NCBI GenBank assembly: GCA_013816805.1
Contig: JACDDS010000005.1
Location: 62,001 to 126,000 of the forward strand
Length of the DNA stretch: 64,000 bases
Origin: Chitinophagales bacterium
GTDB taxonomy: Bacteria; Bacteroidota; Bacteroidia; Chitinophagales; UBA10324
Reading direction: 5' to 3'
Part shown: piece after piece, positions 1 through 64,000 of the stretch
How positions within the stretch are numbered: the first letter of the stretch is position 1
How the letters are laid out: each line of letters begins with the position of its first letter
The notes under the pieces: model-generated
The model's input: the letters and a program-made list of their open reading frames with translations, nothing else
Told to the model about the DNA's origin: nothing
Database searches by the model: none
Made by a program: the position numbers and the translations under genes

Positions 1-32
1 CCGAATAGTTTTTCTTTTGTGATTGTATCCAT
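1..32 (-). CDS. 5' end of a gene cut by the window edge, unknown product
   Basis: Only ten codons are present (MDTITKEKLF), running off the left edge, so no family can be named. An ATG at position 32 is preceded on the minus strand by a Bacteroidota-type -7 box (TAGCTTTG) ending about 10 bases upstream. That is the main reason to believe the start. It would lie downstream of, and in the same orientation as, the M49 peptidase gene, with its own promoter. Confidence 0.35.
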   Translation of the reverse strand, partial: MDTITKEKLF

Positions 33-42
33 GAGCAGAAGA

Positions 43-50
43 CAAAGCTA
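43..50 (-). promoter_or_regulatory. Possible -7 promoter box (TAGCTTTG)
   Basis: Read on the minus strand this matches the Bacteroidota -7 consensus TAnnTTTG. It sits just upstream of the ATG at position 32. I see no clear -33 TTG element, so the call rests on this one box. Confidence 0.35.
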
Positions 51-80
51 AGAAATGGCGAGAGGAATTTTGCAGCCGTT

Positions 81-98
81 GTCGGTCCCTTGACCGAC
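81..98. repeat. Short GC-rich inverted repeat
   Basis: Seven-base arms GTCGGTC and GACCGAC enclose a CCTT loop, in the gap after the M49 peptidase stop codon. It may help end transcription of that gene, but no T-run follows on the minus strand, so it is not a standard intrinsic terminator. Confidence 0.35.
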
Positions 99-121
99 GA
101 CTACGTGCAGCTCAAAAACTT

Positions 122-2194
122 TTAATTCACTACCGGCAGAAAAGAATACTCTTTTCCATACTCGAGCATCTGCTGTGTGAAATTCATCGGGTACTCGATC
201 TTAACATCGCTAACAGAGTTACCATTCATTACAGGAACTAATTTAGGCTGTATGAATCCCCGGTAAGGTGCTATTCCTAATTTGGTATACCGGTCAAGAA
301 CCTCTTTATGTAAAGCAGGATCTACCTTCACGCCATAGTTTTCAACTAATGCGCTGCCGGCATTGTAATCGCCTTCTGATTTAATGCGCTGCACTTCGCG
401 AAGCAACTGGCCATACAGGTCGCGGAGCTTACTGTAATCGTTTATGACAAAATATGTTTTTCCATTCTTCATCACCTTTGAGATCACGTTTTCCGGTTGG
501 CCGTACTGGTAGACCCATTGCGCAATCATCTGCCGGTTGCGCATATGCGCTTCCTCAACTTGGTTCTCGTGCTCCGGCAAGCGGGTTAACTGGATCATCA
601 ATCCATTATTAATCTGGCGGTCGTACTCTGCTTTTCCTACTTCAAGAGATGGCATCACACCTATTTCAATAAGCTTTGGATCCATGATATAATATAGTGC
701 CACCAGATCGGCCCTGGCTTCTTCCAATGTATTCGAATAATTTTTAAGGGTCTCATTGAAAGAGCCAACACCCGAATTAATTTGTCCCGAACCATGTCCT
801 ATAACTTCATGCATGTCGGTATGAAGGTTATCTGCGAGCGCGCCGTATTTGGTGAGCCGGTCCTTAATGGTATCACTATAATAAAATTCTTCCAGCACAC
901 CGCTCGCCTTTCCATCTTCTGAATAAGCCTTTGTTATATTATCGATGCTTACCGATTTTGAGCCATACTCTTCCCGTATCCATTCTGCATTCGGAAGGTT
1001 GATTCCGATAGCTGTTACGGGTGCAAGATCACCTCCTTCCACCAGCACATTAATGACTTTTGCTGAAATACCTTTTACATTTTTCTTTTTATGCTGAGGC
1101 ATTATAGATGAATGATCTTCAAACCATTGAGCCTGATCACCTATAGCTTTAATCCGCTTGGTTGCTTCCAAATCTTTAATAGAAACATATGATTCCCAGC
1201 TGCCTTTATAACCCAGGGGATCGTGATAGACTTCAATAAATCCGTTTACAAAGTCAACAACTGAAGTATCTTTTGCCCATTCAATACTGTACTCATCAAA
1301 CTTCTTCAAGTCACCGGATTGATAAAACTGAATCAAGAGATCGATCACCTTTTTCTGATGTTCACTTTCTGCAAATGGCTCAGCCTTTTTCAGCCAGTAA
1401 ATAATTTTTTCAATAGCTGGTGAATACATGCCACCTTCTTTCCATTGCTTCTCCTGGAACTCGTTACTTTCCTTCAGCAACTTGGTATTTAATCCGAATG
1501 AAGGCGGCTCCGGCGATTTATTTGCCGCCATCTTCGAATAAAAATCTGAAGCTTCTTTCTGAGTTACATCTTCATAAAAGTTGACAGCACTCGTCTGTAC
1601 AAAATCACTGTTTGGATCGAGGTTGGTTCTTTTAGGAGCTACCTTAGGATCAAAAATTATTGAAACAATATTTTTTATAAAATCGTCTGCAGACTGTCCT
1701 ATTATTACAGGTAACAATGATTTATCACATTTTTTCAGCTGTTCTTTAAACCACACTTCGCTGCATTCGGGAATAAATTTATTGCTGGAATAGTGATGAT
1801 GGATTCCATTGGAAAACCAGACCCGCTTGGTATAAATCATAAACTTTGTCCAATCACCTGAAGTAGTATCGGCTTTTCCGGAATTGATAATGGCTTCCAG
1901 AGTCTTGCGCACCATTAAATTATCTTTATACAGCTGATCATAAAAGATATCACGGCCGGAAAGTGCCGCTTCATATAAATAATAGCAAAGGGTTTTTTGT
2001 TTTAACGATAGCTGGTCAAAGCCTGGAACCTGGTATCGCAATACGCGCAGGTCTGCAAATTGCTCCGTAAAAACAGGGAAGTCTTTGGTATTTGAAAAAG
2101 GCAATGATTCTTCTTGTTTTAAAACCGCTTGACGATTGCTGATCACAGGGAAAAGAGTTGCCATAGAAAAAATTGTAAAGTAGAGGATATTCAT
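122..2194 (-). CDS. Dipeptidyl-peptidase III-like metallopeptidase (family M49)
   Basis: Zinc metallopeptidase of family M49, which removes dipeptides from the N-terminus of short peptides. The two family motifs are visible: the zinc site HEVIGH at about residues 462-467, followed by GSG, and the second zinc/catalytic motif EEARAD at about 491-496 (EECRAD-like in the family). The length, 690 residues, is normal for M49. The N-terminus is short and hydrophobic (MNILYFTIFSMATLFPV), which suggests a weak signal peptide and periplasmic location; no lipobox Cys is present. The ATG at 2194 is supported by a TATCTTTG box about 23 bases upstream. It is a single-gene unit, separated from the upstream sulfotransferase gene by a terminator hairpin. 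Family assignment is secure; export is inferred. Confidence 0.9.
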   Translation of the reverse strand: MNILYFTIFSMATLFPVISNRQAVLKQEESLPFSNTKDFPVFTEQFADLRVLRYQVPGFDQLSLKQKTLCYYLYEAALSGRDIFYDQLYKDNLMVRKTLEAIINSGKADTTSGDWTKFMIYTKRVWFSNGIHHHYSSNKFIPECSEVWFKEQLKKCDKSLLPVIIGQSADDFIKNIVSIIFDPKVAPKRTNLDPNSDFVQTSAVNFYEDVTQKEASDFYSKMAANKSPEPPSFGLNTKLLKESNEFQEKQWKEGGMYSPAIEKIIYWLKKAEPFAESEHQKKVIDLLIQFYQSGDLKKFDEYSIEWAKDTSVVDFVNGFIEVYHDPLGYKGSWESYVSIKDLEATKRIKAIGDQAQWFEDHSSIMPQHKKKNVKGISAKVINVLVEGGDLAPVTAIGINLPNAEWIREEYGSKSVSIDNITKAYSEDGKASGVLEEFYYSDTIKDRLTKYGALADNLHTDMHEVIGHGSGQINSGVGSFNETLKNYSNTLEEARADLVALYYIMDPKLIEIGVMPSLEVGKAEYDRQINNGLMIQLTRLPEHENQVEEAHMRNRQMIAQWVYQYGQPENVISKVMKNGKTYFVINDYSKLRDLYGQLLREVQRIKSEGDYNAGSALVENYGVKVDPALHKEVLDRYTKLGIAPYRGFIQPKLVPVMNGNSVSDVKIEYPMNFTQQMLEYGKEYSFLPVVN

Positions 2195-2216
2195 GCATGC
2201 TAATTATGGATGTAAG

Positions 2217-2224
2217 CAAAGATA
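2217..2224 (-). promoter_or_regulatory. -7 promoter box for the M49 peptidase gene
   Basis: TATCTTTG on the minus strand is an exact TAnnTTTG match, about 23 bases before the ATG at 2194. No convincing TTTG element is found about 20 bases further upstream. Confidence 0.5.
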
Positions 2225-2244
2225 TAAGATAACATAAAAGTAAA

Positions 2245-2283
2245 AACTGAATTCAGGGTATAAAACATACCACGAATTCAGTT
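2245..2283 (-). terminator. Rho-independent terminator of the arylsulfotransferase-like gene
   Basis: Ten-base arms AACTGAATTC and GAATTCAGTT, with an inner GGTAT/ATACC stem and an AAAAC-type loop, form a long hairpin. On the minus strand it is followed by a T-rich tract (TTTTTACTTTT). It lies 90 bases after the stop codon of the sulfotransferase gene and just before the promoter of the next gene, as expected for an intrinsic terminator. Confidence 0.7.
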
Positions 2284-2372
2284 CAATTACCTCTGAAGGA
2301 ATTGTTATCCTAAAATTATCCGATCATTCTTCCTGATTATAGGTATCTGCTAATTAAATGAATCACAACAAG

Positions 2373-4460
2373 TCACTCTTTCATAAATTTTGTTTCCATA
2401 TGTTCGCTTTCAGAAACTATGCGAATTAAATAGGAGCCTTTATTTAATAATTCTACATTAAGTTTATATTCATTCGTTCCATCATTAGGCATTATTGTTT
2501 TTTCAATAATAATTTGCGCCATCAGATTAAGTATCTGAATCTTACTTTGCTTTTGATTTTTATTATTAGCAATCCAATGCAGTGTAATGGCGGAAGTTAC
2601 CGGATTTGGATAGATTTCTAAAGTTGCCTTACTATTAAGCGAACCATCTTCCAGTTTAGCAGCATCCGTTGTAAAGGTATTAATAGCTGTATAATTAGAC
2701 TGTTCGGTACCTTTCTTATTACACCATGTTTGAATGTTCCAATCAAATTTTTTGCCCGGTGTTAAGTTCATTAATGTATAAGATGTGGCAGAGGAGGAAA
2801 CTTTCACTCCGTGCCAGTTTACCGTTCCGTGCTTACGGTATTGCAGGTAGTATTTAACGGCTCCTGTCGAAGCATTCCAGTTTAATTTAGCAGAAGTGCT
2901 TGTAATATGGGTTGCTTTAAGAGAAGAATTACTGGGTCTGGCGCATGGATCCCATGAATATCTTGAAGAGCGATAAATGCCATCTGAGTTTTCGTATTGC
3001 AATTCCCATTGTATAACGTTACTCGCGTCTACTTCAGTGATATTTGGAAACTCACCGGTAAGAGGTATAAATCCCCAATCGATAAGCGTGTTGCCATTAT
3101 CAAGGCGCTGAACACTACCTGTGGCAGTGCTTGCCAAATCTTTACCATTAATCAGCGGATGAGCATAAGACCATACCAGCTTCGCTTTTTTATGCACCTC
3201 ATCTAACTGATACTCCTTTGCGTAGCTGGTATTTGGTGTACCGTAGTTATTATTATCGTATAAAGTAATATTCCCATTCGCTATCCGGCGTGCATCATGC
3301 TGATAGTTAAATTGTGCAGGGTCATTTGTAAATGTGAATTGATTTTTAACACCGCCCCATCTCCAGATAAAGTCACCTGTATTGATATCAATCTTATTCA
3401 CCTGATCCAGGTGACGACTGGATACTATGAGATTACCATCGGTATCCACTTCAATGGAATTCATGTGCACAGGCTCAATTTGCCCATTGGTCAGGTTTTC
3501 GTGAGGCGCCTCAGTAATATCAATATAATCAGCGCTATTCCACTCAAACAGCAGATTGTCCGCCTTATCGAATTCCTGAATTACATTCCAGGTTACCTGA
3601 GCATTAGGCTGACCACCATAGGTAGTCAGGTCCATAATTTCAACATCAAAACCAATTAAAAAATAGTGACCGTCGGGAAAAATCTGTAATTCATGAAGAT
3701 CTGTGCTGTATCCATTCACAGCTACAAACGTATCTATTCTAAGGTAGTTGGAATCATACATCAAAAAACTGTTTGTATCACTGTCATCATAGGCAGTTAA
3801 ATACCCATTATGATTTATAGTCCAGCCAGATCCTGTTGTTGGTGAGGTACGTTCATAAACTGAATCACCGTTGCTTTTTATAATCCACATTTTTTGTTCA
3901 GCGAGCCCTCTGTTATTGCTTAAAAAGACTTGACCAGGCGCAGGATTTTTATTGGTCCAGATTGAGTAATCGGAAGGGTTGCTTCTGCTGTTTACTGACT
4001 GATTTTCCGAAAAACTGACCACATTATTAGTTTCATATTGCGCCTTTAATAAAGCAGCAGAAATCAGTTGCTCTTCCTGATCGGTATACTGCCTATGGAT
4101 AGAAAAAACATAAGAGAAACCGGAATATAATTCTCCATTTAACTTTTGAATCCCAGGCTTTACGTTAACATATACTGTTTCTCCAAAAGTAAATGGATCG
4201 CTGGGTTTGAGGTTTATAGTTTTACCATCTGTCGCTAATGTCATCATAAAGGCGTGATTACCGCTAAGGGATCCGGTAATTGAAAAATACCGCGGTGATA
4301 ATGCTTTGGTATTAAGTAATTCACCAGGTCTTATAATAACATTCCTGTCCGGATTCTGCATCTTTGAGCCTGGAAATGGTGAAACAAATTGCATTTGGGC
4401 CATAGCACAAAAACTGGGAATAACTAAGGAAAGAAAAAAGAGTAAAAATCTGATTTTCAT
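2373..4460 (-). CDS. Secreted arylsulfotransferase-like (ASST) protein with T9SS sorting domain
   Basis: Signal peptide at residues 1-21 (hydrophobic, ending SFCAMAQ), an Ig-like N-terminal part, then a beta-propeller of the arylsulfotransferase type at roughly 150-500, with the family's PVHMNSIEVDTDGNLIVS and FIWRWGG segments and an HDARR segment. A fibronectin type III domain follows at about 505-595. The C-terminus from about 610 is a type IX secretion sorting domain (EIYPNPV, then KGSYLIRIVSE and KFMKE at the end). ASST enzymes move sulfate between phenols; whether this one is catalytic cannot be told from sequence alone. The protein should cross the outer membrane and be released or anchored by T9SS. 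It is monocistronic, with its own -7 box and terminator. Confidence 0.85.
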   Translation of the reverse strand: MKIRFLLFFLSLVIPSFCAMAQMQFVSPFPGSKMQNPDRNVIIRPGELLNTKALSPRYFSITGSLSGNHAFMMTLATDGKTINLKPSDPFTFGETVYVNVKPGIQKLNGELYSGFSYVFSIHRQYTDQEEQLISAALLKAQYETNNVVSFSENQSVNSRSNPSDYSIWTNKNPAPGQVFLSNNRGLAEQKMWIIKSNGDSVYERTSPTTGSGWTINHNGYLTAYDDSDTNSFLMYDSNYLRIDTFVAVNGYSTDLHELQIFPDGHYFLIGFDVEIMDLTTYGGQPNAQVTWNVIQEFDKADNLLFEWNSADYIDITEAPHENLTNGQIEPVHMNSIEVDTDGNLIVSSRHLDQVNKIDINTGDFIWRWGGVKNQFTFTNDPAQFNYQHDARRIANGNITLYDNNNYGTPNTSYAKEYQLDEVHKKAKLVWSYAHPLINGKDLASTATGSVQRLDNGNTLIDWGFIPLTGEFPNITEVDASNVIQWELQYENSDGIYRSSRYSWDPCARPSNSSLKATHITSTSAKLNWNASTGAVKYYLQYRKHGTVNWHGVKVSSSATSYTLMNLTPGKKFDWNIQTWCNKKGTEQSNYTAINTFTTDAAKLEDGSLNSKATLEIYPNPVTSAITLHWIANNKNQKQSKIQILNLMAQIIIEKTIMPNDGTNEYKLNVELLNKGSYLIRIVSESEHMETKFMKE

Positions 4461-4480
4461 GAATTGAAATTTTAGTCTTA

Positions 4481-4488
4481 CAAATATA
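4481..4488 (-). promoter_or_regulatory. -7 promoter box for the ASST-like gene
   Basis: TATATTTG on the minus strand matches TAnnTTTG, about 20 bases upstream of the ATG at 4460. No clear -33 TTTG is seen. Confidence 0.45.
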
Positions 4489-4554
4489 ATTCCTGTACTG
4501 AAATGAACAGATGCAACATCACGGTACAGGTTAAATCAAACATTGATCTGTTGA

Positions 4555-4803
4555 ATGGCTTTACCAGTTAATAAAGCTGGCTTTGCAAAAGTGAAAGAAA
4601 CAATATGCTGTAATAATAGTTCAATTATAGTCACTCTGGATAAAGGAGGAAATGGTGCTTCTGTTTTTAATTCATGTAAAAAAAACCTTTATACAGAATT
4701 GATATTGGTTGATAATTACAATGACATTAATGAGATAAGAAGGTTTAATCCAGGAATGGAGAAACTTTCTTTATTCAATCTGCAAACTCAATTTCGGTCT
4801 TAA
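4555..4803 (+). CDS. Hypothetical small protein (82 residues), doubtful
   Basis: An open frame with an ATG start fills most of the gap between the ASST-like gene and clpS. Codon choice looks coding-like and the sequence is not low complexity. I recognise no domain, signal peptide or membrane segment; it has three Cys and an acidic middle ([13 protein letters not shown]). Its last 29 bases overlap the 3' end of clpS on the other strand. I see no promoter box or ribosome binding site. It may be a real orphan, a remnant of a larger gene, or chance. Confidence 0.35.
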
Positions 4804-5056
4804 GATTTATTTCTTCCAGAATGGCGCTTACACTCAGGCACTCCTCCATAGGACCTTCGTAAACATTACATTTCCCTGTTTCATGCACCGTCCACGCAAA
4901 TTTTTCGGCTTGCTTAATTGAACACTTAATAGCACGAATAAGCTGTTTTATTACTTCATCAAAGGTGTGCCAGTCATCATTAAATAGTATTACCCTTCCC
5001 GCCCCGGTAGTATCTGTATCAGAAGTTTTAACCCGTTCTAAAGTTTCTGTTGACAT
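4775..5056 (-). CDS. clpS: ATP-dependent Clp protease adaptor ClpS
   Basis: Adaptor that hands N-degron substrates to the ClpAP (or ClpCP) protease. The 93-residue protein has the whole ClpS core: [14 protein letters not shown] at about 22-35, where the NDD motif forms part of the N-degron pocket, then the helix with [14 protein letters not shown] and the final [15 protein letters not shown] segment. The first 18 residues are Thr/Asp/Glu-rich and flexible, as is usual. It is divergent from the APC permease gene, with about 90 bases between starts. No Clp ATPase gene is present in the window. Confidence 0.93.
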
Positions 5057-5095
5057 ATTCAGGAAGTGAATTTAAAAAAATCCTGAATAGCGATG

Positions 5096-5103
5096 TACGT
5101 TTG
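5096..5103 (+). promoter_or_regulatory. -7 promoter box for the APC permease gene
   Basis: TACGTTTG matches TAnnTTTG and lies about 45 bases before the ATG. The expected -33 TTTG is not evident, so confidence is moderate. Confidence 0.4.
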
Positions 5104-5147
5104 TAAATTAAACCAGGATACATACATTTAAACACAACCTTTTTTTT

Positions 5148-6605
5148 ATGGAAGACCAGCAAAGTGGATTCAGAAAAGAGATCCGGCTGCTTGATGGGGT
5201 AATGCTGGTAGCAGGAACCATGATCGGCTCCGGTATTTTTATTGTAAGCGCAGATATTGCCCGGAATGTGGGCTCCTCTGGTTATTTATTACTGGTGTGG
5301 GCTCTTTCAGGATTGCTTACGATAATTGCAGCGCTGAGCTATGGTGAGTTAACCAGCATGATGCCCAAAGCAGGCGGACAATATATTTTTCTTCGGGAAG
5401 CATATAATCCGCTTATTGCTTTTTTATATGGATGGACGTTATTCCTGGTTATACAAACCGGGACAATAGCTGCAGTGGGAGTGGCTTTTGCTAAATTCAC
5501 AGGCGTATTTATTCCCTTTTTCAGTCCGCAAAATATAGTTGCAGACTTAGGTATTCTGAAGATAAATACACAGGAGTTGCTGGCAATCTGCATAATCATT
5601 CTTCTTTCCTACATTAATATTCGCGGTGTAAAAAATGGAAAGATTATTCAAACATTTTTTGGCAGTACCAAAATTCTGGCATTGTTTGCCTTAATTGCTA
5701 TTGGAATATTTATACATGATGCCGCGGCAACAAGCTCAAATTTCGGCGCTCAGGCATGGGATGCAAAGAGAACGATTGTTGACAATGGCATATTAATGAA
5801 CCGGGAAGCTTTATCGGGTTGGGCGTTAATAGTGGCAATAGGTTCAGCAATGGTAGGAAGTATGTTTGCGATGGATGCGTGGAATAATATCACTTTCGCG
5901 GGGGAAGAAGTGGTAAATGCAAAAAAGACCATTCCCGTAAGCATGGCGATTGGCACCATGATGGTTACCTTAATATACATGCTTGTAAATGTGGTTTATC
6001 TCACAAACATTCCTCTGGAAGGTAAGCCGGACGGATTAGTTGACTTTGCAAGGGGAATTCAGTTCGCAACCAATGACCGCGTAGGCGTTGTGGCTGCGGA
6101 CGTGATGAGCGGCCACACGGCTGTATTGATTATTGCGGGTTTAATTATGATATCTACCTTCAGCTGCCTGAATGGGTGTATTCTTTCCGGTGCCCGTGTG
6201 TACTTTAAAATGGCGGATGACAAGCTATTCTTTAAAAGCATGTCACGTCTGAATTCAAAAGGTGTACCTGCAGTGGCGTTGATCTTCCAGGCAGTTTGGG
6301 CATCGCTGCTTTGTTTAAGCGGAACTTACAACCAGCTTCTGGATTATGTGGTCTTCGCCGTACTGCTGTTTTACCTGCTATCCATTGCAGGTATTTTTAT
6401 CCTTCGGAAGAAAATGCCAAATGCTGAACGTCCTTATAAAGCATTCGGCTTTCCTGTATTGCCTGGTATTTATCTTGTGTTGGTGACATTAATTTGTTCT
6501 ATTCTTCTTATCTATAAAACCAGCACCGCGGGATGGGGTCTTGTTATCGTTCTGGCAGGTATTCCAATATATTTTATTCTTAAAAGTACCCGCAAACAAT
6601 TTTAG
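5148..6605 (+). CDS. APC-superfamily amino acid permease
   Basis: Inner-membrane amino acid transporter or exchanger of the amino acid-polyamine-organocation superfamily. The 485 residues hold about 12 hydrophobic helices. The first carries the family's unwound substrate-binding motif (GTMIGSGIFI at about 24-33), and helix 3 carries the conserved PKAGGQYIFLREAY segment typical of LAT/serine-threonine exchanger relatives. The substrate cannot be fixed from sequence. It is a single-gene unit, convergent with the anti-sigma gene downstream with a 30-base gap. Confidence 0.9.
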   Translation: MEDQQSGFRKEIRLLDGVMLVAGTMIGSGIFIVSADIARNVGSSGYLLLVWALSGLLTIIAALSYGELTSMMPKAGGQYIFLREAYNPLIAFLYGWTLFLVIQTGTIAAVGVAFAKFTGVFIPFFSPQNIVADLGILKINTQELLAICIIILLSYINIRGVKNGKIIQTFFGSTKILALFALIAIGIFIHDAAATSSNFGAQAWDAKRTIVDNGILMNREALSGWALIVAIGSAMVGSMFAMDAWNNITFAGEEVVNAKKTIPVSMAIGTMMVTLIYMLVNVVYLTNIPLEGKPDGLVDFARGIQFATNDRVGVVAADVMSGHTAVLIIAGLIMISTFSCLNGCILSGARVYFKMADDKLFFKSMSRLNSKGVPAVALIFQAVWASLLCLSGTYNQLLDYVVFAVLLFYLLSIAGIFILRKKMPNAERPYKAFGFPVLPGIYLVLVTLICSILLIYKTSTAGWGLVIVLAGIPIYFILKSTRKQF

Positions 6606-6635
6606 CTACCATGCATTAAGGCTGAGCCTGGATAA

Positions 6636-7499
6636 TCATTTCAACTGATTTAATAAATTTTCAGCCTGAAGTTTAAAATTTCCATTAAGACCGATTATTT
6701 TTTTTAATTTTTCCATTGAAGTAACCTTCTCGTTTTTATAATTATATGCAAGCGCTTCATACCAGAGTGTTTGTTCATAAAAAACACTATTGACCTTTGA
6801 ATCAATTTGCACTAGTTTCTGCAAAGCACTATCTGCATTTGCTGTTGTCAGATAGCTTATTCCGCAATAAAAAGCAGCGGTTTCATTTGCACGGTCAGCT
6901 TTAAGAACAGATTCAAAAAGAGGAATAGCCTGTGCATATTTACCGCTCTTATAAAAGGTAAGTGCTTCATCTAAAAGCGCTTTTATATCTGAACCTGCAT
7001 TCTGTACTTGTATTGAAGCTTTCGGCGATAATCTAACGTCTTTTTCGTCTTTCACTGGACTTAATGGTCTTTCTGAACTATTACCTGAAGGGGGAATAAC
7101 TATTTCGAAGGGCGCAGAGTATGGCTTAAATTGTTCACTGAAAATTTTTTCATTCTGCTTTTTTATCAAATAACCAATGAACCATGCCATAATAATAATA
7201 AGTACCATGGATGAAGCAATTTGAACAATGCTCCAGAACGGCAGTATTTTAAACATTCTTTCACCAGCTCTTGGTTGAACTTTTTGCCTGATTTCTTTAA
7301 GTATGACTCTCTGTTTTGAAAAATCCCTGTTAGCCATTAACCCTTCCAGGGCATCGGATAAAAAGGGATCATCGGCAAGCCGCTCTTCAACAGATCTTTT
7401 TTCAATAATGGATACACTTCCTTCTGCATACCGAAAAAAAAGCTCTTCGGTAATTTCGGGTACTGATGACGAAAACATCTTATTGATTTTCCCCTTCAT
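6636..7499 (-). CDS. Membrane-anchored anti-sigma-like protein with TPR domain
   Basis: Its first four bases overlap the end of the ECF sigma gene, the usual arrangement for a sigma factor and its anti-sigma partner. The N-terminal 80 residues resemble the cytoplasmic anti-sigma region (ITEELFFRYAEGSVSIIEKRSVEERLADDPFLSDALEGL). One transmembrane helix lies at about 84-106 (WSIVQIASSMVLIIIMAWFIG). A Pro/Ser-rich linker then leads into a tetratricopeptide region at about 165-285 (KYAQAIPLFESVLKADR; SALQKLVQIDSK). The TPR part would lie in the periplasm and could sense or bind a partner. Assignment as anti-sigma rests on gene context and the N-terminal resemblance. Confidence 0.75.
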   Translation of the reverse strand: MKGKINKMFSSSVPEITEELFFRYAEGSVSIIEKRSVEERLADDPFLSDALEGLMANRDFSKQRVILKEIRQKVQPRAGERMFKILPFWSIVQIASSMVLIIIMAWFIGYLIKKQNEKIFSEQFKPYSAPFEIVIPPSGNSSERPLSPVKDEKDVRLSPKASIQVQNAGSDIKALLDEALTFYKSGKYAQAIPLFESVLKADRANETAAFYCGISYLTTANADSALQKLVQIDSKVNSVFYEQTLWYEALAYNYKNEKVTSMEKLKKIIGLNGNFKLQAENLLNQLK

Positions 7500-8068
7500 G
7501 ATTGCTTATTTAAGCTGATCTTTAAATTTCGTTTCCCATTTTGGATAAAGCTCTTTACCTGCTTAAACGTAAAGCCGGTTTCTTCTGTGATCTGCTCATA
7601 ACTTTTTTCCTGAATGTAAAAAAGCTCTATACAAATCCGCTGATCGGCATTCAGAGCACGTATAGCTTTATCTAATTCACTTAGCCTGGTTTCATTTACT
7701 TTATCTTCCAGATGCAGCTCCGCGTTCCATTCCATAAGGTTCACCAGATCTTCATGAAGGTCAGGTCGAAGCTCTATGCGCCGTTTATCACTCCTGAATT
7801 TCATAAGACAATGATTTTTAGCGACACTGTATAACCAGGCTTTGAAATTCTCTATGTCATGAATTTTTAAATCTTTAAGAAGCTTTTCAAAAATTTCGAT
7901 TGTTACATCTTTGCTATCCTCTTCACTGTTCAAATATTTCAGACAAACACCATACACCAGGTGTGTGTAGCGTGTGAATAGTATACCCACCAGGTGATTA
8001 TCGCCGGTTTGCTTATATTTTGAAACAAGCGATAAATCATCTAGATTTTCGAGAGAGCGGTAAGTCAA
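7496..8068 (-). CDS. ECF-type RNA polymerase sigma-70 factor
   Basis: Extracytoplasmic-function sigma factor of 190 residues. Region 2 lies at about 24-92 (LFTRYTHLVYGVCLKYL; FKAWLYSVAKNHCLMKFR) and region 4, the helix-turn-helix that reads the -35 element, lies at about 130-185 (LNADQRICIELFYIQ; YEQITEETGFTFKQVKSFI). Regions 1 and 3 are absent, as in other ECF factors. It is translationally coupled to the downstream anti-sigma/TPR gene. Its targets, often including its own operon, cannot be identified here. Confidence 0.92.
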   Translation of the reverse strand: MTYRSLENLDDLSLVSKYKQTGDNHLVGILFTRYTHLVYGVCLKYLNSEEDSKDVTIEIFEKLLKDLKIHDIENFKAWLYSVAKNHCLMKFRSDKRRIELRPDLHEDLVNLMEWNAELHLEDKVNETRLSELDKAIRALNADQRICIELFYIQEKSYEQITEETGFTFKQVKSFIQNGKRNLKISLNKQS

Positions 8069-8376
8069 AATATAAGCTATAGCTGGAAATCAGTAACCAT
8101 TATCAGATAACGCTTTAAGCTGACTGAACATATGGTGAAAAGTAAATTTTTTAGAGCATATTTAAATTACCCGGGATAAGTCTTTATTGAATCGATTTAA
8201 GTCATATTAAGAGGTGCCTGTTGCAGAAAATTTATAAGTTCCAAAAGAAATCACTTTCGCAGAATAATACAATGCCGTGAAAAATTAAATTTGTTTAGAT
8301 TTCAGAGTCTTACGCATTATTTGGTTGCAAATTGGTTGCCTCTTTTATTTATTTTCGCATTTGTAATATTTCCATT
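8069..8376. other. Divergent intergenic region between sigma and helicase genes
   Basis: About 300 bases without a supportable gene. It must hold the divergent promoters of the ECF sigma gene and the DEAD-box gene. Near the helicase end TATTTTCG resembles, but does not match, TAnnTTTG. I see no RNA gene, long palindrome or repeat. Confidence 0.5.
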
Positions 8377-9615
8377 TTGACATTTTCTGATTTTGGTTTA
8401 TGCCCTCCATTGCTTGAGGGTCTTGATGCGATGGGTTTCAATAAACCCACGCCTATACAGGAACAGGTAATTCCTTCCATTCTTAAACTAGAAGACGTAA
8501 TTGCAACTGCCCAGACAGGAACAGGTAAAACAGCTGCCTATTTACTACCGATACTTAATAATATATCTCATAATTCAATTCCCCACACTTCCACATTAAT
8601 TATTGCTCCTACTCGCGAGCTGGCGCAGCAAATAGACCAGGCCTTCCAGGGATTTGCTTATTTCACGCATGCAAGTTCCATTGCAGTTTATGGAGGCAGT
8701 GATGGAGATGTTTTTGAACGGGAAAAAAAAGCGATGCGCGAAGGAACGTCGGTGGTGATTGCTACTCCTGGCAGGTTATTGAGCCATCTGAATATGGGAA
8801 ATGCAAAATTCGATCAGCTGGATTGCCTGATTCTCGATGAAGCTGACAAGATGCTCGATATGGGATTTTATGATGACATCATTCGTATCATGACCTATCT
8901 TCCTTCCAAAAGGCAAACACTGCTTTTCAGCGCCACCATGCCGCCTAAAATGCGTGAGCTTGCCCGGCGTGTTATGAAAAATCCGGTAGAAGTAAATATA
9001 GCAATGAGCAAGCCTGCAGAGGGAATTTTACAAGGAGCTTATCTGCTGCATAACGAACAAAAGATACCGCTGATAAAAAATCTTCTTGATCCTAAAAAGA
9101 TTAATAGTGCCGAAAAGAAATTGGTAAGCGTTCTCATTTTTGCATCTACTAAAACGGGAGTTAAGACCCTTGAACGGGAACTGAAAGAATTGAAGTTGCC
9201 TGCCAAAGCCATTCACAGTGATCTTTCCCAGGAAGAGCGTGAGCGGGTATTGCTGGACTTTCGAAACCGTTCTACGATGATACTGGTAGCCACTGATATA
9301 CTTTCGCGTGGAATTGATATTGATAATATAGGATTGGTGATCAATTATGATGTACCTCACGATGCTGAAGATTATGTACATCGTGTTGGTCGCACAGCAC
9401 GGGCAGAATCCACCGGCGTAGCGCTCACCTTCGTAAATGAACAAGATCAGTTCCGGTTTGCTCAGATAGAAGCACTGATTGAAAGAGTGATTCCTAAAAT
9501 AGCCTTACCAAAAGATCTGGGAGCTGCCCCCGCATGGAATCCTGGCAAACGTGGGAAAAGTGGTAATAAGAGAAAAAAATCTTTTAATCAGTCGCGGAAG
9601 AAAATCGCTCATTGA
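8377..9615 (+). CDS. DEAD-box ATP-dependent RNA helicase
   Basis: RNA helicase of the RhlE/CsdA-like group, acting in ribosome assembly or RNA turnover. All core motifs are visible: the Q motif (GFNKPTPIQEQVIP), AQTGTGKT, PTRELAQQ, TPGRL, LDEADKML, SATMP in the first RecA domain, then LVATDILSRGIDI and HRVGRTARA in the second. A short basic tail (GKRGKSGNKRKKSFNQSRKK) is typical. The start is probably the TTG at 8377, giving MTFSDFGL as in relatives. A longer frame from the TTG at 8332 would add a hydrophobic stretch unlike the family and would run over the likely promoter. The last 14 codons are part of a direct repeat, copied again about 550 bases downstream. Confidence 0.92.
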   Translation: MTFSDFGLCPPLLEGLDAMGFNKPTPIQEQVIPSILKLEDVIATAQTGTGKTAAYLLPILNNISHNSIPHTSTLIIAPTRELAQQIDQAFQGFAYFTHASSIAVYGGSDGDVFEREKKAMREGTSVVIATPGRLLSHLNMGNAKFDQLDCLILDEADKMLDMGFYDDIIRIMTYLPSKRQTLLFSATMPPKMRELARRVMKNPVEVNIAMSKPAEGILQGAYLLHNEQKIPLIKNLLDPKKINSAEKKLVSVLIFASTKTGVKTLERELKELKLPAKAIHSDLSQEERERVLLDFRNRSTMILVATDILSRGIDIDNIGLVINYDVPHDAEDYVHRVGRTARAESTGVALTFVNEQDQFRFAQIEALIERVIPKIALPKDLGAAPAWNPGKRGKSGNKRKKSFNQSRKKIAH

Positions 9616-9769
9616 AGATGATTCAAAAACCTTAATTTATAGTTATCGACAATTTTTTGCGAGCTTAAGGTTTCAACCCATATAGAAGATAGTGAAATTT
9701 CCCTGGGGCGGAAGTATACTGCGCTTCTATTTTAATTCAACCTATCTTAGTGAACTACCATAATTTTTT
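9571..9769. repeat. Direct repeat, copy 1: helicase 3' end, spacer and T9SS gene tail
   Basis: About 199 bases that recur at 10125-10322 with roughly one base in fifteen changed. This copy includes the last 14 codons and stop of the helicase gene, the spacer, and on the minus strand the final codons KIMVVH plus stop of a sorting-domain protein whose body is gone. Straight after those codons the two-hairpin repeat begins. The intact counterpart, ending KKIMIVH, is the gene at 10300-11808. Confidence 0.85.
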
Positions 9770-9990
9770 CTCCCCGCAGCTTCACTCCGTTGAGCCTATA
9801 GCGAAAGCGGGGGAAGCTGCGGCATTAAAGGTTTCCCTACAGCAGTTTCTGCAGCTTCCTCTGCCCTGCACACGTATGCTTAAGGGAGAGAAGCTGCAAG
9901 GAGCAAGATACCGTATTTGCATCTATGTCCCTTGCTGCCCTCATATCATTAATGAAAATATGACTCAGGTAAGAATTATATCCTCGACTT
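9769..9990. repeat. Two-hairpin extragenic repeat, copy A
   Basis: A 222-base unit. Hairpin 1 has ten-base arms CCGCAGCTTC (9774-9783) and GAAGCTGCGG (9813-9822). Hairpin 2 has arms GCAGCTTC (9851-9858) and GAAGCTGC (9890-9897), with further pairing of CCCT and AGGG inside. The unit ends with AAGAATTATATCCTCGACTT. It is gap-free against copy C, with about 14 differences by eye. It has no convincing reading frame; frames through it are not conserved between copies. Confidence 0.85.
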
Positions 9991-9992
9991 CT

Positions 9993-10127
9993 TCTCCCCG
10001 CAGCTTCACTCCGTTGAGCCTATAGCGTTAGTGGAGGAAGATGCAGTATTAAAGGTTTCGCTACACCAGTTTCTGCAGCTTCCTCGCTTTCACTCATATG
10101 CTTTATTAGAGTGAAGCTGCAGGGAGA
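9993..10127. repeat. Two-hairpin extragenic repeat, copy B (truncated/diverged)
   Basis: Begins with the same TCTCCCCGCAGCTTCACTCC start as copies A and C, directly abutting the end of copy A. It retains the hairpin 2 arms (GCAGCTTC, GAAGCTGC), but the inner part differs and the last 80 or so bases are missing. It runs straight into the second copy of the helicase 3' end. Confidence 0.8.
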
Positions 10128-10322
10128 TAAAATCTTTTAATCACTCGCGGAAGAAAATCGCTCATTGAAGATGATTCAAAAACCTTAATTTATAGTTATC
10201 GACAATTTTTTGCGAGCTTAAGGTTTCAACCCATATTGAAGATAGTGAAATTTCCCTGGGACGGAAGTATAGCGCGCTTCTATTTTAATTCAACCAGAGT
10301 TAGTGAACAATCATAATTTTTT
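10125..10322. repeat. Direct repeat, copy 2: helicase 3' end, spacer and T9SS gene tail
   Basis: Second copy of the 199-base unit at 9571-9769. Here the helicase codons (CTTTTAATCACTCGCGGAAG onward) have no gene body in front of them and are non-functional. The right end overlaps the real 3' end of the T9SS protein gene at 10300-11808. Confidence 0.85.
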
Positions 10323-11808
10323 TAATCCACTGCTCATCACCCTTCTTCATCTGTACCAAATACATTCCTTCTAGCCAATTGCCGGTGTTGAAGCGGATGG
10401 TATGTTCTTCGGATGGGAAACTTTTACTTTGAACAGATCTGCCGAGGGCATCATATATAGCTATACTCACAGAAGATTTAGATATTTGACTTCTTTGAAC
10501 AATGAAGTAATCGCTTGCGGGGTTGGGATTAATAAGAAATGGTACATCATTATCTACTATATCTGCAATACCGGTACTTAACTGGCAGCCGGGAAGAAGA
10601 CATCCATATTCATCTAACTTTAGTAGCCAAACATCCTGTGTATAAGGATGGCATGTACCAACAATTATAAAACCGCTATCCTTCGTTTGCGTAAAATCGT
10701 AAAAATAATCATCATAAGAATCATTTGGATAACGATAGGTATTAGACCAAAGAAGATCTCCAGCTACGGAAATTTTCATGATAGTACCTTCGATATTCAA
10801 CCCAAAATGGCTTTGACCTCCTATATACACTAATTGACTATCATAGGTTATTTGAGTTTTCCAAAGACTTGCATTTTGTTGGGAATCAATTCCAAAGGTT
10901 TTATCCCATTTTTCATCTCCATTTCCATTTACATCTATAATCCACTGCTTCCAAAAGTGGTTGGAATCTTGCTTGTAGCCACCAGCTAAAAAATTGTTAT
11001 CTGATGTATTAATAATTGTACGTAAACCATCATAAACACCAAATGTGCCGTATATTTTTTCCCATTGTACTATGCCACTTTCACTAATGCTTGCGAGATA
11101 TGCATCATGTACTTCAAATTGATCGTAAACCGAGGTATAACCCGCAATCATGAAATTACCATCAATAGTTTGAATGGCTGAAACTGCACCAGTAAAAGTA
11201 GCCGTATCTCCACCAGTGGTGATTTGCCAGTTTAAGTTTCCATCAGGATCGGTTTTTAATATTTCAGCCTTAGTGCCATAATCAGCAATTAGTAAGGAAC
11301 AAGTATCGGTAACAGCTGCATCTCCGACAGCAAGAAAACCTTTGTCGTTTGATATTATTACATCGCTAAAAATAGAATAGTGGTATGGTGTCGGTATATA
11401 TGTTTTTATCCATATTGTATCAGCTAATGTATCCATAAGACATAGAAAGAAATTATGGCACAATCCATTATTGCAATCCGTGTTACCCCCGATAATTATA
11501 CGGTTATCTGATACCTTTCTCATTTGTATTGGTTCCAAACCTATTTCATCTTTACGAATATTTTTTGTCCAAAGAGTATCTCCATTCAGATTAGTTCTTA
11601 TCATATACATAGAAGGAGAAAGAAAATTGTAAGGATCGTAAGAGGCAGCCGCTATTAGATATCCACCATCTCTCATGGGAAGAATTGAGAATCCATTTTC
11701 GATTTGATTAAGGCTGTTATAACTCTTCTCAAAATATGTGGGCTGGGCACGAAGATTCCCAACCCACACATAAAAGCAAATCAAAAGTAAAATATATGTA
11801 CGGACCAT
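10300..11808 (-). CDS. Secreted beta-propeller-like protein with T9SS sorting domain
   Basis: Signal peptide at residues 1-21 (MVRTYILLLICFYVWVGNLRA), then repeated blades of the type 'DGGYLIAA', 'DNRIIIGGNT', 'DKGFLAVGD', 'DGNFMIAGYT', 'DNNFLAGGYK', 'DSGFIIVGT' at about 45-400. These suggest a WD40/delta-60-like propeller. A type IX sorting domain covers about 420-502 (FLINPNPASDYFIV, YDALGRSVQSKSF, LEGMYLVQMKKGD, KKIMIVH). It should be exported and attached to or released from the cell surface; the ligand is unknown. It is flanked on both sides by copies of the two-hairpin repeat and by pieces of related genes, so it looks like the survivor of a local duplication. Confidence 0.8.
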   Translation of the reverse strand: MVRTYILLLICFYVWVGNLRAQPTYFEKSYNSLNQIENGFSILPMRDGGYLIAAASYDPYNFLSPSMYMIRTNLNGDTLWTKNIRKDEIGLEPIQMRKVSDNRIIIGGNTDCNNGLCHNFFLCLMDTLADTIWIKTYIPTPYHYSIFSDVIISNDKGFLAVGDAAVTDTCSLLIADYGTKAEILKTDPDGNLNWQITTGGDTATFTGAVSAIQTIDGNFMIAGYTSVYDQFEVHDAYLASISESGIVQWEKIYGTFGVYDGLRTIINTSDNNFLAGGYKQDSNHFWKQWIIDVNGNGDEKWDKTFGIDSQQNASLWKTQITYDSQLVYIGGQSHFGLNIEGTIMKISVAGDLLWSNTYRYPNDSYDDYFYDFTQTKDSGFIIVGTCHPYTQDVWLLKLDEYGCLLPGCQLSTGIADIVDNDVPFLINPNPASDYFIVQRSQISKSSVSIAIYDALGRSVQSKSFPSEEHTIRFNTGNWLEGMYLVQMKKGDEQWIKKIMIVH

Positions 11809-11809
11809 T

Positions 11810-11927
11810 TTACTTATTAATGATAATTTTTTGACCCATACTCATTTCCTCATCTCCTTTTAAGAGGGAATAATATATACCGTTCACTAATCGCTCTGTA
11901 AAATTAATGGTTCCAGTCGATTCTTCT
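11810..11927 (-). pseudogene. Remnant of a T9SS sorting-domain gene (3' end only)
   Basis: Immediately upstream of the intact T9SS gene the minus strand reads about 39 codons ending in TAA with the pattern of a sorting-domain tail: GTINFTERLVNGIYYSLLKG, then the last codons GQKIIINK. The middle matches the usual L..GIY...L..G signature and the end matches the lysine/isoleucine-rich tail. The frame is cut at about 11927, where copy C of the two-hairpin repeat begins, so the rest of this gene has been lost. Confidence 0.7.
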
Positions 11928-12149
11928 TCTCCCCGCAGCTTCACTCCGTTGAGTCTATAGCGTTAGCGGAGAAAGCTGCGGTATTAAAGGTTTCGCTACA
12001 GCAGTTTCTGCAGCTTCCTCTGCCCTGCGCACGTATGCTTAAGGGAGAGAAGCTGCAAGGAGCAAGATACCGTATTTGCATCTGTGTCCCTTGCTGCCCT
12101 CATATCATTGTTGAAGACATGACCCAGGTAAGAATTATATCCTCGACTT
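11928..12149. repeat. Two-hairpin extragenic repeat, copy C
   Basis: Same 222-base unit as copy A (9769-9990), gap-free, with about 14 substitutions by eye. Several of these lie in hairpin 1 and keep it largely paired. Its right edge falls one base before the stop codon of the FAD-dependent dehydrogenase gene, and its left edge truncates a sorting-domain gene. Confidence 0.85.
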
Positions 12150-12150
12150 T

Positions 12151-13752
12151 TTATTTCCTTAAAAGGTTGATCTTTTCAGAAATCTTCTCCGCCGCCTTTT
12201 GCCCATCCATTGCTGCAGAAATAATCCCTCCCGCATAACCTGCGCCCTCTCCTACCGGATATAACCCTTTTACCAGTATGTGCTCAAAGGTTTCTTTATC
12301 ACGCGGTATTCTGACCGGTGAGGAGGTCCGTGATTCTACAGCATGGATCACCGCCTCATTAGTCAGATATCCTCTCATTTTTTCCCCGAATTCCAGAAAA
12401 GCTTTTTGTAACCGTGTAGATATTGCTTCCGGAAGCATCTCCTGCAGCAGGACTGATTTTATTCCCGGCTGATAAGAAGTCTGCGGCAGTGTTTGAGAAA
12501 ATTTTCCCTGAACAAAATCCATTAATCTTTGTGCCGGTGCCGTTTGTCTTTTTCCGCCTGCTTCCCAGGCTGTTTTTTCCAAAGATTGCTGGTAAAACAT
12601 CCCGGCAAGCGGCCCGTGTGCTTTATACTTTTTTAAATCCTGATCCGCCGTTTCCACCACGATGCCTGAATTTGCAAAAGGGTTATTTCTTTTCGAGGGC
12701 GACCATCCGTTCACCACTATTTCTTCTGCAGATGTAGCACAGGGTGCTATGATTCCACCCGGGCACATGCAAAAAGAATAAACGCCGCGACCCGTTACCT
12801 GAGTTACCAGGTTATAAGCGGAAGGGGGTAGGAACTTTCTTTGCTTTTGCACCTCTTCTTTACTGCGACAATGGTATTGAATTCCATCGATCAATTCCTG
12901 CGCATGTTCCACCCGCACTCCCATGGCGAAAGGCTTCGGTTCTATGGTTATATTTTTTCTACTTAGCAATTCAAAAATATCCCGTGCAGAATGACCGGTT
13001 GCAAGAATCAAATGATCCCCTACAAATTCCTTTAGTCCTCCATTCGCAATGGATTCCGTAATAACCCCTTTTATCCGGGAATTTTGAATTAAAAAATCTT
13101 TAAGTTTTGTTTCAAAGCATATTTCGCCTCCATGGTTCAAAATAGTATCTCGGATGTTTTCAATGATGCGGGGCAGCTTGTTGGTGCCAATGTGCGGATG
13201 CGCATCAATAAGAATTTCTTCTCCGGCACCATGCTGTACAAACAGCTGCAGGATCTCTTTCACATTTCCCTTCTTGGTGCTCCTGGTATAGAGCTTACCA
13301 TCAGAATAGGTTCCAGCGCCTCCTTCTCCAAAGCAATAATTTGAATCCGGGTTAACAACATGATGTTTGCTAATCGATGCAATGTCCCGCCTTCGGTCTT
13401 TACCTTTCTTTCCACGCTCAATTATTATCGGTCTAACTCCATTCTCTAAAAGTTTTAAAGCAGCAAATAACCCGGCGGGACCGGCTCCGACAATAATTAC
13501 CGGGGAACGCGAAGATGCTTTTTGAAAATGTACAAAATTGTTTTCTGAAATTTCCGGGTCTTCACCGAAGAATATTTCTAAACAGAGGTGTATTAAAACA
13601 TTTTGTTTTCGTGCATCAATAGATCGACGGAGAATACGGAATCCTTTATATACAATTGAGTGGTCCTTTACTTTTTCAAGAATAATTCTTTCCAATTCCT
13701 TGCTATCCTGTGCCTGCTCCGGCCTAACCGTAATTTTTATCTCTTTTATCAC
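12151..13752 (-). CDS. FAD-dependent dehydrogenase (COG2509-type NAD(P)/FAD oxidoreductase)
   Basis: Flavoprotein of a widespread group with no fixed substrate. An N-terminal basic domain of about 80 residues (IKEITVR-like, ending near LEIFFGED) precedes the dinucleotide-binding motif GAGPAGLFAALKLLENG at about 88-104. Then come GEGGAGTYSDGKLYTR, ATGHSARDIFELL and AMGVRVEH, and the C-terminal FAD segment LYPVGEGAGYAGGIISAAMDG. The length of 533 fits the group. It is monocistronic; the repeat element begins right after its stop, and no terminator other than the repeat's hairpins is seen. Those hairpins may therefore end this transcript. Confidence 0.85.
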   Translation of the reverse strand: MIKEIKITVRPEQAQDSKELERIILEKVKDHSIVYKGFRILRRSIDARKQNVLIHLCLEIFFGEDPEISENNFVHFQKASSRSPVIIVGAGPAGLFAALKLLENGVRPIIIERGKKGKDRRRDIASISKHHVVNPDSNYCFGEGGAGTYSDGKLYTRSTKKGNVKEILQLFVQHGAGEEILIDAHPHIGTNKLPRIIENIRDTILNHGGEICFETKLKDFLIQNSRIKGVITESIANGGLKEFVGDHLILATGHSARDIFELLSRKNITIEPKPFAMGVRVEHAQELIDGIQYHCRSKEEVQKQRKFLPPSAYNLVTQVTGRGVYSFCMCPGGIIAPCATSAEEIVVNGWSPSKRNNPFANSGIVVETADQDLKKYKAHGPLAGMFYQQSLEKTAWEAGGKRQTAPAQRLMDFVQGKFSQTLPQTSYQPGIKSVLLQEMLPEAISTRLQKAFLEFGEKMRGYLTNEAVIHAVESRTSSPVRIPRDKETFEHILVKGLYPVGEGAGYAGGIISAAMDGQKAAEKISEKINLLRK

Positions 13753-13944
13753 TGCAGGAAATAGTTTGCTTTTAACCGTTTAATGAAAGAGCAGAAGACA
13801 AGAAAAGTGCAAAATAAGATTCCGCTTTGCATCTAAACTGGTAAGTCGCAAATGTTAATACTAATTTAAAGATTTTAGGAAATAATCTTCCAGTGATGGC
13901 ATTAAGTTTGAAAAGGGGGACGCATAAAATCAATAAAAATTTTT

Positions 13945-14556
13945 ATGAACCCAAAATCCATTTTCTGCATTGCTGCACTTTGTTTGTTACTCACTAATTG
14001 TGTATTTGCTCAATACATTTCCATTGGACCGACAATAGGGCTCCACCATTCCTGGGTAACCGTAAGCCTGGCTGATGATGACAAACGAATTATCTTTCCA
14101 AGATTCGATATAGGAGGCTCTGTTGTTTATTCAGACAAATCTCATATTGGTTTTGGCGCCGATGTGCTTTATAACCAACAGGGATCAGGAATTAAATATA
14201 ATGGGGATAAATTCCGCTTTAAGACCAGTTACCTCCAAATTCCACTGCGGATAATTTATTTTTTGGGCGAATATGGGCAGAATATGCGTCCCAAAATATT
14301 TCTTGGCCCTACCCTGGGATTTCTTCTTTCAGCGAAGTCAGAAGGCTTTGATGTTAAGGATCAGACCAAAAGTTTTGATGCCGGACTTCACGTTGGAGCT
14401 GGTTTAAACTTTAAGGTTGCCAGTGGTATTTGGCTCAATACGGATATTACCTATTCACAGGGATTCATTGATGTTACGAAAGATGTTGCAGGCAACAGTG
14501 ATAACAATCTTAATGGATCTGTAGGAATAAATGTTGGATTACTCTGGGGAAAATAG
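13945..14556 (+). CDS. Outer-membrane beta-barrel protein (PorT-like fold)
   Basis: Signal peptide at residues 1-22 (MNPKSIFCIAALCLLLTNCVFAQ) followed by alternating hydrophobic/polar strands ending in aromatic residues. Family-like segments include GGSVVYSDKSHIGFGADVLY, LQIPLRIIYFLG and FLGPTLGFLLSAK, with a closing GSVGINVGLLWGK strand. This is the small porin-like 'outer membrane beta-barrel' family common in Bacteroidota (PorT-like, about 200 residues). Function is unknown; resemblance to PorT of the T9SS is at fold level only and orthology should not be assumed. It stands alone between two minus-strand genes. Confidence 0.75.
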   Translation: MNPKSIFCIAALCLLLTNCVFAQYISIGPTIGLHHSWVTVSLADDDKRIIFPRFDIGGSVVYSDKSHIGFGADVLYNQQGSGIKYNGDKFRFKTSYLQIPLRIIYFLGEYGQNMRPKIFLGPTLGFLLSAKSEGFDVKDQTKSFDAGLHVGAGLNFKVASGIWLNTDITYSQGFIDVTKDVAGNSDNNLNGSVGINVGLLWGK

Positions 14557-14602
14557 TAACCAAAAATTATTTACTGAACTGAGGACCGGGTGTAATAATC
14601 CA

Positions 14603-16249
14603 TCAGGCTCTCAGTTTTTTATAGGTATTAATCAGGCCATTGGAAGATGAATCATGAGAGGTGACAGTTGAATCATCCTCCAGATCTTTTAAAATGTTAC
14701 CGGCCAGCTGCTTACCAAGCTCCACGCCCCATTGATCGAAACTGTAAATATTCCAAATCACACCCTGCACAAAAATCTTATGCTCATAAAAAGCAATCAG
14801 CCTGCCCAGGTTAAATGGGGTAATCTCCTTTAACAAGATAGAATTGGTTGGCCGGTTCCCGTCAAAAACTTTATAGGGTGCAATGGTTTCCGGTTCTGTT
14901 ATATGAAGGTTAACTAATTCCTTATTTACATCATCTATCATTTTGCCATTCATCAGTGCTTCAGTCTGGGCAAAAAAATTAGAAAGCAATTTTAAATGAT
15001 GGTCACCTATTGGATTGTGGCTGATGGCGGGCGCAATAAAATCACATGGAATTAATAAGGTTCCCTGGTGGATCAGCTGATAAAAAGCATGCTGCCCGTT
15101 GGTGCCTGGTTCTCCCCAGATTATAGGGCCTGTTTGATAATTTACCTTTTTGCCATTGCGATCAACTGACTTTCCATTGCTCTCCATATTGCCTTGTTGA
15201 AAATAGGCTGGAAAGCGATGCATGTATTGATCATATGGAAGAATAGCTTCTGTTTGAGAGCCGAAAAAATTTGTGTACCAAATTCCAACAAGCGCCATTA
15301 TCACGGGTATGTTTTTCCCTAAAGGGGTTTCCCTAAAGTGAATATCGGTTTCGTACCCACCTTTTAAAAGATCTTCAAAATTGTCGTAACCGATCGTAAG
15401 GGCGATGGATAAACCAATCGCGCTCCACAAGCTGTACCTTCCTCCAACCCAATCCCAGAACTGAAACATATTCTGAGGATCAATTCCAAATTTTATCACT
15501 TCGTTTTCATTAGTCGAAAGAGCAACAAAATGTTTTGCTATATGTATTTCAGCTTTGGCAGATTTCAGAAACCATGCACGTGCAGTGTGCGCATTGGTCA
15601 TGGTTTCCTGAGTTGTGAAAGTTTTAGATGCAATTAAAAAAAGTGTTTCATCCGGAGTTACTTTTTTTAATGTCTCTGCGATGTGGGTTCCATCTACATT
15701 TGAGACAAAATATGCGTTCATATCCTGCAACCAATATGGCCGAAGCGCTTCCGTTACCATAACCGGCCCCAGATCGCTTCCACCTATTCCAATATTTACA
15801 ATGTATTTTATCTTTTTACCGGTAAACCCTTTCCAATTCCCCGTATGTATCTTTTGGCAAAATGCTTTCATTTGTTCAAGAACTTTTTTCACCTCAGGCA
15901 TTACATCCTTTCCTTCAGAATAAACCGGATTACCAGAGAAATTTCTTAATGCTGTATGTAAAACTGAGCGCTTCTCTGTTGCATTGATAGGCTCACCTGA
16001 AAACATGGCTTTTATGCCAGACTGTAATTCACATTCATTGGCCAATTTGAATAGAAGTGATAAAGTTTTGGATTTCAGAATATTTTTAGAATAATCGAAA
16101 AGAATATCTTTCACCTTTACGGAAAACTGGCTGAACCTATCGGGATCATCCTTAAAAAGATCCCGCATGTGAATATTTTTAATCTCCTGATGGTGATCAG
16201 TTAAAGCTTTCCAGGCCTGAGTTTGCTTAGGATCAATTTTCGGAAACAT
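14603..16249 (-). CDS. pgi: Glucose-6-phosphate isomerase
   Basis: Interconverts glucose 6-phosphate and fructose 6-phosphate in glycolysis and gluconeogenesis; cytoplasmic. Signature segments are [12 protein letters not shown] near 150-160, [30 protein letters not shown] near 270 (PROSITE-like pattern with catalytic Arg), the catalytic Glu context GKSVDRNG and [18 protein letters not shown] (catalytic His), and [13 protein letters not shown] at the C-terminus. About 548 residues, normal for the long bacterial/eukaryotic type. I place the start at the ATG at 16249 (MFPKIDPK). The longer frame begins with a TTG at 16267 that overlaps the TATTTTTG promoter box. Confidence 0.96.
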
Positions 16250-16264
16250 GATTTCTAATTTTTT

Positions 16265-16272
16265 CAAAAATA
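16265..16272 (-). promoter_or_regulatory. -7 promoter box for pgi
   Basis: TATTTTTG on the minus strand fits TAnnTTTG, 15 bases before the ATG at 16249. About 20 bases upstream a TCTG is a partial -33 match. The position argues against the upstream TTG as pgi start. Confidence 0.45.
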
Positions 16273-16367
16273 AAGATGTTCCATCATTCTGACAGATATT
16301 GTAAGCTGTTTAACTTTACCATCTTTCAGATACTGCTTATTTTCAATTTACTCTGCAATAATTTAGA

Positions 16368-16862
16368 ATGAACCCTGATTATCTCAAACTGATAAATGCA
16401 GCTAAAAGCAAAAAAAAGGAGAATAAAAAATTTTTGAAAAGATTAAAACTCCGCCCTCCCCGTAACCTGGATGAGATCACTAATAACCTTCATGATCATG
16501 CCTTCGAACATATTGATTGCCTTAAGTGTGCAAACTGCTGTAAAACTACCGGTCCGCGTTTGGTAAACCGCGATATTGACCGGCTTGCAAACCATTTTCA
16601 CATACGGCCTTCCGAATTCACGGAAAAATTCCTGCGAACAGATGAAGACAGCGATTATGTTTTCAAAACAATGCCATGCCCTTTTTCTAAAGAAGATAAC
16701 TACTGCTCGGTATACGAAAATCGCCCCAATGCTTGTCAGCAATATCCTCACACCCAACAAAAAAATATCGTTCAAAAGCTGGGTATCACCTATTTAAACT
16801 CCATGATATGTCCCGCAGTTGCAGAGGTGATAGAAGGTCTTAAGGATATCTTTAATAATTAG
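16368..16862 (+). CDS. YkgJ-family cysteine cluster protein
   Basis: Putative zinc- or iron-binding protein of the YkgJ (CxxCxxCC) family; biochemical role unknown. It has the cluster HIDCLKCANCCKTTGPRL at about 48-65, then KTMPCPFSKEDNYCSVYENRPNACQQYP with the spaced Cys residues expected, and a last Cys in NSMICPAV. The first 45 residues are basic (KSKKKENKKFLKRLKLRPPR). The C-terminal stop overlaps the convergent Fpg/Nei-like gene by four bases. Confidence 0.85.
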   Translation: MNPDYLKLINAAKSKKKENKKFLKRLKLRPPRNLDEITNNLHDHAFEHIDCLKCANCCKTTGPRLVNRDIDRLANHFHIRPSEFTEKFLRTDEDSDYVFKTMPCPFSKEDNYCSVYENRPNACQQYPHTQQKNIVQKLGITYLNSMICPAVAEVIEGLKDIFNN

Positions 16863-17587
16863 TTATTTAAAACCTGACAATTGTTGCAAAAGAAACTGAG
16901 TCTTTTTACTTTTCCGGTGTGTTCCATGATCACGGGAATATTACATCGGGGGCATTTTTTTTTCTTATAGATCAGCCAGTGCTTTCGCAATTGGTAAACT
17001 TTTTTCCATTTATAAAAATTGAAGCTGTAGTTACGGGCTTCTTTTACTAACTCTTTTAATTTGGCACTTGATAGGCTTTTTACCAGGCTTTTAGGATGGA
17101 TTTTTATTCTAAATAAAACCTCATTTTTTATAATGTTACCAACTCCGGCAAAAATTTCCTGGTTAAGCAATACATCGCACACCATAATTTCCTCTAATCT
17201 TTTTAAGGATGCAATGGCTTTTTTTGGATTCCATGCATCCGACAGAACATCTGCTTCCCAGTCATAAACCTCGTTAATATCTTCATCTATAATTAAAACA
17301 GAGCAGGTATAAAAATTCAGCTCTCCTTTTTTGAATTGAAGAGATAGGCGAGCGGGCATTTCTTTTTTCTCATTTATCCGGTAGCTGCCAAACATCAGGA
17401 AATGAATACGAACTGAAAAATCTTTAAAACAAATAATAAAATGTTTGCCCCAGGTTTTAAAATCCAGAATTTTTTGATTAATCAATCTCTCTTTATCCGT
17501 TTTGGAGTTGCCTCCAATTTTTTCGATTTTTTTTCCGATAAATGATTGTACTTCTTCTTTTAAAATTATCAGCGATGGTCCTTCCAT
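16859..17587 (-). CDS. Fpg/Nei-like DNA glycosylase family protein lacking the N-terminal Pro
   Basis: Relative of formamidopyrimidine-DNA glycosylase and endonuclease VIII (base excision repair). Support comes from the N-terminal sheet with a TWGKHFIICF hairpin carrying the conserved Lys, the helix-two-turn-helix segment LLNQEIFAGVGNIIKNEVLFRIKIHP at about 145-172, and a C-terminal zinc finger CPRC...CNNC at about 213-238 with the finger Arg (KRLSFFC). Active enzymes begin M-P-E and use Pro as the nucleophile after Met removal; this one begins MEGPSL, so the Pro is absent. No in-frame alternative start restores it. It may be a variant glycosylase or a DNA-lesion binder. Confidence 0.82.
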   Translation of the reverse strand: MEGPSLIILKEEVQSFIGKKIEKIGGNSKTDKERLINQKILDFKTWGKHFIICFKDFSVRIHFLMFGSYRINEKKEMPARLSLQFKKGELNFYTCSVLIIDEDINEVYDWEADVLSDAWNPKKAIASLKRLEEIMVCDVLLNQEIFAGVGNIIKNEVLFRIKIHPKSLVKSLSSAKLKELVKEARNYSFNFYKWKKVYQLRKHWLIYKKKKCPRCNIPVIMEHTGKVKRLSFFCNNCQVLNN

Positions 17588-17744
17588 AAATCAATGTTAA
17601 TAATTTTATGCTCCTTTAAAATGAAGAACCATGTACTTCTCCTTGTTTCTGTTATTGCATCGAAGTTAAATTCAAATCTCCTATCGTATTGGTCAATTGA
17701 TTACACCTTTACTTTATAATTTAATTTAGCATTAAAATTTAGAA

Positions 17745-18311
17745 ATGGAGGAGAACAAAAATTATCACATCATTGCTATCTCCGGTAGCTTACGTGAAGA
17801 ATCTTATAATACTATGGCATTAAAGACAGCGCAGAAGGTAGCACCGCCAAATATTATTGTTGAGCAAATAAGCATTAAAGAGGTGCCATTTTATAATGAA
17901 GATCTTTATAAAAAAGATTTTCCTCCTTTAGTAAATGAGCTCGTTGCAAAAATTAAATCAGCAGATGGCGTACTGATCGTTTCACCTGAATATAATTATT
18001 CAATACCGGGAGTATTGAAAAACGCAATAGATATGTTTTCCAGGCATCCTGATAAGCCATTTGATAGTAAAGCGGTTGCTATTATGGGAGCAAGTACAGG
18101 CTTATTTGGTACTGCCCGCATGCAATATCATTTAAGGCAGGTAATGGTATTTCTCAACGCCTGGACAGTTAATCGCCCTGAAATAATGATTGGTCAGGCA
18201 AAGGATAAGTTTGATGCCAACGGCAATCTTACCGATTCAAAGGCAACTGAGATGATCCGTCAGTTGCTGATTTCTTTAGCGGGGCTGAGTGAACTCATAT
18301 CAAAAAAATAA
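17745..18311 (+). CDS. NADPH-dependent FMN reductase family protein
   Basis: Flavodoxin-fold oxidoreductase of about 188 residues. The FMN phosphate-binding loop SGSLREESYNT lies at about 14-24, the SADGVLIVSPEYNYSIPGVLKNAIDMFSR segment at about 76-104 is diagnostic for the NAD(P)H:FMN/quinone/azo reductase family, and MGASTGLFGTARMQYHLRQV follows. It likely works as a cytoplasmic dimer reducing quinones or flavins. It is a single-gene unit; the true substrate cannot be inferred. Confidence 0.9.
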   Translation: MEENKNYHIIAISGSLREESYNTMALKTAQKVAPPNIIVEQISIKEVPFYNEDLYKKDFPPLVNELVAKIKSADGVLIVSPEYNYSIPGVLKNAIDMFSRHPDKPFDSKAVAIMGASTGLFGTARMQYHLRQVMVFLNAWTVNRPEIMIGQAKDKFDANGNLTDSKATEMIRQLLISLAGLSELISKK

Positions 18312-18452
18312 TAGTGGGGAATTAATTTCTCAGTTGTATTAGAGTTGCTTATCGCTCTAAGGCCAAATTTAATCTTCTGCTTTCATTAAGGATATGATCC
18401 GGCATGTATTCGATGGCACTATTTTTATATATAGCAGAATAAACCTACTACT

Positions 18453-18623
18453 ATGCTTAAATGGGCCGCTATTTTTCTCGTAATTGCAATTGTTGCCGGA
18501 ATTTTTGGATTTACCGGGGTTGAACAAGGAGCAGCATCTATCGCTAAAGTGCTATTCTTTGTATTCATAGTGCTTTTCCTGGGTGTTTTATTATTAGGAG
18601 GAACTCTGTTTAAGAAAAAATAA
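18453..18623 (+). CDS. Small DUF1328 membrane protein (YtjA-like)
   Basis: A 56-residue protein with two hydrophobic helices ([20 protein letters not shown] and [18 protein letters not shown]) joined by EQGAASIAK. This is the pattern of the DUF1328 family, whose members start ML.WA..FL..A..A...GF. It ends LFKKK. The function of the family is not known; it is often envelope-stress associated. A strong terminator hairpin follows 16 bases after the stop, supporting a genuine short transcription unit. Confidence 0.88.
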
Positions 18624-18639
18624 TCCGGTGTTTTTGGGA

Positions 18640-18675
18640 GATTGACTATTGCAACATCGTATGCAATAGTCAATC
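18640..18675 (+). terminator. Terminator after the DUF1328 gene
   Basis: Perfect 14-base arms GATTGACTATTGCA and TGCAATAGTCAATC with an eight-base loop, followed by TTATTTGTGTTT. It ends the DUF1328 transcript before the DUF1573 promoter. The T-tract is imperfect, so termination strength is uncertain. Confidence 0.7.
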
Positions 18676-18752
18676 TTATTTGTGTTTGTGTTTGTTCAAT
18701 TTCAGGAGTGCCGAAATTTTAATTGATTTCCTGCCTTCTCCTCTTTCCTTTT

Positions 18753-18760
18753 TATCTTTG
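18753..18760 (+). promoter_or_regulatory. -7 promoter box for the DUF1573-yajC-coaE operon
   Basis: TATCTTTG followed by CA is an exact -7 consensus, 20 bases before the GTG at 18780. It lies inside the longer reading frame that starts at 18723, which argues for the GTG as the real start. Confidence 0.55.
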
Positions 18761-18779
18761 CACAGCATTTGATCTTATT

Positions 18780-19235
18780 GTGGAGCAAAACTTCTTTTTT
18801 ATCACTGTATTCTTTTTATTTATTTCCTGTAAACAAACTGCAGAGAATAGTAAAGAACCATTAAGTGGCGATCTCATTCATAATCCAGCCACTATTTCCG
18901 GAATTGAAGAAAATAAAAAAATTGCAGAATTAACGTTTGAAAACCTAAGTCATGATTTCGGAAAATTAACTGAAGGAAGTAAAGGGGAATATGACTTTAA
19001 ATTTAAAAATACAGGGAATGTGCCACTTTTAATAAGCGATGTACAAGCTACCTGTGGCTGCACGACTCCCTATTGGCCTAAGAGATTGATATTTCCTGAT
19101 AGCAGTGAGAAAATAAGGGTAGTTTATGACAGTAAAAATCGGGTTGGACAATTTTCTAAAGATATCGTGGTAACCGCTAATACGTACCCTAATACAACCA
19201 CGCTTACTATTTCAGGTGTAGTCTTTGAAAAATAA
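18780..19235 (+). CDS. DUF1573 domain lipoprotein
   Basis: From the GTG at 18780 the protein reads MEQNFFFITVFFLFISCKQ, a lipoprotein-type signal with Cys at about 17. A DUF1573 domain follows: the LTFENLSHDFGKLTEGSKGEYDFKFKNTGNVPLLI segment, then the Cys pair ATCGCTTPYWP, then an Ig-like strand set ending in VTANTYPNTTTLTISGVV. The family is an ASPM/SPD-2/Hydin-like Ig fold, abundant in Bacteroidota and located in the periplasm. It is first in an operon with yajC and coaE. A TTG at 18723 gives a longer frame but would place the promoter box inside the gene. Confidence 0.82.
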   Translation: MEQNFFFITVFFLFISCKQTAENSKEPLSGDLIHNPATISGIEENKKIAELTFENLSHDFGKLTEGSKGEYDFKFKNTGNVPLLISDVQATCGCTTPYWPKRLIFPDSSEKIRVVYDSKNRVGQFSKDIVVTANTYPNTTTLTISGVVFEK

Positions 19236-19258
19236 AATTCATCATAAATATAAACTGA

Positions 19259-19615
19259 ATGATTTTCTTAAATGTGATATTAGCTATGGCTCCGATGGGT
19301 GGCTCCAGTTCCGGAACCAGTAATTATTCCACTATAATTTTTATGGCAGCTCTTTTTGGAGTAATGTACTTTTTTATGATCCGGCCACAGGCTAAAAAAG
19401 CTAAAGACCAAAAAAGCTTTATTGAAAGTCTTCAAAAAGGGGATAAAATCGTAACCGTTGCAGGCATGCACGGAAGGATAAGAAATATTAATAATGATGG
19501 GACCCTTGAAGTAGAGATAGATTCCAACACTAAAATTATGATGGAGCGTTCAGGCATATCTATGGAATATACAAAAGCTGTCCAGAACCAATCACAGCCA
19601 GTGAGTCAGAAATAA
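19259..19615 (+). CDS. yajC: Preprotein translocase subunit YajC
   Basis: Small accessory subunit of the Sec translocon that associates with SecDF. One transmembrane helix at about 21-41 (YSTIIFMAALFGVMYFFMIRP) is followed by the invariant RPQAKKAKDQKSF segment and the beta-rich soluble part LQKGDKIVTVAGMHGRIRNI. The 118-residue length is normal. The short N-terminal extension before the helix is Gly/Ser-rich (PMGGSSSGTS). It is the middle gene of the DUF1573-yajC-coaE operon, seven bases from coaE. Confidence 0.93.
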   Translation: MIFLNVILAMAPMGGSSSGTSNYSTIIFMAALFGVMYFFMIRPQAKKAKDQKSFIESLQKGDKIVTVAGMHGRIRNINNDGTLEVEIDSNTKIMMERSGISMEYTKAVQNQSQPVSQK

Positions 19616-19622
19616 TGATGAT

Positions 19623-20234
19623 ATGCAGACAGTCGGCGTTACCGGTGGCATTGGCTCAGGAAAATCAACGGTTTGCCACATTTTCGAACAATTGGAAATT
19701 CCGGTTTTCTATGCTGACTACGAATCAAAGAATATTCTCCAAACGGATCCTCAAATCAGAGAACAAATAAGGCGATTTTTTGGAAGTGAAATCTACGATG
19801 GAGTAATATTAAATCGAAAAAAATTAGCATCTATTGTTTTTAATGATCCTGATAAGCTTAAGCTTTTAAACAGTATTGCTCACCCAGCGGTATTACGGAA
19901 ATTCAGGCTGTGGCTAAAAGAGCAATTAAACGTTCCATACCTTATAATGGAAGCTGCCCTCATCTTTGAGTCGGAGCTGGACGTAATTCTTGATAAGATC
20001 ATAGTAATAACGGCTCCTGAAGTTATCCGTATTAAAAGAATAATGCACCGTGATAACATTCTTGCAGCTGATGTTACTAAACGGATAAATCAGCAATGGG
20101 GTGAGGAACAAAAAACAAAACTTGCAGATTTTGTTATTTCTAATGACGAAATACAGCTTCTCATTCCACAGGTGCTCTCTATTCATACCAAGATTTTAAA
20201 AGATAAACAGCCTTCCAAAAGAAATTACTATTGA
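19623..20234 (+). CDS. coaE: Dephospho-CoA kinase
   Basis: Last step of coenzyme A synthesis: phosphorylates the 3'-OH of dephospho-CoA with ATP. P-loop GGIGSGKST at about 8-16, the AHPAVLRKFRLW substrate segment, YLIMEAALIFES with the acidic residues, and the lid segment RIKRIMHRDNI. Length 203 is typical. It follows yajC by seven bases. In many Bacteroidota a YbbR-domain gene sits between yajC and coaE; it is missing here. Confidence 0.93.
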   Translation: MQTVGVTGGIGSGKSTVCHIFEQLEIPVFYADYESKNILQTDPQIREQIRRFFGSEIYDGVILNRKKLASIVFNDPDKLKLLNSIAHPAVLRKFRLWLKEQLNVPYLIMEAALIFESELDVILDKIIVITAPEVIRIKRIMHRDNILAADVTKRINQQWGEEQKTKLADFVISNDEIQLLIPQVLSIHTKILKDKQPSKRNYY

Positions 20235-20291
20235 GCATTCCTTCCTTAATTATTTCTCGTAGTTTTCTGACAGAAAATTTTTTCATACAAA

Positions 20292-20942
20292 ATGTCTACA
20301 AAAGTAAACTGGGCAGAAGCGATCAAACCTCTTCTAAAAGAATATAAGGGAAAAAAACATCCGCTGGAGTATAAAAATATTTATCAGCTATTAGTAATGG
20401 TTGTTCTGTCTGCGCAAGATTCTGATAAGCATATAAATCAGCTTGCGCCTGCCATTTTTGATGCCTATCCCGATATGAAAGCTCTTTCAAAAGCCAGTGC
20501 TGATTCGCTCTATCCTTTAATCGGTAAAGTTCGGAATTACAATAATAAAACAAAGTGGTTACTGGAAATTGCTCAACAGCTGAAGAGTGATAAAGCCATT
20601 CCTCAAACTATGGAAGCCTTGACGGCTCTGCCAGGTATTGGAAGGAAGTCCGCAAACGTAATTATGCGCGAAGCAGGCGATCCGGCAGAAGGTATAATGG
20701 TAGATCTGCATGTGGTGAGGGTTGCCCCCCGGCTTGGCATTGCTACAGGCACTGATCCGAAGAAAATTGAAAAGCAAATTATGGAAGTATTGCCACAAAA
20801 AGACTGGGGAGAAGCAGGAATGGCGATCTCTTTTTTAGGCCGCGAAACATGCCGGCCCACCCATCCCCAGCATCATGAATGTGTAATGAAAAGTGTTTGC
20901 GCTTATTACAGGGAACATAAAAACGACGCTATCGAAGCATAG
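20292..20942 (+). CDS. nth: Endonuclease III-like DNA glycosylase with an unusual iron-sulfur loop
   Basis: Base excision repair glycosylase/AP lyase for oxidised pyrimidines. The helix-hairpin-helix LPGIGRKSANVI at 113-124 carries the catalytic Lys (K119), and VDLHVVRVAPRLG at 137-149 carries the catalytic Asp (D138). The C-terminal [4Fe-4S] loop normally has Cys-x6-Cys-x2-Cys-x5-Cys. Here it is C187-x6-H194-x2-C197-x5-C203, so the second ligand is His. Also the residue after D138 is Leu, where Thr is common. The length of 216 is normal. Either the cluster has a His ligand or this is a diverged paralog with altered cluster. It lies 57 bases after coaE. Confidence 0.85.
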   Translation: MSTKVNWAEAIKPLLKEYKGKKHPLEYKNIYQLLVMVVLSAQDSDKHINQLAPAIFDAYPDMKALSKASADSLYPLIGKVRNYNNKTKWLLEIAQQLKSDKAIPQTMEALTALPGIGRKSANVIMREAGDPAEGIMVDLHVVRVAPRLGIATGTDPKKIEKQIMEVLPQKDWGEAGMAISFLGRETCRPTHPQHHECVMKSVCAYYREHKNDAIEA

Positions 20943-21317
20943 CACCTTTTTGAGCATACAGCGATAAACCTCCACCAGCAGTCTCCCTGATCTTACCGCA
21001 GGGTCATCTTCAGCTAACTTTTTTACTTCTCTGGTGATGCTGAATTAATACACGCAAATCCTACGTATATCTCCCATCATTTTCAAGAGGTCCTGCCAGA
21101 TCCATTTTGCCTTCGTTGTACATCTTTCTTAAATGAGCTAAATGACCTTCCTGAATAATGCTGCAGTGGCAGAATTCCGATCCTGAAGCGGTCCTGTTTT
21201 AAGCATTACCAAATAGTAAATTTTCATTTCAAACCGATTCGATTCATTATTGTTCTGGTCTGAAATTTTCAAGGAAACACCACAAAGAAAAAGAAGGATA
21301 AAAAACAATTTATACAT
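20929..21317 (-). pseudogene. Frameshifted YciI-like protein gene
   Basis: The 480-base gap after nth is not empty. From the ATG at 21317 the minus strand reads a signal-peptide-like start (MYKLFFILLFLCGVSLK), then YYLVMLKTGPLQDRNSATAA. After one missing base it continues IQEGHLAHLRKMYNEGKMDL and AGPLENDG. Two further shifts give INSASPE and EVKKLAEDDPAVRSGRLLVE, and a last shift gives SLYAQKGAMLR plus stop inside the nth 3' end. The order of segments matches YCII-related proteins of about 125 residues. At least four shifts make this a decayed gene rather than a read error. Confidence 0.75.
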
Positions 21318-21456
21318 AGTCTGCTGTTTACGATTTGATGCTAATTAAAGCAGATGATTGTAATAATGTGTAAACCTTATATTTTATTTAAAACACTTGG
21401 CCAGAGGATTTGTAAGTTAAATGCAAAAGTTTAGGTTTGTGATACTCAATCTCTTT

Positions 21457-22422
21457 ATGAAAAAATTATACAGCGTATTTGCAATTGTTGTTATACTTTC
21501 TTCTTGTACATCCACCCACGAAAAAGAAAAAGAAAATGTTCCCGTAATTGGTTTTTTGGACGCTTTTCAGGATGAAACCATTGCCCAGGCTAAACAAGGA
21601 TTTTTTGATGCGCTTGAAAAAAATGGCTATAGTGAAAAAAATAACTCGGTAAAAGTAATTTACAGAAATGCCCAGGGAGATATTCCTACTCTTACTCAGG
21701 CAGCAGATTATTTTATTTCACAAAAAGCATCTCTTATAGCGGCAAACACTACTTTGGCTACCATTACAGCATCACAAAAAACAAAAGATATTCCTGTATG
21801 CATGATGGTAGCTCCCAGTCCGGCAATGGCGCACCTGACCGATGCTGCAGGAAAGGCACCATCAAATCTTTTTGGCATATATGAAACACTGGCTTATATT
21901 GACACATCAGTGGCCTTAATTAAGCAGATACTGCCAAATGCAAAAAGCATTGGTACTGTATTTAACCAGGCGGAACCTCAGTCGCAATCAGCGCTTGATG
22001 AAATAAAAAAACAGTGTGCTGTTTCAGGGCTGCAGCTTATTTCCCAGCCAGTAAACAATTCTTCTGAAACTCAACTAGTCATAAGCTCCCTGTTAGAAAA
22101 AAACATAGATGCTTTTTTTGCTATGCCTGATAATACCATTTTCGCTTCATTCGAAACCATTGTTAAATCCTGCAACGATAAAAATATTCCCATTTTTACC
22201 TCTGAGGCTGGTTTGGTAAAACGTGGCGCTGTGGCTGCTTATGGAGCAGATTTATATCAATGGGGTTACCAGGCAGGAGAGCAAGCGGCAATATTTCTGA
22301 AGCAGGGGAATTTGAATGGCCTTCAACCAGAACTGGTAAAGGTCCGCAGACGTATTTATAACTCTTCCGCTGCCAAGAAATTTAATTTAAATTTCTTTCC
22401 TCCATTCCAGCAAATGCAATAA
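21457..22422 (+). CDS. ABC importer substrate-binding lipoprotein (ABC_sub_bind/TrpX-like)
   Basis: Periplasmic solute-binding component. From the ATG at 21457 (MKKLYSVFAIVVILSSC) there is a clean lipoprotein signal with Cys at about 17; a longer frame from 21421 adds 12 residues and no feature. The body has the two-lobed fold of the ABC_sub_bind family: VIGFLDAFQDETIAQAKQGF, GDIPTLTQAADYFISQKASL, VAPSPAMAHL, SEAGLVKRGAVAAYGADLYQWGYQAG. Members are linked to import of aromatic amino acids or other small organics in some bacteria; the ligand here is unknown. The stop codon overlaps the permease start (TAATG), showing translational coupling. Confidence 0.87.
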   Translation: MKKLYSVFAIVVILSSCTSTHEKEKENVPVIGFLDAFQDETIAQAKQGFFDALEKNGYSEKNNSVKVIYRNAQGDIPTLTQAADYFISQKASLIAANTTLATITASQKTKDIPVCMMVAPSPAMAHLTDAAGKAPSNLFGIYETLAYIDTSVALIKQILPNAKSIGTVFNQAEPQSQSALDEIKKQCAVSGLQLISQPVNNSSETQLVISSLLEKNIDAFFAMPDNTIFASFETIVKSCNDKNIPIFTSEAGLVKRGAVAAYGADLYQWGYQAGEQAAIFLKQGNLNGLQPELVKVRRRIYNSSAAKKFNLNFFPPFQQMQ

Positions 22423-23291
22423 TGGATTTTTACTTATCAGCTATCTTATTAGGACTTGCATACTGTGGAATGGGGTTAGGCATTTATATAACATTGCGCA
22501 TTTTCAATATTCCTGATATTACCACAGATGGCAGTTATACATTGGGTGCTTCAGTAACTGCTGCGCTTCTTTCTCAAAATAGTTCCATGATGGTTATTCT
22601 CCTTACCGTAATTTTTTCAGGGTCACTTGCGGGATTTGCCACGGGGGTAATCTATACACGCCTGAATATAAATCCACTGCTTGCAGGTATCCTGGTAATG
22701 ACCTCCCTTTATTCAGTAAATTTATCAGTGATGGGAAGGTCTAATATTCCACTGATCAATTCAAATACAATACAACATCAATTTAAATTTTTCGAAAATG
22801 ATCAATACAATTGGGTTGCTGTAATTGCATGTTTTGCTATAGGCTTATGGTTAATTGTTTCATGGCTTTTAAGAACGGATTTTGGCCTTGCAATGCGGGC
22901 AACAGGAAACAGTGAATCTATGGTTCGCTCCCTGGGAGTAAACACAAAAAATATGAAAGTTGCGGGGTTGATGATAGCAAATGCTTTAACTGCACTCAGT
23001 GGTTTTCTAGTCTGTCAATATCAACAATTCACTGACATTAATATGGGAATAGGTATTGTAATTTTTGGATTGGGTGCAGTAATGATGGGAGAATCTTTGC
23101 TTAATTTATTGAAGCTGCAATTTATACCGGTTCGATTGATCGGAGTCATATTCGGTTGTGTTTTGTTTAGATGTATTATTGCCTTAGCACTTACCGTAGG
23201 CGTAAATCCCAACTGGCTTAGATTGATTACCGCAGCTATTGTATTAATTGTTGTCGGCTTCCCCAATATTAAATCGAAAGAGACAAGATAA
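22422..23291 (+). CDS. ABC importer permease (branched-chain-type fold)
   Basis: Inner-membrane subunit of 289 residues with about eight to nine hydrophobic helices of the BPD_transp_2 (LivH/RbsC-like) type. Family marks are ITTDGSYTLGASVTA near 35-50, INPLLAGILVMTSLYSVNLSVMG, and the cytoplasmic coupling segment FGLAMRATGNSESMVRSLGVN near 150-170. It starts within the stop codon of the binding protein and is followed 13 bases later by the ATPase, forming a complete importer. Confidence 0.9.
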   Translation: MDFYLSAILLGLAYCGMGLGIYITLRIFNIPDITTDGSYTLGASVTAALLSQNSSMMVILLTVIFSGSLAGFATGVIYTRLNINPLLAGILVMTSLYSVNLSVMGRSNIPLINSNTIQHQFKFFENDQYNWVAVIACFAIGLWLIVSWLLRTDFGLAMRATGNSESMVRSLGVNTKNMKVAGLMIANALTALSGFLVCQYQQFTDINMGIGIVIFGLGAVMMGESLLNLLKLQFIPVRLIGVIFGCVLFRCIIALALTVGVNPNWLRLITAAIVLIVVGFPNIKSKETR

Positions 23292-23304
23292 TATAAGCTA
23301 CGCT

Positions 23305-24054
23305 ATGCTGGAAGTATTAAACCTCACTAAATCTTTCAATAAGAATTCTCCCAATGAAGTTTTAGCCATCAAGGATTGTTCATTAAAAATTCCTGATGAA
23401 GAGTTTCTAGTGATTATTGGCTCAAATGGTTCCGGAAAATCTACCTTATTAAATCTGATTGCAGGAGCTTATGCTCCCGACCGCGGTAAAATTTTAATCG
23501 GTACAACTGACGTTACCAACCAGCAGAATTTTAAACGCAGCAAATATATTTCAAGAGTATTTCAGGACCCTATGGCAGGTACGGCACCTGATCTTTCAAT
23601 CCTTGATAATTTCAGGCTTGCTGCATTACGCACAAAACGAAAAACACTGAGGACCGGTATGCAATCACAATTCAGGATGAAAGTCCAGAAGCGGTTAAAA
23701 ATTTTAGGCCTGGGGCTTGAAAATAAATTGGAGACACTGGTTGGAAAACTCAGCGGGGGACAAAGGCAGGCACTTACTCTGCTCATGAGCGTTATGGATG
23801 ATTCTGCAATCTTATTACTGGATGAACCAACGGCCGCACTTGATCCGGGTTCATCTGAAAAAATCATTAAGATTGCGGAAGATGTCATTAAAGAATTAAA
23901 ATTAACTGCTGTGCTGGTTACGCATAACATGCAATATGCCGTCAGACTGGGGTCAAGATTGGTTTTAATGAAAGACGGAAAAATTCACAAGGACTTTGGT
24001 ACTTCTGAAAAAGAAAAGTTAAAAGTTGTTGATTTGTTTGAATGGTTTACTTAG
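23305..24054 (+). CDS. ABC importer ATP-binding protein
   Basis: Nucleotide-binding subunit. Walker A GSNGSGKST, Q-loop FQDPMAGTAPDLS, signature LSGGQRQALTL, Walker B ILLLDEPTAALDP and the switch His in VLVTHNM are all intact. The start is placed at the ATG at 23305 (MLEVLNLTKSF) because the longer frame from 23248 overlaps the permease and adds non-family sequence. Same operon as the binding protein and permease; a DUF983 gene follows 9 bases later. Confidence 0.94.
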   Translation: MLEVLNLTKSFNKNSPNEVLAIKDCSLKIPDEEFLVIIGSNGSGKSTLLNLIAGAYAPDRGKILIGTTDVTNQQNFKRSKYISRVFQDPMAGTAPDLSILDNFRLAALRTKRKTLRTGMQSQFRMKVQKRLKILGLGLENKLETLVGKLSGGQRQALTLLMSVMDDSAILLLDEPTAALDPGSSEKIIKIAEDVIKELKLTAVLVTHNMQYAVRLGSRLVLMKDGKIHKDFGTSEKEKLKVVDLFEWFT

Positions 24055-24063
24055 AAAACAATC

Positions 24064-24453
24064 ATGAAGAAACAACCTAGTACATGGTATACATTTATCC
24101 ATGCAAAGTGTCCAAGGTGTAATCACGGGAACCTGTTTGCAAATAAAAATCCTTATGCTTTGCGAAACATTAGTGAAATGAATAACCGATGCCCCATTTG
24201 CGGTTATAACTTTTTTCCTGAAACGGGCTTTTACTGGGGTGCTATGTATGTATCCTATGTGCTAACGGTAGGCTTCTCAGCAATAAGCGTAGTTGTTATA
24301 GGATTAATTTTTCATTGGAATCTACCGGTACTAATTGCAGGAAACGCCGTTCTGCTTGCATTGGGGTTTCCACTTTTTTTCCGGTATGCACGAGTACTGT
24401 GGCTTTTACTAAACTCTTCTTTCGATCCATCAGCGTTTGAAAAGTTCAAATAA
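24064..24453 (+). CDS. DUF983 membrane protein with zinc-ribbon-like N-terminus
   Basis: A 129-residue protein. The N-terminal half has two CxxC pairs (AKCPRCNHGNLF at about 15-26 and NRCPICGYNFFPETGFYWGAMYVSY at about 40-64), typical of DUF983. Two transmembrane helices follow (LTVGFSAISVVVIGLIFHW and VLIAGNAVLLALGFPLFF). The function of the family is not established. It appears to be transcribed with the ABC importer, 9 bases after the ATPase, and converges on lon. Confidence 0.87.
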   Translation: MKKQPSTWYTFIHAKCPRCNHGNLFANKNPYALRNISEMNNRCPICGYNFFPETGFYWGAMYVSYVLTVGFSAISVVVIGLIFHWNLPVLIAGNAVLLALGFPLFFRYARVLWLLLNSSFDPSAFEKFK

Positions 24454-24456
24454 AAA

Positions 24457-26904
24457 TTATGTTTCCGCCTCTGCATTTATTTGCTCAGCCGGACTTTTTT
24501 GAAGAGCTATGTCCAGCACATCCAGCATATTATCAACATAACGAAAAGTTAGCCCTTTTATAAATTCTGCGTTAATTTCCAAAACATCCTTTTCATTCAT
24601 TTTACACAAAAGAATTTCAGTCATGCCTGCGCGTTTTGCAGCAAGAATTTTTTCTTTAATACCACCTACCGGAAGCACTTTTCCCCGTAACGTTATTTCA
24701 CCGGTCATTGCCAGATATTTCTTCACTTTCCTTCCGCTGAATGCGGAGGCAATGGAGGTGAGCATTGTTACTCCGGCAGAAGGTCCGTCTTTTGGTATAG
24801 CACCCTCCGGCACGTGTATATGAATATCTCTTTCTTCAAAAGTTTCTACTGTGGTTCCAATATAGTCTGCGTGCGATTTAATGAATGTTAACGCTGTTGA
24901 TGCAGATTCCTTCATTACATCTCCCAGATTACCGGTAAGCTTCAGATTTCCTTTTCCTTTGCTTAGTAGTGTTTCTACATAAAGAATCTCACCTCCAACG
25001 GACGTCCAGGCAAGACCCACTGCCACACCCGAAGGATTGTCTTCAGCATACATTTCATTATCAAACCGTTTAATGCCAAGAATACGTTTTACATCTTCAC
25101 TGGTGAGGGAAGCATTCCTGCGTTCATTTAACGCTACATCTTTTGCAATGGAACGCATTATTGAAGCAAGCTTACGGTCCAGTTCACGGACACCTGATTC
25201 CCTTGTATAATCACTAATAATTTGCTGAAGAACATCTTTTGAAAGATGAACATGCTTTGATTTAAGCCCGTGCGCCTCCCTCTGCTTAGGAATAAGGTGA
25301 CGCTCGGCTATCTCAATCTTTTCTTCTACGCTGTATCCGCTTATCTCTATTACCTCCATGCGGTCCCGAAGGGCCGGCTGAATAGTGCTTAAGGAATTAG
25401 CCGTAGCAATAAACAACACCTTAGATAGATCGTAATCCAGTTCTACGTACTGATCGTAAAAGGCAATATTTTGTTCAGGATCTAACACTTCCAATAAAGC
25501 GGAGGATGGATCGCCACGAAAATCTGTTCCAACCTTATCTATTTCGTCCAGCATAAACACAGGGTTGGAAGTCTGTGCCTTTTTCAAAGATTGAATAATT
25601 CTTCCCGGCATGGCTCCAATGTATGTTTTCCGGTGGCCACGAATTTCAGCTTCATCGTGAAGCCCGCCAAGGGACATGCGTACATATTTTCTGTTTAGTG
25701 CCTTGGCAATAGATTTTCCAAGAGATGTTTTACCGACACCGGGCGCGCCAACAAAACATAAAATAGGAGATTTCATATCTCCCTTCAGCTTTAAAACGGC
25801 AAGATATTCAAGGATACGATCCTTCACCTTTTCGAGACCATAGTGGTCCTGGTCCAAAATTTTCTTTGCCCGCCGCAAATCAAATTTATCTTTAGTATGA
25901 AAGCCCCATGGTAAATCCAGGAGTAGCTCCAGGTAGTTAAGAATAACGGAATGCTCAGCAGCGGCCGGATTCATGCGCTGCAATTTTGCAAGCTCCTTAT
26001 CGAAATGATCGCCTACAGGTTTGCTCCATTTTTTTTTACCAGCGCGATCCCTTAAATTCTTTATTTCCTTTTCGGTGGAATCCGTGGATCCTAATTCTTC
26101 CTGTATCGTTTTTAACTGTTGCTGCAGAAAATAATCCTTCTGCTGCTTTTCTATATCAGAGCGAACCTTATTTTGGATTTTGTTTTTTAATTCGAGCATC
26201 TGTATCTCAGACTCAAGGTGCATCAATACGGCCTGGGCACGTTCCTTCAGATCATTCTGTTCCAGAATTTTCTGCTTATCTTTAATATCAATGGAAAGAT
26301 TATTCGCAATAAAATTTATTAGAAAAGATGGAGAATCTATATTGCGAAGCATAATATTGGCTTCCGTTGGAATATTGGGTGAAAGATGTATTACCTGACC
26401 CGCCATTTCCCGTAAAGACTGAATTACCGCTTCAAATTGTTTATCATCACCGGCAGAAATCTCAGTGAGCATGTCTATAGATGATTTAAAGAAAGGCTCG
26501 GTAGCAACACATTCTTTAGTGATAAACCGAACTTTCCCCTGAAGAATAGCGGTTGTGCTTCCATCAGGCATTTTTAGCATTTTAAGAATCTTAGCCATTG
26601 TGCCTACAGAATATAAATCCCCAAACTGCGGCTCTTCTACCATGGCATCCTTTTGCGCCAAAACACCCACAAACCGATCTGCATTGTAAGCTTCTCTTAC
26701 TGCTTTAATAGATTTATCCCTGCCTATAGTAATTGGTATTACTACACCCGGAAACAAAACTGTATTCCTCAAAGGCAGAATTGGAATTATATCTGCAAAA
26801 ATTTCTTTCTTCCCGTCTCCATCTTCTTCAAGTGTAATCAGGGGCATAAATTCAATATCTTCTTCCATACCCTGCAATTGAATTCTTAATTTCTGTTGAT
26901 TCAT
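24457..26904 (-). CDS. lon: ATP-dependent Lon protease
   Basis: Heat-shock AAA+ serine protease that degrades misfolded and regulatory proteins. N-terminal LON substrate domain at about 40-240 ([20 protein letters not shown]), coiled-coil linker ([11 protein letters not shown]), AAA+ domain with Walker [10 protein letters not shown] near 385, Walker [10 protein letters not shown] and the sensor ATANS, and a proteolytic domain with the catalytic Ser in [11 protein letters not shown] near 709 and the catalytic Lys in [14 protein letters not shown] near 752. The 815 residues match the LonA family. A perfect 9-9-9 palindrome sits 25-51 bases upstream of the start and may be its operator. Confidence 0.97.
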
Positions 26905-26928
26905 TATAATAATTTAAAATTTATAATC

Positions 26929-26955
26929 TGCAGCATTAAGTAATAGAATGCTGCA
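26929..26955. promoter_or_regulatory. 9-9-9 inverted repeat in front of lon (possible operator)
   Basis: TGCAGCATT and AATGCTGCA, nine-base perfect arms, separated by a nine-base spacer. This is the geometry of the CIRCE heat-shock operator (nine-base arms, nine-base gap), although the arm sequence is different. It lies 25 bases before the lon start codon, where a repressor would block transcription or an RNA hairpin would sit in the leader. Confidence 0.5.
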
Positions 26956-27336
26956 ATTAAAATACAAATGGTATCGTGTAAAGCCACCGAACGCTGCCAT
27001 GTGTCAAATATCCCGCCATCAGAAATTTAAAAGTGAATTCAGGAGATCTATTGACAGAATGAATGTAAATCTACTTCCTTATAAGACAAGTCGGCCTAAG
27101 GAATGAAATTTTGGCTATTTTCAATATTATTTGTGCTATGTATTGCGACAACATTCAATAACATGCAACTCCTAATCATTTCTGTTTCGTAATATATTGA
27201 TCGAAAGAAGTATTGATTATCTGCCTGCCTTTGGTTTCTGTTGGAACACTATTAAAATCTTTGACCACTGTAAAACAATTGACCATCTATATATTATAAC
27301 TAATTGGTAATTTCAATATTGGAAAATTTGAACCCT
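26956..27336. other. Intergenic region between lon and the T9SS protein
   Basis: About 380 AT-rich bases with no supportable gene on either strand. It must include the divergent promoters of lon and the sorting-domain gene. No exact TAnnTTTG box with a -33 partner is evident, and I see no RNA gene. Confidence 0.4.
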
Positions 27337-29069
27337 ATGAAACCTATATTGTCTTTCCGGCCCCTGGTTTTTATTCTTTGTACATTTCTATCACTCAATG
27401 GATTTGCCCAGCAATTACAATGGGCTCAATATGCTGGTGGCATCAATAGTGATTACATCGAGGAAATAGCAGTAGATCATCATGGTAATATCATAATCAG
27501 TGGTGCGACCAACTCAAAGGGAATTGCCACTAATGGCGCCTATCAGTCAGTAAAATCACTTGGAAATGATTTTTTTATTTCAAAATACCGAAGTAACGGA
27601 ACGCTTGTCTGGTGTACTTACTACGGAGGTAATGACAGTGATTATCCTTTTACTATGACATTAGATAAAGATGATAACATTTATATTGGAGGAGAAACTA
27701 AAAGCACTGATGTATCATCAACAAATGCTTATCAAACAACTATTGCAGGTAATTTCGATGCCCTGCTTGTAAAATTCGATTCTTCCGGAAACCGCATGTG
27801 GGCAACCTATTTTGGTGGCGACGGGAAAGAGCAGTTATTATGTTGTGCTACCGATGACCTGGGTAATATTTTTATAGGCGGATTAACTATAAGCAGTATA
27901 AACATATCCACTCCGGGTAGCTTTCAACCTATATATGGAGGCGGAGAAGGTGATGCATTCCTTGCGAAATTTAACTCTGCAGGGGCTATTCAATGGGCAA
28001 CTTATTATGGCGGAACGCTTGATGACCGGTTTCATGGAATGGACATCGACGATGCCGGCAACGTGATTGTTAGTGGCACTACGTCCAGCAAAAATGGTAT
28101 CTCTTCTCCGGGTGCCTTTCAGGTAAATCACGGTGGGGCTAACGATGCGTTTCTTGTGAAGTTTGCCAACAGCGGATCAAGGATTTGGGGAACCTATTAT
28201 GGTAAAAATGGAACAGAACGTGGAAGGGAATGCTGTGTTGACAATTCGAACACATTTACTTTACAGGGTTTACTACCAGCGATTCTCTGATGGCCACACC
28301 AGGTGCCTATCAATACTATAAAAGTAAAGGTTCCAATGATTCGGGTAAGGTATACGATGTTTTTTTGGCAGAATTTTCCTCATCAGGAATACTTATGTGG
28401 GGAACTTATTACGGTGGTAAAGAGAATGAAACACCCCGTGGCGTGGAATGGCACAATGGGCTCGTCGGTATATCCGGGTTAACAAGAAGCACTACTAAAA
28501 TTGCCACCAGCAATGCCATTCAGCCTGATATTGCCGGAGGCACTGATGCATACCTGGCTGTATTTTCTTATAATGGCAACCTCTTGTGGGCTACATACTA
28601 CGGAGGCCCGAAGGATGAAACGACGGGGCATGGATATGGACCAAATATTGATTTCGATGGCCCAGGAAATCTGACATTTGCATTAAGCACTTTCAGCGAT
28701 AGCCTTCCTTCTCTAAACGCTTTTCACTCTTCAGGCACTGAACATCCTGACGGTATGTTTGGAATCATTTCTGATGGATTAATGAAGCAATCAGCAGCCG
28801 CTAAACCTGCTGAAGAACTTTCACTTATGGTTTATCCGAACCCTGTTCGCGATATCCTTACCTTTTCTTTTCGCAACAGCAATGGGGTAAAAGCGATTAT
28901 TAATATAGTTGATTTAACAGGAAGAATTATAATTGAAAGTAAAGCATACATTACAGATAGTGAAGGTGCAGTTATGGTATCTACTGCTGATTTATTGCCG
29001 GGTACATACATTGCATTTCTACTTTTACCTGATGGAGAAATTGTTCGCACAAAGTTTCAGAAATACTGA
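27337..29069 (+). pseudogene. SBBP-repeat T9SS-exported protein interrupted by one frameshift
   Basis: From the ATG at 27337 there is a signal peptide (MKPILSFRPLVFILCTFL, ending NGFAQ) and a series of SBBP-type propeller repeats (WAQYAGGINSDYIEEIAVD; WATYFGGDGKEQLL; WATYYGGTLDDRFHGMDIDD; WGTYYGKNGTERG). The frame stops at 28290. The same repeat pattern resumes in the -1 frame, from GGG at 28266 (GFTTSDSLMATPGAYQ), and ends with a complete sorting domain (MVYPNPVRDILTFSF; LLPGTYIAFLLLPDGE; KFQKY). Joined, the protein is about 577 residues. The break falls on G-GGT-TTA, so it is a one-base deletion, a sequencing error or, less likely, programmed frameshifting. Confidence 0.8.
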
Positions 29070-29204
29070 TTTGTTGACTTTACTTTTTTTCAACCAAAAT
29101 TGTATCCTCTTTCTATTGTGAATAGCCTATTGCATTCCGGTGAATAAAAGCTAACCTGTTCGTATGCATAATATTAAATGCTTAGGTATTGATCAAATTC
29201 AGCG

Positions 29205-29630
29205 ATGAGCTCTGATACTTCAATTAAAATCAAATCACTGATTGAACTATTTGAAGTTCTTCCTGAAACTGAAAGAATTATTATAGATGTTTTAAGGCAA
29301 ATCATACTTGAAAACCTACCGAATACTTGCCGGGAAAAAATTTCTTACAATGTTCCCTTTTTTTATGGCAACAAGGGTATTTGTATTATCTGGCCCTCCT
29401 TCATACCCCGGGGAGGAATTAAAGAAGGAGTATTATTAGGGTTTTGGCATGGTAATAAGCTTCGCGATTCAGATCATTACCTTACCCATGGTAACAATAA
29501 GCACATATTTTATAAGATATATAAATCTGCTGAAGAAATTGATGAATACGCTATAATAAAACTATTGAAGGAGGCGGTAAGCTTAGATGAATCTTTTACT
29601 AATACCCGCAGAATGGTTTTAAAAACCTGA
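29205..29630 (+). CDS. DUF1801 (YdhG-like) protein
   Basis: A 141-residue cytoplasmic protein with the DUF1801 pattern: LPETERIIIDVLRQIILENLP, then CREKISYNVPFFYGNKGICIIWP, GVLLGFWHGNKLRD and an acidic/basic C-terminal helix pair (IIKLLKEAVSLDES). The fold is related to the YdhG family and its biochemical role is unknown. It is a single-gene unit with no clear promoter box. Confidence 0.8.
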   Translation: MSSDTSIKIKSLIELFEVLPETERIIIDVLRQIILENLPNTCREKISYNVPFFYGNKGICIIWPSFIPRGGIKEGVLLGFWHGNKLRDSDHYLTHGNNKHIFYKIYKSAEEIDEYAIIKLLKEAVSLDESFTNTRRMVLKT

Positions 29631-29799
29631 GGATCTTAGCCCCTATCATTTAATGGAACAGTTATCAGGATATTACCATACAATCATTTGAAATAAGTTA
29701 AATTTTTCAAAAATTTACAGTTCCGTGATTATTTAATAATCTATTAAAATTATTTTTACCAAATTCTGCATTAATTAATATTCTCAAAAAATCTTACGC

Positions 29800-30948
29800 A
29801 TGAACAAACAAAACAAATTTTCAACTTTCGCAGTTATTGTTGCTGTAACATTAGCATTATCTTCATGTACAAAAAATGAAGATTTAACTACCAATTCATC
29901 ATATGCTGATCGGTCAGCTGATGTAACAGCTCAACAGGAAGGGTACATGTACACTATGAGTAATGAACCCACCAACAAAATTTTAATTTATAAGCAGCTT
30001 TCTGATGGAACATTAAGTTCGATGGGATCAATGGTAACCGGAGGAATGGGAAGCGGTACAGGATTAGGTACTCAGGGTGCTGTGATACTAGATGATAATC
30101 ATCAATGGCTTTATGCAGTTAACGCAGGCGATAATACCATTTCTTCACTCCAGGTACATGCCGATGGCAGTCTTTCTTCAGCTAAAACTGTAAATTCAGA
30201 GGGGTTTCTGCCAGTTAGCCTAACAGTGCACGGTAACTGGTTATATGCAGTTAACGGTGGCACTTCAACCATCGCAGGGTTTATGATTGGAACAGATGGC
30301 TCATTAACATATATCCATGGCTCCAATCTATCATTAAGCGCTCCTAATGCAGAGCCCGGAGAAATTAAATTTAGCCCTGATGGCAAAGTGGTTTATGTTA
30401 CTGAAAAAGCAACTAATACGATAACCTCATATATTATAGATGACCATGGGGTTGCGGGTCATCCTAAATTTACTCCTTCAACGGGCGATACTCCTTTTGG
30501 CTTTGATTTTTCAGGTGAAAACTACATGATTGTATCGGACGCATTCGGTGGTGCAGATAATCAGGGGGCCGCCACATCTTACGCCATTGATAATTCAGGA
30601 ACTGTATCAACAATAAATGGTCCTTTGAAAAATGGACAAACTGCTCCTTGCTGGGTGGTAATTACGAGAAACGGGCAATATGCCTTTACATCAAATACTA
30701 ACAATAATACTATTTCTGTTTATGAAGTTATGCCCGATGGCACTATACGCAGACAGGCGCCACGTGCTGCTACAACTGATGACGCGCCTATTGACATATG
30801 TCTCAGCTCTAATAATCATTATTTGTATGTCGTGAATCAAATAGGTCATACCATTGGTGAATATAAAGTTGCTGCAGGTGGAAGGCTTAACCTAATAGCC
30901 AAAATTTCAGGCATTCCAGATTTTACTACAGGATTAGCAGGTTTCTAA
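29800..30948 (+). CDS. Beta-propeller lactonase-family lipoprotein
   Basis: Signal with lipobox (ALSSC at about 20-24), then a seven-bladed propeller of the 6-phosphogluconolactonase/3-carboxymuconate cyclase-like type. Blades contain the repeating phrases YAVNAGDNTISSLQVHADGSL, YAVNGGTSTIAGFMIGTDGSL, VYVTEKATNTITSYIIDDHG, AFTSNTNNNTISVYEVMPDGTI and YVVNQIGHTIGEYKV. A short Gly/Met linker (GSMVTGGMGSGTGLG) lies near residue 80. It is probably outer-membrane anchored and exposed to periplasm or surface. Enzyme activity is not certain, since many family members are binding propellers. An intrinsic terminator follows directly. Confidence 0.82.
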   Translation: MNKQNKFSTFAVIVAVTLALSSCTKNEDLTTNSSYADRSADVTAQQEGYMYTMSNEPTNKILIYKQLSDGTLSSMGSMVTGGMGSGTGLGTQGAVILDDNHQWLYAVNAGDNTISSLQVHADGSLSSAKTVNSEGFLPVSLTVHGNWLYAVNGGTSTIAGFMIGTDGSLTYIHGSNLSLSAPNAEPGEIKFSPDGKVVYVTEKATNTITSYIIDDHGVAGHPKFTPSTGDTPFGFDFSGENYMIVSDAFGGADNQGAATSYAIDNSGTVSTINGPLKNGQTAPCWVVITRNGQYAFTSNTNNNTISVYEVMPDGTIRRQAPRAATTDDAPIDICLSSNNHYLYVVNQIGHTIGEYKVAAGGRLNLIAKISGIPDFTTGLAGF

Positions 30949-30964
30949 GAATTTAAGCCATATC

Positions 30965-31001
30965 AAAAAACCCACACGACAGTTTATTGTGTGGGTTTTT
31001 T
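30965..31001 (+). terminator. Rho-independent terminator of the lactonase-family gene
   Basis: Arms AAAAAACCCACAC and GTGTGGGTTTTTT enclose an 11-base loop; the descending arm runs into nine T residues. A textbook intrinsic terminator 17 bases after the stop codon. Confidence 0.93.
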
Positions 31002-31106
31002 TTTGCAACGAGTATTCCTGCATGGGAATCAACAATGGTGATTATAGATGCCATTTGAAACGTAAGCTTTTGACGTCTTTAGTATATCCATTTGTTCCCG
31101 CTTTAT

Positions 31107-31114
31107 TATATTTG
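31107..31114 (+). promoter_or_regulatory. -7 promoter box for the outer-membrane protein pair
   Basis: TATATTTG fits TAnnTTTG, 17 bases before the ATG at 31132. A TTTG at 31091 is too close for a standard -33 element, so the upstream element is unclear. Confidence 0.4.
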
Positions 31115-31131
31115 AAATCCAATACTTATGA

Positions 31132-31950
31132 ATGAAGAAACTCCTTCTTCTGATAATTTCCGTTTGTTATTTTAATTTTCAGCTTTTTGCGTCTGGTGAA
31201 CCGCTAAGCGTTGGCGGGAGAAATGCGGCCATGGGCAATGCTTCTGTGACACTTTCAGATGCTTTTTCCGTTTTTAACAACCAGGCAGGAATGGCTTTTT
31301 TGCAAGGATTTTCTGCAGGGCTTTTTACTCAAAGGAACTTTGGAATAAGTGAATTAAGCTTCAGCGCGGGTGGGGTAACCTTGCCTACTAAGTCCGGAGT
31401 ATTCGGATTGAGTGCAGGTTATTTTGGCTTTAGCGGATATAATGAAAAGAAAGCAGGGCTTGCTTATTCAAGATTGTTCGGCAGTAAAATTTCAGGTGGA
31501 ATTCAGATTGATTATTTAGGCACTTCCATTTCAGAATATGGGAATGCTTCAGCTTTTACCTTTGAGGCAGGGCTAATAGTAAAGGTTTCAGATCATTTTA
31601 CTACCGGAGCGCATGTGTTTAATCCGGTACGGATAAATTCAGGATTTGCCAATGAAAAAATTCCGACCACGTTCAATCTCGGTGTATCCTATGCGCCTAA
31701 TTCAAAAGTGCTGATCGCTTCGGAGATTGCAAAGGACATAGATTTTCCTGTCCATTTCCGCGCAGGTATTGAATACCAGGTAATAGAAGTTTTGTATTTA
31801 AGAGCAGGAATTGAAACGAAGCCTTCTCAGTATACCTTCGGTTTCGGAATTAATCTGGATCAACTGAAGATTGATTTTGCATCCTCTTATCACCCTGTGC
31901 TTGGAGTAACTCCGCAGATTTCTTTAAGCTATACTTTTGGAAAACATTAA
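31132..31950 (+). CDS. Outer-membrane beta-barrel protein (PorV/FadL-like pattern)
   Basis: Signal peptide at 1-20 (MKKLLLLIISVCYFNFQLFA). The mature start GRNAAMGNASVTLSDAFSVFNNQAGMAFLQ follows the 'RxAGMGGAxVAxxDAxxxxxNPAGL' pattern of PorV, UPF0164 and FadL-like barrels. The rest is amphipathic strands (GVFGLSAGYFGFSGYN; SGGIQIDYLG; YTFGFGINLDQLKIDFASSYHP) ending in SLSYTFGKH, with aromatic strand ends. Its function is unknown; PorV-like proteins act as shuttles in T9SS, but this one cannot be called PorV. The barrel/helix-hairpin-helix gene follows after 24 bases. Confidence 0.72.
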   Translation: MKKLLLLIISVCYFNFQLFASGEPLSVGGRNAAMGNASVTLSDAFSVFNNQAGMAFLQGFSAGLFTQRNFGISELSFSAGGVTLPTKSGVFGLSAGYFGFSGYNEKKAGLAYSRLFGSKISGGIQIDYLGTSISEYGNASAFTFEAGLIVKVSDHFTTGAHVFNPVRINSGFANEKIPTTFNLGVSYAPNSKVLIASEIAKDIDFPVHFRAGIEYQVIEVLYLRAGIETKPSQYTFGFGINLDQLKIDFASSYHPVLGVTPQISLSYTFGKH

Positions 31951-31974
31951 AATAAGGTTATCAGGAAGAATAGT

Positions 31975-34158
31975 ATGAAGAAGCAGCTTACAAATTTATT
32001 TTTCCCTGGTGGAACCAAACCCGTATTAAATATCAACCGATCCGGCAAAGCACTTAGAAATACCTTTTTGAAAACAATTTATCTTGTTCAATTCCTTTTA
32101 TATTTTCTTATATTTTTCCAACCCGGCCATTTGTATTCGCAGGTTACTCAACCTGAATCCGAGCAAAAAAAGGAGGACCTCTTAGAGCAAACAACAGAGC
32201 GGGATGAAAGTCGCAAGTTTGATTATGAGAATTTAGTAGATCTTGAAACGCGTCTTATTGCACATCCCATTGATTTAAATACTGCATCACGCGATGAGCT
32301 GCAGCAGCTCGCCGATCTCCGGCTGCTTACCGATATCCAGATTAATGCACTTATAAATTATCGTGATCACCTTGGCCCTTTTATGACCATTTATGAATTG
32401 CAGGCAGTTCCTTACCTGAGTAACCAGGATATCAAAAGCATTCTGCCACTGGTTTCTGTAAATGCAGCAAATTCTGAAAATAAAATTACGCTTCGTAAAT
32501 TACTATTCGATGGGGATTACACGCTCCTGGTTCGTGGAAACAGGATTTTAGAAGAATCAAAAGGTTATACTCCGCCTGATTCATCATCAATAACAAGATA
32601 CCTGGGAAGTCCGTGGGATCTCTATTTGAGGTACCGATATAGCTATGCCGGAAAGCTATCTTATGGCATCACTGCACAAAAAGATGCAGGAGAACAGTTT
32701 TTCAAAGCAAGCAACCCGTATGGATTTGATTTTTATTCTTATCACGTTTTTTATACAGGTTATAAATTAGTAAAATCAGTTGCGGTTGGCGATTACTCTT
32801 TAAAATTCGGGCAAGGGCTTATTACAGCCTCTGGTTTTGGTGCTGGCCTGAGCGGACAAGTGCTTAATATAAAGCTCGGCGGCAGAACACTGCGTGCCTA
32901 TACTTCTGTAAATGAGTTTAATTTTTTCAGAGGGGTTGCAGCCGTTATCGGCACACAGCACATCACCTTTACTCCATTTTTCTCATTCAAATATATTGAT
33001 GGAAATGTAGGGACGGTGGATACTCTTGCTGAAGACGTGTTTGTAACATCAGTTGGAGGGGATGGCTTTCACAGAACGGCTTCAGAAATTGCAGATAAGA
33101 ATACAGAGCATCAAACCGTTTTTGGGGGCAATGTAGATTTACACATGCATTCACTTACCATTGGTGCATCCGGAATTCAGACATTTTTAAGTACTCCTCT
33201 CCAACGTACTTATCAGCCATATAACCAATTTGATTTTAACGGCGACCGGCTGGCAGATGGTGCTGTTCATTATGATTGGGTTTACCACAATTTTAATCTG
33301 TTTGGAGAAGCGGCCATGAGCGATAATGGCGGAAAAGCTTTTCTGTCAGGATTATTAGTAAGCGTAGATCCGCGGGTTGATGTTTCGATACTTTACAGAA
33401 ATTATCAAAAGAATTTTCAATCTCTGTATGCAAATGCATTTGCAGAAGGGTCCACTCCGGCGAATGAAAAAGGAATTTTTACCGGAATCTCAGTTCGCCC
33501 TTTCCGAGGTTGGAAAGTGGATGCCTTCGCAGACATCTATACAAAATCCTGGCTTGATTACCAGATAGATGCCCCTTCGCACGGAAGCTCCTATTTTGCG
33601 CAGCTTACGTATGCCCCAAATAAGGTCTTGGAAATATATGCCCGCTGGAAAGATGTGACGAGACAAAAAAATTCCCCGTTAGATGACCAGTCTACTCATT
33701 ATCTTATTGATGTGCACAAGCAGAATTTCCGGTTAAATCTGTCCTATAAAGCATCTGCTGCACTTACATTGAAAAGCAGGGCAGAATGGTCAGTTGTCCC
33801 TCAGGAAGGGTTGGCAACCGCACATGGTTTCCTTGCCTTTCAGGATGTAATCTACCGAAGGCTTGGATCACCTGTTCAACTAACAGGGCGCTTTTGCATA
33901 TTTGATGTCGACAATTACGATGCACGGATTTATACTTACGAAAGTGATGTGCTTTACTCCTATTCCGTACCAGCATTCTTTTACCGTGGAACCAGAATGT
34001 ATTTTATGGTACGCTATTCTTTCCCGCATGATATTGATTTATGGATACGCGCAGCACAGACTTTTTATTCCAACCTAAATCCTATTGGAAGCGGATTAGA
34101 TGAAATTGATAAGCCTACTAAAAGTGACTTTACGGTTGAACTGCGATTCAGGTTTTAA
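31975..34158 (+). CDS. Helix-hairpin-helix domain fused to an outer-membrane beta-barrel
   Basis: N-terminal hydrophobic export signal at about 30-56 (FLKTIYLVQFLLYFLIFFQPG), then an acidic linker. A ComEA-like helix-hairpin-helix region lies at about 95-160 (DLNTASRDELQQLADLR; INALINYRDHLGPFMTIYEL; LSNQDIKSILPLV). The remaining 550 residues alternate hydrophobic and polar residues with strand-ending aromatics (LYLRYRYSYAGKLSYGITAQ; SLKFGQGLITASGFGAG; VPAFFYRGTRMYFMVRYSF; FTVELRFRF at the end), so an outer-membrane barrel is likely. The helix-hairpin-helix of ComEA binds DNA in the periplasm. A DNA-uptake or DNA-linked outer-membrane role is possible but unproven. Cotranscribed with the preceding barrel; four-base overlap with the convergent phosphodiesterase gene. 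Confidence 0.75.
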   Translation: MKKQLTNLFFPGGTKPVLNINRSGKALRNTFLKTIYLVQFLLYFLIFFQPGHLYSQVTQPESEQKKEDLLEQTTERDESRKFDYENLVDLETRLIAHPIDLNTASRDELQQLADLRLLTDIQINALINYRDHLGPFMTIYELQAVPYLSNQDIKSILPLVSVNAANSENKITLRKLLFDGDYTLLVRGNRILEESKGYTPPDSSSITRYLGSPWDLYLRYRYSYAGKLSYGITAQKDAGEQFFKASNPYGFDFYSYHVFYTGYKLVKSVAVGDYSLKFGQGLITASGFGAGLSGQVLNIKLGGRTLRAYTSVNEFNFFRGVAAVIGTQHITFTPFFSFKYIDGNVGTVDTLAEDVFVTSVGGDGFHRTASEIADKNTEHQTVFGGNVDLHMHSLTIGASGIQTFLSTPLQRTYQPYNQFDFNGDRLADGAVHYDWVYHNFNLFGEAAMSDNGGKAFLSGLLVSVDPRVDVSILYRNYQKNFQSLYANAFAEGSTPANEKGIFTGISVRPFRGWKVDAFADIYTKSWLDYQIDAPSHGSSYFAQLTYAPNKVLEIYARWKDVTRQKNSPLDDQSTHYLIDVHKQNFRLNLSYKASAALTLKSRAEWSVVPQEGLATAHGFLAFQDVIYRRLGSPVQLTGRFCIFDVDNYDARIYTYESDVLYSYSVPAFFYRGTRMYFMVRYSFPHDIDLWIRAAQTFYSNLNPIGSGLDEIDKPTKSDFTVELRFRF

Positions 34159-34673
34159 TTCTTTTTATTTAATAATTCCACTCTCTTTCCCAATTCAATT
34201 ATTTCCACATCGAAAATCCGTTTATAATCAATCTTCAATCTTATAATGGTTCTCATTTGATGAAATCCAAGCTTTCCGGCGGCTCCCGGATTTATATGAA
34301 GGAGGTTATTAATTTTCGGATCACGGATGATTTTTAATATATGGGAATGACCTGAAATAAACAGATCAGGCCGTATCAATTCAAGCTGATGTTTCACCTT
34401 AGGTTCATAACGACCAGGATAACCTCCAATGTGAGTAATAAAAACGTTTACTTCCTCACAAAAGAAATGTAAGCTTTGAGCAAACTTCCACCTGATATCG
34501 TGTCCGTCAATATTTCCAGAGACACCTTTCAATATCTTTTTTGCCTCTAAAGCTTCTGATACTCCTTTCCCGAAATCACCGGCGTGCCAGATCTCATCAC
34601 ATAAAGAAAAATTTTCCAGAACTGCAGAGTCAAGAAAACCATGTGTATCTGAAATTATTCCTATACACTTCAC
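34155..34673 (-). CDS. YfcE/MJ0936-family metallophosphodiesterase
   Basis: A 172-residue calcineurin-like phosphoesterase. The metal motifs are in order: GIISDTHG at about 5-12 (D-x-H), EIWHAGDFG near 31-39 (GD), VSGNIDGHD (GN..D) near 51-59, FITHIGGYPG with His, and FISGHSHI (GHSH) near 105-112. The family hydrolyses phosphodiesters such as cyclic nucleotides in vitro; the natural substrate is unknown. Cytoplasmic, no signal. The stop overlaps the stop of the helix-hairpin-helix gene by four bases. Confidence 0.92.
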   Translation of the reverse strand: MKCIGIISDTHGFLDSAVLENFSLCDEIWHAGDFGKGVSEALEAKKILKGVSGNIDGHDIRWKFAQSLHFFCEEVNVFITHIGGYPGRYEPKVKHQLELIRPDLFISGHSHILKIIRDPKINNLLHINPGAAGKLGFHQMRTIIRLKIDYKRIFDVEIIELGKRVELLNKKN

Positions 34674-34755
34674 AGGTTACAGGAAATATAAATTATATCG
34701 CGCAGTCTCAGTCCTGACATTTATTAAAAGAATAAAATTTATTGGAACAACCCAT

Positions 34756-35487
34756 TTACCAAATCCCAAACATATTATTAATCATGGCCTTTCCCCAATC
34801 TTCTTTGCCAAATTGCTTTTCCAGCTTGTTTTGTAATTCTGCTGTTGTATAAATTTTATTCTTCCCTTTTTTGGGAACTATTGAAGACATATCTGGCACA
34901 GAAAATTCTATCGTTTTTGCAAAATAAATAACACCTCCATCCTCCGTAGCCAATCCAAGTATAGCACCAGGCAAGCCATAAAAACTTTCAGGTCCGGTAC
35001 TGGTTATTATTTCATCTGAGTACCAGGCATAAATGCGGGTTGAATCATTTGCCTGCCAAATCGCTTTTCTGCATGAAAAGCCTGCAATAATTCTCTTACT
35101 GTCCGTAATTTTCCATTTACGGGTATAGAGTGAATCTTCTACATACATCTGTTCGCCCCAAATGTCTCTTACAGTCAGTCTGTCGTTACGTTTAAAATTT
35201 TGGTATACAATATTTTTACTTGTGGTCCAGCTCATCTTTTCTCTCAGTCCATTCTCCTGAGGCTTGAACACTGAAAGAGTGTCATTAAAATATAGCTCAA
35301 ATACATCCACTTTATTTTTATCCTGTTCTTTAATCCAATCCTTTATATTTTCCTGATCCTTAAATTTTTTATAAAGATTTGTTTTCCTTTCATATACAAT
35401 TTTGCCTGCTGAAAACTGTGCATGCGTATTAATACCAAATGAGCAGAAAATTACAAGCACCACCAAATGGCTAGTTATCTTCGTCAT
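34756..35487 (-). CDS. GLPGLI family protein
   Basis: Signal peptide (SHLVVLVIFCSFGINTHAQ at about 5-23) followed by the GKIVYERKTNLYK strand and the family hallmark FYGLPGAILGLATEDGG at about 168-184 (the GLPGLI motif, here GLPGAI). The family is restricted mainly to Bacteroidota, is periplasmic, and is usually found beside a TonB-type barrel gene, as here. Its ATG lies inside the 3' end of the barrel gene (17-base overlap), so the two are translated together. Function unknown. Confidence 0.9.
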   Translation of the reverse strand: MTKITSHLVVLVIFCSFGINTHAQFSAGKIVYERKTNLYKKFKDQENIKDWIKEQDKNKVDVFELYFNDTLSVFKPQENGLREKMSWTTSKNIVYQNFKRNDRLTVRDIWGEQMYVEDSLYTRKWKITDSKRIIAGFSCRKAIWQANDSTRIYAWYSDEIITSTGPESFYGLPGAILGLATEDGGVIYFAKTIEFSVPDMSSIVPKKGKNKIYTTAELQNKLEKQFGKEDWGKAMINNMFGIW

Positions 35488-38197
35488 CTTCCTTTGTCTT
35501 GTTACTGGTAAACTTATATAATACCTTAAGCAGATAATACCTGCCTACAACATTCGATTTAGTATCAATAATTACATTATCCTGAATAGTTCTTCTTGTA
35601 TCAATGTTTTGATTTAATAGATCATTGACAGACATCGAAACAATTAAATTTTCTTTTTTAAAAAATGTTTCGCTTAAGGAAACATTCCATATAAAATAAT
35701 TAATGTTATACCCCTGGGTTCTCCGATTATTAATAGTGTAATCCGCATTACTTTCTATTTTCAGCTTATATGGAAGTTCGAAATAAAGTGACGCGGATAA
35801 ATTCTGTGAAGAATAAGGCAGATTACTTTCTCTATTTAAGGATGACGAAGGAACGGTGTAATCAAAATTTGCATCCATGGAAATGTCAACCTTTTCTTTG
35901 TGAAACGATAAATCTAACCCTGCACTGGCGGATGTATTCTTTGTAATATTTTTTTTGCCGTTGATAAAATTTGTTTCCTTACTTAAATCGAAGTTGACAT
36001 CCGGCCCGATTTTTACAACATCACTAAATAATGGAATATCCATATTTATCCAGCCGTTTATGTAATAATTGCCGTTAACATTGATGGGCTGTGTAATAGT
36101 TCTGCCTATTGAATCATAATGTACCGAATTACTAATATCGTTATGGATAGTTTTAAACTCCAGATTACCCTGTGTATAGCTTCCGCTAATAGGTTTATAT
36201 GATGTATATGACGCTTTAATCTGCTGACTGTAAGTTGGCAATAAATCAGGGTTACCGATATTTATATAATCAGGGTCGCTATTGTCAGGAACAGGCTGTA
36301 GCTGATTAATGGCTGGCTGAACAGAATTAGTATTGTACTGGAAATTTAATCTTCGGTTATTGCTGAAATTATAGGTATAAGAGCCGTACGGTAAGATATT
36401 GTTAACTGATTGCTTTATTTGGTTTTGCCTCACTAAATCATCACTGATCAATTCTACATTTCTTAGTCTTGCACCAAGATTCAGCCTTTGTTTTTTTGAT
36501 TCATAAATAAACTTTATTCCAGCCCGGTTAATATATCTTTTATTAGTAAAATTGTTGGTTAATAAAAAATTTTCGGCGTTGTATTCACCATTTATAAAGT
36601 CAAGCGTATGGATATCCTGACTACTGAAACTATAATTAAAGTCATAAGAAAATTCAAGCTTGATTTTTTTTTTGAGTGACTCTGTATACACAGTCGAAAA
36701 ATAATGAACCTGAGTCTTGCCGGAATTTGTTCTCTTCTGATTTATGCTGTCTGAAGCTGCTGTATAGTAATAATTATTAAAAGATTTCAAAAAGCCCTCT
36801 GATTTATTATTGCTTAAAGTGTAGCTATAATTCAATACCAGCAGGCGATCTTGTTTTTTAAACCTGCGTGTAAATTTCAGATTCTCAGAAAGGTTTACTG
36901 CATCCGTTTTATTGCTGCTCTCCACAGAGGTGCTTCTGGTAAGCATATCTGATTCAGTAAAAAATTCAGTGAATGATTTGTTTTTCGCACTTACCGGGGA
37001 GTAAGATAATTTTGTCTGCAACTCAAGGTCGGTAACAGAATCAAGGGATTCTATGATGGTTAAATTCAACGATTGAGGTTCACTCTTCTGGAAAGATTGC
37101 GTTAAATTATTTGTTTTATAGGTGGTATCTGTTAGAAAATATTGAGAAGTAGTTGCAGTTTCATTTTGAACCTGTAATGACTTATAAGTGTAATTGGCTG
37201 TCAGCTTTGTTTTTTTTCCAAGCTTTCCGGAATAAAAAAGACCTGTCTTTAAAGCTTTCGGAATACCCGAGCTGCCGTTATTCTGCCAATAATAGGTCTC
37301 GCCATTATCTCCGGTCCAAGTATTCATATCTCCTGTTAATCCATATTTAAAAGCATCACCCCAGCCGATACTAGAATTTGGTGTATTGCTGAACAGCGCA
37401 AAGGCAGATACTTTTTGCCTGCCTTTAAATTTATTTGCAAGCAATTCGCCTTCGTAAAATTTAGTTAAATCACTTGCTGCAGACGCTTTTCCAAAGTATC
37501 CTTTTTTCGAATCTTCCTTCAGTTTAAGATCCATAATTTTTAAAGGTTCACTGTTTTCACCTGCGCCTGCATTCTCATTTTTTTTATCATACAGCTGAAC
37601 GGACTGTACATTCTCGGCATTCAAATTCCGTGTGGCTATTGTTTGATCTGAACCAAAAAATTCATCGCCATCAACAAGTACCTGGTCTATCTGTGTCCCA
37701 TTCGAAGTTATCTTGCCCGCTGCATCTACTTTTATTCCCGGAAGTTTCTTTAATAGATCCTCAACAGTTGCGTTCGGTTTCACTTTAAAAGAGTCTGCTG
37801 TATAAACCAGCGTATCTCCTTTATAATAAACCGGATCCTTAAAAGCATAGATTACTACTTCCTTCAGAGTGATACTTTTAGGGGGAAGGCTGAATTTTCC
37901 AAAATCAAACACACTGTTTTCTTTGCTTCCAAAAACGTAAAATGTCTTATCTCCAAATCCCTGATGCGAAACGGTAATTTCGCAGGTATCTATTGCAATG
38001 TCATTAAGGTTAAAAAAGCCATTATTATCAGTTCTGGTAAAAGACATAAGTAAGGAATCGCTCAGTCTGATAGCCATAACTACAGCATAAGGTAACGGAC
38101 GATTTGAGGAGTCCTGAACAATTCCCTTTATTTCCATGGTTTGTGAAAATACTGCCAGAGATAAAAATGTAAAAAAAGGTATTAAAAAATACTTCAT
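35471..38197 (-). CDS. TonB-dependent-receptor-like outer-membrane barrel with N-terminal CarboxypepD-like domain
   Basis: Signal peptide (MKYFLIPFFTFLSLAVFSQ), then a carboxypeptidase-regulatory-like domain at about 22-110 (EIKGIVQDSSNRPLPYAVV), a plug region at about 125-215 (VEDLLKKLPGIKVDAAGKIT; NGTQIDQVLVDGDEFFGSD), and a long barrel of the OMP_b-brl_3 type ending in LLKVLYKFTSNK with an acidic tail (TKEDDEDN). No classical TonB box can be assigned. Such receptors import or export unknown cargo with a GLPGLI partner, here encoded by the overlapping downstream gene. Possibly a siderophore, peptide or metal ligand; the sequence does not tell. Confidence 0.87.
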   Translation of the reverse strand: MKYFLIPFFTFLSLAVFSQTMEIKGIVQDSSNRPLPYAVVMAIRLSDSLLMSFTRTDNNGFFNLNDIAIDTCEITVSHQGFGDKTFYVFGSKENSVFDFGKFSLPPKSITLKEVVIYAFKDPVYYKGDTLVYTADSFKVKPNATVEDLLKKLPGIKVDAAGKITSNGTQIDQVLVDGDEFFGSDQTIATRNLNAENVQSVQLYDKKNENAGAGENSEPLKIMDLKLKEDSKKGYFGKASAASDLTKFYEGELLANKFKGRQKVSAFALFSNTPNSSIGWGDAFKYGLTGDMNTWTGDNGETYYWQNNGSSGIPKALKTGLFYSGKLGKKTKLTANYTYKSLQVQNETATTSQYFLTDTTYKTNNLTQSFQKSEPQSLNLTIIESLDSVTDLELQTKLSYSPVSAKNKSFTEFFTESDMLTRSTSVESSNKTDAVNLSENLKFTRRFKKQDRLLVLNYSYTLSNNKSEGFLKSFNNYYYTAASDSINQKRTNSGKTQVHYFSTVYTESLKKKIKLEFSYDFNYSFSSQDIHTLDFINGEYNAENFLLTNNFTNKRYINRAGIKFIYESKKQRLNLGARLRNVELISDDLVRQNQIKQSVNNILPYGSYTYNFSNNRRLNFQYNTNSVQPAINQLQPVPDNSDPDYINIGNPDLLPTYSQQIKASYTSYKPISGSYTQGNLEFKTIHNDISNSVHYDSIGRTITQPINVNGNYYINGWINMDIPLFSDVVKIGPDVNFDLSKETNFINGKKNITKNTSASAGLDLSFHKEKVDISMDANFDYTVPSSSLNRESNLPYSSQNLSASLYFELPYKLKIESNADYTINNRRTQGYNINYFIWNVSLSETFFKKENLIVSMSVNDLLNQNIDTRRTIQDNVIIDTKSNVVGRYYLLKVLYKFTSNKTKEDDEDN

Positions 38198-38406
38198 ATA
38201 TTAACTTAACAAGTTGTCTGATTAGTCGCATATGCTCATGCGCAGGAATCAGATTAATTCGTGAAGCCTATCTTATAAATAATACATTTGAAATTATTGC
38301 TTTTGGAATTTCTTGTGGATAACAATAAAATATTTAAGTGTAATATCTTACCAAAATATATAAAAATTAATAATTAATTAAAATACAATCCTGATAATAC
38401 GTAGTC

Positions 38407-38437
38407 TTTCCTGCAACAATATTCATATTGCAGGAAA
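38407..38437 (-). repeat. Inverted repeat between membrane-protein gene and barrel gene
   Basis: Ten-base arms TTTCCTGCAA and TTGCAGGAAA around an 11-base AT-rich loop, downstream of the 38493-38972 gene and upstream of the barrel gene. It may terminate the upstream transcript, though no T-run follows on the minus strand, or it may be an operator. Confidence 0.45.
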
Positions 38438-38492
38438 AATTGATCAGAGACTTTACAATGGATGTTTTGCTAAATGATAATCTGCTTTTCGA

Positions 38493-38972
38493 TCATATCA
38501 GGGTACTGTTCTTTTTTTCTTTACTTTCTGCAACATATGCAGCGATAAAAATAGCAAGGGCAATGATTACCAAATTTTTAATGATGTATTGCCCGATCAG
38601 GTTAGGAACCATAAATCCTTTCCATACCAAAGCAGGAAGAATTACCAGTGGGCCAAAGGTAGTTATCATGTGCGGGACGAGCATATAGAGTGCATATTTT
38701 TCCTTTTGGGGAAATAAAAAAATAACTCCAATCAGCATTTCATATGCACCAAATAACAGAACAAAAACATTCCAGGGGATAAACCAAAACGTATGCTCAT
38801 ACAAAGTGTGCATCACATTTTCGGCAGGACTTAATTGTAAAATTTTCAGCAATCCAAACCAGAAAAACACAATAAAAAATGACGTTTTGGCTAACGGTAG
38901 GCTGATTCTTTTTAACAAAGCAAAAAAGGCGTTTTCAAAGGCAACCCGTTTCTTGTTAAATTGAACAAACAT
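38493..38972 (-). CDS. Integral membrane protein, DoxX/YkgB-like
   Basis: A 159-residue protein with about four transmembrane helices: LAKTSFFIVFFWFGLLKIL at about 27-45, FIPWNVFVLLFGAYEMLIGVIFLFP at about 68-92, MLVPHMITTFGPLVILPALVW near 98-118 and NLVIIALAIFIAAYV near 132-146. The segment WFGLLKILQLSPAENV resembles the start of DoxX/YkgB (DUF417)-type proteins. No catalytic residues can be pointed out. The family link is tentative. It stands alone, oriented toward the barrel gene. Confidence 0.65.
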   Translation of the reverse strand: MFVQFNKKRVAFENAFFALLKRISLPLAKTSFFIVFFWFGLLKILQLSPAENVMHTLYEHTFWFIPWNVFVLLFGAYEMLIGVIFLFPQKEKYALYMLVPHMITTFGPLVILPALVWKGFMVPNLIGQYIIKNLVIIALAIFIAAYVAESKEKKNSTLI

Positions 38973-39166
38973 TCTTAAAACAATTATGCTTTACAGAACG
39001 AATCTAATTACGGAGATTGACTCTACTGTGTACCAAGTGTAAATGTTTGTTAATACACTCCGTTTAAATAAATACTAAAGTTTTCAAAAGCAGAGAAAAT
39101 GCTTATTGTAAGGGATGAAACAGGGAAAAGCCACAAAAAAATTAAAGCTATTTTCACCGCGTTAAT

Positions 39167-40141
39167 ATGAGTCGCCGTTTAGAGGAAATAAAAGCGCCTA
39201 TCGCGACGGAGCTCGCCCTTTTCGAGCAACGGTTCCAGGAATCAATGAGAAGTAATACTCCGTTGCTCGATGCGATTACACGCTATATTGTAAAAAGCAA
39301 GGGTAAGCAGGTAAGGCCAATGTTCGTTTTTTTTTCAGCGAAAGTAGTGGGCGAAGTTACCGATGTAACATTTCGTGCTGCTGCCCTAATAGAATTGCTT
39401 CACACTGCAACCCTTGTGCATGATGATGTAGTAGACAACTCCTATGAGCGACGGGGATTCTTTTCAATTAATGCTTTATGGAAAAATAAGATTGCTGTAC
39501 TTGTTGGAGATTACCTCTTATCCCGCGGGTTACTGCTTTCTGTTTCAAATAAAGATTTTGATATGCTCGGAATAGTTTCCGACGCGGTGCGTGAAATGAG
39601 TGAAGGAGAATTGTTACAGATTGAAAAGACCAGGCGTCTTAATATTAGTGAAGAAATTTATTACGAAATCATTCGTCAGAAAACGGCCAGCCTGATTTCA
39701 TCTGCGTGTGCTTGTGGAGCAGCGTCTGCAAAAGCACCTGCGGAAGAAGTAGCTAAAATGAAATTGTTTGGCGAAAAAATTGGCATTGCGTTTCAGATAA
39801 AAGATGATCTGCTTGATTTTAGTACGGATGATACAGGAAAACCGAAAGGCATAGACTTAAAGGAAAAGAAAATGACGCTTCCGGTTATATATCTGTTAAA
39901 TAATACGTCTTACTCCGAAAAGAGGAAAGTAATAAACGTTATAAAAAACCATCATGATAACTCCAAAAAAGTGATGGAGGTTATGAAAATTGTTTCTCAA
40001 TCCGGTGGCATTGACTATGCTAACCGAAAAATGGAGGAATACAAAAACGATGCGTTACAAATTTTATCATCATTTCCCGAAAGCCCCTCTAAAAAATCTC
40101 TTGAAGATCTTGTTCTCTACACCACTGAGCGCAGAAAGTAA
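39167..40141 (+). CDS. Polyprenyl diphosphate synthase (trans-isoprenyl)
   Basis: Chain-elongating isoprenyl diphosphate synthase: adds isopentenyl diphosphate to an allylic primer. Both aspartate-rich motifs are present: LVHDDVVDNSYERRG, with DDVVD at 86-90, and FQIKDDLLDFSTD, with DDLLD at 213-217. The GKQVRPMFVFFSA segment (near 45-57) and the KTASLI segment are typical. The spacing fits long-chain (octaprenyl/solanesyl, IspB-like) enzymes, which supply the menaquinone side chain; product length cannot be predicted with certainty. A bidirectional terminator separates it from rpsA. Confidence 0.93.
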   Translation: MSRRLEEIKAPIATELALFEQRFQESMRSNTPLLDAITRYIVKSKGKQVRPMFVFFSAKVVGEVTDVTFRAAALIELLHTATLVHDDVVDNSYERRGFFSINALWKNKIAVLVGDYLLSRGLLLSVSNKDFDMLGIVSDAVREMSEGELLQIEKTRRLNISEEIYYEIIRQKTASLISSACACGAASAKAPAEEVAKMKLFGEKIGIAFQIKDDLLDFSTDDTGKPKGIDLKEKKMTLPVIYLLNNTSYSEKRKVINVIKNHHDNSKKVMEVMKIVSQSGGIDYANRKMEEYKNDALQILSSFPESPSKKSLEDLVLYTTERRK

Positions 40142-40172
40142 GAAGCTGTACATTCAGTTTGTTTAAAAAAAG

Positions 40173-40201
40173 AAGCGTCTCTCAAAAATTGAGAGACGCT
40201 T
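40173..40201. terminator. Bidirectional terminator between polyprenyl synthase and rpsA
   Basis: Thirteen-base perfect arms AAGCGTCTCTCAA and TTGAGAGACGCTT with a three-base loop. It is followed by a T-rich stretch in the plus direction and by TTTTTTT in the minus direction, so it can stop transcription of both convergent genes. Confidence 0.88.
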
Positions 40202-40218
40202 TCCTATTAAAATGATAT

Positions 40219-42228
40219 TTATTCTTCGGTTTTTTCTTCCTCAGAAGTGCCATCTTCAGCCGCATTTGAGCTCTCATTTTCTGTGTCTGTCTCAGCTTCA
40301 GCTTTAGCATCGGCATTACCTTTTTCAATTTTGTTTTTCAGTTCTGACAGCACTCCAAGATCTCCGAGAGTAGTTTTTTCAACCTTTCGATTAATATTTT
40401 TTACTTCGGTCCGCTGATCTTTACGCTCGACTTGTTTCTTTTCTTTAAGTGCTTCTTTTTCTCTTTCCAGCCTGTCTTCCCAAATTTTTGAATGCGAGAC
40501 GATTATTTTTTTATTGCCCCGATCAAATTCGATTACTTTAAAGAGAAGGCTCTCATCCAATTCAGCCGTTTTGCCGTTTTCCTTTCGCAGGTGCTTTATA
40601 GGAGCAAAGGCCTCAAGGCCATAAGGCATCAAAACAATTGCACCTTTGTCGTCCTTTTTAATGATGGTTGCCTGATGCTCAGAACCTGCAGGAAACACGG
40701 TTTCAAAAGTATCCCATGGATCCTCTTCTACCTGCTTATGGTTAAGAGATAGTTTACGGTCATCCTTATTGATATCCTGTACTACCACTTCCATCTCATT
40801 TCCAATCTTTGTTACCTCACTTGGGTGATGGATTCTCTTAACCCACGAAAGATCACTAATGTGAACAAATCCGGTTATGCCATCTTCCACTTCTACAAAA
40901 ACACCATAGTTACTTACATTCTTTACAATGCCTTTTGTTCTGGTTCCGATTGGGTATTTCTGTTCGATATCACTCCACGGATCTTTACCCAGCTGTTTTA
41001 AACTAAGTGACATTTTACGTTCAGCACGGTCCATGGTTACTACGATAGCTTCATATTCATCACCTACTTTAAAGTATTCCTTGGAGTTAATGGGTGTATT
41101 GCTCCAGGATATTTCAGACACGTGAATCAATCCCTCTACGCCGGGTTGAATTTCGAGGAAAGCGCCATAATCTTCTATGTTCACGATCTTTCCCTTCACT
41201 TTCGATCCTACGGTTATTGACTGATCAAGGACTTCCCATGGCTGTGGTGTTAATTGTTTTAAACCAAGTGAAATTCGTTTCTTCTCATCATCATAATCGA
41301 GCACCACTACATTTAGCTTCTGATTTAATTTCAGTACTTCACTCGGGTGATTGATACGTCCCCATGAAATATCCGTGATATATAATAATCCATCAAGGCC
41401 GCCTAAATCAATGAACGCACCGAAATCTGTGATGTTTTTAATAGCGCCCTCAAGGATTTGACCTTTCTCCAGTTTCGAAATAATTTCCTGCCTTTGATTT
41501 TCGAGGTCGCCTTCAATTAATGCTTTATGAGAAACTACTGCATTCTTAATTGCTTCATTGATCTTCACCACCTTAAACTCCATCATCTTTCCTACGTACT
41601 GATCATAATCCGTAATGGGTTTTACATCTATTTGAGAACCCGGTAAAAACGTTTCCAAACCAAACAGATCTACAATTAACCCTCCTTTCGTTTTACTGGT
41701 AACCAGCCCGGTCACTACTTCTCCTGTTTTATAAGCCGATACAATATGTTCCCATGCGCGTTCCATTTTTGCGCTTTTACGGGATAATATAAGTTGACCT
41801 TTAAGATTTTCTTTCTCAACAACCATCACTTCTACCCTATCGCCAACCCTGAGATCGGGCGTATCTCTGAATTCGGACAATGGTACCAGACCATCAGATT
41901 TAAAACCGATGTTTAAAACCACATCGGTTGGCGTCATGGATACCACGTTTCCGCTAAGAATTTCATTATTATTAATGGTAACAAAAGTACCGCCGTAAAT
42001 ATTTTCCAGCTCAGTACGTTCTTCTTTGCTGTATTTTTTAACATTGCGTTTCGATACATCCCAGTCAAAATCATCGTGAGAAGATTGACTCATTGAAGGC
42101 GATTCTGACTGAGGTGTTTCTGTTTGCGGCGATTCTGTTGAGGGCATATCAACAGTTTGGGTTTCTACGCCATCATTAATTTGGATATGGGATTCTGCTT
42201 CCTGATTTTCTGTTTTGTTTTCTGCCAA
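40219..42228 (-). CDS. rpsA: 30S ribosomal protein S1
   Basis: RNA-binding ribosomal protein needed for translation initiation. An acidic, Ser/Thr/Gln-rich N-terminus of about 75 residues precedes six S1 domains. The last four are clear repeats: ILEGAIKNITDFGAFIDLGG, KVKGKIVNIEDYGAFLEI, RTKGIVKNVSNYGVFVEVED and a degenerate final one (HQATIIKKDDKGAIVL). The C-terminal tail is charged (AEAETDTENESS). 669 residues is longer than in E. coli and normal for Bacteroidota. Start: TTG (MAENKTENQ), preceded at nine bases by a strong AAAAGGAGGA. In a genome where the other genes lack Shine-Dalgarno sites this points to special translational control. Confidence 0.95.
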   Translation of the reverse strand: MAENKTENQEAESHIQINDGVETQTVDMPSTESPQTETPQSESPSMSQSSHDDFDWDVSKRNVKKYSKEERTELENIYGGTFVTINNNEILSGNVVSMTPTDVVLNIGFKSDGLVPLSEFRDTPDLRVGDRVEVMVVEKENLKGQLILSRKSAKMERAWEHIVSAYKTGEVVTGLVTSKTKGGLIVDLFGLETFLPGSQIDVKPITDYDQYVGKMMEFKVVKINEAIKNAVVSHKALIEGDLENQRQEIISKLEKGQILEGAIKNITDFGAFIDLGGLDGLLYITDISWGRINHPSEVLKLNQKLNVVVLDYDDEKKRISLGLKQLTPQPWEVLDQSITVGSKVKGKIVNIEDYGAFLEIQPGVEGLIHVSEISWSNTPINSKEYFKVGDEYEAIVVTMDRAERKMSLSLKQLGKDPWSDIEQKYPIGTRTKGIVKNVSNYGVFVEVEDGITGFVHISDLSWVKRIHHPSEVTKIGNEMEVVVQDINKDDRKLSLNHKQVEEDPWDTFETVFPAGSEHQATIIKKDDKGAIVLMPYGLEAFAPIKHLRKENGKTAELDESLLFKVIEFDRGNKKIIVSHSKIWEDRLEREKEALKEKKQVERKDQRTEVKNINRKVEKTTLGDLGVLSELKNKIEKGNADAKAEAETDTENESSNAAEDGTSEEEKTEE

Positions 42229-42236
42229 GATTTATG

Positions 42237-42246
42237 TCCTCCTTTT
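42237..42246 (-). promoter_or_regulatory. Strong Shine-Dalgarno site of rpsA
   Basis: AAAAGGAGGA on the minus strand, with nine bases between GGAGG and the TTG start codon. It is the only extended Shine-Dalgarno match I noticed in front of a gene in this window, and it fixes the TTG as the start of rpsA. Confidence 0.8.
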
Positions 42247-42279
42247 AAGTGAGATTACCCGTGGTTTTTAAACGGGCAA

Positions 42280-42310
42280 CAAAGGTAAGAGAATTATATA
42301 AAAAGCCAAA
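42280..42310 (-). promoter_or_regulatory. rpsA promoter: -33 TTTG and -7 TACCTTTG
   Basis: On the minus strand TTTG (42310-42307) and TACCTTTG (42287-42280) are separated by exactly 19 bases, as in the Bacteroidota consensus TTTG-N19-21-TAnnTTTG. The transcript would have a leader of roughly 50 bases containing the Shine-Dalgarno. The best complete promoter in the window. Confidence 0.8.
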
Positions 42311-42407
42311 TGCAAGTGATATATAAATTTTAAAGTATCAGCCTGATAAAAAAGCAATATTTACTCTTTTCCTCCAATACCTTTATATCTGGTATAATTT
42401 GTCTAAA

Positions 42408-42941
42408 ATGGCGCCAGTTATTTACGAAAAAACAATTTATACTATAGGTCACTCTACACGGACGCTGGAAGAGTTTCTGAACATTTTAAAATCGTTTCAG
42501 ATTAAAGCATTGGCGGATGTGCGGAATTTTCCCGGATCGAAGCGATACCCCCATTTTAATAAGGAAATTTTGAAGACATCTCTTGCCAATAATGAGATTA
42601 AGTACCTTCATTTAAAACAACTTGGTGGCAGAAAAAAAGCCATTGAGTATTCTAAAAATACAGCCTGGCGTAACACTGCTTTCAGAGGTTATGCGGATCA
42701 TATGCAGACTGAAGAATTTACAACAGGCATTAATATACTGGAAAAGCTTTCCAGTTCGGAAAGAACTGCATTTATGTGCTCGGAAGCAGTGTGGTGGCGA
42801 TGCCACCGTTCTCTCATCTCTGATTTTTTAAAAGTCGAAGGATGGGATGTAAAACACATTATGGCTTTTGGAAAAGCAGAAGTGCATCCGTTTACATCGC
42901 CTTCAAAAATTGTAAATGGTAAACTGAGCTATGAAGAATAA
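42408..42941 (+). CDS. DUF488 domain protein
   Basis: A cytoplasmic protein of 177 residues from the ATG at 42408 (MAPVIYEKT); a TTG three codons upstream is also possible. Family marks: IYTIGHSTRTLEEFLNIL at the N-terminus, LADVRNFPGSKRYPHFN, YLHLKQLGGRK near 60-70, and AFMCSEAVWWRCHRSLI near 120-137 with the Cys and WRCHR motif. DUF488 proteins are widespread; some carry a conserved Cys suggesting redox or metal chemistry, but the function is unknown. Monocistronic. Confidence 0.9.
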   Translation: MAPVIYEKTIYTIGHSTRTLEEFLNILKSFQIKALADVRNFPGSKRYPHFNKEILKTSLANNEIKYLHLKQLGGRKKAIEYSKNTAWRNTAFRGYADHMQTEEFTTGINILEKLSSSERTAFMCSEAVWWRCHRSLISDFLKVEGWDVKHIMAFGKAEVHPFTSPSKIVNGKLSYEE

Positions 42942-43078
42942 TTAATAATCTTTGATGAGAAGTATAAATTAATGATCTGAAGGAATATCGTATCCATATT
43001 TGCAATAATTCTTAATTCAGAATAACATGATTGTGATTGGTAATCTTTTTGCTTTTTAACTACGTAAAACAATTCTAC

Positions 43079-46000
43079 ATGAGAGGTAGCTACTTGATGG
43101 TCTTTATATTTTGCATGTATATCGCTCCCGTTTTGGCGCAAAAATCAATTAAGCATTCTAATCAGGCTTCATCCTCGGAACAGAAAATAAAAAATGATAA
43201 TTCTTCAGGCAGTTATAGTTCACTTTTTTTCCAGGGATTACGGTGGAGAAATATTGGTCCGTGGCGCGGAGGCAGATCATTAGCTGTTTGCGGAGTTATT
43301 AATCAACCCAATGTCTATTATTTCGGGGCAGTCGGTGGCGGTGTTTGGAAAACCACGGATGGTGGAAAATCATGGCTTTGTATTTCGGATTCTGCATTTC
43401 ACTCATCCTCCGTCGGTGCAATTGCTGTGGCTCCTTCTGATCCAAATATCATTTACGCAGGAATGGGCGAAGCTGAGATGAGGGGGAACATTTCTTTCGG
43501 TGACGGTATTTATAAGTCAATGGATGCAGGCAAAACATGGAAACATGTGGGATTGCAAAAATCATATGCCATACAAAATATAGCCATTCATCCCCAAAAT
43601 CCTGATGTATTATATGCCTCGTGCATGGGTAAAATTTTCGGCTCAAACAGCGAACGGGGTGTATACCGGTCGCAGAACGGTGGTAAAACATGGCAACAGA
43701 TTCTTTTTGCAGATGACAGCACCGGTTGCTACGATGTAAAATTTGATCCTGCCAATCCAATGATTATGTATGCCTCGATGTGGCAGGCGCTTCGCACACC
43801 CTATTCGCTCAGTAGTGGTGGAAAAGGAAGTGCATTATATAAATCTTATGATGGTGGAGACCACTGGAAAATGATTTCACAAAATCCGGGCTTGCCGGTT
43901 GGCATCGTCGGGAAAATTACTACGGCAATTTCCACCTCTAATCCAAACCGTATCTATGCAATGATAGAGAATGAAAATGGAGGTCTGTACCGGAGTGAAG
44001 ATGGTGGAGAGCATTGGTCTCAAATTAATACCGATAAGAATTTACGGCAGCGTCCATGGTATTTTTCCCAGATCTATGCAGACCCTCAAAACCAGGATAG
44101 AGTAATTGTTTTAAATGTTCAGGCCTGGCAGTCAAAAGATGGCGGTAAAACATTTTTGCCTGTTCACAACAACCATGGAGATAACCATGAGCTGTGGTGG
44201 AATCCGTTTAACAGTAACAACTGGATACAGGGTGATGATGGGGGCGGAGAAATAACTTACGATGGCGGAGAAACATTTACAGACCTTGATTTCCCTACTG
44301 CACAATTTTACCATGTTACACTGGATAATGATTTTCCATATAATGTTTATGGCGCTCAACAGGATAATACTTCCATCCGCATAGCCAGCCGTACAGATAA
44401 TTTTACAATCGATGCAAATTCATGGTATCCTGTTGCAGGGGGCGAAGCAGGTTACATTGTTTCAGACCCATTGAATTCAGAAATAACGTATGGCGGTGAA
44501 TATGATGGACAATTAAGCACTTACAATAAAAAAACAAATCAGTATCAATCCATAAATCCCTGGCCGGAGGCCTGGATAGGCAGTGGCGCAGAAAGTAAGC
44601 AATACCGCTTTAACTGGACTTACCCGATTATTTTTTCACCCCATAATCCAAAGGAATTGTTTGTCACTTCTCAATATGTGCACCGGACTTTCGACGCAGG
44701 TTTCACATGGCAAACTATTTCACCTGATCTTACACGCCACGATCCGAAGACAATACATGCCAGCGGAGGACCTATTACTAAAGACAACACCGGAGCCGAG
44801 GTATATGCAGATATTTTCGCTTTTGCAGAATCATACGTTCAGCCTGGAGTTTTCTGGACCGGAAGTGACGATGGATTAATATATGTTTCAAAGGATGATG
44901 GAAAAAATTGGAATAATGTCTCAATTTCTTATCTCCCTGATTGGGCATTAATCTCCATCATTGAACCCTCTCATTTTGACGCAGCTTCGTGTTATGTAGC
45001 AGCTACACGCTATAAAAGCGATGACACCAAACCTTATCTTTTTAAAACCAATGATTTGGGAAAAACATGGAAACCTATTATAAATGGAATTCCTCCACAG
45101 GCGTACACAAGATGCATACGGGAAGACCCTAACCACAAAGGATTATTATATGCAGGAACAGAGGCCGGCATCTACGTCTCTTTTGATGACGGAAGCCATT
45201 GGCAATCCCTGCAACTAAATTTGCCGCTGTCTCCTATCCACGACATACAGGTACAAAAAAGGGATAAGGACCTGGTAATTGCAACCCACGGACGGGCATT
45301 CTGGATTCTTGACGATTTAACACCTTTGTATGAAATGGCTGATGAAGCAGGAAAAAGCAATACATTAATTAAAAATTCTTCGCACTATTTTTTTAAACCG
45401 CGCGACGCGTACCGTATGCAGGGGGGAAATTTTTATGATCAAAAAATGCAGACCGGAGAAAATGCGCCCAACGGAATACTTATGCATTATTATTTGAAAA
45501 ATAAACCAAAAAAAGAATTAAGGTTAATGATCTTCACCAATAAGAATGATACGGTGATTACTTATTCGAATACCAAAGACAAAAAAGGAGAATCTATTAA
45601 AATTTCTAAAGAATTTTATGAAGATAAAAAAATGAAGAGGCCAGGAATTTTACCTGTGGATTCTGGCATGAATACTTTTGTATGGGATATGCGTTGGCCG
45701 GATGCGAAGCAGGTAGAGGGAACAAATATTATGTGGGCAGGAAGCGTAACAGGACCCCAGGCCATTCCCGGGAATTACAGAGCAAAGATGCTGATTGGCG
45801 ATTCGGTGATAGCTGAACAAACGTTTGCTATTTTAAAAGATCCCCGAATCTCCACTTCTGATTCTGATTATATGGCTCAATTCGATTTGCTGAAAAAAAT
45901 AAATACAAAATTAACAGAGACACATGAAGGTATCAATAGAATCAACAAAGCAGAAAAACAAATAAATGATTACGTGGCTGTTATTTCAGATACATCCATT

Positions 46001-46321
46001 GCATCAAAATTTAAAAAGGTTACAAAGCCTTTAACAGATTCACTGGATGCTATAAAAGGAGAATTATATGATTACAGGGCTACCTCACCGCAGGATGTAC
46101 TTAATTTTCCGATACGCTTAAACGATAAGCTTGCAGGTGTGGGGAGTGTAGTAAGCTCCGCTGATACACGACCAACCAAATCATCTTACGAAGCATTTAA
46201 TGATATTTCATCACGCGTAGATGTGCAGCTTAATAAGTTGAAAAAGATTTTAGAAGAAAAGATTCCTGAGTTTAATAAGATGGTAGATGAATTCAGGATT
46301 TCGCCTGTAAATGTGAAATAG
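43079..46321 (+). CDS. Large secreted BNR/VPS10-like beta-propeller protein
   Basis: From the ATG at 43079 the signal peptide reads MRGSYLMVFIFCMYIAPVLAQ. A tandem of BNR/Asp-box repeats follows (GVWKTTDGGKSW; GIYKSMDAGKTW; GVYRSQNGGKTW; ALYKSYDGGDHW; GLYRSEDGGEHW; LIYVSKDDGKNW; LFKTNDLGKTW; GIYVSFDDGSHW), forming two propellers like sortilin/VPS10 and xyloglucanase-type GH74 proteins. A C-terminal part from about 800 holds an Ig-like strand set and a coiled-coil-like helix bundle (LLKKINTKLTETHEGINRINK). There is no sorting domain, so it is probably periplasmic or a surface protein by another route. The family occurs widely in Bacteroidota and is annotated as glycosyl hydrolase, without proven activity. 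Confidence 0.85.
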   Translation: MRGSYLMVFIFCMYIAPVLAQKSIKHSNQASSSEQKIKNDNSSGSYSSLFFQGLRWRNIGPWRGGRSLAVCGVINQPNVYYFGAVGGGVWKTTDGGKSWLCISDSAFHSSSVGAIAVAPSDPNIIYAGMGEAEMRGNISFGDGIYKSMDAGKTWKHVGLQKSYAIQNIAIHPQNPDVLYASCMGKIFGSNSERGVYRSQNGGKTWQQILFADDSTGCYDVKFDPANPMIMYASMWQALRTPYSLSSGGKGSALYKSYDGGDHWKMISQNPGLPVGIVGKITTAISTSNPNRIYAMIENENGGLYRSEDGGEHWSQINTDKNLRQRPWYFSQIYADPQNQDRVIVLNVQAWQSKDGGKTFLPVHNNHGDNHELWWNPFNSNNWIQGDDGGGEITYDGGETFTDLDFPTAQFYHVTLDNDFPYNVYGAQQDNTSIRIASRTDNFTIDANSWYPVAGGEAGYIVSDPLNSEITYGGEYDGQLSTYNKKTNQYQSINPWPEAWIGSGAESKQYRFNWTYPIIFSPHNPKELFVTSQYVHRTFDAGFTWQTISPDLTRHDPKTIHASGGPITKDNTGAEVYADIFAFAESYVQPGVFWTGSDDGLIYVSKDDGKNWNNVSISYLPDWALISIIEPSHFDAASCYVAATRYKSDDTKPYLFKTNDLGKTWKPIINGIPPQAYTRCIREDPNHKGLLYAGTEAGIYVSFDDGSHWQSLQLNLPLSPIHDIQVQKRDKDLVIATHGRAFWILDDLTPLYEMADEAGKSNTLIKNSSHYFFKPRDAYRMQGGNFYDQKMQTGENAPNGILMHYYLKNKPKKELRLMIFTNKNDTVITYSNTKDKKGESIKISKEFYEDKKMKRPGILPVDSGMNTFVWDMRWPDAKQVEGTNIMWAGSVTGPQAIPGNYRAKMLIGDSVIAEQTFAILKDPRISTSDSDYMAQFDLLKKINTKLTETHEGINRINKAEKQINDYVAVISDTSIASKFKKVTKPLTDSLDAIKGELYDYRATSPQDVLNFPIRLNDKLAGVGSVVSSADTRPTKSSYEAFNDISSRVDVQLNKLKKILEEKIPEFNKMVDEFRISPVNVK

Positions 46322-46511
46322 AGCAATGAAATTTCAGCCATTGGAAGCCGGATATAAACTGGGGAACTACCATTTGGTTTCTATTTTAATTTTCTCCTAT
46401 GAAAGTGTGCGTTCTACTGTTGATAACTTTTACTCTCAGGAATTACAAAATCAGAGGGAGAACAGTAACTTTTCACTCTGAAAAATTTTTTATTAACTAA
46501 AAATCCTAACA

Positions 46512-46856
46512 GTGGCAACAAAAAAGAAAGCTGCGCCAAAAGCAGCGCCAAAGAAAGCTGCACCAAAAGCAGCTAAAAAAGCAGCTCCGAATGCCCAAAC
46601 TAAACGCCAGCCTAATGCAGCTTTTATGAAAGCTATGAACATTAGTGAGGGACTTCAGCCTATTGTAGGCAGCGCTCCTCTTCCTCGTACCGAAGTTACC
46701 AAGCGGGTGTGGGCTTACATTAAAAAGAATAATCTGCAGGATCCTAAAGAAAGAAGGAATATCAACGCGGATCCTGCATTACAAAAAGTTTTTGGTGGAA
46801 AGAAAACAGTGAATATGTTTGAGATGACCAAGCTCATCAATAAGCACCTCAGCTAA
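46512..46856 (+). CDS. SWIB/MDM2 domain protein with Lys/Ala-rich tail
   Basis: Starts at a GTG (MATKKKAAPKAAPKKAAP). The first 35 residues are histone H1-like repeats of K, A and P. The SWIB domain at about 40-114 contains FMKAMNISEGLQPIVGSAPL, PRTEVTKRVWAYIKKNNLQD, INADPALQKVFGGKKTVNMF and EMTKLINKHL. Proteins with this layout occur in Chlamydiae, Bacteroidota and some proteobacteria, possibly as nucleoid or chromatin-like factors. The basic tail would bind DNA. Monocistronic. Confidence 0.93.
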   Translation: MATKKKAAPKAAPKKAAPKAAKKAAPNAQTKRQPNAAFMKAMNISEGLQPIVGSAPLPRTEVTKRVWAYIKKNNLQDPKERRNINADPALQKVFGGKKTVNMFEMTKLINKHLS

Positions 46857-47031
46857 TAGGTGTATCAGAAGAACTGTTTCAAAAGCGTCATTGCAGTAAA
46901 GTGAAGCCAGTTAAATATATGCAACCAGGAAGCATAAAAAATGTTTTGCAACTGCCTGCAATGATGTTTTTCTTTTCTTATTACTGATAAGTTTCCAGTA
47001 ATTCTATTTGCAATTACTTTCTTAGCAAAGA

Positions 47032-48894
47032 TTATTTAAGGTGCTCGGATAGAAATTGCTCCATTGCTCTGTAAAAGTCAAAACGGTTTTCCTCATTATG
47101 AAAACCGTGACCCTCATTTTCCTTCACCAGATATTCTACCTCCACACCTTTTTTCCGCAAAGCTTCTACAATTTGATTAGATTCATTAATGTTTACCCGT
47201 GGGTCGTTTTTACCCTGTGCTACCAGCAAAGGCGCTTTAATTTTTTCTACGTGAAAAACGGGAGATGAGGAATGAAGAAGCTCTTGCTCTGTTACAGGAT
47301 TTCCTACCATTTCATACATCATTTCAAGATACGGCTTCCAATAGGGAGGAATGGTATTCATAAACGTAAACAGATTGGATACACCTACATAATCAATTCC
47401 ACACGCATATAAATCCGGTGTAAAAGCTAAGCCGGCCAGCGTTGCATAACCACCATAGCTTCCTCCATATATAGCTATACGTTTTGCATCGGCTATCCCC
47501 TGTTCAATAATCCACTTTACACCATCTGTTAGATCATCCTGCATTTTCTTTCCCCATTCTTTAAAGGATGCTTCCCAAAATTTTCTTCCGTATCCGGTGG
47601 ACCCGCGATAGTTTATCTGCAAAACAGCATAACCGCGATTAGCAAGAAACTGCACTTCAGGATTAAACCCCCACCGGTCTCTTACCCACGGGCCACCGTG
47701 GGGATTAATAATTACCGGCAAATTTTTATGATAGCCAGCATCAATATTTTCTTCGGATTCCAGAGGCAAAGTCAGATAGCCATGTATGGTCAAGCGGTCC
47801 CCTGAGGTAAATGAAACAGGCTGCATTACTGAAAGTTCATCCTTTCTCAGCCACGGACTTACTTCAGCCAGCAATTCTAATTTATCAGTAGGCACATCAT
47901 ACAGGTAGTAAGCTCCTAAAGTCCGATCACTGTGGGTACGAACAAGGAAACGTGTCTCTTCCTTATTTTGAGAAGTGAGCATTATTTCATCGTCCGGAAT
48001 GTCTTTCTCAATTCGCTTATGTATGGCTTCAATGGCGTGATCAAGAAATATTTCAGAATGCTTCCAGTCCACAAAAGAATAGCTTGTGAGTACCATTCTT
48101 TTCCTGGAATATGTAAGCCCGCTCAGATCGACTTCATCGTGCCTGAATAAAACTTTCTTTTCAACTCCTTCATCAAGATCAAATAATACAATTGCTGCTT
48201 TATCACGACCTAAGTTTGACAACGCATACAAACCCTTATTATCGAAAGTGAAAAAAAGCGGCTCCAGTGTTTCCCGGAAGTGAGTGGTAATTAATATCCG
48301 GAAAGGAGTGGTATTGGTTTCCCTGTAAAGAATACTCTGATTCACACCATCCGTTGCAAGGGCTATTCTTATCTCACCATTATGATCGGTCATCCAACCT
48401 GTAACATTACCAGGATTTTCAGCTTCAAGATGGTATTCTCCGGTATGTATGTTTAAGCGAAAAGCATCAAAAATTTCTGGATTTCTTTTATTCATCCCAA
48501 TAATTACTTCTTCTTCATTCTCTTCCAGGTCATCTATAATCTCTACCCTGATGCCCTCAAAAGGCGTAAGCTCACGTTCCTCTTTGCCCAAAACAGATAC
48601 AGAATACAAATGATAATTTTCGTCGCCGCCATTATCTTTTAAAAAAACAAGCCGGTTGTTATTGCCCCAAAAATATCCCGCTATACTTCTCTCTGTTTCA
48701 TGGGTTACCTGCCACTCTTCGCCACTTTCCACCTTGCGTGTAAAGAGGTTTAACCTGTTTTTCCACGGCGCCATAAACGATAGATAAGCACCATCTGGCG
48801 AAATTTGAAAGCGCGTTTTTTCAGGATTCCGAAAAAAATTTTCTAAAGGAATAGAATAGCGCTCTGTTGAGGTATAGGATAGATTGTGTAACAT
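47032..48894 (-). CDS. S9 family prolyl oligopeptidase/acylaminoacyl peptidase
   Basis: Serine peptidase with an N-terminal propeller (WD40-like, about residues 20-350) and a C-terminal alpha/beta-hydrolase. Active-site Ser in IYGGSYGGYATLAG near 475-485, Asp in APLLVAQGKNDPRVN near 560-572 and His in ENEGHGFHNEEN near 595-605, with the oxyanion segment VIINPHGGPWVRDRWGF. 620 residues matches the S9C group. No signal peptide is visible, so it is probably cytoplasmic and degrades short peptides. Divergent from purL. Confidence 0.93.
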   Translation of the reverse strand: MLHNLSYTSTERYSIPLENFFRNPEKTRFQISPDGAYLSFMAPWKNRLNLFTRKVESGEEWQVTHETERSIAGYFWGNNNRLVFLKDNGGDENYHLYSVSVLGKEERELTPFEGIRVEIIDDLEENEEEVIIGMNKRNPEIFDAFRLNIHTGEYHLEAENPGNVTGWMTDHNGEIRIALATDGVNQSILYRETNTTPFRILITTHFRETLEPLFFTFDNKGLYALSNLGRDKAAIVLFDLDEGVEKKVLFRHDEVDLSGLTYSRKRMVLTSYSFVDWKHSEIFLDHAIEAIHKRIEKDIPDDEIMLTSQNKEETRFLVRTHSDRTLGAYYLYDVPTDKLELLAEVSPWLRKDELSVMQPVSFTSGDRLTIHGYLTLPLESEENIDAGYHKNLPVIINPHGGPWVRDRWGFNPEVQFLANRGYAVLQINYRGSTGYGRKFWEASFKEWGKKMQDDLTDGVKWIIEQGIADAKRIAIYGGSYGGYATLAGLAFTPDLYACGIDYVGVSNLFTFMNTIPPYWKPYLEMMYEMVGNPVTEQELLHSSSPVFHVEKIKAPLLVAQGKNDPRVNINESNQIVEALRKKGVEVEYLVKENEGHGFHNEENRFDFYRAMEQFLSEHLK

Positions 48895-48933
48895 AAAAAA
48901 ACTGTGAGTTAATTGAATAAGGGCGACATAAAG

Positions 48934-48962
48934 CCGCTAAAGTAAAAAGTTTCATTTAGCGG
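48934..48962. repeat. Inverted repeat between the S9 peptidase and purL
   Basis: Eight-base perfect arms CCGCTAAA and TTTAGCGG separated by a 13-base spacer, between the two divergent start codons. It could be an operator or a chance palindrome. Confidence 0.35.
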
Positions 48963-49007
48963 AAACCGTTGTTTACATCTTGCAAATTCGATTTAATGTT
49001 CTCTGCC

Positions 49008-49015
49008 TAACTTTG
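49008..49015 (+). promoter_or_regulatory. -7 promoter box for purL
   Basis: TAACTTTG matches TAnnTTTG, about 22 bases before the ATG. A TTG at 48980 is 25 bases upstream, slightly too far for a standard -33 element. Confidence 0.45.
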
Positions 49016-49037
49016 TAATAAAATCCTGACTTATAGT

Positions 49038-51266
49038 ATGGTTAATGCACCGGATATCACAGCTGAAACAGCAATAGAGCTGGGCTTGATTCCTGAAGAA
49101 TACGAACAAATTAAAACTATTCTGGGTCGCGACCCAAATTTTACAGAGCTAAGTATTTTTTCTGTAATGTGGAGTGAACATTGTTCTTATAAAAATTCTA
49201 TAAAGTGGCTGAAAACATTGCCGCGTGAAGGACTGCGGATATTGGCAAAAGCAGGAGAAGAAAATGCTGGTCTGGTTGATATAGGCGATGGCCTAGCTTG
49301 TGCATTTAAAATAGAATCACACAATCATCCTTCCGCCATAGAGCCTTATCAGGGCGCAGCAACAGGGGTAGGTGGAATTCACCGTGATATATTTACTATG
49401 GGGGCCAGGCCTGTAGCTGCCTTGAATTCATTACGCTTCGGGACTTTGCACGAAGGGAAAACACAGCATCTTCTTCGCGGTATTGTAAAAGGAATTGGGG
49501 ATTATGGAAATGCGTTTGGTGTGCCAACCGTTGCCGGAGAAGTTTTTTTTGATGAGTGCTATAATACCAATCCCCTTGTGAATGCTATGAGCGTTGGGAT
49601 TGTGAAAATTGGAAGTACTGTTTCAGCGATTTCCTATGGCACCGGAAACCCTGTATTTATTGTGGGATCAGCCACCGGTAAAGATGGTATTCATGGCGCC
49701 AGCTTTGCATCACAAAATATCACTGACAGTTCCCATGAAGATCTACCAAGCGTTCAGGTTGGCGATCCGTTCCAAGAAAAATTGTTACTGGAAGCTTCAC
49801 TTGAAGCAATTGAAACCGGAGCGATTATCGGTATGCAGGATATGGGCGCTGCTGGCATAATTTGTTCTACCTCTGAAATGTCGGCCAAGGGAAAGCATGG
49901 AATGAAAGTATGGCTGGAAAAAGTTCCTGCCCGCCAATTGAATATGAAACCGTTTGAAATTTTATTATCAGAATCGCAGGAAAGAATGCTGCTGGTAGTT
50001 CAAAAAGGAAAGGAGAGCCAGATTTTAAAGGTGTTTGAAAAATGGGATTTAAACTGTATACAAATTGGAGAAGTAACAAACGGAAACAGTTTAGAATATT
50101 ATATGTACGACGAGTTAGTTGCGGAAGTACCTGCAGAATCACTTGTACTCGGTGGAGGGGCACCAATTTATGACAGAGATTACACGGAACCCGAATATCT
50201 GAAACAGATATACAGCTTCAATCCAAATGAAATTGAGGTACCGGATGATTTACGGAGTACTGCCTTGAAACTAATTGCTTTACCGAATTTGGCTTCTAAA
50301 AAATGGGTTACACAACAGTACGATTCAACTGTGGGAATCAATACAATGTCAACCAATGCACCGTCCGATGCTGCTATAATAAGAGTGAAAGAAACCAATA
50401 AGGCAATTGCAGTTAAGGTAGATTGTAATTCACGATACGTTTTTGCTGACCCATTTACAGGAGCAGCAATTGCCGTGAGTGAAGCAGCCAGAAACATTAT
50501 TTGTTCGGGTGGAATTCCGGTAGCCATTACCAATTGTCTGAACTTCGGAAATCCATATAATCCTGAAGTCTATTGGCAATTTATAAATTCCATCAAGGGA
50601 ATAAGTGAAGCCTGTAATATTTTTCAAACTCCCGTAACCGGTGGTAATGTAAGCTTCTACAACCAGTCTTATGATGGCCCGGTATTTCCTACCCCGGTAA
50701 TAGGAATGCTGGGGGTTCTCGAACAGATTTCTAACCGGATGACACTTAACTTTAAAAAAGCAGGTGATTTAATTTACCTGGTGGGTGAATCACGCAACGA
50801 TATAGGGTGTTCCGAATATTTGACGAACATCTGTAATATTTCCTTTTCCACCGTTCCTCATTTTCATCTTGAAGAAGAATATAAAGTTCAGTCGGCGGTA
50901 AAAAAATTAATTGAGAAACGGTTAATTGAATCGGCTCACGATGTCTCAGACGGCGGATTGTTTGTAACCTTGCTGGAGTCCGCCATGGTAAATGAATTGG
51001 GCTTTGACATTACCACCAACCAGCTCATTCGTAAAGATGCATTTCTGTTCGGTGAAAGCCAAAGCCGGATTGTAGTATCCGTTTCTCCGGAGAAAGAAGA
51101 TTTATTTATTAACCAGATGATAAATGAGGAAGTAGAATTTTGTGCCCTGGGGGAAGTACTCGACTCATTACTGGTGGTTGATGAACAGGAATGGGGAGAA
51201 ATAAGAGAGTGGAAGGAAGTTTTTGATAATGCTATTGGAAAAGTAATGATTCACGCCGTTCAATAA
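49038..51266 (+). CDS. purL: Phosphoribosylformylglycinamidine synthase II
   Basis: Fourth step of purine synthesis: ATP- and ammonia-dependent amidation of FGAR. This is the 'small' PurL type of 742 residues that needs PurQ and PurS, encoded elsewhere. Clear segments: FSVMWSEHCSYKNSIKWL near 35-52, FKIESHNHPSAIEPYQGAATGVGGI, VHR-type GIHRDIFTMGARP, ITDSSHEDLPSVQVGDPFQEK, MQDMGAAGIICSTSEMSAKG, PVTGGNVSFYNQ and HDVSDGGLFVTLLESAM. Probably its own transcription unit; the mqnE operon follows after 44 bases and may be read through. Confidence 0.96.
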   Translation: MVNAPDITAETAIELGLIPEEYEQIKTILGRDPNFTELSIFSVMWSEHCSYKNSIKWLKTLPREGLRILAKAGEENAGLVDIGDGLACAFKIESHNHPSAIEPYQGAATGVGGIHRDIFTMGARPVAALNSLRFGTLHEGKTQHLLRGIVKGIGDYGNAFGVPTVAGEVFFDECYNTNPLVNAMSVGIVKIGSTVSAISYGTGNPVFIVGSATGKDGIHGASFASQNITDSSHEDLPSVQVGDPFQEKLLLEASLEAIETGAIIGMQDMGAAGIICSTSEMSAKGKHGMKVWLEKVPARQLNMKPFEILLSESQERMLLVVQKGKESQILKVFEKWDLNCIQIGEVTNGNSLEYYMYDELVAEVPAESLVLGGGAPIYDRDYTEPEYLKQIYSFNPNEIEVPDDLRSTALKLIALPNLASKKWVTQQYDSTVGINTMSTNAPSDAAIIRVKETNKAIAVKVDCNSRYVFADPFTGAAIAVSEAARNIICSGGIPVAITNCLNFGNPYNPEVYWQFINSIKGISEACNIFQTPVTGGNVSFYNQSYDGPVFPTPVIGMLGVLEQISNRMTLNFKKAGDLIYLVGESRNDIGCSEYLTNICNISFSTVPHFHLEEEYKVQSAVKKLIEKRLIESAHDVSDGGLFVTLLESAMVNELGFDITTNQLIRKDAFLFGESQSRIVVSVSPEKEDLFINQMINEEVEFCALGEVLDSLLVVDEQEWGEIREWKEVFDNAIGKVMIHAVQ

Positions 51267-51310
51267 TAAACCACAATTCTTTTTTTGTGTTTATAGTAGA
51301 AATTTAAATA

Positions 51311-52498
51311 ATGAATAATATAGAGGTTATTCAAATGTTGCGCGATTCTTTGCAATCAGATGATTTAAAAACCATTATCGATAAAATAGTAAGCTCGCGA
51401 AGAATCTCTACCTCTGAAGCTGCTATATTGTATAAAGCAGATCTGGGACTGTTAGGTTCTCTTGCAAATTTTATCCGTGAAAAAAAGCACGGAGATAAAA
51501 CCTACTTCAATCGTAATTTTCATATTGAGCCCACTAATAAATGTGTCTTTGATTGTAAATTTTGTTCCTACTCCAGATCATTCCAGCCTGCAGAAGATGC
51601 GTGGGAACTTACCGAGCAGCAGATACTTGACAGGGTAAAAAGTTACCATGGCATTCCGGTTACCGAAGTGCATATTGTTGGTGGCGTGCATCCAAAAATG
51701 AGTTTAAATTTCTTTGCCTCCCTGATAAAAAAAATCAAAGCGATACGGCCTGATATTCATATAAAAGCCTTTACCGCCGTGGAGCTTGAATATATGTTTC
51801 GCAAAGCAAGAGTAAGTTATTCGGAAGGGTTAAAGATTTTAAAAGACAGCGGAATGGACTCTATTCCCGGAGGTGGAGCAGAAATTTTTGATGAAGAAAT
51901 AAGAAACCTGATTTGTAAAGACAAAGCTACCGCCGGGGAATGGCTCGGGATTCACGAAGCAGCCCATTTGCTCGGCATGCATTCGAATGCAACCATGCTA
52001 TACGGGCATGTTGAAAATTACCTTCATCGGATTGACCATATGGATCGCCTGCGGGAATTACAGGATAAAACACATGGGTTTAACACATTTATACCGTTAA
52101 AATTCAGGAATAAAAATAATGAGATGGCCGGTATAACAGAATCAACCGTAGTTGAGGATATGAGGTGCTATGCTATGTCAAGAATCTTCCTGGATAATTT
52201 TCCGCACATCAAAGCCTATTGGCCCATGATCGGAAAGTCCACCACACAGTTGCTTTTGAATTTCGGAGTGGATGATGTAGATGGAACCATTGATGATTCC
52301 ACTAAAATTTATTCCATGGCAGGAGCAGAAGATGCACATCCGGTGATGACAACTAAAGATATTGTGGAATTGATAAAACAGGTTAACCGTCAACCGGTAG
52401 AGCGTGATACTTTATACAATGTGATTCAGGATTACAGTGATGTGAAATTTGAAGAGCAAAAAGCTGGTCTTTATGAATTTCCTCTTATGCAAAATTAA
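51311..52498 (+). CDS. mqnE: Aminodeoxyfutalosine synthase (radical SAM, MqnE)
   Basis: Second step of menaquinone synthesis by the futalosine route: a radical-SAM enzyme that joins 3-enolpyruvylbenzoate to the adenosyl radical. The cluster motif C78-x3-C82-x2-C85 lies in PTNKCVFDCKFCSYSR. GGVHPKM, GGGAEIFDEEIRNLICKDK, AHLLGMHSNATMLYGHVEN and GFNTFIPLKFRNKNNEM are MqnE marks and separate it from MqnC. 395 residues is normal for the enzyme. It shares a run of plus-strand genes with a histidine phosphatase (41 bases later) and mqnA. Confidence 0.93.
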   Translation: MNNIEVIQMLRDSLQSDDLKTIIDKIVSSRRISTSEAAILYKADLGLLGSLANFIREKKHGDKTYFNRNFHIEPTNKCVFDCKFCSYSRSFQPAEDAWELTEQQILDRVKSYHGIPVTEVHIVGGVHPKMSLNFFASLIKKIKAIRPDIHIKAFTAVELEYMFRKARVSYSEGLKILKDSGMDSIPGGGAEIFDEEIRNLICKDKATAGEWLGIHEAAHLLGMHSNATMLYGHVENYLHRIDHMDRLRELQDKTHGFNTFIPLKFRNKNNEMAGITESTVVEDMRCYAMSRIFLDNFPHIKAYWPMIGKSTTQLLLNFGVDDVDGTIDDSTKIYSMAGAEDAHPVMTTKDIVELIKQVNRQPVERDTLYNVIQDYSDVKFEEQKAGLYEFPLMQN

Positions 52499-52539
52499 TT
52501 GCTTCCAATTCACTCTATAATTACGTATATATAATTGAT

Positions 52540-53148
52540 TTGAAAAAACAGCTTTTTATTATCCGCCATGGAGAAACAGACTTAAATAAACTTGGAGTGG
52601 TGCAGGGTCGCGGCGTAGATCCACCGCTTAATGAAATCGGGCGAAAGCAGGCATCTCTCTTTTTTGATCGTTACAGAAATGAAAACTTTGATATCATTTA
52701 TGTGTCTTCATTAAAGCGCTCGATAGAAACAGTAAATCCTTTTATACAACTGGGAATTCCTTTTGAGAAACACTCGGATCTTGATGAAATAAGCTGGGGT
52801 GTTTTTGAAGGTCAAAAAATGACTTCGGAATTTAAAAATTTATATAACAGCCTGCTTTTAAAATGGAAGGAAGGAAAATTTTATGAGCATGCCGAAAATG
52901 GAGAAAGTCCAATACAAGTTCAAATCCGGCAATTGAATTTTATCAATTATATGGTGAATCAACCCCCTGAAAAAGCCCTTGTTTGTATTCACGGTAGAGC
53001 AATGCGCATGTTCCTTTCTACTTTACTAGGTGAGAGCTTGAATCGCATGGATGAGTTTCCGCATCAGAATCTTTCTTTGTATAAACTAAACTATGATGAG
53101 GGACGTTTTACCATCGATCTTTTTAATAATACAGATCATCTTCATTAA
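52540..53148 (+). CDS. Histidine phosphatase family protein
   Basis: Phosphoglycerate-mutase-like fold. The catalytic motif FIIRHGETDLNKLGVVQGRG near residues 6-25 (RHGET), a second Arg in VSSLKRSIETVNPF, the acidic residue in LDEISWGVFEGQ, and the second His in VCIHGRAMRMFLSTLLGE near 150. 202 residues. It begins with a TTG, is the middle gene of the mqnE-phosphatase-mqnA set, and the mqnA start follows its stop without a gap (TAAATG). The substrate is unknown; the location suggests a link to menaquinone or to adenosyl by-product metabolism, but this is inference. Confidence 0.9.
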   Translation: MKKQLFIIRHGETDLNKLGVVQGRGVDPPLNEIGRKQASLFFDRYRNENFDIIYVSSLKRSIETVNPFIQLGIPFEKHSDLDEISWGVFEGQKMTSEFKNLYNSLLLKWKEGKFYEHAENGESPIQVQIRQLNFINYMVNQPPEKALVCIHGRAMRMFLSTLLGESLNRMDEFPHQNLSLYKLNYDEGRFTIDLFNNTDHLH

Positions 53149-53910
53149 ATGGCGAAAATTAAGGTTGCTGCTGTTTCCTACTTAAATACTAAACCCTTTC
53201 TCTTCGGCATCCGGCATTCACCATTGGTAAAAGAGGTGGAACTTATTATTGACCATCCTTCGCGTATTGCCGAGGAGCTGATAAAAGGTAATGCAGATCT
53301 TGGATTAGTTCCGGTTGCAGTAATTCCTGAAATAGGTTCTGCAAAAATTATATCAGATTATTGTATAGGATGTAATGGCGCTGTATCGTCAGTTTCTATT
53401 TACAGTGAAGTCCCTATTTGGGAAGTAAATGAAATATTTCTGGATTATCAATCCCGCACATCTACCGAATTGGCAAAAATTCTAGTGCGGAATTATTGGG
53501 GAATACAACCCATACCACTAACTACTTTTCCGGGATATGAAAAATTGATTGCAAATAATCGCGCAGGATTGATCATTGGAGATCGTGCATTGTATGCAAA
53601 AAATAAATTTCAGTATTCATATGATCTGGGAGAGGCATGGAAGCAATATACGGGCTTGCCCTTTGTATTTGCATGCTGGATAATGAATAAAGAATTACCA
53701 TCCGGATTTATAAATGAATTTAATGAGGCTTTACAATTTGGAATAGATCATATTTCTGAAGTGGCAGAGCTTGAAGCTTTAAATTTCCCGGGTTTGAATA
53801 TATATGAGTATTTCACAAAAAATATTCAATTCAACCTGGATGCGGGTAAGCAGGAAGCGCTTAAAAAATTTCTCTTTTTCATAAAAGAAAAACCCGGGGT
53901 TACGGTATAG
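53149..53910 (+). CDS. mqnA: Chorismate dehydratase (MqnA)
   Basis: First step of the futalosine menaquinone pathway: turns chorismate into 3-enolpyruvylbenzoate. The periplasmic-binding-protein-like fold typical of MqnA: VAAVSYLNTKPFLFGIRHSP near 6-25, IDHPSRIAEELIKGNADLGLVPVAVI, FLDYQSRTSTELAKILV near 102-118, and LIIGDRALYAKN near 144-155. The 253-residue length is normal. It starts directly after the phosphatase stop codon, evidence for translational coupling. MqnB, MqnC and MqnD must be elsewhere. Confidence 0.93.
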   Translation: MAKIKVAAVSYLNTKPFLFGIRHSPLVKEVELIIDHPSRIAEELIKGNADLGLVPVAVIPEIGSAKIISDYCIGCNGAVSSVSIYSEVPIWEVNEIFLDYQSRTSTELAKILVRNYWGIQPIPLTTFPGYEKLIANNRAGLIIGDRALYAKNKFQYSYDLGEAWKQYTGLPFVFACWIMNKELPSGFINEFNEALQFGIDHISEVAELEALNFPGLNIYEYFTKNIQFNLDAGKQEALKKFLFFIKEKPGVTV

Positions 53911-53980
53911 ATCTATAGAAGCAATCTGGAAATTATAAAATGATTGCACATATAACATATTTTGCTGGCTGTCGTCCCTT

Positions 53981-56362
53981 ATGAATAAATCACAGGAATC
54001 AATGAAAGTAAGATCTATGATAATTTTAATATTAGCTTTTATCTTGCTTTCACAAATAAAAATGTCAGCACAGCAAAAATTTACAATAAGCGGTTACGTA
54101 AAAGATGCAGCCAGTGGTGAAAATATGATTGGAACCATAGCAGGAATTAAAACCACCACAACCGGTACTGCTACAAACAATTACGGATTTTATTCAATAA
54201 CGCTTCCTGAAGGAGACTATACCCTTACTTTTTCTTATCTCGGATACTCCACTTTTGATACTACTGTTTTCCTTCACGCTGATGAACGCGTTAATGTTAA
54301 CCTGGAAGTGGAAATGAAGCAAATCGAAGAAGTAATTGTTTCTGCAACGGATACTAAAGATGCCAATGTCAGAAGTGCCCAGATGGGAAAATTTGATTTG
54401 CAAATGGATAAAATAAGAGACTTGCCTGTAATCTTCGGGGAACAGGATATTTTAAAAACCATCCAGCTGCTTCCAGGCGTACAAAGCGGGAATGAAGGCA
54501 CAACCGGTTTCTATGTGCGCGGAGGAGGAGCCGATCAAAACCTGCTGCTGCTTGATGAAGCAACGGTTTATAACGCTTCACATCTCTTTGGATTCTTTTC
54601 AGTCTTTAATTCTGATGCCATATTGAATGCAACCCTTTACAAAGAAGGAATGCCTGCAATGTATGGCGGACGAATCTCATCCGTTCTTGATATTTCAATG
54701 AAGGAGGGAAATAATCAAAACTTTCACGGTACAGGTGGAATAGGTATCATTTCCTCACGACTAACACTGGAAGGTCCTGTTGCAAAAAATAAATGTTCTT
54801 TCATGGTGTCGGGACGAAGAACTTATTTCGATGTGCTCGTAAAACCTTTTCTGAATCCTGAAGTAAAGGGATCAGGATACTTTTTCTACGATTTAAATGC
54901 CAAGATTAATTACAGGTTTTCAGACAAAGACCGTTTATTCCTGAGCGGCTATTTTGGACGGGATGTTTTTTCCTATCACAATAATCAGATAGACCTTAGT
55001 ATTCCATGGGGAAATGCAACGACCACGCTGAGGTGGAACCACCTTTTTAGCAATAAGCTTTTTATGAATGCCTCTGCTATTTATAACGCCTATAATTTTC
55101 AGCTAAAGGCGAATCAAAATGTTTTTGAGTTTGACCTCTTTTCCGGCATACATGATTTTAATGCAAAAATGGATTTCGATTATTTCCCGTCTGTAAAGCA
55201 TCACGTGCAGTACGGGGCCAATTATATCTATCATATTTTTCAGCCTCAAAGCATTTCAGGTAAAAGCGGCGAAACCCACTTTGACCCGACCGGCATATTG
55301 AAGAAATTTGCCCACGAGGGTGCAATTTATTTGCAGGATGAATGGGATATTTCAGACAAATTTCAATTAAGCGGTGGATTGCGCTTCTCTCTTTTTAACC
55401 AGGTAGGTCCATATATCCTGCGCACCTTTGATCCTTTTACACTTGCACCAATTGATAGCACGGTTTACCGCTCCGGTGAGCATGTATCCACATACACAGG
55501 GCTCGAGCCAAGATTGCTTGCAAGGTATTTCATTGGTAATACTTCATCCATAAAGGGATCATTCACCATTACAAATCAATATATTCATCTGGTAAGCAAC
55601 AATGGAACTACGCTCCCCACAGATATCTGGGTGCCAAGCTCTTTGGTGGTGAAACCTCAGAAAGGTTACCAGTATTCACTCGGATATTTCCGGAATTTTA
55701 AAGAGAATATTTTTGAGACCTCGATCGAAATCTACTATAAGAAATTGCAAAACCAAATTGAATTCAGGGAAGGCTACACACCAACTCCCAATGAGGAACT
55801 GGAAGAGAATTTTATATTTGGAAAAGGAGATTCTTATGGCGCTGAGTTTTACATTAACAAAAAGTCCGGATTGCTCACCGGTTGGATAAGCTATACCCTC
55901 TCTTATACCAACAGGAAGTTTCCGGATTTGAATCACGGTAATTCCTTCCCTTACCGTTATGACAGGCGCCATAATCTATCCATAGCAGGGAGCTATCAGC
56001 TCAATGAAAAATGGTCCCTGGGGGCAGAATTTATATATTCTACAGGCATTGCTTATACCCTTCCTGAATCAAAATATTTCATTGAGGGGAATGTAATCAC
56101 CCAGTATGGAACTACTAATTCATACCGTTTGGCATCGTACAACCGGCTGGATGTATCTGCGAATTACGAAGGAAAAAAACGGGAAAAATTTCAGTCCGGC
56201 TGGAGTTTTTCAATATATAATCTTTATAACAGGAAAAATCCATATTTTATTTACAATGAATATTCAGGGGTTTTTTTGCAGGATCCTAAAGTGGAGGTGC
56301 AGGCTAAACAAGTGAGTTTATTTCCTATTATTCCTTCAGTAACCTGGAACTTTAAGTTTTAA
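53981..56362 (+). CDS. TonB-dependent receptor with CarboxypepD-like domain
   Basis: Signal peptide (VRSMIILILAFILLSQIKMSAQ), start at the ATG at 53981 or, giving a shorter leader, at 54002. A CarboxypepD-regulatory-like domain at about 33-115 (FTISGYVKDAASGENMIGTI), plug domain with PVIFGEQDILKTIQLLPGVQ and GFYVRGGGADQNLLLLDEAT, then a barrel with MYGGRISSVLDISMKEGN and a C-terminal strand ending VTWNFKF. It imports an unidentified ligand with TonB energy. Followed by a DUF4249 lipoprotein gene, a recurring pair in Bacteroidota. Confidence 0.9.
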   Translation: MNKSQESMKVRSMIILILAFILLSQIKMSAQQKFTISGYVKDAASGENMIGTIAGIKTTTTGTATNNYGFYSITLPEGDYTLTFSYLGYSTFDTTVFLHADERVNVNLEVEMKQIEEVIVSATDTKDANVRSAQMGKFDLQMDKIRDLPVIFGEQDILKTIQLLPGVQSGNEGTTGFYVRGGGADQNLLLLDEATVYNASHLFGFFSVFNSDAILNATLYKEGMPAMYGGRISSVLDISMKEGNNQNFHGTGGIGIISSRLTLEGPVAKNKCSFMVSGRRTYFDVLVKPFLNPEVKGSGYFFYDLNAKINYRFSDKDRLFLSGYFGRDVFSYHNNQIDLSIPWGNATTTLRWNHLFSNKLFMNASAIYNAYNFQLKANQNVFEFDLFSGIHDFNAKMDFDYFPSVKHHVQYGANYIYHIFQPQSISGKSGETHFDPTGILKKFAHEGAIYLQDEWDISDKFQLSGGLRFSLFNQVGPYILRTFDPFTLAPIDSTVYRSGEHVSTYTGLEPRLLARYFIGNTSSIKGSFTITNQYIHLVSNNGTTLPTDIWVPSSLVVKPQKGYQYSLGYFRNFKENIFETSIEIYYKKLQNQIEFREGYTPTPNEELEENFIFGKGDSYGAEFYINKKSGLLTGWISYTLSYTNRKFPDLNHGNSFPYRYDRRHNLSIAGSYQLNEKWSLGAEFIYSTGIAYTLPESKYFIEGNVITQYGTTNSYRLASYNRLDVSANYEGKKREKFQSGWSFSIYNLYNRKNPYFIYNEYSGVFLQDPKVEVQAKQVSLFPIIPSVTWNFKF

Positions 56363-56396
56363 AAAAAGTAAGTTTTACACAAATATCAGAGGAATA

Positions 56397-57311
56397 GTGA
56401 TTAATAAACATAAGATTTCAACAACAGTAAGAAATTATTCTGAACAAGTTTCCCGGTCTGTTTTATCACTGCTTTTATTCATATTGATATTCAGTTCATG
56501 CAAGAAAAATATAACTATTGATCTTCCTCCTTCCGTACAGCAGTTCATTGTAGAAGGTCATATTGAGACCGGTCAGCCACCTTACATTATCCTTACACGC
56601 AGCTCAGATTATTACTCTGTTTTTTATCTTGATTCTATAAATAAGTTTTTTGTTCACAACGCCATTGTAAAAATTTCGGATGGTACTGACACTTTTCAGC
56701 TTCCTGAATTAAGCATTGATACCGGAAATATTTCTGTTTCTGCATATGTAGGACTCGGCATCTCAGGAGAAGAAGGGAAAACGTATTCGCTTTCTATTCA
56801 GGCAGAAGGAAAAACATTAACGTCAGTAACTACAATACCGTACAGTAAGCCTCTTGATTCCATATGGTATGAAACCGGCGTTATTCCCGGTAATGATACA
56901 TTTGTTCGCCTGGTGTGCCGTTATACAGATGCACCCCAATCAGGTCAGTACGTACGTTATTTTACGAAAGAAAATTCAAATCCATTTTATCCGGGATTAA
57001 ATTCTGTATTTGAGGATGCAGTGATCAACGGTACCACCTTTGATTTTCCGCTTGATAAAGGAGTAAGCAGAACCGATACAACTACCTTTTATCCTGGCTA
57101 TTTTCAATTTAGAAAAGGTGATACCATCACCGTAAAATGGTGCCAGATAGATAAACCGCATTTTGATTTCTGGAGAACACTTGAATTTGAACTGGGAGGC
57201 CAGGAAAGCCCGTTTGCTTCACCTATTGATATACAGAGTAACATCAATGGAGGATTAGGTATTTGGGGTGGTTATGCTCCTTCTTACAAAACAATTATGG
57301 TTCCTAAATAG
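56397..57311 (+). CDS. DUF4249 domain lipoprotein
   Basis: Starts at a GTG 35 bases after the receptor gene. The signal ends in a lipobox (LILIFSSCKKN, Cys at about 35). The body is beta-rich: IDLPPSVQQFIVEGHIETGQPPYIILTRS near 40-70, the Ig-like ISGEEGKTYSLSIQAEGKTLTSVTTIPY, and a C-terminal GLGIWGGYAPS motif that is typical for DUF4249. The family is anchored in the outer membrane and is genetically tied to its receptor; its role is not known. A surface cap or ligand-binding partner of the receptor is a reasonable inference. Confidence 0.87.
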   Translation: MINKHKISTTVRNYSEQVSRSVLSLLLFILIFSSCKKNITIDLPPSVQQFIVEGHIETGQPPYIILTRSSDYYSVFYLDSINKFFVHNAIVKISDGTDTFQLPELSIDTGNISVSAYVGLGISGEEGKTYSLSIQAEGKTLTSVTTIPYSKPLDSIWYETGVIPGNDTFVRLVCRYTDAPQSGQYVRYFTKENSNPFYPGLNSVFEDAVINGTTFDFPLDKGVSRTDTTTFYPGYFQFRKGDTITVKWCQIDKPHFDFWRTLEFELGGQESPFASPIDIQSNINGGLGIWGGYAPSYKTIMVPK

Positions 57312-57434
57312 TAAACCTGTCTTCACAATAGCGAAAATCATCAGGAGACAGAAAAGAACTATTATTAGTCCATTATTGTCATACAAGCATTAACAATAAA
57401 TTTTAGAGTTCAAATAACAAGTGAGTAATTTCTG

Positions 57435-58376
57435 ATGACTAATTCAAAAATTCATAAATGTGTTATAGTGGGCTCGGGTCCCGCCGGATATACCGCGGCT
57501 ATTTACGCCGCCCGTGCAAATCTTTTTCCAGTGCTTTTTCAGGGCATTGAACCCGGTGGGCAACTTATGCTAACTACCGATGTTGAAAATTATCCGGGTT
57601 ATCACCAGGGAATAAAAGGACCGGAAATGATGGAAGACTTTCGTAAGCAATCTGAACGGATGGGTACGGATATACGCTACGGACACGTAAGTAAAACCGA
57701 CCTGACAGGTCCGGTTCATAAATTGTTTTTGGATAGTGGGGAGGAGATCCGTACGCATTCCCTGATTATTGCTACCGGGGCTTCCGCAAAATGGCTGGGT
57801 TTACCCTCAGAGCAAAGATTAAACGGAAGCGGAGTTTCTGCATGCGCAGTTTGTGATGGTTTTTTTTATCGCGGCCAGGAACTGGCAATCGTAGGTGCAG
57901 GAGATACAGCAGCTGAAGAAGCATTATATCTTTCCAACCTTTCTCCCATGGTTCATATGATCGTGCGTGGTCATAAAATGAGAGCCTCCGCTATTATGCA
58001 GCACCGTGTTATGAAGGCACCTAATATAAAACTGTATTTAAATTCTGAAACAGAGGAGGTATTAGGTGATAAAACAGTGGAGGGAGTAAGAGTGAAAAAC
58101 AAGGTTTCAGGAGAATTAACGGATATACCTGTCAAAGGATTTTTTGTAGCTATTGGTCATCATCCCAATTCACAGGCTTTCAAAGAATGGATAGAAACAG
58201 ATGAACAAGGATATATTAAGACCATCCCAGGATGCACCCAAACCAACGTAGCCGGAGTATTTGCCGCCGGCGATGTTCAGGACAGAAACTACAGGCAGGC
58301 AGTAACTGCTGCAGGATCGGGGTGTATGGCAGCACTGGATGCAGAAAGATATTTAACGACAATAAAAGTGCATTAA
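57435..58376 (+). CDS. trxB: Thioredoxin-disulfide reductase
   Basis: NADPH-dependent flavoprotein that reduces thioredoxin in the cytoplasm. FAD-binding GSGPAGYTAAIYAARA at about 13-28, the redox-active CAVC (C137, C140) in SGVSACAVCDGFFYRG, the NADPH motif VGAGDTAAEEALYLSNL, and the C-terminal FAD segment GVFAAGDVQDRNYRQAVTAA. The 313-residue length is standard. Single-gene unit; no thioredoxin gene nearby. Confidence 0.96.
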   Translation: MTNSKIHKCVIVGSGPAGYTAAIYAARANLFPVLFQGIEPGGQLMLTTDVENYPGYHQGIKGPEMMEDFRKQSERMGTDIRYGHVSKTDLTGPVHKLFLDSGEEIRTHSLIIATGASAKWLGLPSEQRLNGSGVSACAVCDGFFYRGQELAIVGAGDTAAEEALYLSNLSPMVHMIVRGHKMRASAIMQHRVMKAPNIKLYLNSETEEVLGDKTVEGVRVKNKVSGELTDIPVKGFFVAIGHHPNSQAFKEWIETDEQGYIKTIPGCTQTNVAGVFAAGDVQDRNYRQAVTAAGSGCMAALDAERYLTTIKVH

Positions 58377-58426
58377 GCACCTCTATTGGTTATAATAATA
58401 AGATTGCAGGAAAAAGAAATCCGGTA

Positions 58427-60049
58427 TCAATGCATTACCATCACTTTGCTGGTAGTTTTTTCATTCCCTGATTGAACGGATAACAAATAAACGCCAGCAG
58501 GATATTTCGACAAATCTATTTCCTGGGCGTAATCACCATTGGCAATTCTGCTCTGCTTTACTGATTTTATAACAGTTCCAAGCGAATTAGATAATGTCCA
58601 AATCACTTCATGCTGAGGAAGCCATGCCATAAATTGCAGCTGATCTGTGACAGGATTAGGAAATACCGTTAATGACAACTTATTTCTGTCAAAATCCGGA
58701 ATACCGGTGCCTGTTGCATAGGAAGAATCTAAAACTATATTTTCATCACCCGGCATATAATCCATCAGCCAAAACCGACAGGACATCATTTCATCCAAAG
58801 TACTTTCACCTGCATAAACCCATTGAGGAGGATTGCTGGGATTAAAAGGATTATTCTCAGTATTATCATATACGCCAGTTCCCAGAATTTTCGAACCAAC
58901 AGGTACCTTCATAATTTTCGGTAAAAAGTAACTCATCTGCCAGTTAAAGTTCCATTGTGGGATGTACATAATCTTTGTAGTATCCAGATTGGCATCTACC
59001 ATATAAATTTCAAAAGATTTACCAATCAGGTGCATATGTGGTTGAAGTGCAATCAGAGACTGATCTTCATCCATTACAGCAGAGGTTTCATAAAAGGTGG
59101 TAATCGTATAAGGTGGCATCTCAAAAGGAGGGTTCAATAAAGAGGGTACGTGCCAGTGCAGTAATCTGTTATTACGAACTTTCCGCACCTGATCTTCAGG
59201 AATATCACACCATTTTAAATGTACTTTAATACTATCTGCTTGTCCCAAACTGCCGGGAGCATAATGTACATTAACAATAAAATCAGAGCCAGGGGCAATT
59301 TCAATTCCCATGTTATAAGGCATGCTGAAGATGCTGCTGCCGGGAATCCAACCGGCATCAATTACTGCATAAGGGCTGAAACCATCTAAAAAGCCACCGT
59401 AAAAACCCGGAGCGGTGTCCGCTACTTCCTGCTGCCATGAAACATCTGTCTTATCGTGAAGCAAGAAAAGATGGTGCACAATAGCAGAATTGCTGGGCAA
59501 AAATTCAATTTGGTTCAGATATCTTGTTTCGGTATAGTTGGAATGGATTGCAAATGCACGGTAATCATCACCCGGAACAGTAATCGTATACGCCGGAAAC
59601 TGAAGTGTGTCATCAATCACCTGCATCACAGAAACACCGTTAAACACCGGGGGAGCAGGAGCCAATGAAATATCCCCTTCAGGAGTACCATTATCAACCC
59701 ATTCATTTATAGTAGCCAGTTCACTTGAAGATAATACCATCTCATTACGGAAATGTGTATAGTTTGGGTCTGGTGGCCACGGTGGCATCTTTCTCGCGTT
59801 AACATCTGCCTGAATCGAAAAAGCATTATCCACAGCATTTTGATAAGTCATTAACGAAAATGGAGCAATGCCGCCTTCATGATGGCAGGTAACGCAATTA
59901 TCATAAAGAATAGTTGCAACGCCTGTACTCCAGTCCGGAGTTTGACCTTTGGCAAATGGAACAATTCCAATCAACCATAAAATGAGTAAAAATTTTTGCT
60001 TAACCGGAAAATAAAAAGGAAAGGATTTCTGGGGTATAAAGTAGGTCAT
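58427..60049 (-). CDS. Secreted haem-binding, copper-monooxygenase-like protein with T9SS sorting domain
   Basis: I take the ATG at 60049 as start because a promoter lies between it and the upstream ATG at 60184, and because it gives a signal peptide (VKQKFLLILWLIGIVPFAKGQ). The protein has a c-type haem motif CVTCHHEGGIAPFSLMTY with the follow-on MPPWPPDPNY. Then comes a region like the Cu(II) ascorbate-dependent monooxygenase fold with His-rich motifs (NSAIVHHLFLLHD; NVHYAPG; LQPHMHLIGKSFEIYM). A C-terminal sorting domain follows (LTVFPNPVTDQLQFM; PAGVYLLSVQSGNEKTTSKVM). Likely a surface oxidoreductase; substrate unknown. Homologues occur in Bacteroidota and Planctomycetota. Confidence 0.82.
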   Translation of the reverse strand: MTYFIPQKSFPFYFPVKQKFLLILWLIGIVPFAKGQTPDWSTGVATILYDNCVTCHHEGGIAPFSLMTYQNAVDNAFSIQADVNARKMPPWPPDPNYTHFRNEMVLSSSELATINEWVDNGTPEGDISLAPAPPVFNGVSVMQVIDDTLQFPAYTITVPGDDYRAFAIHSNYTETRYLNQIEFLPSNSAIVHHLFLLHDKTDVSWQQEVADTAPGFYGGFLDGFSPYAVIDAGWIPGSSIFSMPYNMGIEIAPGSDFIVNVHYAPGSLGQADSIKVHLKWCDIPEDQVRKVRNNRLLHWHVPSLLNPPFEMPPYTITTFYETSAVMDEDQSLIALQPHMHLIGKSFEIYMVDANLDTTKIMYIPQWNFNWQMSYFLPKIMKVPVGSKILGTGVYDNTENNPFNPSNPPQWVYAGESTLDEMMSCRFWLMDYMPGDENIVLDSSYATGTGIPDFDRNKLSLTVFPNPVTDQLQFMAWLPQHEVIWTLSNSLGTVIKSVKQSRIANGDYAQEIDLSKYPAGVYLLSVQSGNEKTTSKVMVMH

Positions 60050-60103
60050 AATGTGGTATGCAGCTTTGAAAAGATTAATTAATTTCTCTGCATCAATAGA
60101 TTG

Positions 60104-60134
60104 CAAAGGTAATTTATTTCGCCAGAGTAACCAA
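60104..60134 (-). promoter_or_regulatory. Promoter of the haem/copper protein gene: TTG and TACCTTTG
   Basis: On the minus strand TTG (60134-60132) and TACCTTTG (60111-60104) are about 20 bases apart, matching the Bacteroidota pattern. It implies a leader of about 50 bases and the ATG at 60049 as start. Confidence 0.65.
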
Positions 60135-60357
60135 TTTGTTTGCGTAATGAATATTATAATCACATGCGCTGGACTTCGTAACATTTAAAACAAAAAATCA
60201 TTCAATAATTATCATTTATCCAACTTATTTATATTAATCATAGATAATATAATGAGTTAAACTGTAACAACTTAATTAAACTTTAACAGCTTTTTCTTTT
60301 TGTTGCCAGCAGTGAGAATAACTAAGTTATCTGCATTGCAGGTATCAAATGAGCCTA

Positions 60358-60385
60358 TTGCAATTAACATATTCTTCTATCTTTG
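60358..60385 (+). promoter_or_regulatory. Promoter of the polysaccharide cluster: TTG and TATCTTTG
   Basis: TATCTTTG at 60378-60385 with a TTG at 60358-60360, 17 bases upstream and slightly short. It lies 35 bases before the rfbC start and probably drives the rfbC-epimerase-rfbD-glycosyltransferase run. Confidence 0.6.
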
Positions 60386-60420
60386 CGCGCATTAAAATTC
60401 CCCGATAAAATTATTAACGG

Positions 60421-60987
60421 ATGAAGATGAATATTGAGTCAAGCCATTTAAATGGCCTTGTTGTTCTGCAACCAGAAGTATTTCAGGATGATCGGGGATT
60501 TTTCTTAGAAGCTTTTCGTACAGATATTTTTAGTGAGCTTGGATTGCCAACTGAATTTGTTCAGCATAACCATTCGGGATCTGTAAAAGATGTAGTACGC
60601 GGGCTTCACTTTCAATGGGAACCCCCAATGGGAAAATTAATGCGGGTTACCAGTGGAACTGCTTTCTTGGTTGCGGTTGATATCAGGAAGGGTTCACCTT
60701 CTTTAGGCAAATGGTACGGCAGAGAAGTTTCAGCCGAAAATAAGCTGCAGGTATATGCTCCGGCGGGGTTTGCGAGGGGCTTTTGTGTGTTGAGTGACTA
60801 CGCAGAAATCCAGTATATCTGTACCGGTATTTATAGCGGCAAAGGTGAAAGCGGTATCAGGTGGAATGATCCTGCAATCGGTGTTGAATGGCCTGTAAAA
60901 ACTCCTATCCTTTCAGGTAAGGATGAAAAAGCACAGCTTTTTTCTGAATGGCTGGAAAGGCCGGAATCAGATTTTTTTAAATATTGA
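60421..60987 (+). CDS. rfbC: dTDP-4-dehydrorhamnose 3,5-epimerase
   Basis: Third step of dTDP-L-rhamnose synthesis. A 188-residue cupin-fold protein with PEVFQDDRGFFLEAFRTDIF, HNHSGSVKDVVRGLHFQ with the active-site His, GTAFLVAVDIRKGSPSLGKW, YAPAGFARGFCVLSDYAEIQ and the active-site Tyr in YICTGIYSG. RfbA and RfbB are not in the window. Downstream genes are in the same orientation, with a 97-base gap to the SDR epimerase. Confidence 0.95.
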   Translation: MKMNIESSHLNGLVVLQPEVFQDDRGFFLEAFRTDIFSELGLPTEFVQHNHSGSVKDVVRGLHFQWEPPMGKLMRVTSGTAFLVAVDIRKGSPSLGKWYGREVSAENKLQVYAPAGFARGFCVLSDYAEIQYICTGIYSGKGESGIRWNDPAIGVEWPVKTPILSGKDEKAQLFSEWLERPESDFFKY

Positions 60988-61084
60988 ATTTACAATCATC
61001 AAAGATAACCAGGTGTATCAAAAAATGGTATCGCTTTTCTATAAATTTCACTATCAACCATAACATTAACTCATTTAACTTAAG

Positions 61085-62038
61085 ATGAAAATACTCATTG
61101 CCGGAGGAGCAGGATATATTGGTTCAGTACTGATTCCCAAACTACTCGACAGAGGTTACCAGGTAGACGTGGTCGATTTATTATGGTTTGGAAATAATCT
61201 TCCTCCCGAAGTTAAAGTTCAGCAAAAGGATATTTTTGATCTTACCGAAAAGGATGTAGAGGGATATGACCAGGTAATTTTTCTGGCTGGTCTTTCAAAT
61301 GATCCAATGGCAGAATTTTCTCCTGCCCAAAATTTTATTTCTAATGCCTCCTCCCCTGCCTATCTGGCCTACATTGCTAAACGCATGGGCGTAAAACGTT
61401 TTATTTATGCCGGTTCATGTTCTGTTTATGGCTATACGGTAAATGAGCTTTATGATGAGTCCTCACCCGCCGTTTCAAATTATCCATATGGAATTTCAAA
61501 ACTCCAGGGAGAACAGGCTGTAATGGCAATGGCTGATAAAGATTTTTCTGTTATAGCCTTTCGGCAGGGAACAGTAAGCGGATACAGCCCAAGAATGCGG
61601 TTAGACCTGATTGTGAATACCATGTTTAAATCGGCATTACTAAATGGTGAAATAGTAATTAACAATCCCTCTATCTGGAGACCGATTCTTGGAATCCAGG
61701 ATGCTGTAAACGGATATATACGTGCCGTGGAATCCGCCATGGAAATTTCAGGAATTTTTAACATTGCCTCCGGAAATTACACGGTTGGTGAAGTGGCGGA
61801 TTATGCGAAAGAAGCAGTAGACAAGAAAATGAACAAAAATATCAAGTTGAATATAAAGAACATCCAGGATTTTCGAAACTATAAGGTTACCAGTGAAAAA
61901 GCCATGAACGTATTGAGCTTTAAGCCTGCACATTCAGTTGAGTCCATATTGGATGAACTGGTAGAAAATTATTCCAGGTTTCAGGATTTTGACAATCCGA
62001 ATTATTACAACATCCAGGTTTTCAAAAAACTTTACTGA
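61085..62038 (+). CDS. NAD-dependent sugar epimerase/dehydratase (SDR)
   Basis: Extended short-chain dehydrogenase of 317 residues. NAD-binding GGAGYIGSVLIPKLLDRG at about 6-23, FLAGLSNDPMAEFSP, IYAGSCSVYGY with the Ser, and the catalytic YPYGISKLQGEQ (YxxxK) at about 136-147. RPILGIQDAVNGYIRAVE and FNIASGNYTVGEVAD in the C-terminal half are typical. It acts on a nucleotide-bound sugar in the same glycan pathway as rfbC and rfbD; the exact substrate is not clear. Confidence 0.9.
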   Translation: MKILIAGGAGYIGSVLIPKLLDRGYQVDVVDLLWFGNNLPPEVKVQQKDIFDLTEKDVEGYDQVIFLAGLSNDPMAEFSPAQNFISNASSPAYLAYIAKRMGVKRFIYAGSCSVYGYTVNELYDESSPAVSNYPYGISKLQGEQAVMAMADKDFSVIAFRQGTVSGYSPRMRLDLIVNTMFKSALLNGEIVINNPSIWRPILGIQDAVNGYIRAVESAMEISGIFNIASGNYTVGEVADYAKEAVDKKMNKNIKLNIKNIQDFRNYKVTSEKAMNVLSFKPAHSVESILDELVENYSRFQDFDNPNYYNIQVFKKLY

Positions 62039-62147
62039 TAGTGGAACACCTGAATTGTGAATAGATAAATACATCTATTTATTGATAAGCGTCAGGTATT
62101 AAGGACTCACAAGCCAAAGAATACAAATATTCAGACACAATAATTAT

Positions 62148-63023
62148 ATGAAAGTTGCAGTGATCGGTGCAAACGGACAACTTGGTACAGATGTTTGCGA
62201 AGTATTTTCAATAGCACATAACGTTATTCCTCTTACTCATAACGATATTGAAATAGGGGAAATAGATAACGTGAAAAAAGTTTTAAGTGAAATTAAACCG
62301 GATGCAGTAGTATGTACTGCAGCGGCACATAATGTTCCAAAATGTGAGCAGGAACCGGATATAGCCTTTCGCATAAATGGAATCGGATCTTTAAACCTTG
62401 CAAAAGCTTCTCAGGATCTGGATTTTAAACTAGTTCAATACTCCACTGATTATGTTTTTGATGGAAGAAAAATGAAACCTTATACAGAAGCTGATCCCGT
62501 ATTTCCACAAAGCGTATATGCGGTTACTAAATATACAGGTGAACAGTTCATTCAGAATTATTGCACTAAATATTTTGTGGTGCGTGTCTCTGGCATATAT
62601 GGGAAAATACCCTGCCGTGCCAAAGGGGGAAATTTTATATCCACTATGGTAAAGCTTTCTAAAGAAAAACCGGAAGTGAGGGTGGTTAATGATGAGGTGT
62701 TAACCCCTACCCCTACTAAAGAAATTGCAAAAAACACTTTATCACTTATTGAAACGGAAGCTTATAATTTATATCATATGACCTGTGAAGGTGAAGTTTC
62801 CTGGTATGAATTTGCCCGAACTATTTTTGATGCACTTAATTTAAAAACTCCCTTATATGAGGCGAGCGTTAAAGATTTTCCGTTAGTAGTAAAACGTCCA
62901 TTTTACTCTGTGCTCGACAATTATAATCTGCAGCGAATCGGATTAAACCAGATGCCCGGATGGAAGGAAGCACTCACTGAATTCTTAAAAAAAAATTACG
63001 TGGAACCTGTTTTCAGCAAGTAA
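62148..63023 (+). CDS. rfbD: dTDP-4-dehydrorhamnose reductase
   Basis: Final step of dTDP-L-rhamnose synthesis; NADPH-dependent. GANGQLGTDVCEVF near 8-21, CTAAAHNVPKCEQEP, STDYVFDGRKMKPY near 103-116, YAVTKYTGEQFIQNY with YxxxK near 125-139, and HMTCEGEVSWYEFA. 291 residues. It lies 26 bases before the glycosyltransferase. The CTAAAHNVP segment replaces the more usual 'NAAAYTAVD', so the enzyme could act on a related 4-keto sugar. Confidence 0.9.
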   Translation: MKVAVIGANGQLGTDVCEVFSIAHNVIPLTHNDIEIGEIDNVKKVLSEIKPDAVVCTAAAHNVPKCEQEPDIAFRINGIGSLNLAKASQDLDFKLVQYSTDYVFDGRKMKPYTEADPVFPQSVYAVTKYTGEQFIQNYCTKYFVVRVSGIYGKIPCRAKGGNFISTMVKLSKEKPEVRVVNDEVLTPTPTKEIAKNTLSLIETEAYNLYHMTCEGEVSWYEFARTIFDALNLKTPLYEASVKDFPLVVKRPFYSVLDNYNLQRIGLNQMPGWKEALTEFLKKNYVEPVFSK

Positions 63024-63049
63024 TTGTTCATGCCGGTTTAATACTCCTT

Positions 63050-64000
63050 ATGAAAATAGCTATACTCGGTACTCGGGGAATACCTTCAGGATACAGCGGA
63101 TATGAAGCCTTTGCAGAGGAACTGGGGGTGAGATTGGTGAAGCGTGGACATGAGGTAACGGTATATGCTCATAAAAATATGTTTACGGAATTCCAGGAAG
63201 AATACCGTGGCATTAAGCTTCTATATATTCCTTCCATGCAGGGAAAAAATACTTCTCAATTTTCCCACTCCTTTATTTCTACGTGGAAGGTTATATTTTC
63301 CCGAACAGATGTGGTGTTATTCTGCAATGCTGCAAATGGGCCATTTGGATTATTGCTGAGTATGTTTGGAAAGAAAAACTGCATTAATGTAGACGGTCTG
63401 GAGTGGATGCGACCCAAATGGAGCAATGCCGGAAAAAAATATTTTTATTTCGGCGCCTGGTGCGCCACTAAATTTTTTAATGTAGTAATTACCGATGCAA
63501 AAGGAATGCAGGATTATTACAAAAAAGAATTTAATTGCAACTCCACCGACATCGCTTATGGTGCCGATCTTAAATATGCAGACAATCCGGATGCTGTCCG
63601 AAAGTTTGGTCTCGAGCCTTTTCAATATTATCTTATTGCATCACGTCTGGTTCCTGATAACAACGCTGATATTATTGTCAAAGCCTTCATGAAATCAGAT
63701 TCAAAACGCGTGCTGGCCATTGCAGGAGGTACGGTGTATAAAAATCCATTTGAAGAAGAGCTAAGAAGTATAGCTGATCCTAAACGTGTAAAATTTTTAG
63801 GACACATCAACGATAGTAACCTCATAAAAGAGCTTCATGCAAATGCTTATGCTTACACACATGGCCATGAATTTGGTGGAACTAATCCCGCACTGTTAAA
63901 AGGTCTTGCATACGGAAATTGTGTATTGGCAATGGATACGGTTTTTAACCGGGAGGTTCTGAAAGATGGTGAATACGGAATTCTTTGGAAAAAAAATGAA
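63050..64000 (+). CDS. Glycosyltransferase with DUF1972 domain, 3' end cut by the window
   Basis: At least 317 codons, open to the right edge with no stop. The N-terminal domain has LGTRGIPSGYSGYEAFAEEL, a DUF1972 hallmark, followed by CNAANGPFGLLLSMFGKKNC and VDGLEWMRPKWSNAGKKYF. The second domain is GT4-like: YLIASRLVPDNNADIIVKAF, VKFLGHINDSNLIKELHANA and HGHEFGGTNPALLKGLAYGN with the acidic/Glu region of the donor site. It most likely adds a rhamnose-type or related sugar in O-antigen or capsule assembly. Confidence 0.93.
   Translation, partial: MKIAILGTRGIPSGYSGYEAFAEELGVRLVKRGHEVTVYAHKNMFTEFQEEYRGIKLLYIPSMQGKNTSQFSHSFISTWKVIFSRTDVVLFCNAANGPFGLLLSMFGKKNCINVDGLEWMRPKWSNAGKKYFYFGAWCATKFFNVVITDAKGMQDYYKKEFNCNSTDIAYGADLKYADNPDAVRKFGLEPFQYYLIASRLVPDNNADIIVKAFMKSDSKRVLAIAGGTVYKNPFEEELRSIADPKRVKFLGHINDSNLIKELHANAYAYTHGHEFGGTNPALLKGLAYGNCVLAMDTVFNREVLKDGEYGILWKKNE

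Follow-up and report, generated by a model that had tools for sequence, protein, structure and literature searches.

The window (the whole 64,000-nucleotide stretch of DNA analyzed here) carries an open reading frame for an endonuclease III-like glycosylase in which a histidine stands where the second cysteine of the iron-sulfur cluster normally sits. We refer to the gene as nth2, "Nth2" being a label coined in this analysis for the subfamily to which the His-bearing protein belongs. The gene starts 57 nt past the stop of coaE on the same strand, with yajC and a DUF1573 gene farther upstream, and its features are as follows.

20292..20942, plus strand: nth2, endonuclease III-like HhH-GPD glycosylase, 216 aa (open ORF, Pfam and NCBIfam matches, AlphaFold2 model)
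20532..20540, plus strand: residues 81-83, R-N-Y, a stretch unlike the four-Cys copy of the same genome (R-N-F in most relatives)
20610..20672, plus strand: helix-hairpin-helix region, residues ~107-127, LPGIGRKSANVI (PF00633 match at residues 101-125; model helices 107-111 and 118-127)
20646..20648, plus strand: codon AAG, catalytic Lys119 (read from the sequence)
20703..20705, plus strand: codon GAT, catalytic Asp138 (read from the sequence)
20850..20900, plus strand: cluster loop C187-x6-H194-x2-C197-x5-C203, CRPTHPQHHECVMKSVC (from the translation)
20850-20852, plus strand: codon TGC, C187 (read from the sequence)
20871..20873, plus strand: codon CAT, His194, in the place of the second cluster Cys (read from the sequence)
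20880-20882, plus strand: codon TGT, C197 (read from the sequence)
20898-20900, plus strand: codon TGC, C203 (read from the sequence)

Reading the codons of 20292-20942 on the plus strand bore out the loop that an earlier sequence-only reading had described, and the canonical motif C-x6-C-x2-C-x5-C is broken by the His at its second position. The corresponding residues of E. coli Nth are C187/C194/C197/C203, K120, and D138. Both the HhH-GPD domain (PF00730, 2.9e-17) and the helix-hairpin-helix (PF00633, 7.2e-7) were recognized by Pfam. The NCBIfam nth model (TIGR01083) gave Nth2 of the window 162.2 bits, below its equivalog cut-off of 211.7, and the sisters with Cys at position 194 (Cys-type) that we searched also fell under that cut-off. 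PF10576, the profile of the Fe-S loop, scored the window loop at 12.1 bits against a cut-off of 20.5. The AlphaFold2 model has a mean pLDDT of 94.6, and its structure matches were led by endonuclease III (EndoIII) entries 1orp, 1p59, and 1orn (Z ~24.5; for 1orp, Z 24.5 and rmsd 2.6 over 208 residues), with 2abk at Z 23.8 and rmsd 2.4 over 208. An EndoIII fold is thus predicted for Nth2 with high confidence.

Across 126 loci, some of which share one genome, no conserved neighbor gene of nth2 was found. In one genome only, an SRAP gene (PF02586; L006, 2185-2886) adjoins a Cys-type Nth2, and a comparison covering 185 loci gave no match to it in any other genome. A further glycosylase gene lies in the window at 16859-17587 on the minus strand; it is of the Fpg/Nei type (PF06831, PF01149), and its ORF begins Met-Glu-Gly-Pro. 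Members of the Fpg/Nei family have an N-terminal proline nucleophile, which this ORF apparently lacks.

The host genome does hold a second, canonical nth, for which the sequence-only reading had suggested looking. It lies on contig C3, keeps four Cys (CIARVPKCGICPIKDWC), scores 239.8 bits, above the NCBIfam cut-off, and shares 37% identity with Nth2; a third, weaker Nth match in the genome is of MutY size and MutY-like. The earlier suggestion that Nth2 may be a diverged paralog therefore stands, given this separate four-Cys nth and a score of 162.2 bits against the required 211.7. A paralog-based search covered 14 further genomes (15 handles, two from one genome), and in all 14 another nth-type match is present beside Nth2. 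Its loop has four Cys in nine of them (G214, G147, G170, G264, G131, G043, G005, G006, and G007, the match in the last being partial at 171.4 bits) and is of a different kind in the remaining five (G076, Chryseolinea serpens, Dawidia soli, Parachryseolinea silvisoli, and Chryseolinea sp. H1M3-3). Genes close to the four-Cys copy of the host were read at 27 loci (22 different genes, the others duplicates), and all have four Cys. A DNA pattern for the four-Cys nth loop found Cys in 244 and His in 1 of 395 class genomes, those without a match not being counted as lacking nth.

Position 194 was then compared across the subfamily, with Nth2 counted at E 1e-50 or better and weaker matches left out. 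Among 118 distinct Nth2 proteins, 88 have Cys there, 30 have His, and none has any other residue. C187, C197, C203, K119, and D138 are invariant (111/111 and 7/7, that is, all 118), which confirms the earlier remark that the catalytic Lys and Asp are kept. Clusterless glycosylases are recognized by the absence of the cluster cysteines, whereas three Cys are always kept in Nth2. The change from Cys to His (TGY to CAY) requires two base changes, and no intermediate residue occurs among the 118 proteins; both His codons are in use, with CAT in 16 and CAC in 12 of 28 His rows.

In a draw of 395 genomes from the class, all 37 Nth2 copies were read, giving 10 His (window included), 27 Cys, and no other residue. 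This draw is a less biased sample than our scan of named genomes, which returned 25 His and 55 Cys among the best 80 of at least 555 confirmed loci and for that reason over-represents the window's close relatives. Five of its His loci come from named strains, and His-type Nth2 occurs in Segetibacter aerophilus (Chitinophagaceae) and, within Cytophagales, in Chryseolinea serpens, Chryseolinea sp. H1M3-3, Parachryseolinea silvisoli, and Dawidia soli. A draw of 298 genomes from the order held 17 Nth2 copies in 16 genomes, 3 with His (window included) and 14 with Cys. Nth2 is present in 4 of 16 genomes of the window's own family. The proposal that His might be a lineage trait does not hold in any simple form, since the three other copies of that family have Cys and members of other families have His. 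One genome, G147, even holds two Nth2 copies (L039 and L046), one Cys-type and one His-type. Taken together, the strict choice of Cys or His, the use of both His codons, and the independently sequenced named strains confirm, at the level of sequence comparison, a loop composition beyond chance.

Other parts of the loop vary more. The first spacing is shortened to C-x5-C in 25 of 111 Nth2 proteins (L007, L035-L038, L041, and others), always of the Cys-type, and an x4 first spacing occurs in the His member L072. The shortened spacing suggests a site more tolerant of change than a rigid cluster might be. Residue 186 is Thr in 20 of 28 His-type and 11 of 69 Cys-type proteins; differences of this kind (residues 195, 200, 202, and others were also compared) are visible, but the supported independent pairs number only 3. 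Outside the loop, residues 81-83 are R in 107, N in 104, and F in 101 of the 111 proteins. Among viral contigs, 46 stretches matched a peptide pattern and none encoded a relative. In a plasmid collection, 199 records matched the window protein, all at less than 60% identity.

The history of the exchange was followed on a tree of 97 rows built without the loop. Cys and His interchange repeatedly on this tree: parsimony counts 11 changes (9-11 over bootstraps; shuffled mean 24.4), well-supported branches force 3 of them, and a topology that gathers all His rows into one clade is rejected (p-AU 0.0004). The exact number of changes is uncertain, given an unsettled bootstrap, open inner branches (34 of 91), and three long end branches, one of which leads to the His row L046. 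Cys is probably the ancestral state, since the four-Cys loop prevails among related Nth proteins. Nth2 of the window is 75-78% identical to copies from Chitinophagaceae and Cytophagales and 59-63% identical to those of its own family (L005-L007); being closer to the copies of other families, it hints at acquisition by horizontal transfer, for which tree support is weak. Recurrence in many related bacteria suggests that the ligand may have been exchanged in nature without giving up the metal site.

The same exchange was seen in a more canonical protein. The sole His match of the DNA pattern, in genome G846, belongs to an Nth of 214 aa (L193, 949-1593) that scores 245.2 bits, above the NCBIfam cut-off. 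Its loop, C-x6-H-x2-C-x5-C, has the same Cys-to-His change at 194 and passes PF10576 (24.8 bits against 20.5), and its gene adjoins an ORF read as RecA. G846 has just one other Nth match, a weak one (75.4 bits) of MutY size, and the His-loop protein thus appears to be the sole canonical-type Nth of that genome. It is a single case.

A second His-bearing Nth type (L165-L169; e.g., L167 1441-2073, minus strand) has the loop C-x4-H-x4-C-x2-C, e.g., CPARGHRWTECPIC, with the His about two residues ahead of 194 (~192) and the spacing to the last Cys shorter by three residues. It was found in the five genomes named above for a different nth loop, and all five proteins score above the NCBIfam nth cut-off; neither of the two scanned with PF10576 (L166 and L167) gave a match. 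Three PDB relatives aligned with L167 have the four-Cys type of loop at that place. A pattern allowing any residue at the His position matched in 13 of 80 class genomes, and His was present in 13 of 13. The plasmid collection held 204 records matching this type, again all below 60% identity. In the paralog-based search, no four-Cys Nth was found in the four Cytophagales genomes, each of which has two His-bearing Nth-type proteins. The His of this type may likewise be a ligand.

We consider it likely that nth2 encodes a catalytically intact EndoIII paralog with His194 taking the place of Cys194 as a cluster ligand, giving a natural 3Cys:1His [4Fe-4S] site. The sequence-only reading had proposed such a site, and the comparisons made here, in which the other Cys are invariant and 194 is only Cys or His, support it as far as sequences can. 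His194 is probably a ligand, because a position freed from the metal would be expected to drift to many residues and this one stays Cys or His. It would ligate iron and close the DNA-facing cluster loop, the cluster would be [4Fe-4S], and the loop would still present a surface that contacts DNA. Asp138 and Lys119 would excise the damaged base, with AP-lyase cleavage to follow, as in Nth. Nth2 would work beside another Nth-type enzyme and probably on a different set of lesions, since its helix-hairpin-helix segment, its Asp segment, and residues 81-83 are unlike those of the four-Cys copy. By analogy, the His ligand would shift (raise) the redox potential of the cluster, alter its stability, or both, perhaps in a pH-dependent manner. 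In Rieske centers, according to a 2024 review (PMC11138216), His ligands raise the potential and bring pH dependence.

A laboratory-made precedent exists in a related enzyme. PDB 1KQJ is an E. coli MutY that by exact sequence match has His at the equivalent residue, and it presumably stems from the work of Messick et al. 2002. PMC12000561 and PMC3584444 cite that paper under a title that announces, for MutY, an unusual histidinyl-coordinated [4Fe-4S] cluster. At the second Cys, a poor ligand would probably be costly, because of the four single Cys-to-Ser mutants of Deinococcus radiodurans EndoIII2 described in section 2.3 of PMC9268735, the first-Cys mutant alone could be overexpressed. This mutant, C199S, is unstable and its cluster degrades, a mixture of [3Fe-4S] and [4Fe-4S] is present, and its activity is comparable to that of the wild type (PMC9268735). 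Counting against a 3Cys:1His [4Fe-4S] site are the score of the window loop below the PF10576 cut-off, the shortened first spacing in 25 of 111 proteins, the zinc-like exchange of Cys and His, and the retained activity of C199S.

The main rival, which we regard as unlikely, is that a single Zn(II) is bound by three Cys and one His (or by four Cys), in the His-type proteins or throughout the Nth2 subfamily, as a purely structural site. Interchange of Cys and His and variable spacing are usual for zinc sites, and both are seen in Nth2. Zinc fingers of the Cys4 and Cys3His kinds occur in another glycosylase superfamily (PMC9266487). Against this, the predicted fold is that of EndoIII, whose solved relatives carry [4Fe-4S] (PMC9268735), and the Nth2 loop lies at the position of the Fe-S loop. 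The EndoIII Fe-S profile was matched at E <=1 by 47 of 69 aligned sequences (68 Nth2 and one four-Cys nth), and His at this position also occurs in the otherwise canonical Nth of G846 and in the engineered MutY.

It is also improbable, in our estimate, that His194 is no ligand at all, so that three Cys hold a cluster whose fourth iron is open or solvent-bound, or hold [3Fe-4S], or the cluster is lost and the fold kept. The mixed cluster and wild-type-like activity of EndoIII2 C199S (PMC9268735, as above) and the existence of a clusterless MutY structure (8UUC) speak for it; however, a site without a ligand should vary, and here His or Cys stands in 118 of 118 proteins, switching repeatedly, while the other three Cys never vary. 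The part of the sequence-only alternative that envisaged a lost cluster is disfavored for the same reason. A sequencing error at the codon, or a decaying pseudogene in one assembly, is refuted by the same His in many independent genomes (25 of the best 80 of at least 555 named-scan loci, five from named strains, and 9 of 36 other class-draw copies) and by the open frame and invariant catalytic residues; nothing was found in its favor, and we give it practically no weight.

If His194 is indeed a cluster ligand, Nth2 would be new as a DNA-glycosylase subfamily that naturally uses either Cys or His as its second cluster ligand. In the literature searched (titles and abstract openings, with many journals outside coverage) we found no report of a natural His-ligated EndoIII, which does not prove absence; the 2024 review gives the glycosylase cluster motif as four Cys (PMC11138216). 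Whether the [4Fe-4S] of base-excision glycosylases is structural or serves redox and DNA signaling is still disputed (PMC9266487, PMC9268735). Natural pairs of Cys-type and His-type proteins, such as the two forms in G147, leave the catalytic residues untouched and could be used to measure what the cluster does; if the redox-tuning reading is true, such sister pairs would let the part played by redox chemistry in the glycosylase cluster be studied on its own. More tentatively, and with considerable doubt, we suggest that Bacteroidota may keep EndoIII-type enzymes with different cluster potentials, and that Cys/His switching in the second enzyme may tune oxidation, pH response, or DNA-mediated signaling, with some lineages (the four Cytophagales genomes) seemingly having no four-Cys EndoIII. 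On the practical side, some Nth2-like proteins escape detection by Fe-S loop profiles and by the four-Cys rule.

Among known systems, Nth2 is most like EndoIII itself (E. coli 2ABK, Geobacillus 1ORN/1ORP/1P59), whose HhH-GPD fold it follows along almost its full length (Z 23.8-24.5) and with which it shares both catalytic residues (Lys and Asp), all but one of the four cluster Cys, and the position of the loop; it differs in having His in place of the second cluster Cys and in scoring below the NCBIfam nth cut-off. E. coli MutY His199 (1KQJ) has its His at the equivalent ligand position within the superfamily fold (Z 18.4), but that protein was engineered, whereas the swap in Nth2 is natural, recurrent, and accompanied by the Nth-type catalytic Lys. 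The C-x4-H-x4-C-x2-C type, from the same class, likewise combines three Cys and an invariant His with the catalytic Lys and Asp, yet its His lies at ~192 and it scores above the NCBIfam nth cut-off. Clusterless MutY (MutYX, 8UUC) is an HhH-GPD relative with a non-standard cluster region; it is clusterless by its title, while Nth2 keeps three Cys and only Cys or His at the fourth position. NEET proteins and IscR have 3Cys:1His cluster ligands, although these clusters are [2Fe-2S] (PMC11138216) and the proteins are not DNA glycosylases. EndoIII-1 and EndoIII-3 of D. radiodurans are, like Nth2, extra copies beside a main EndoIII, but their clusters are all-cysteinyl with the same redox properties, and their differences lie near the active site (PMC9268735).
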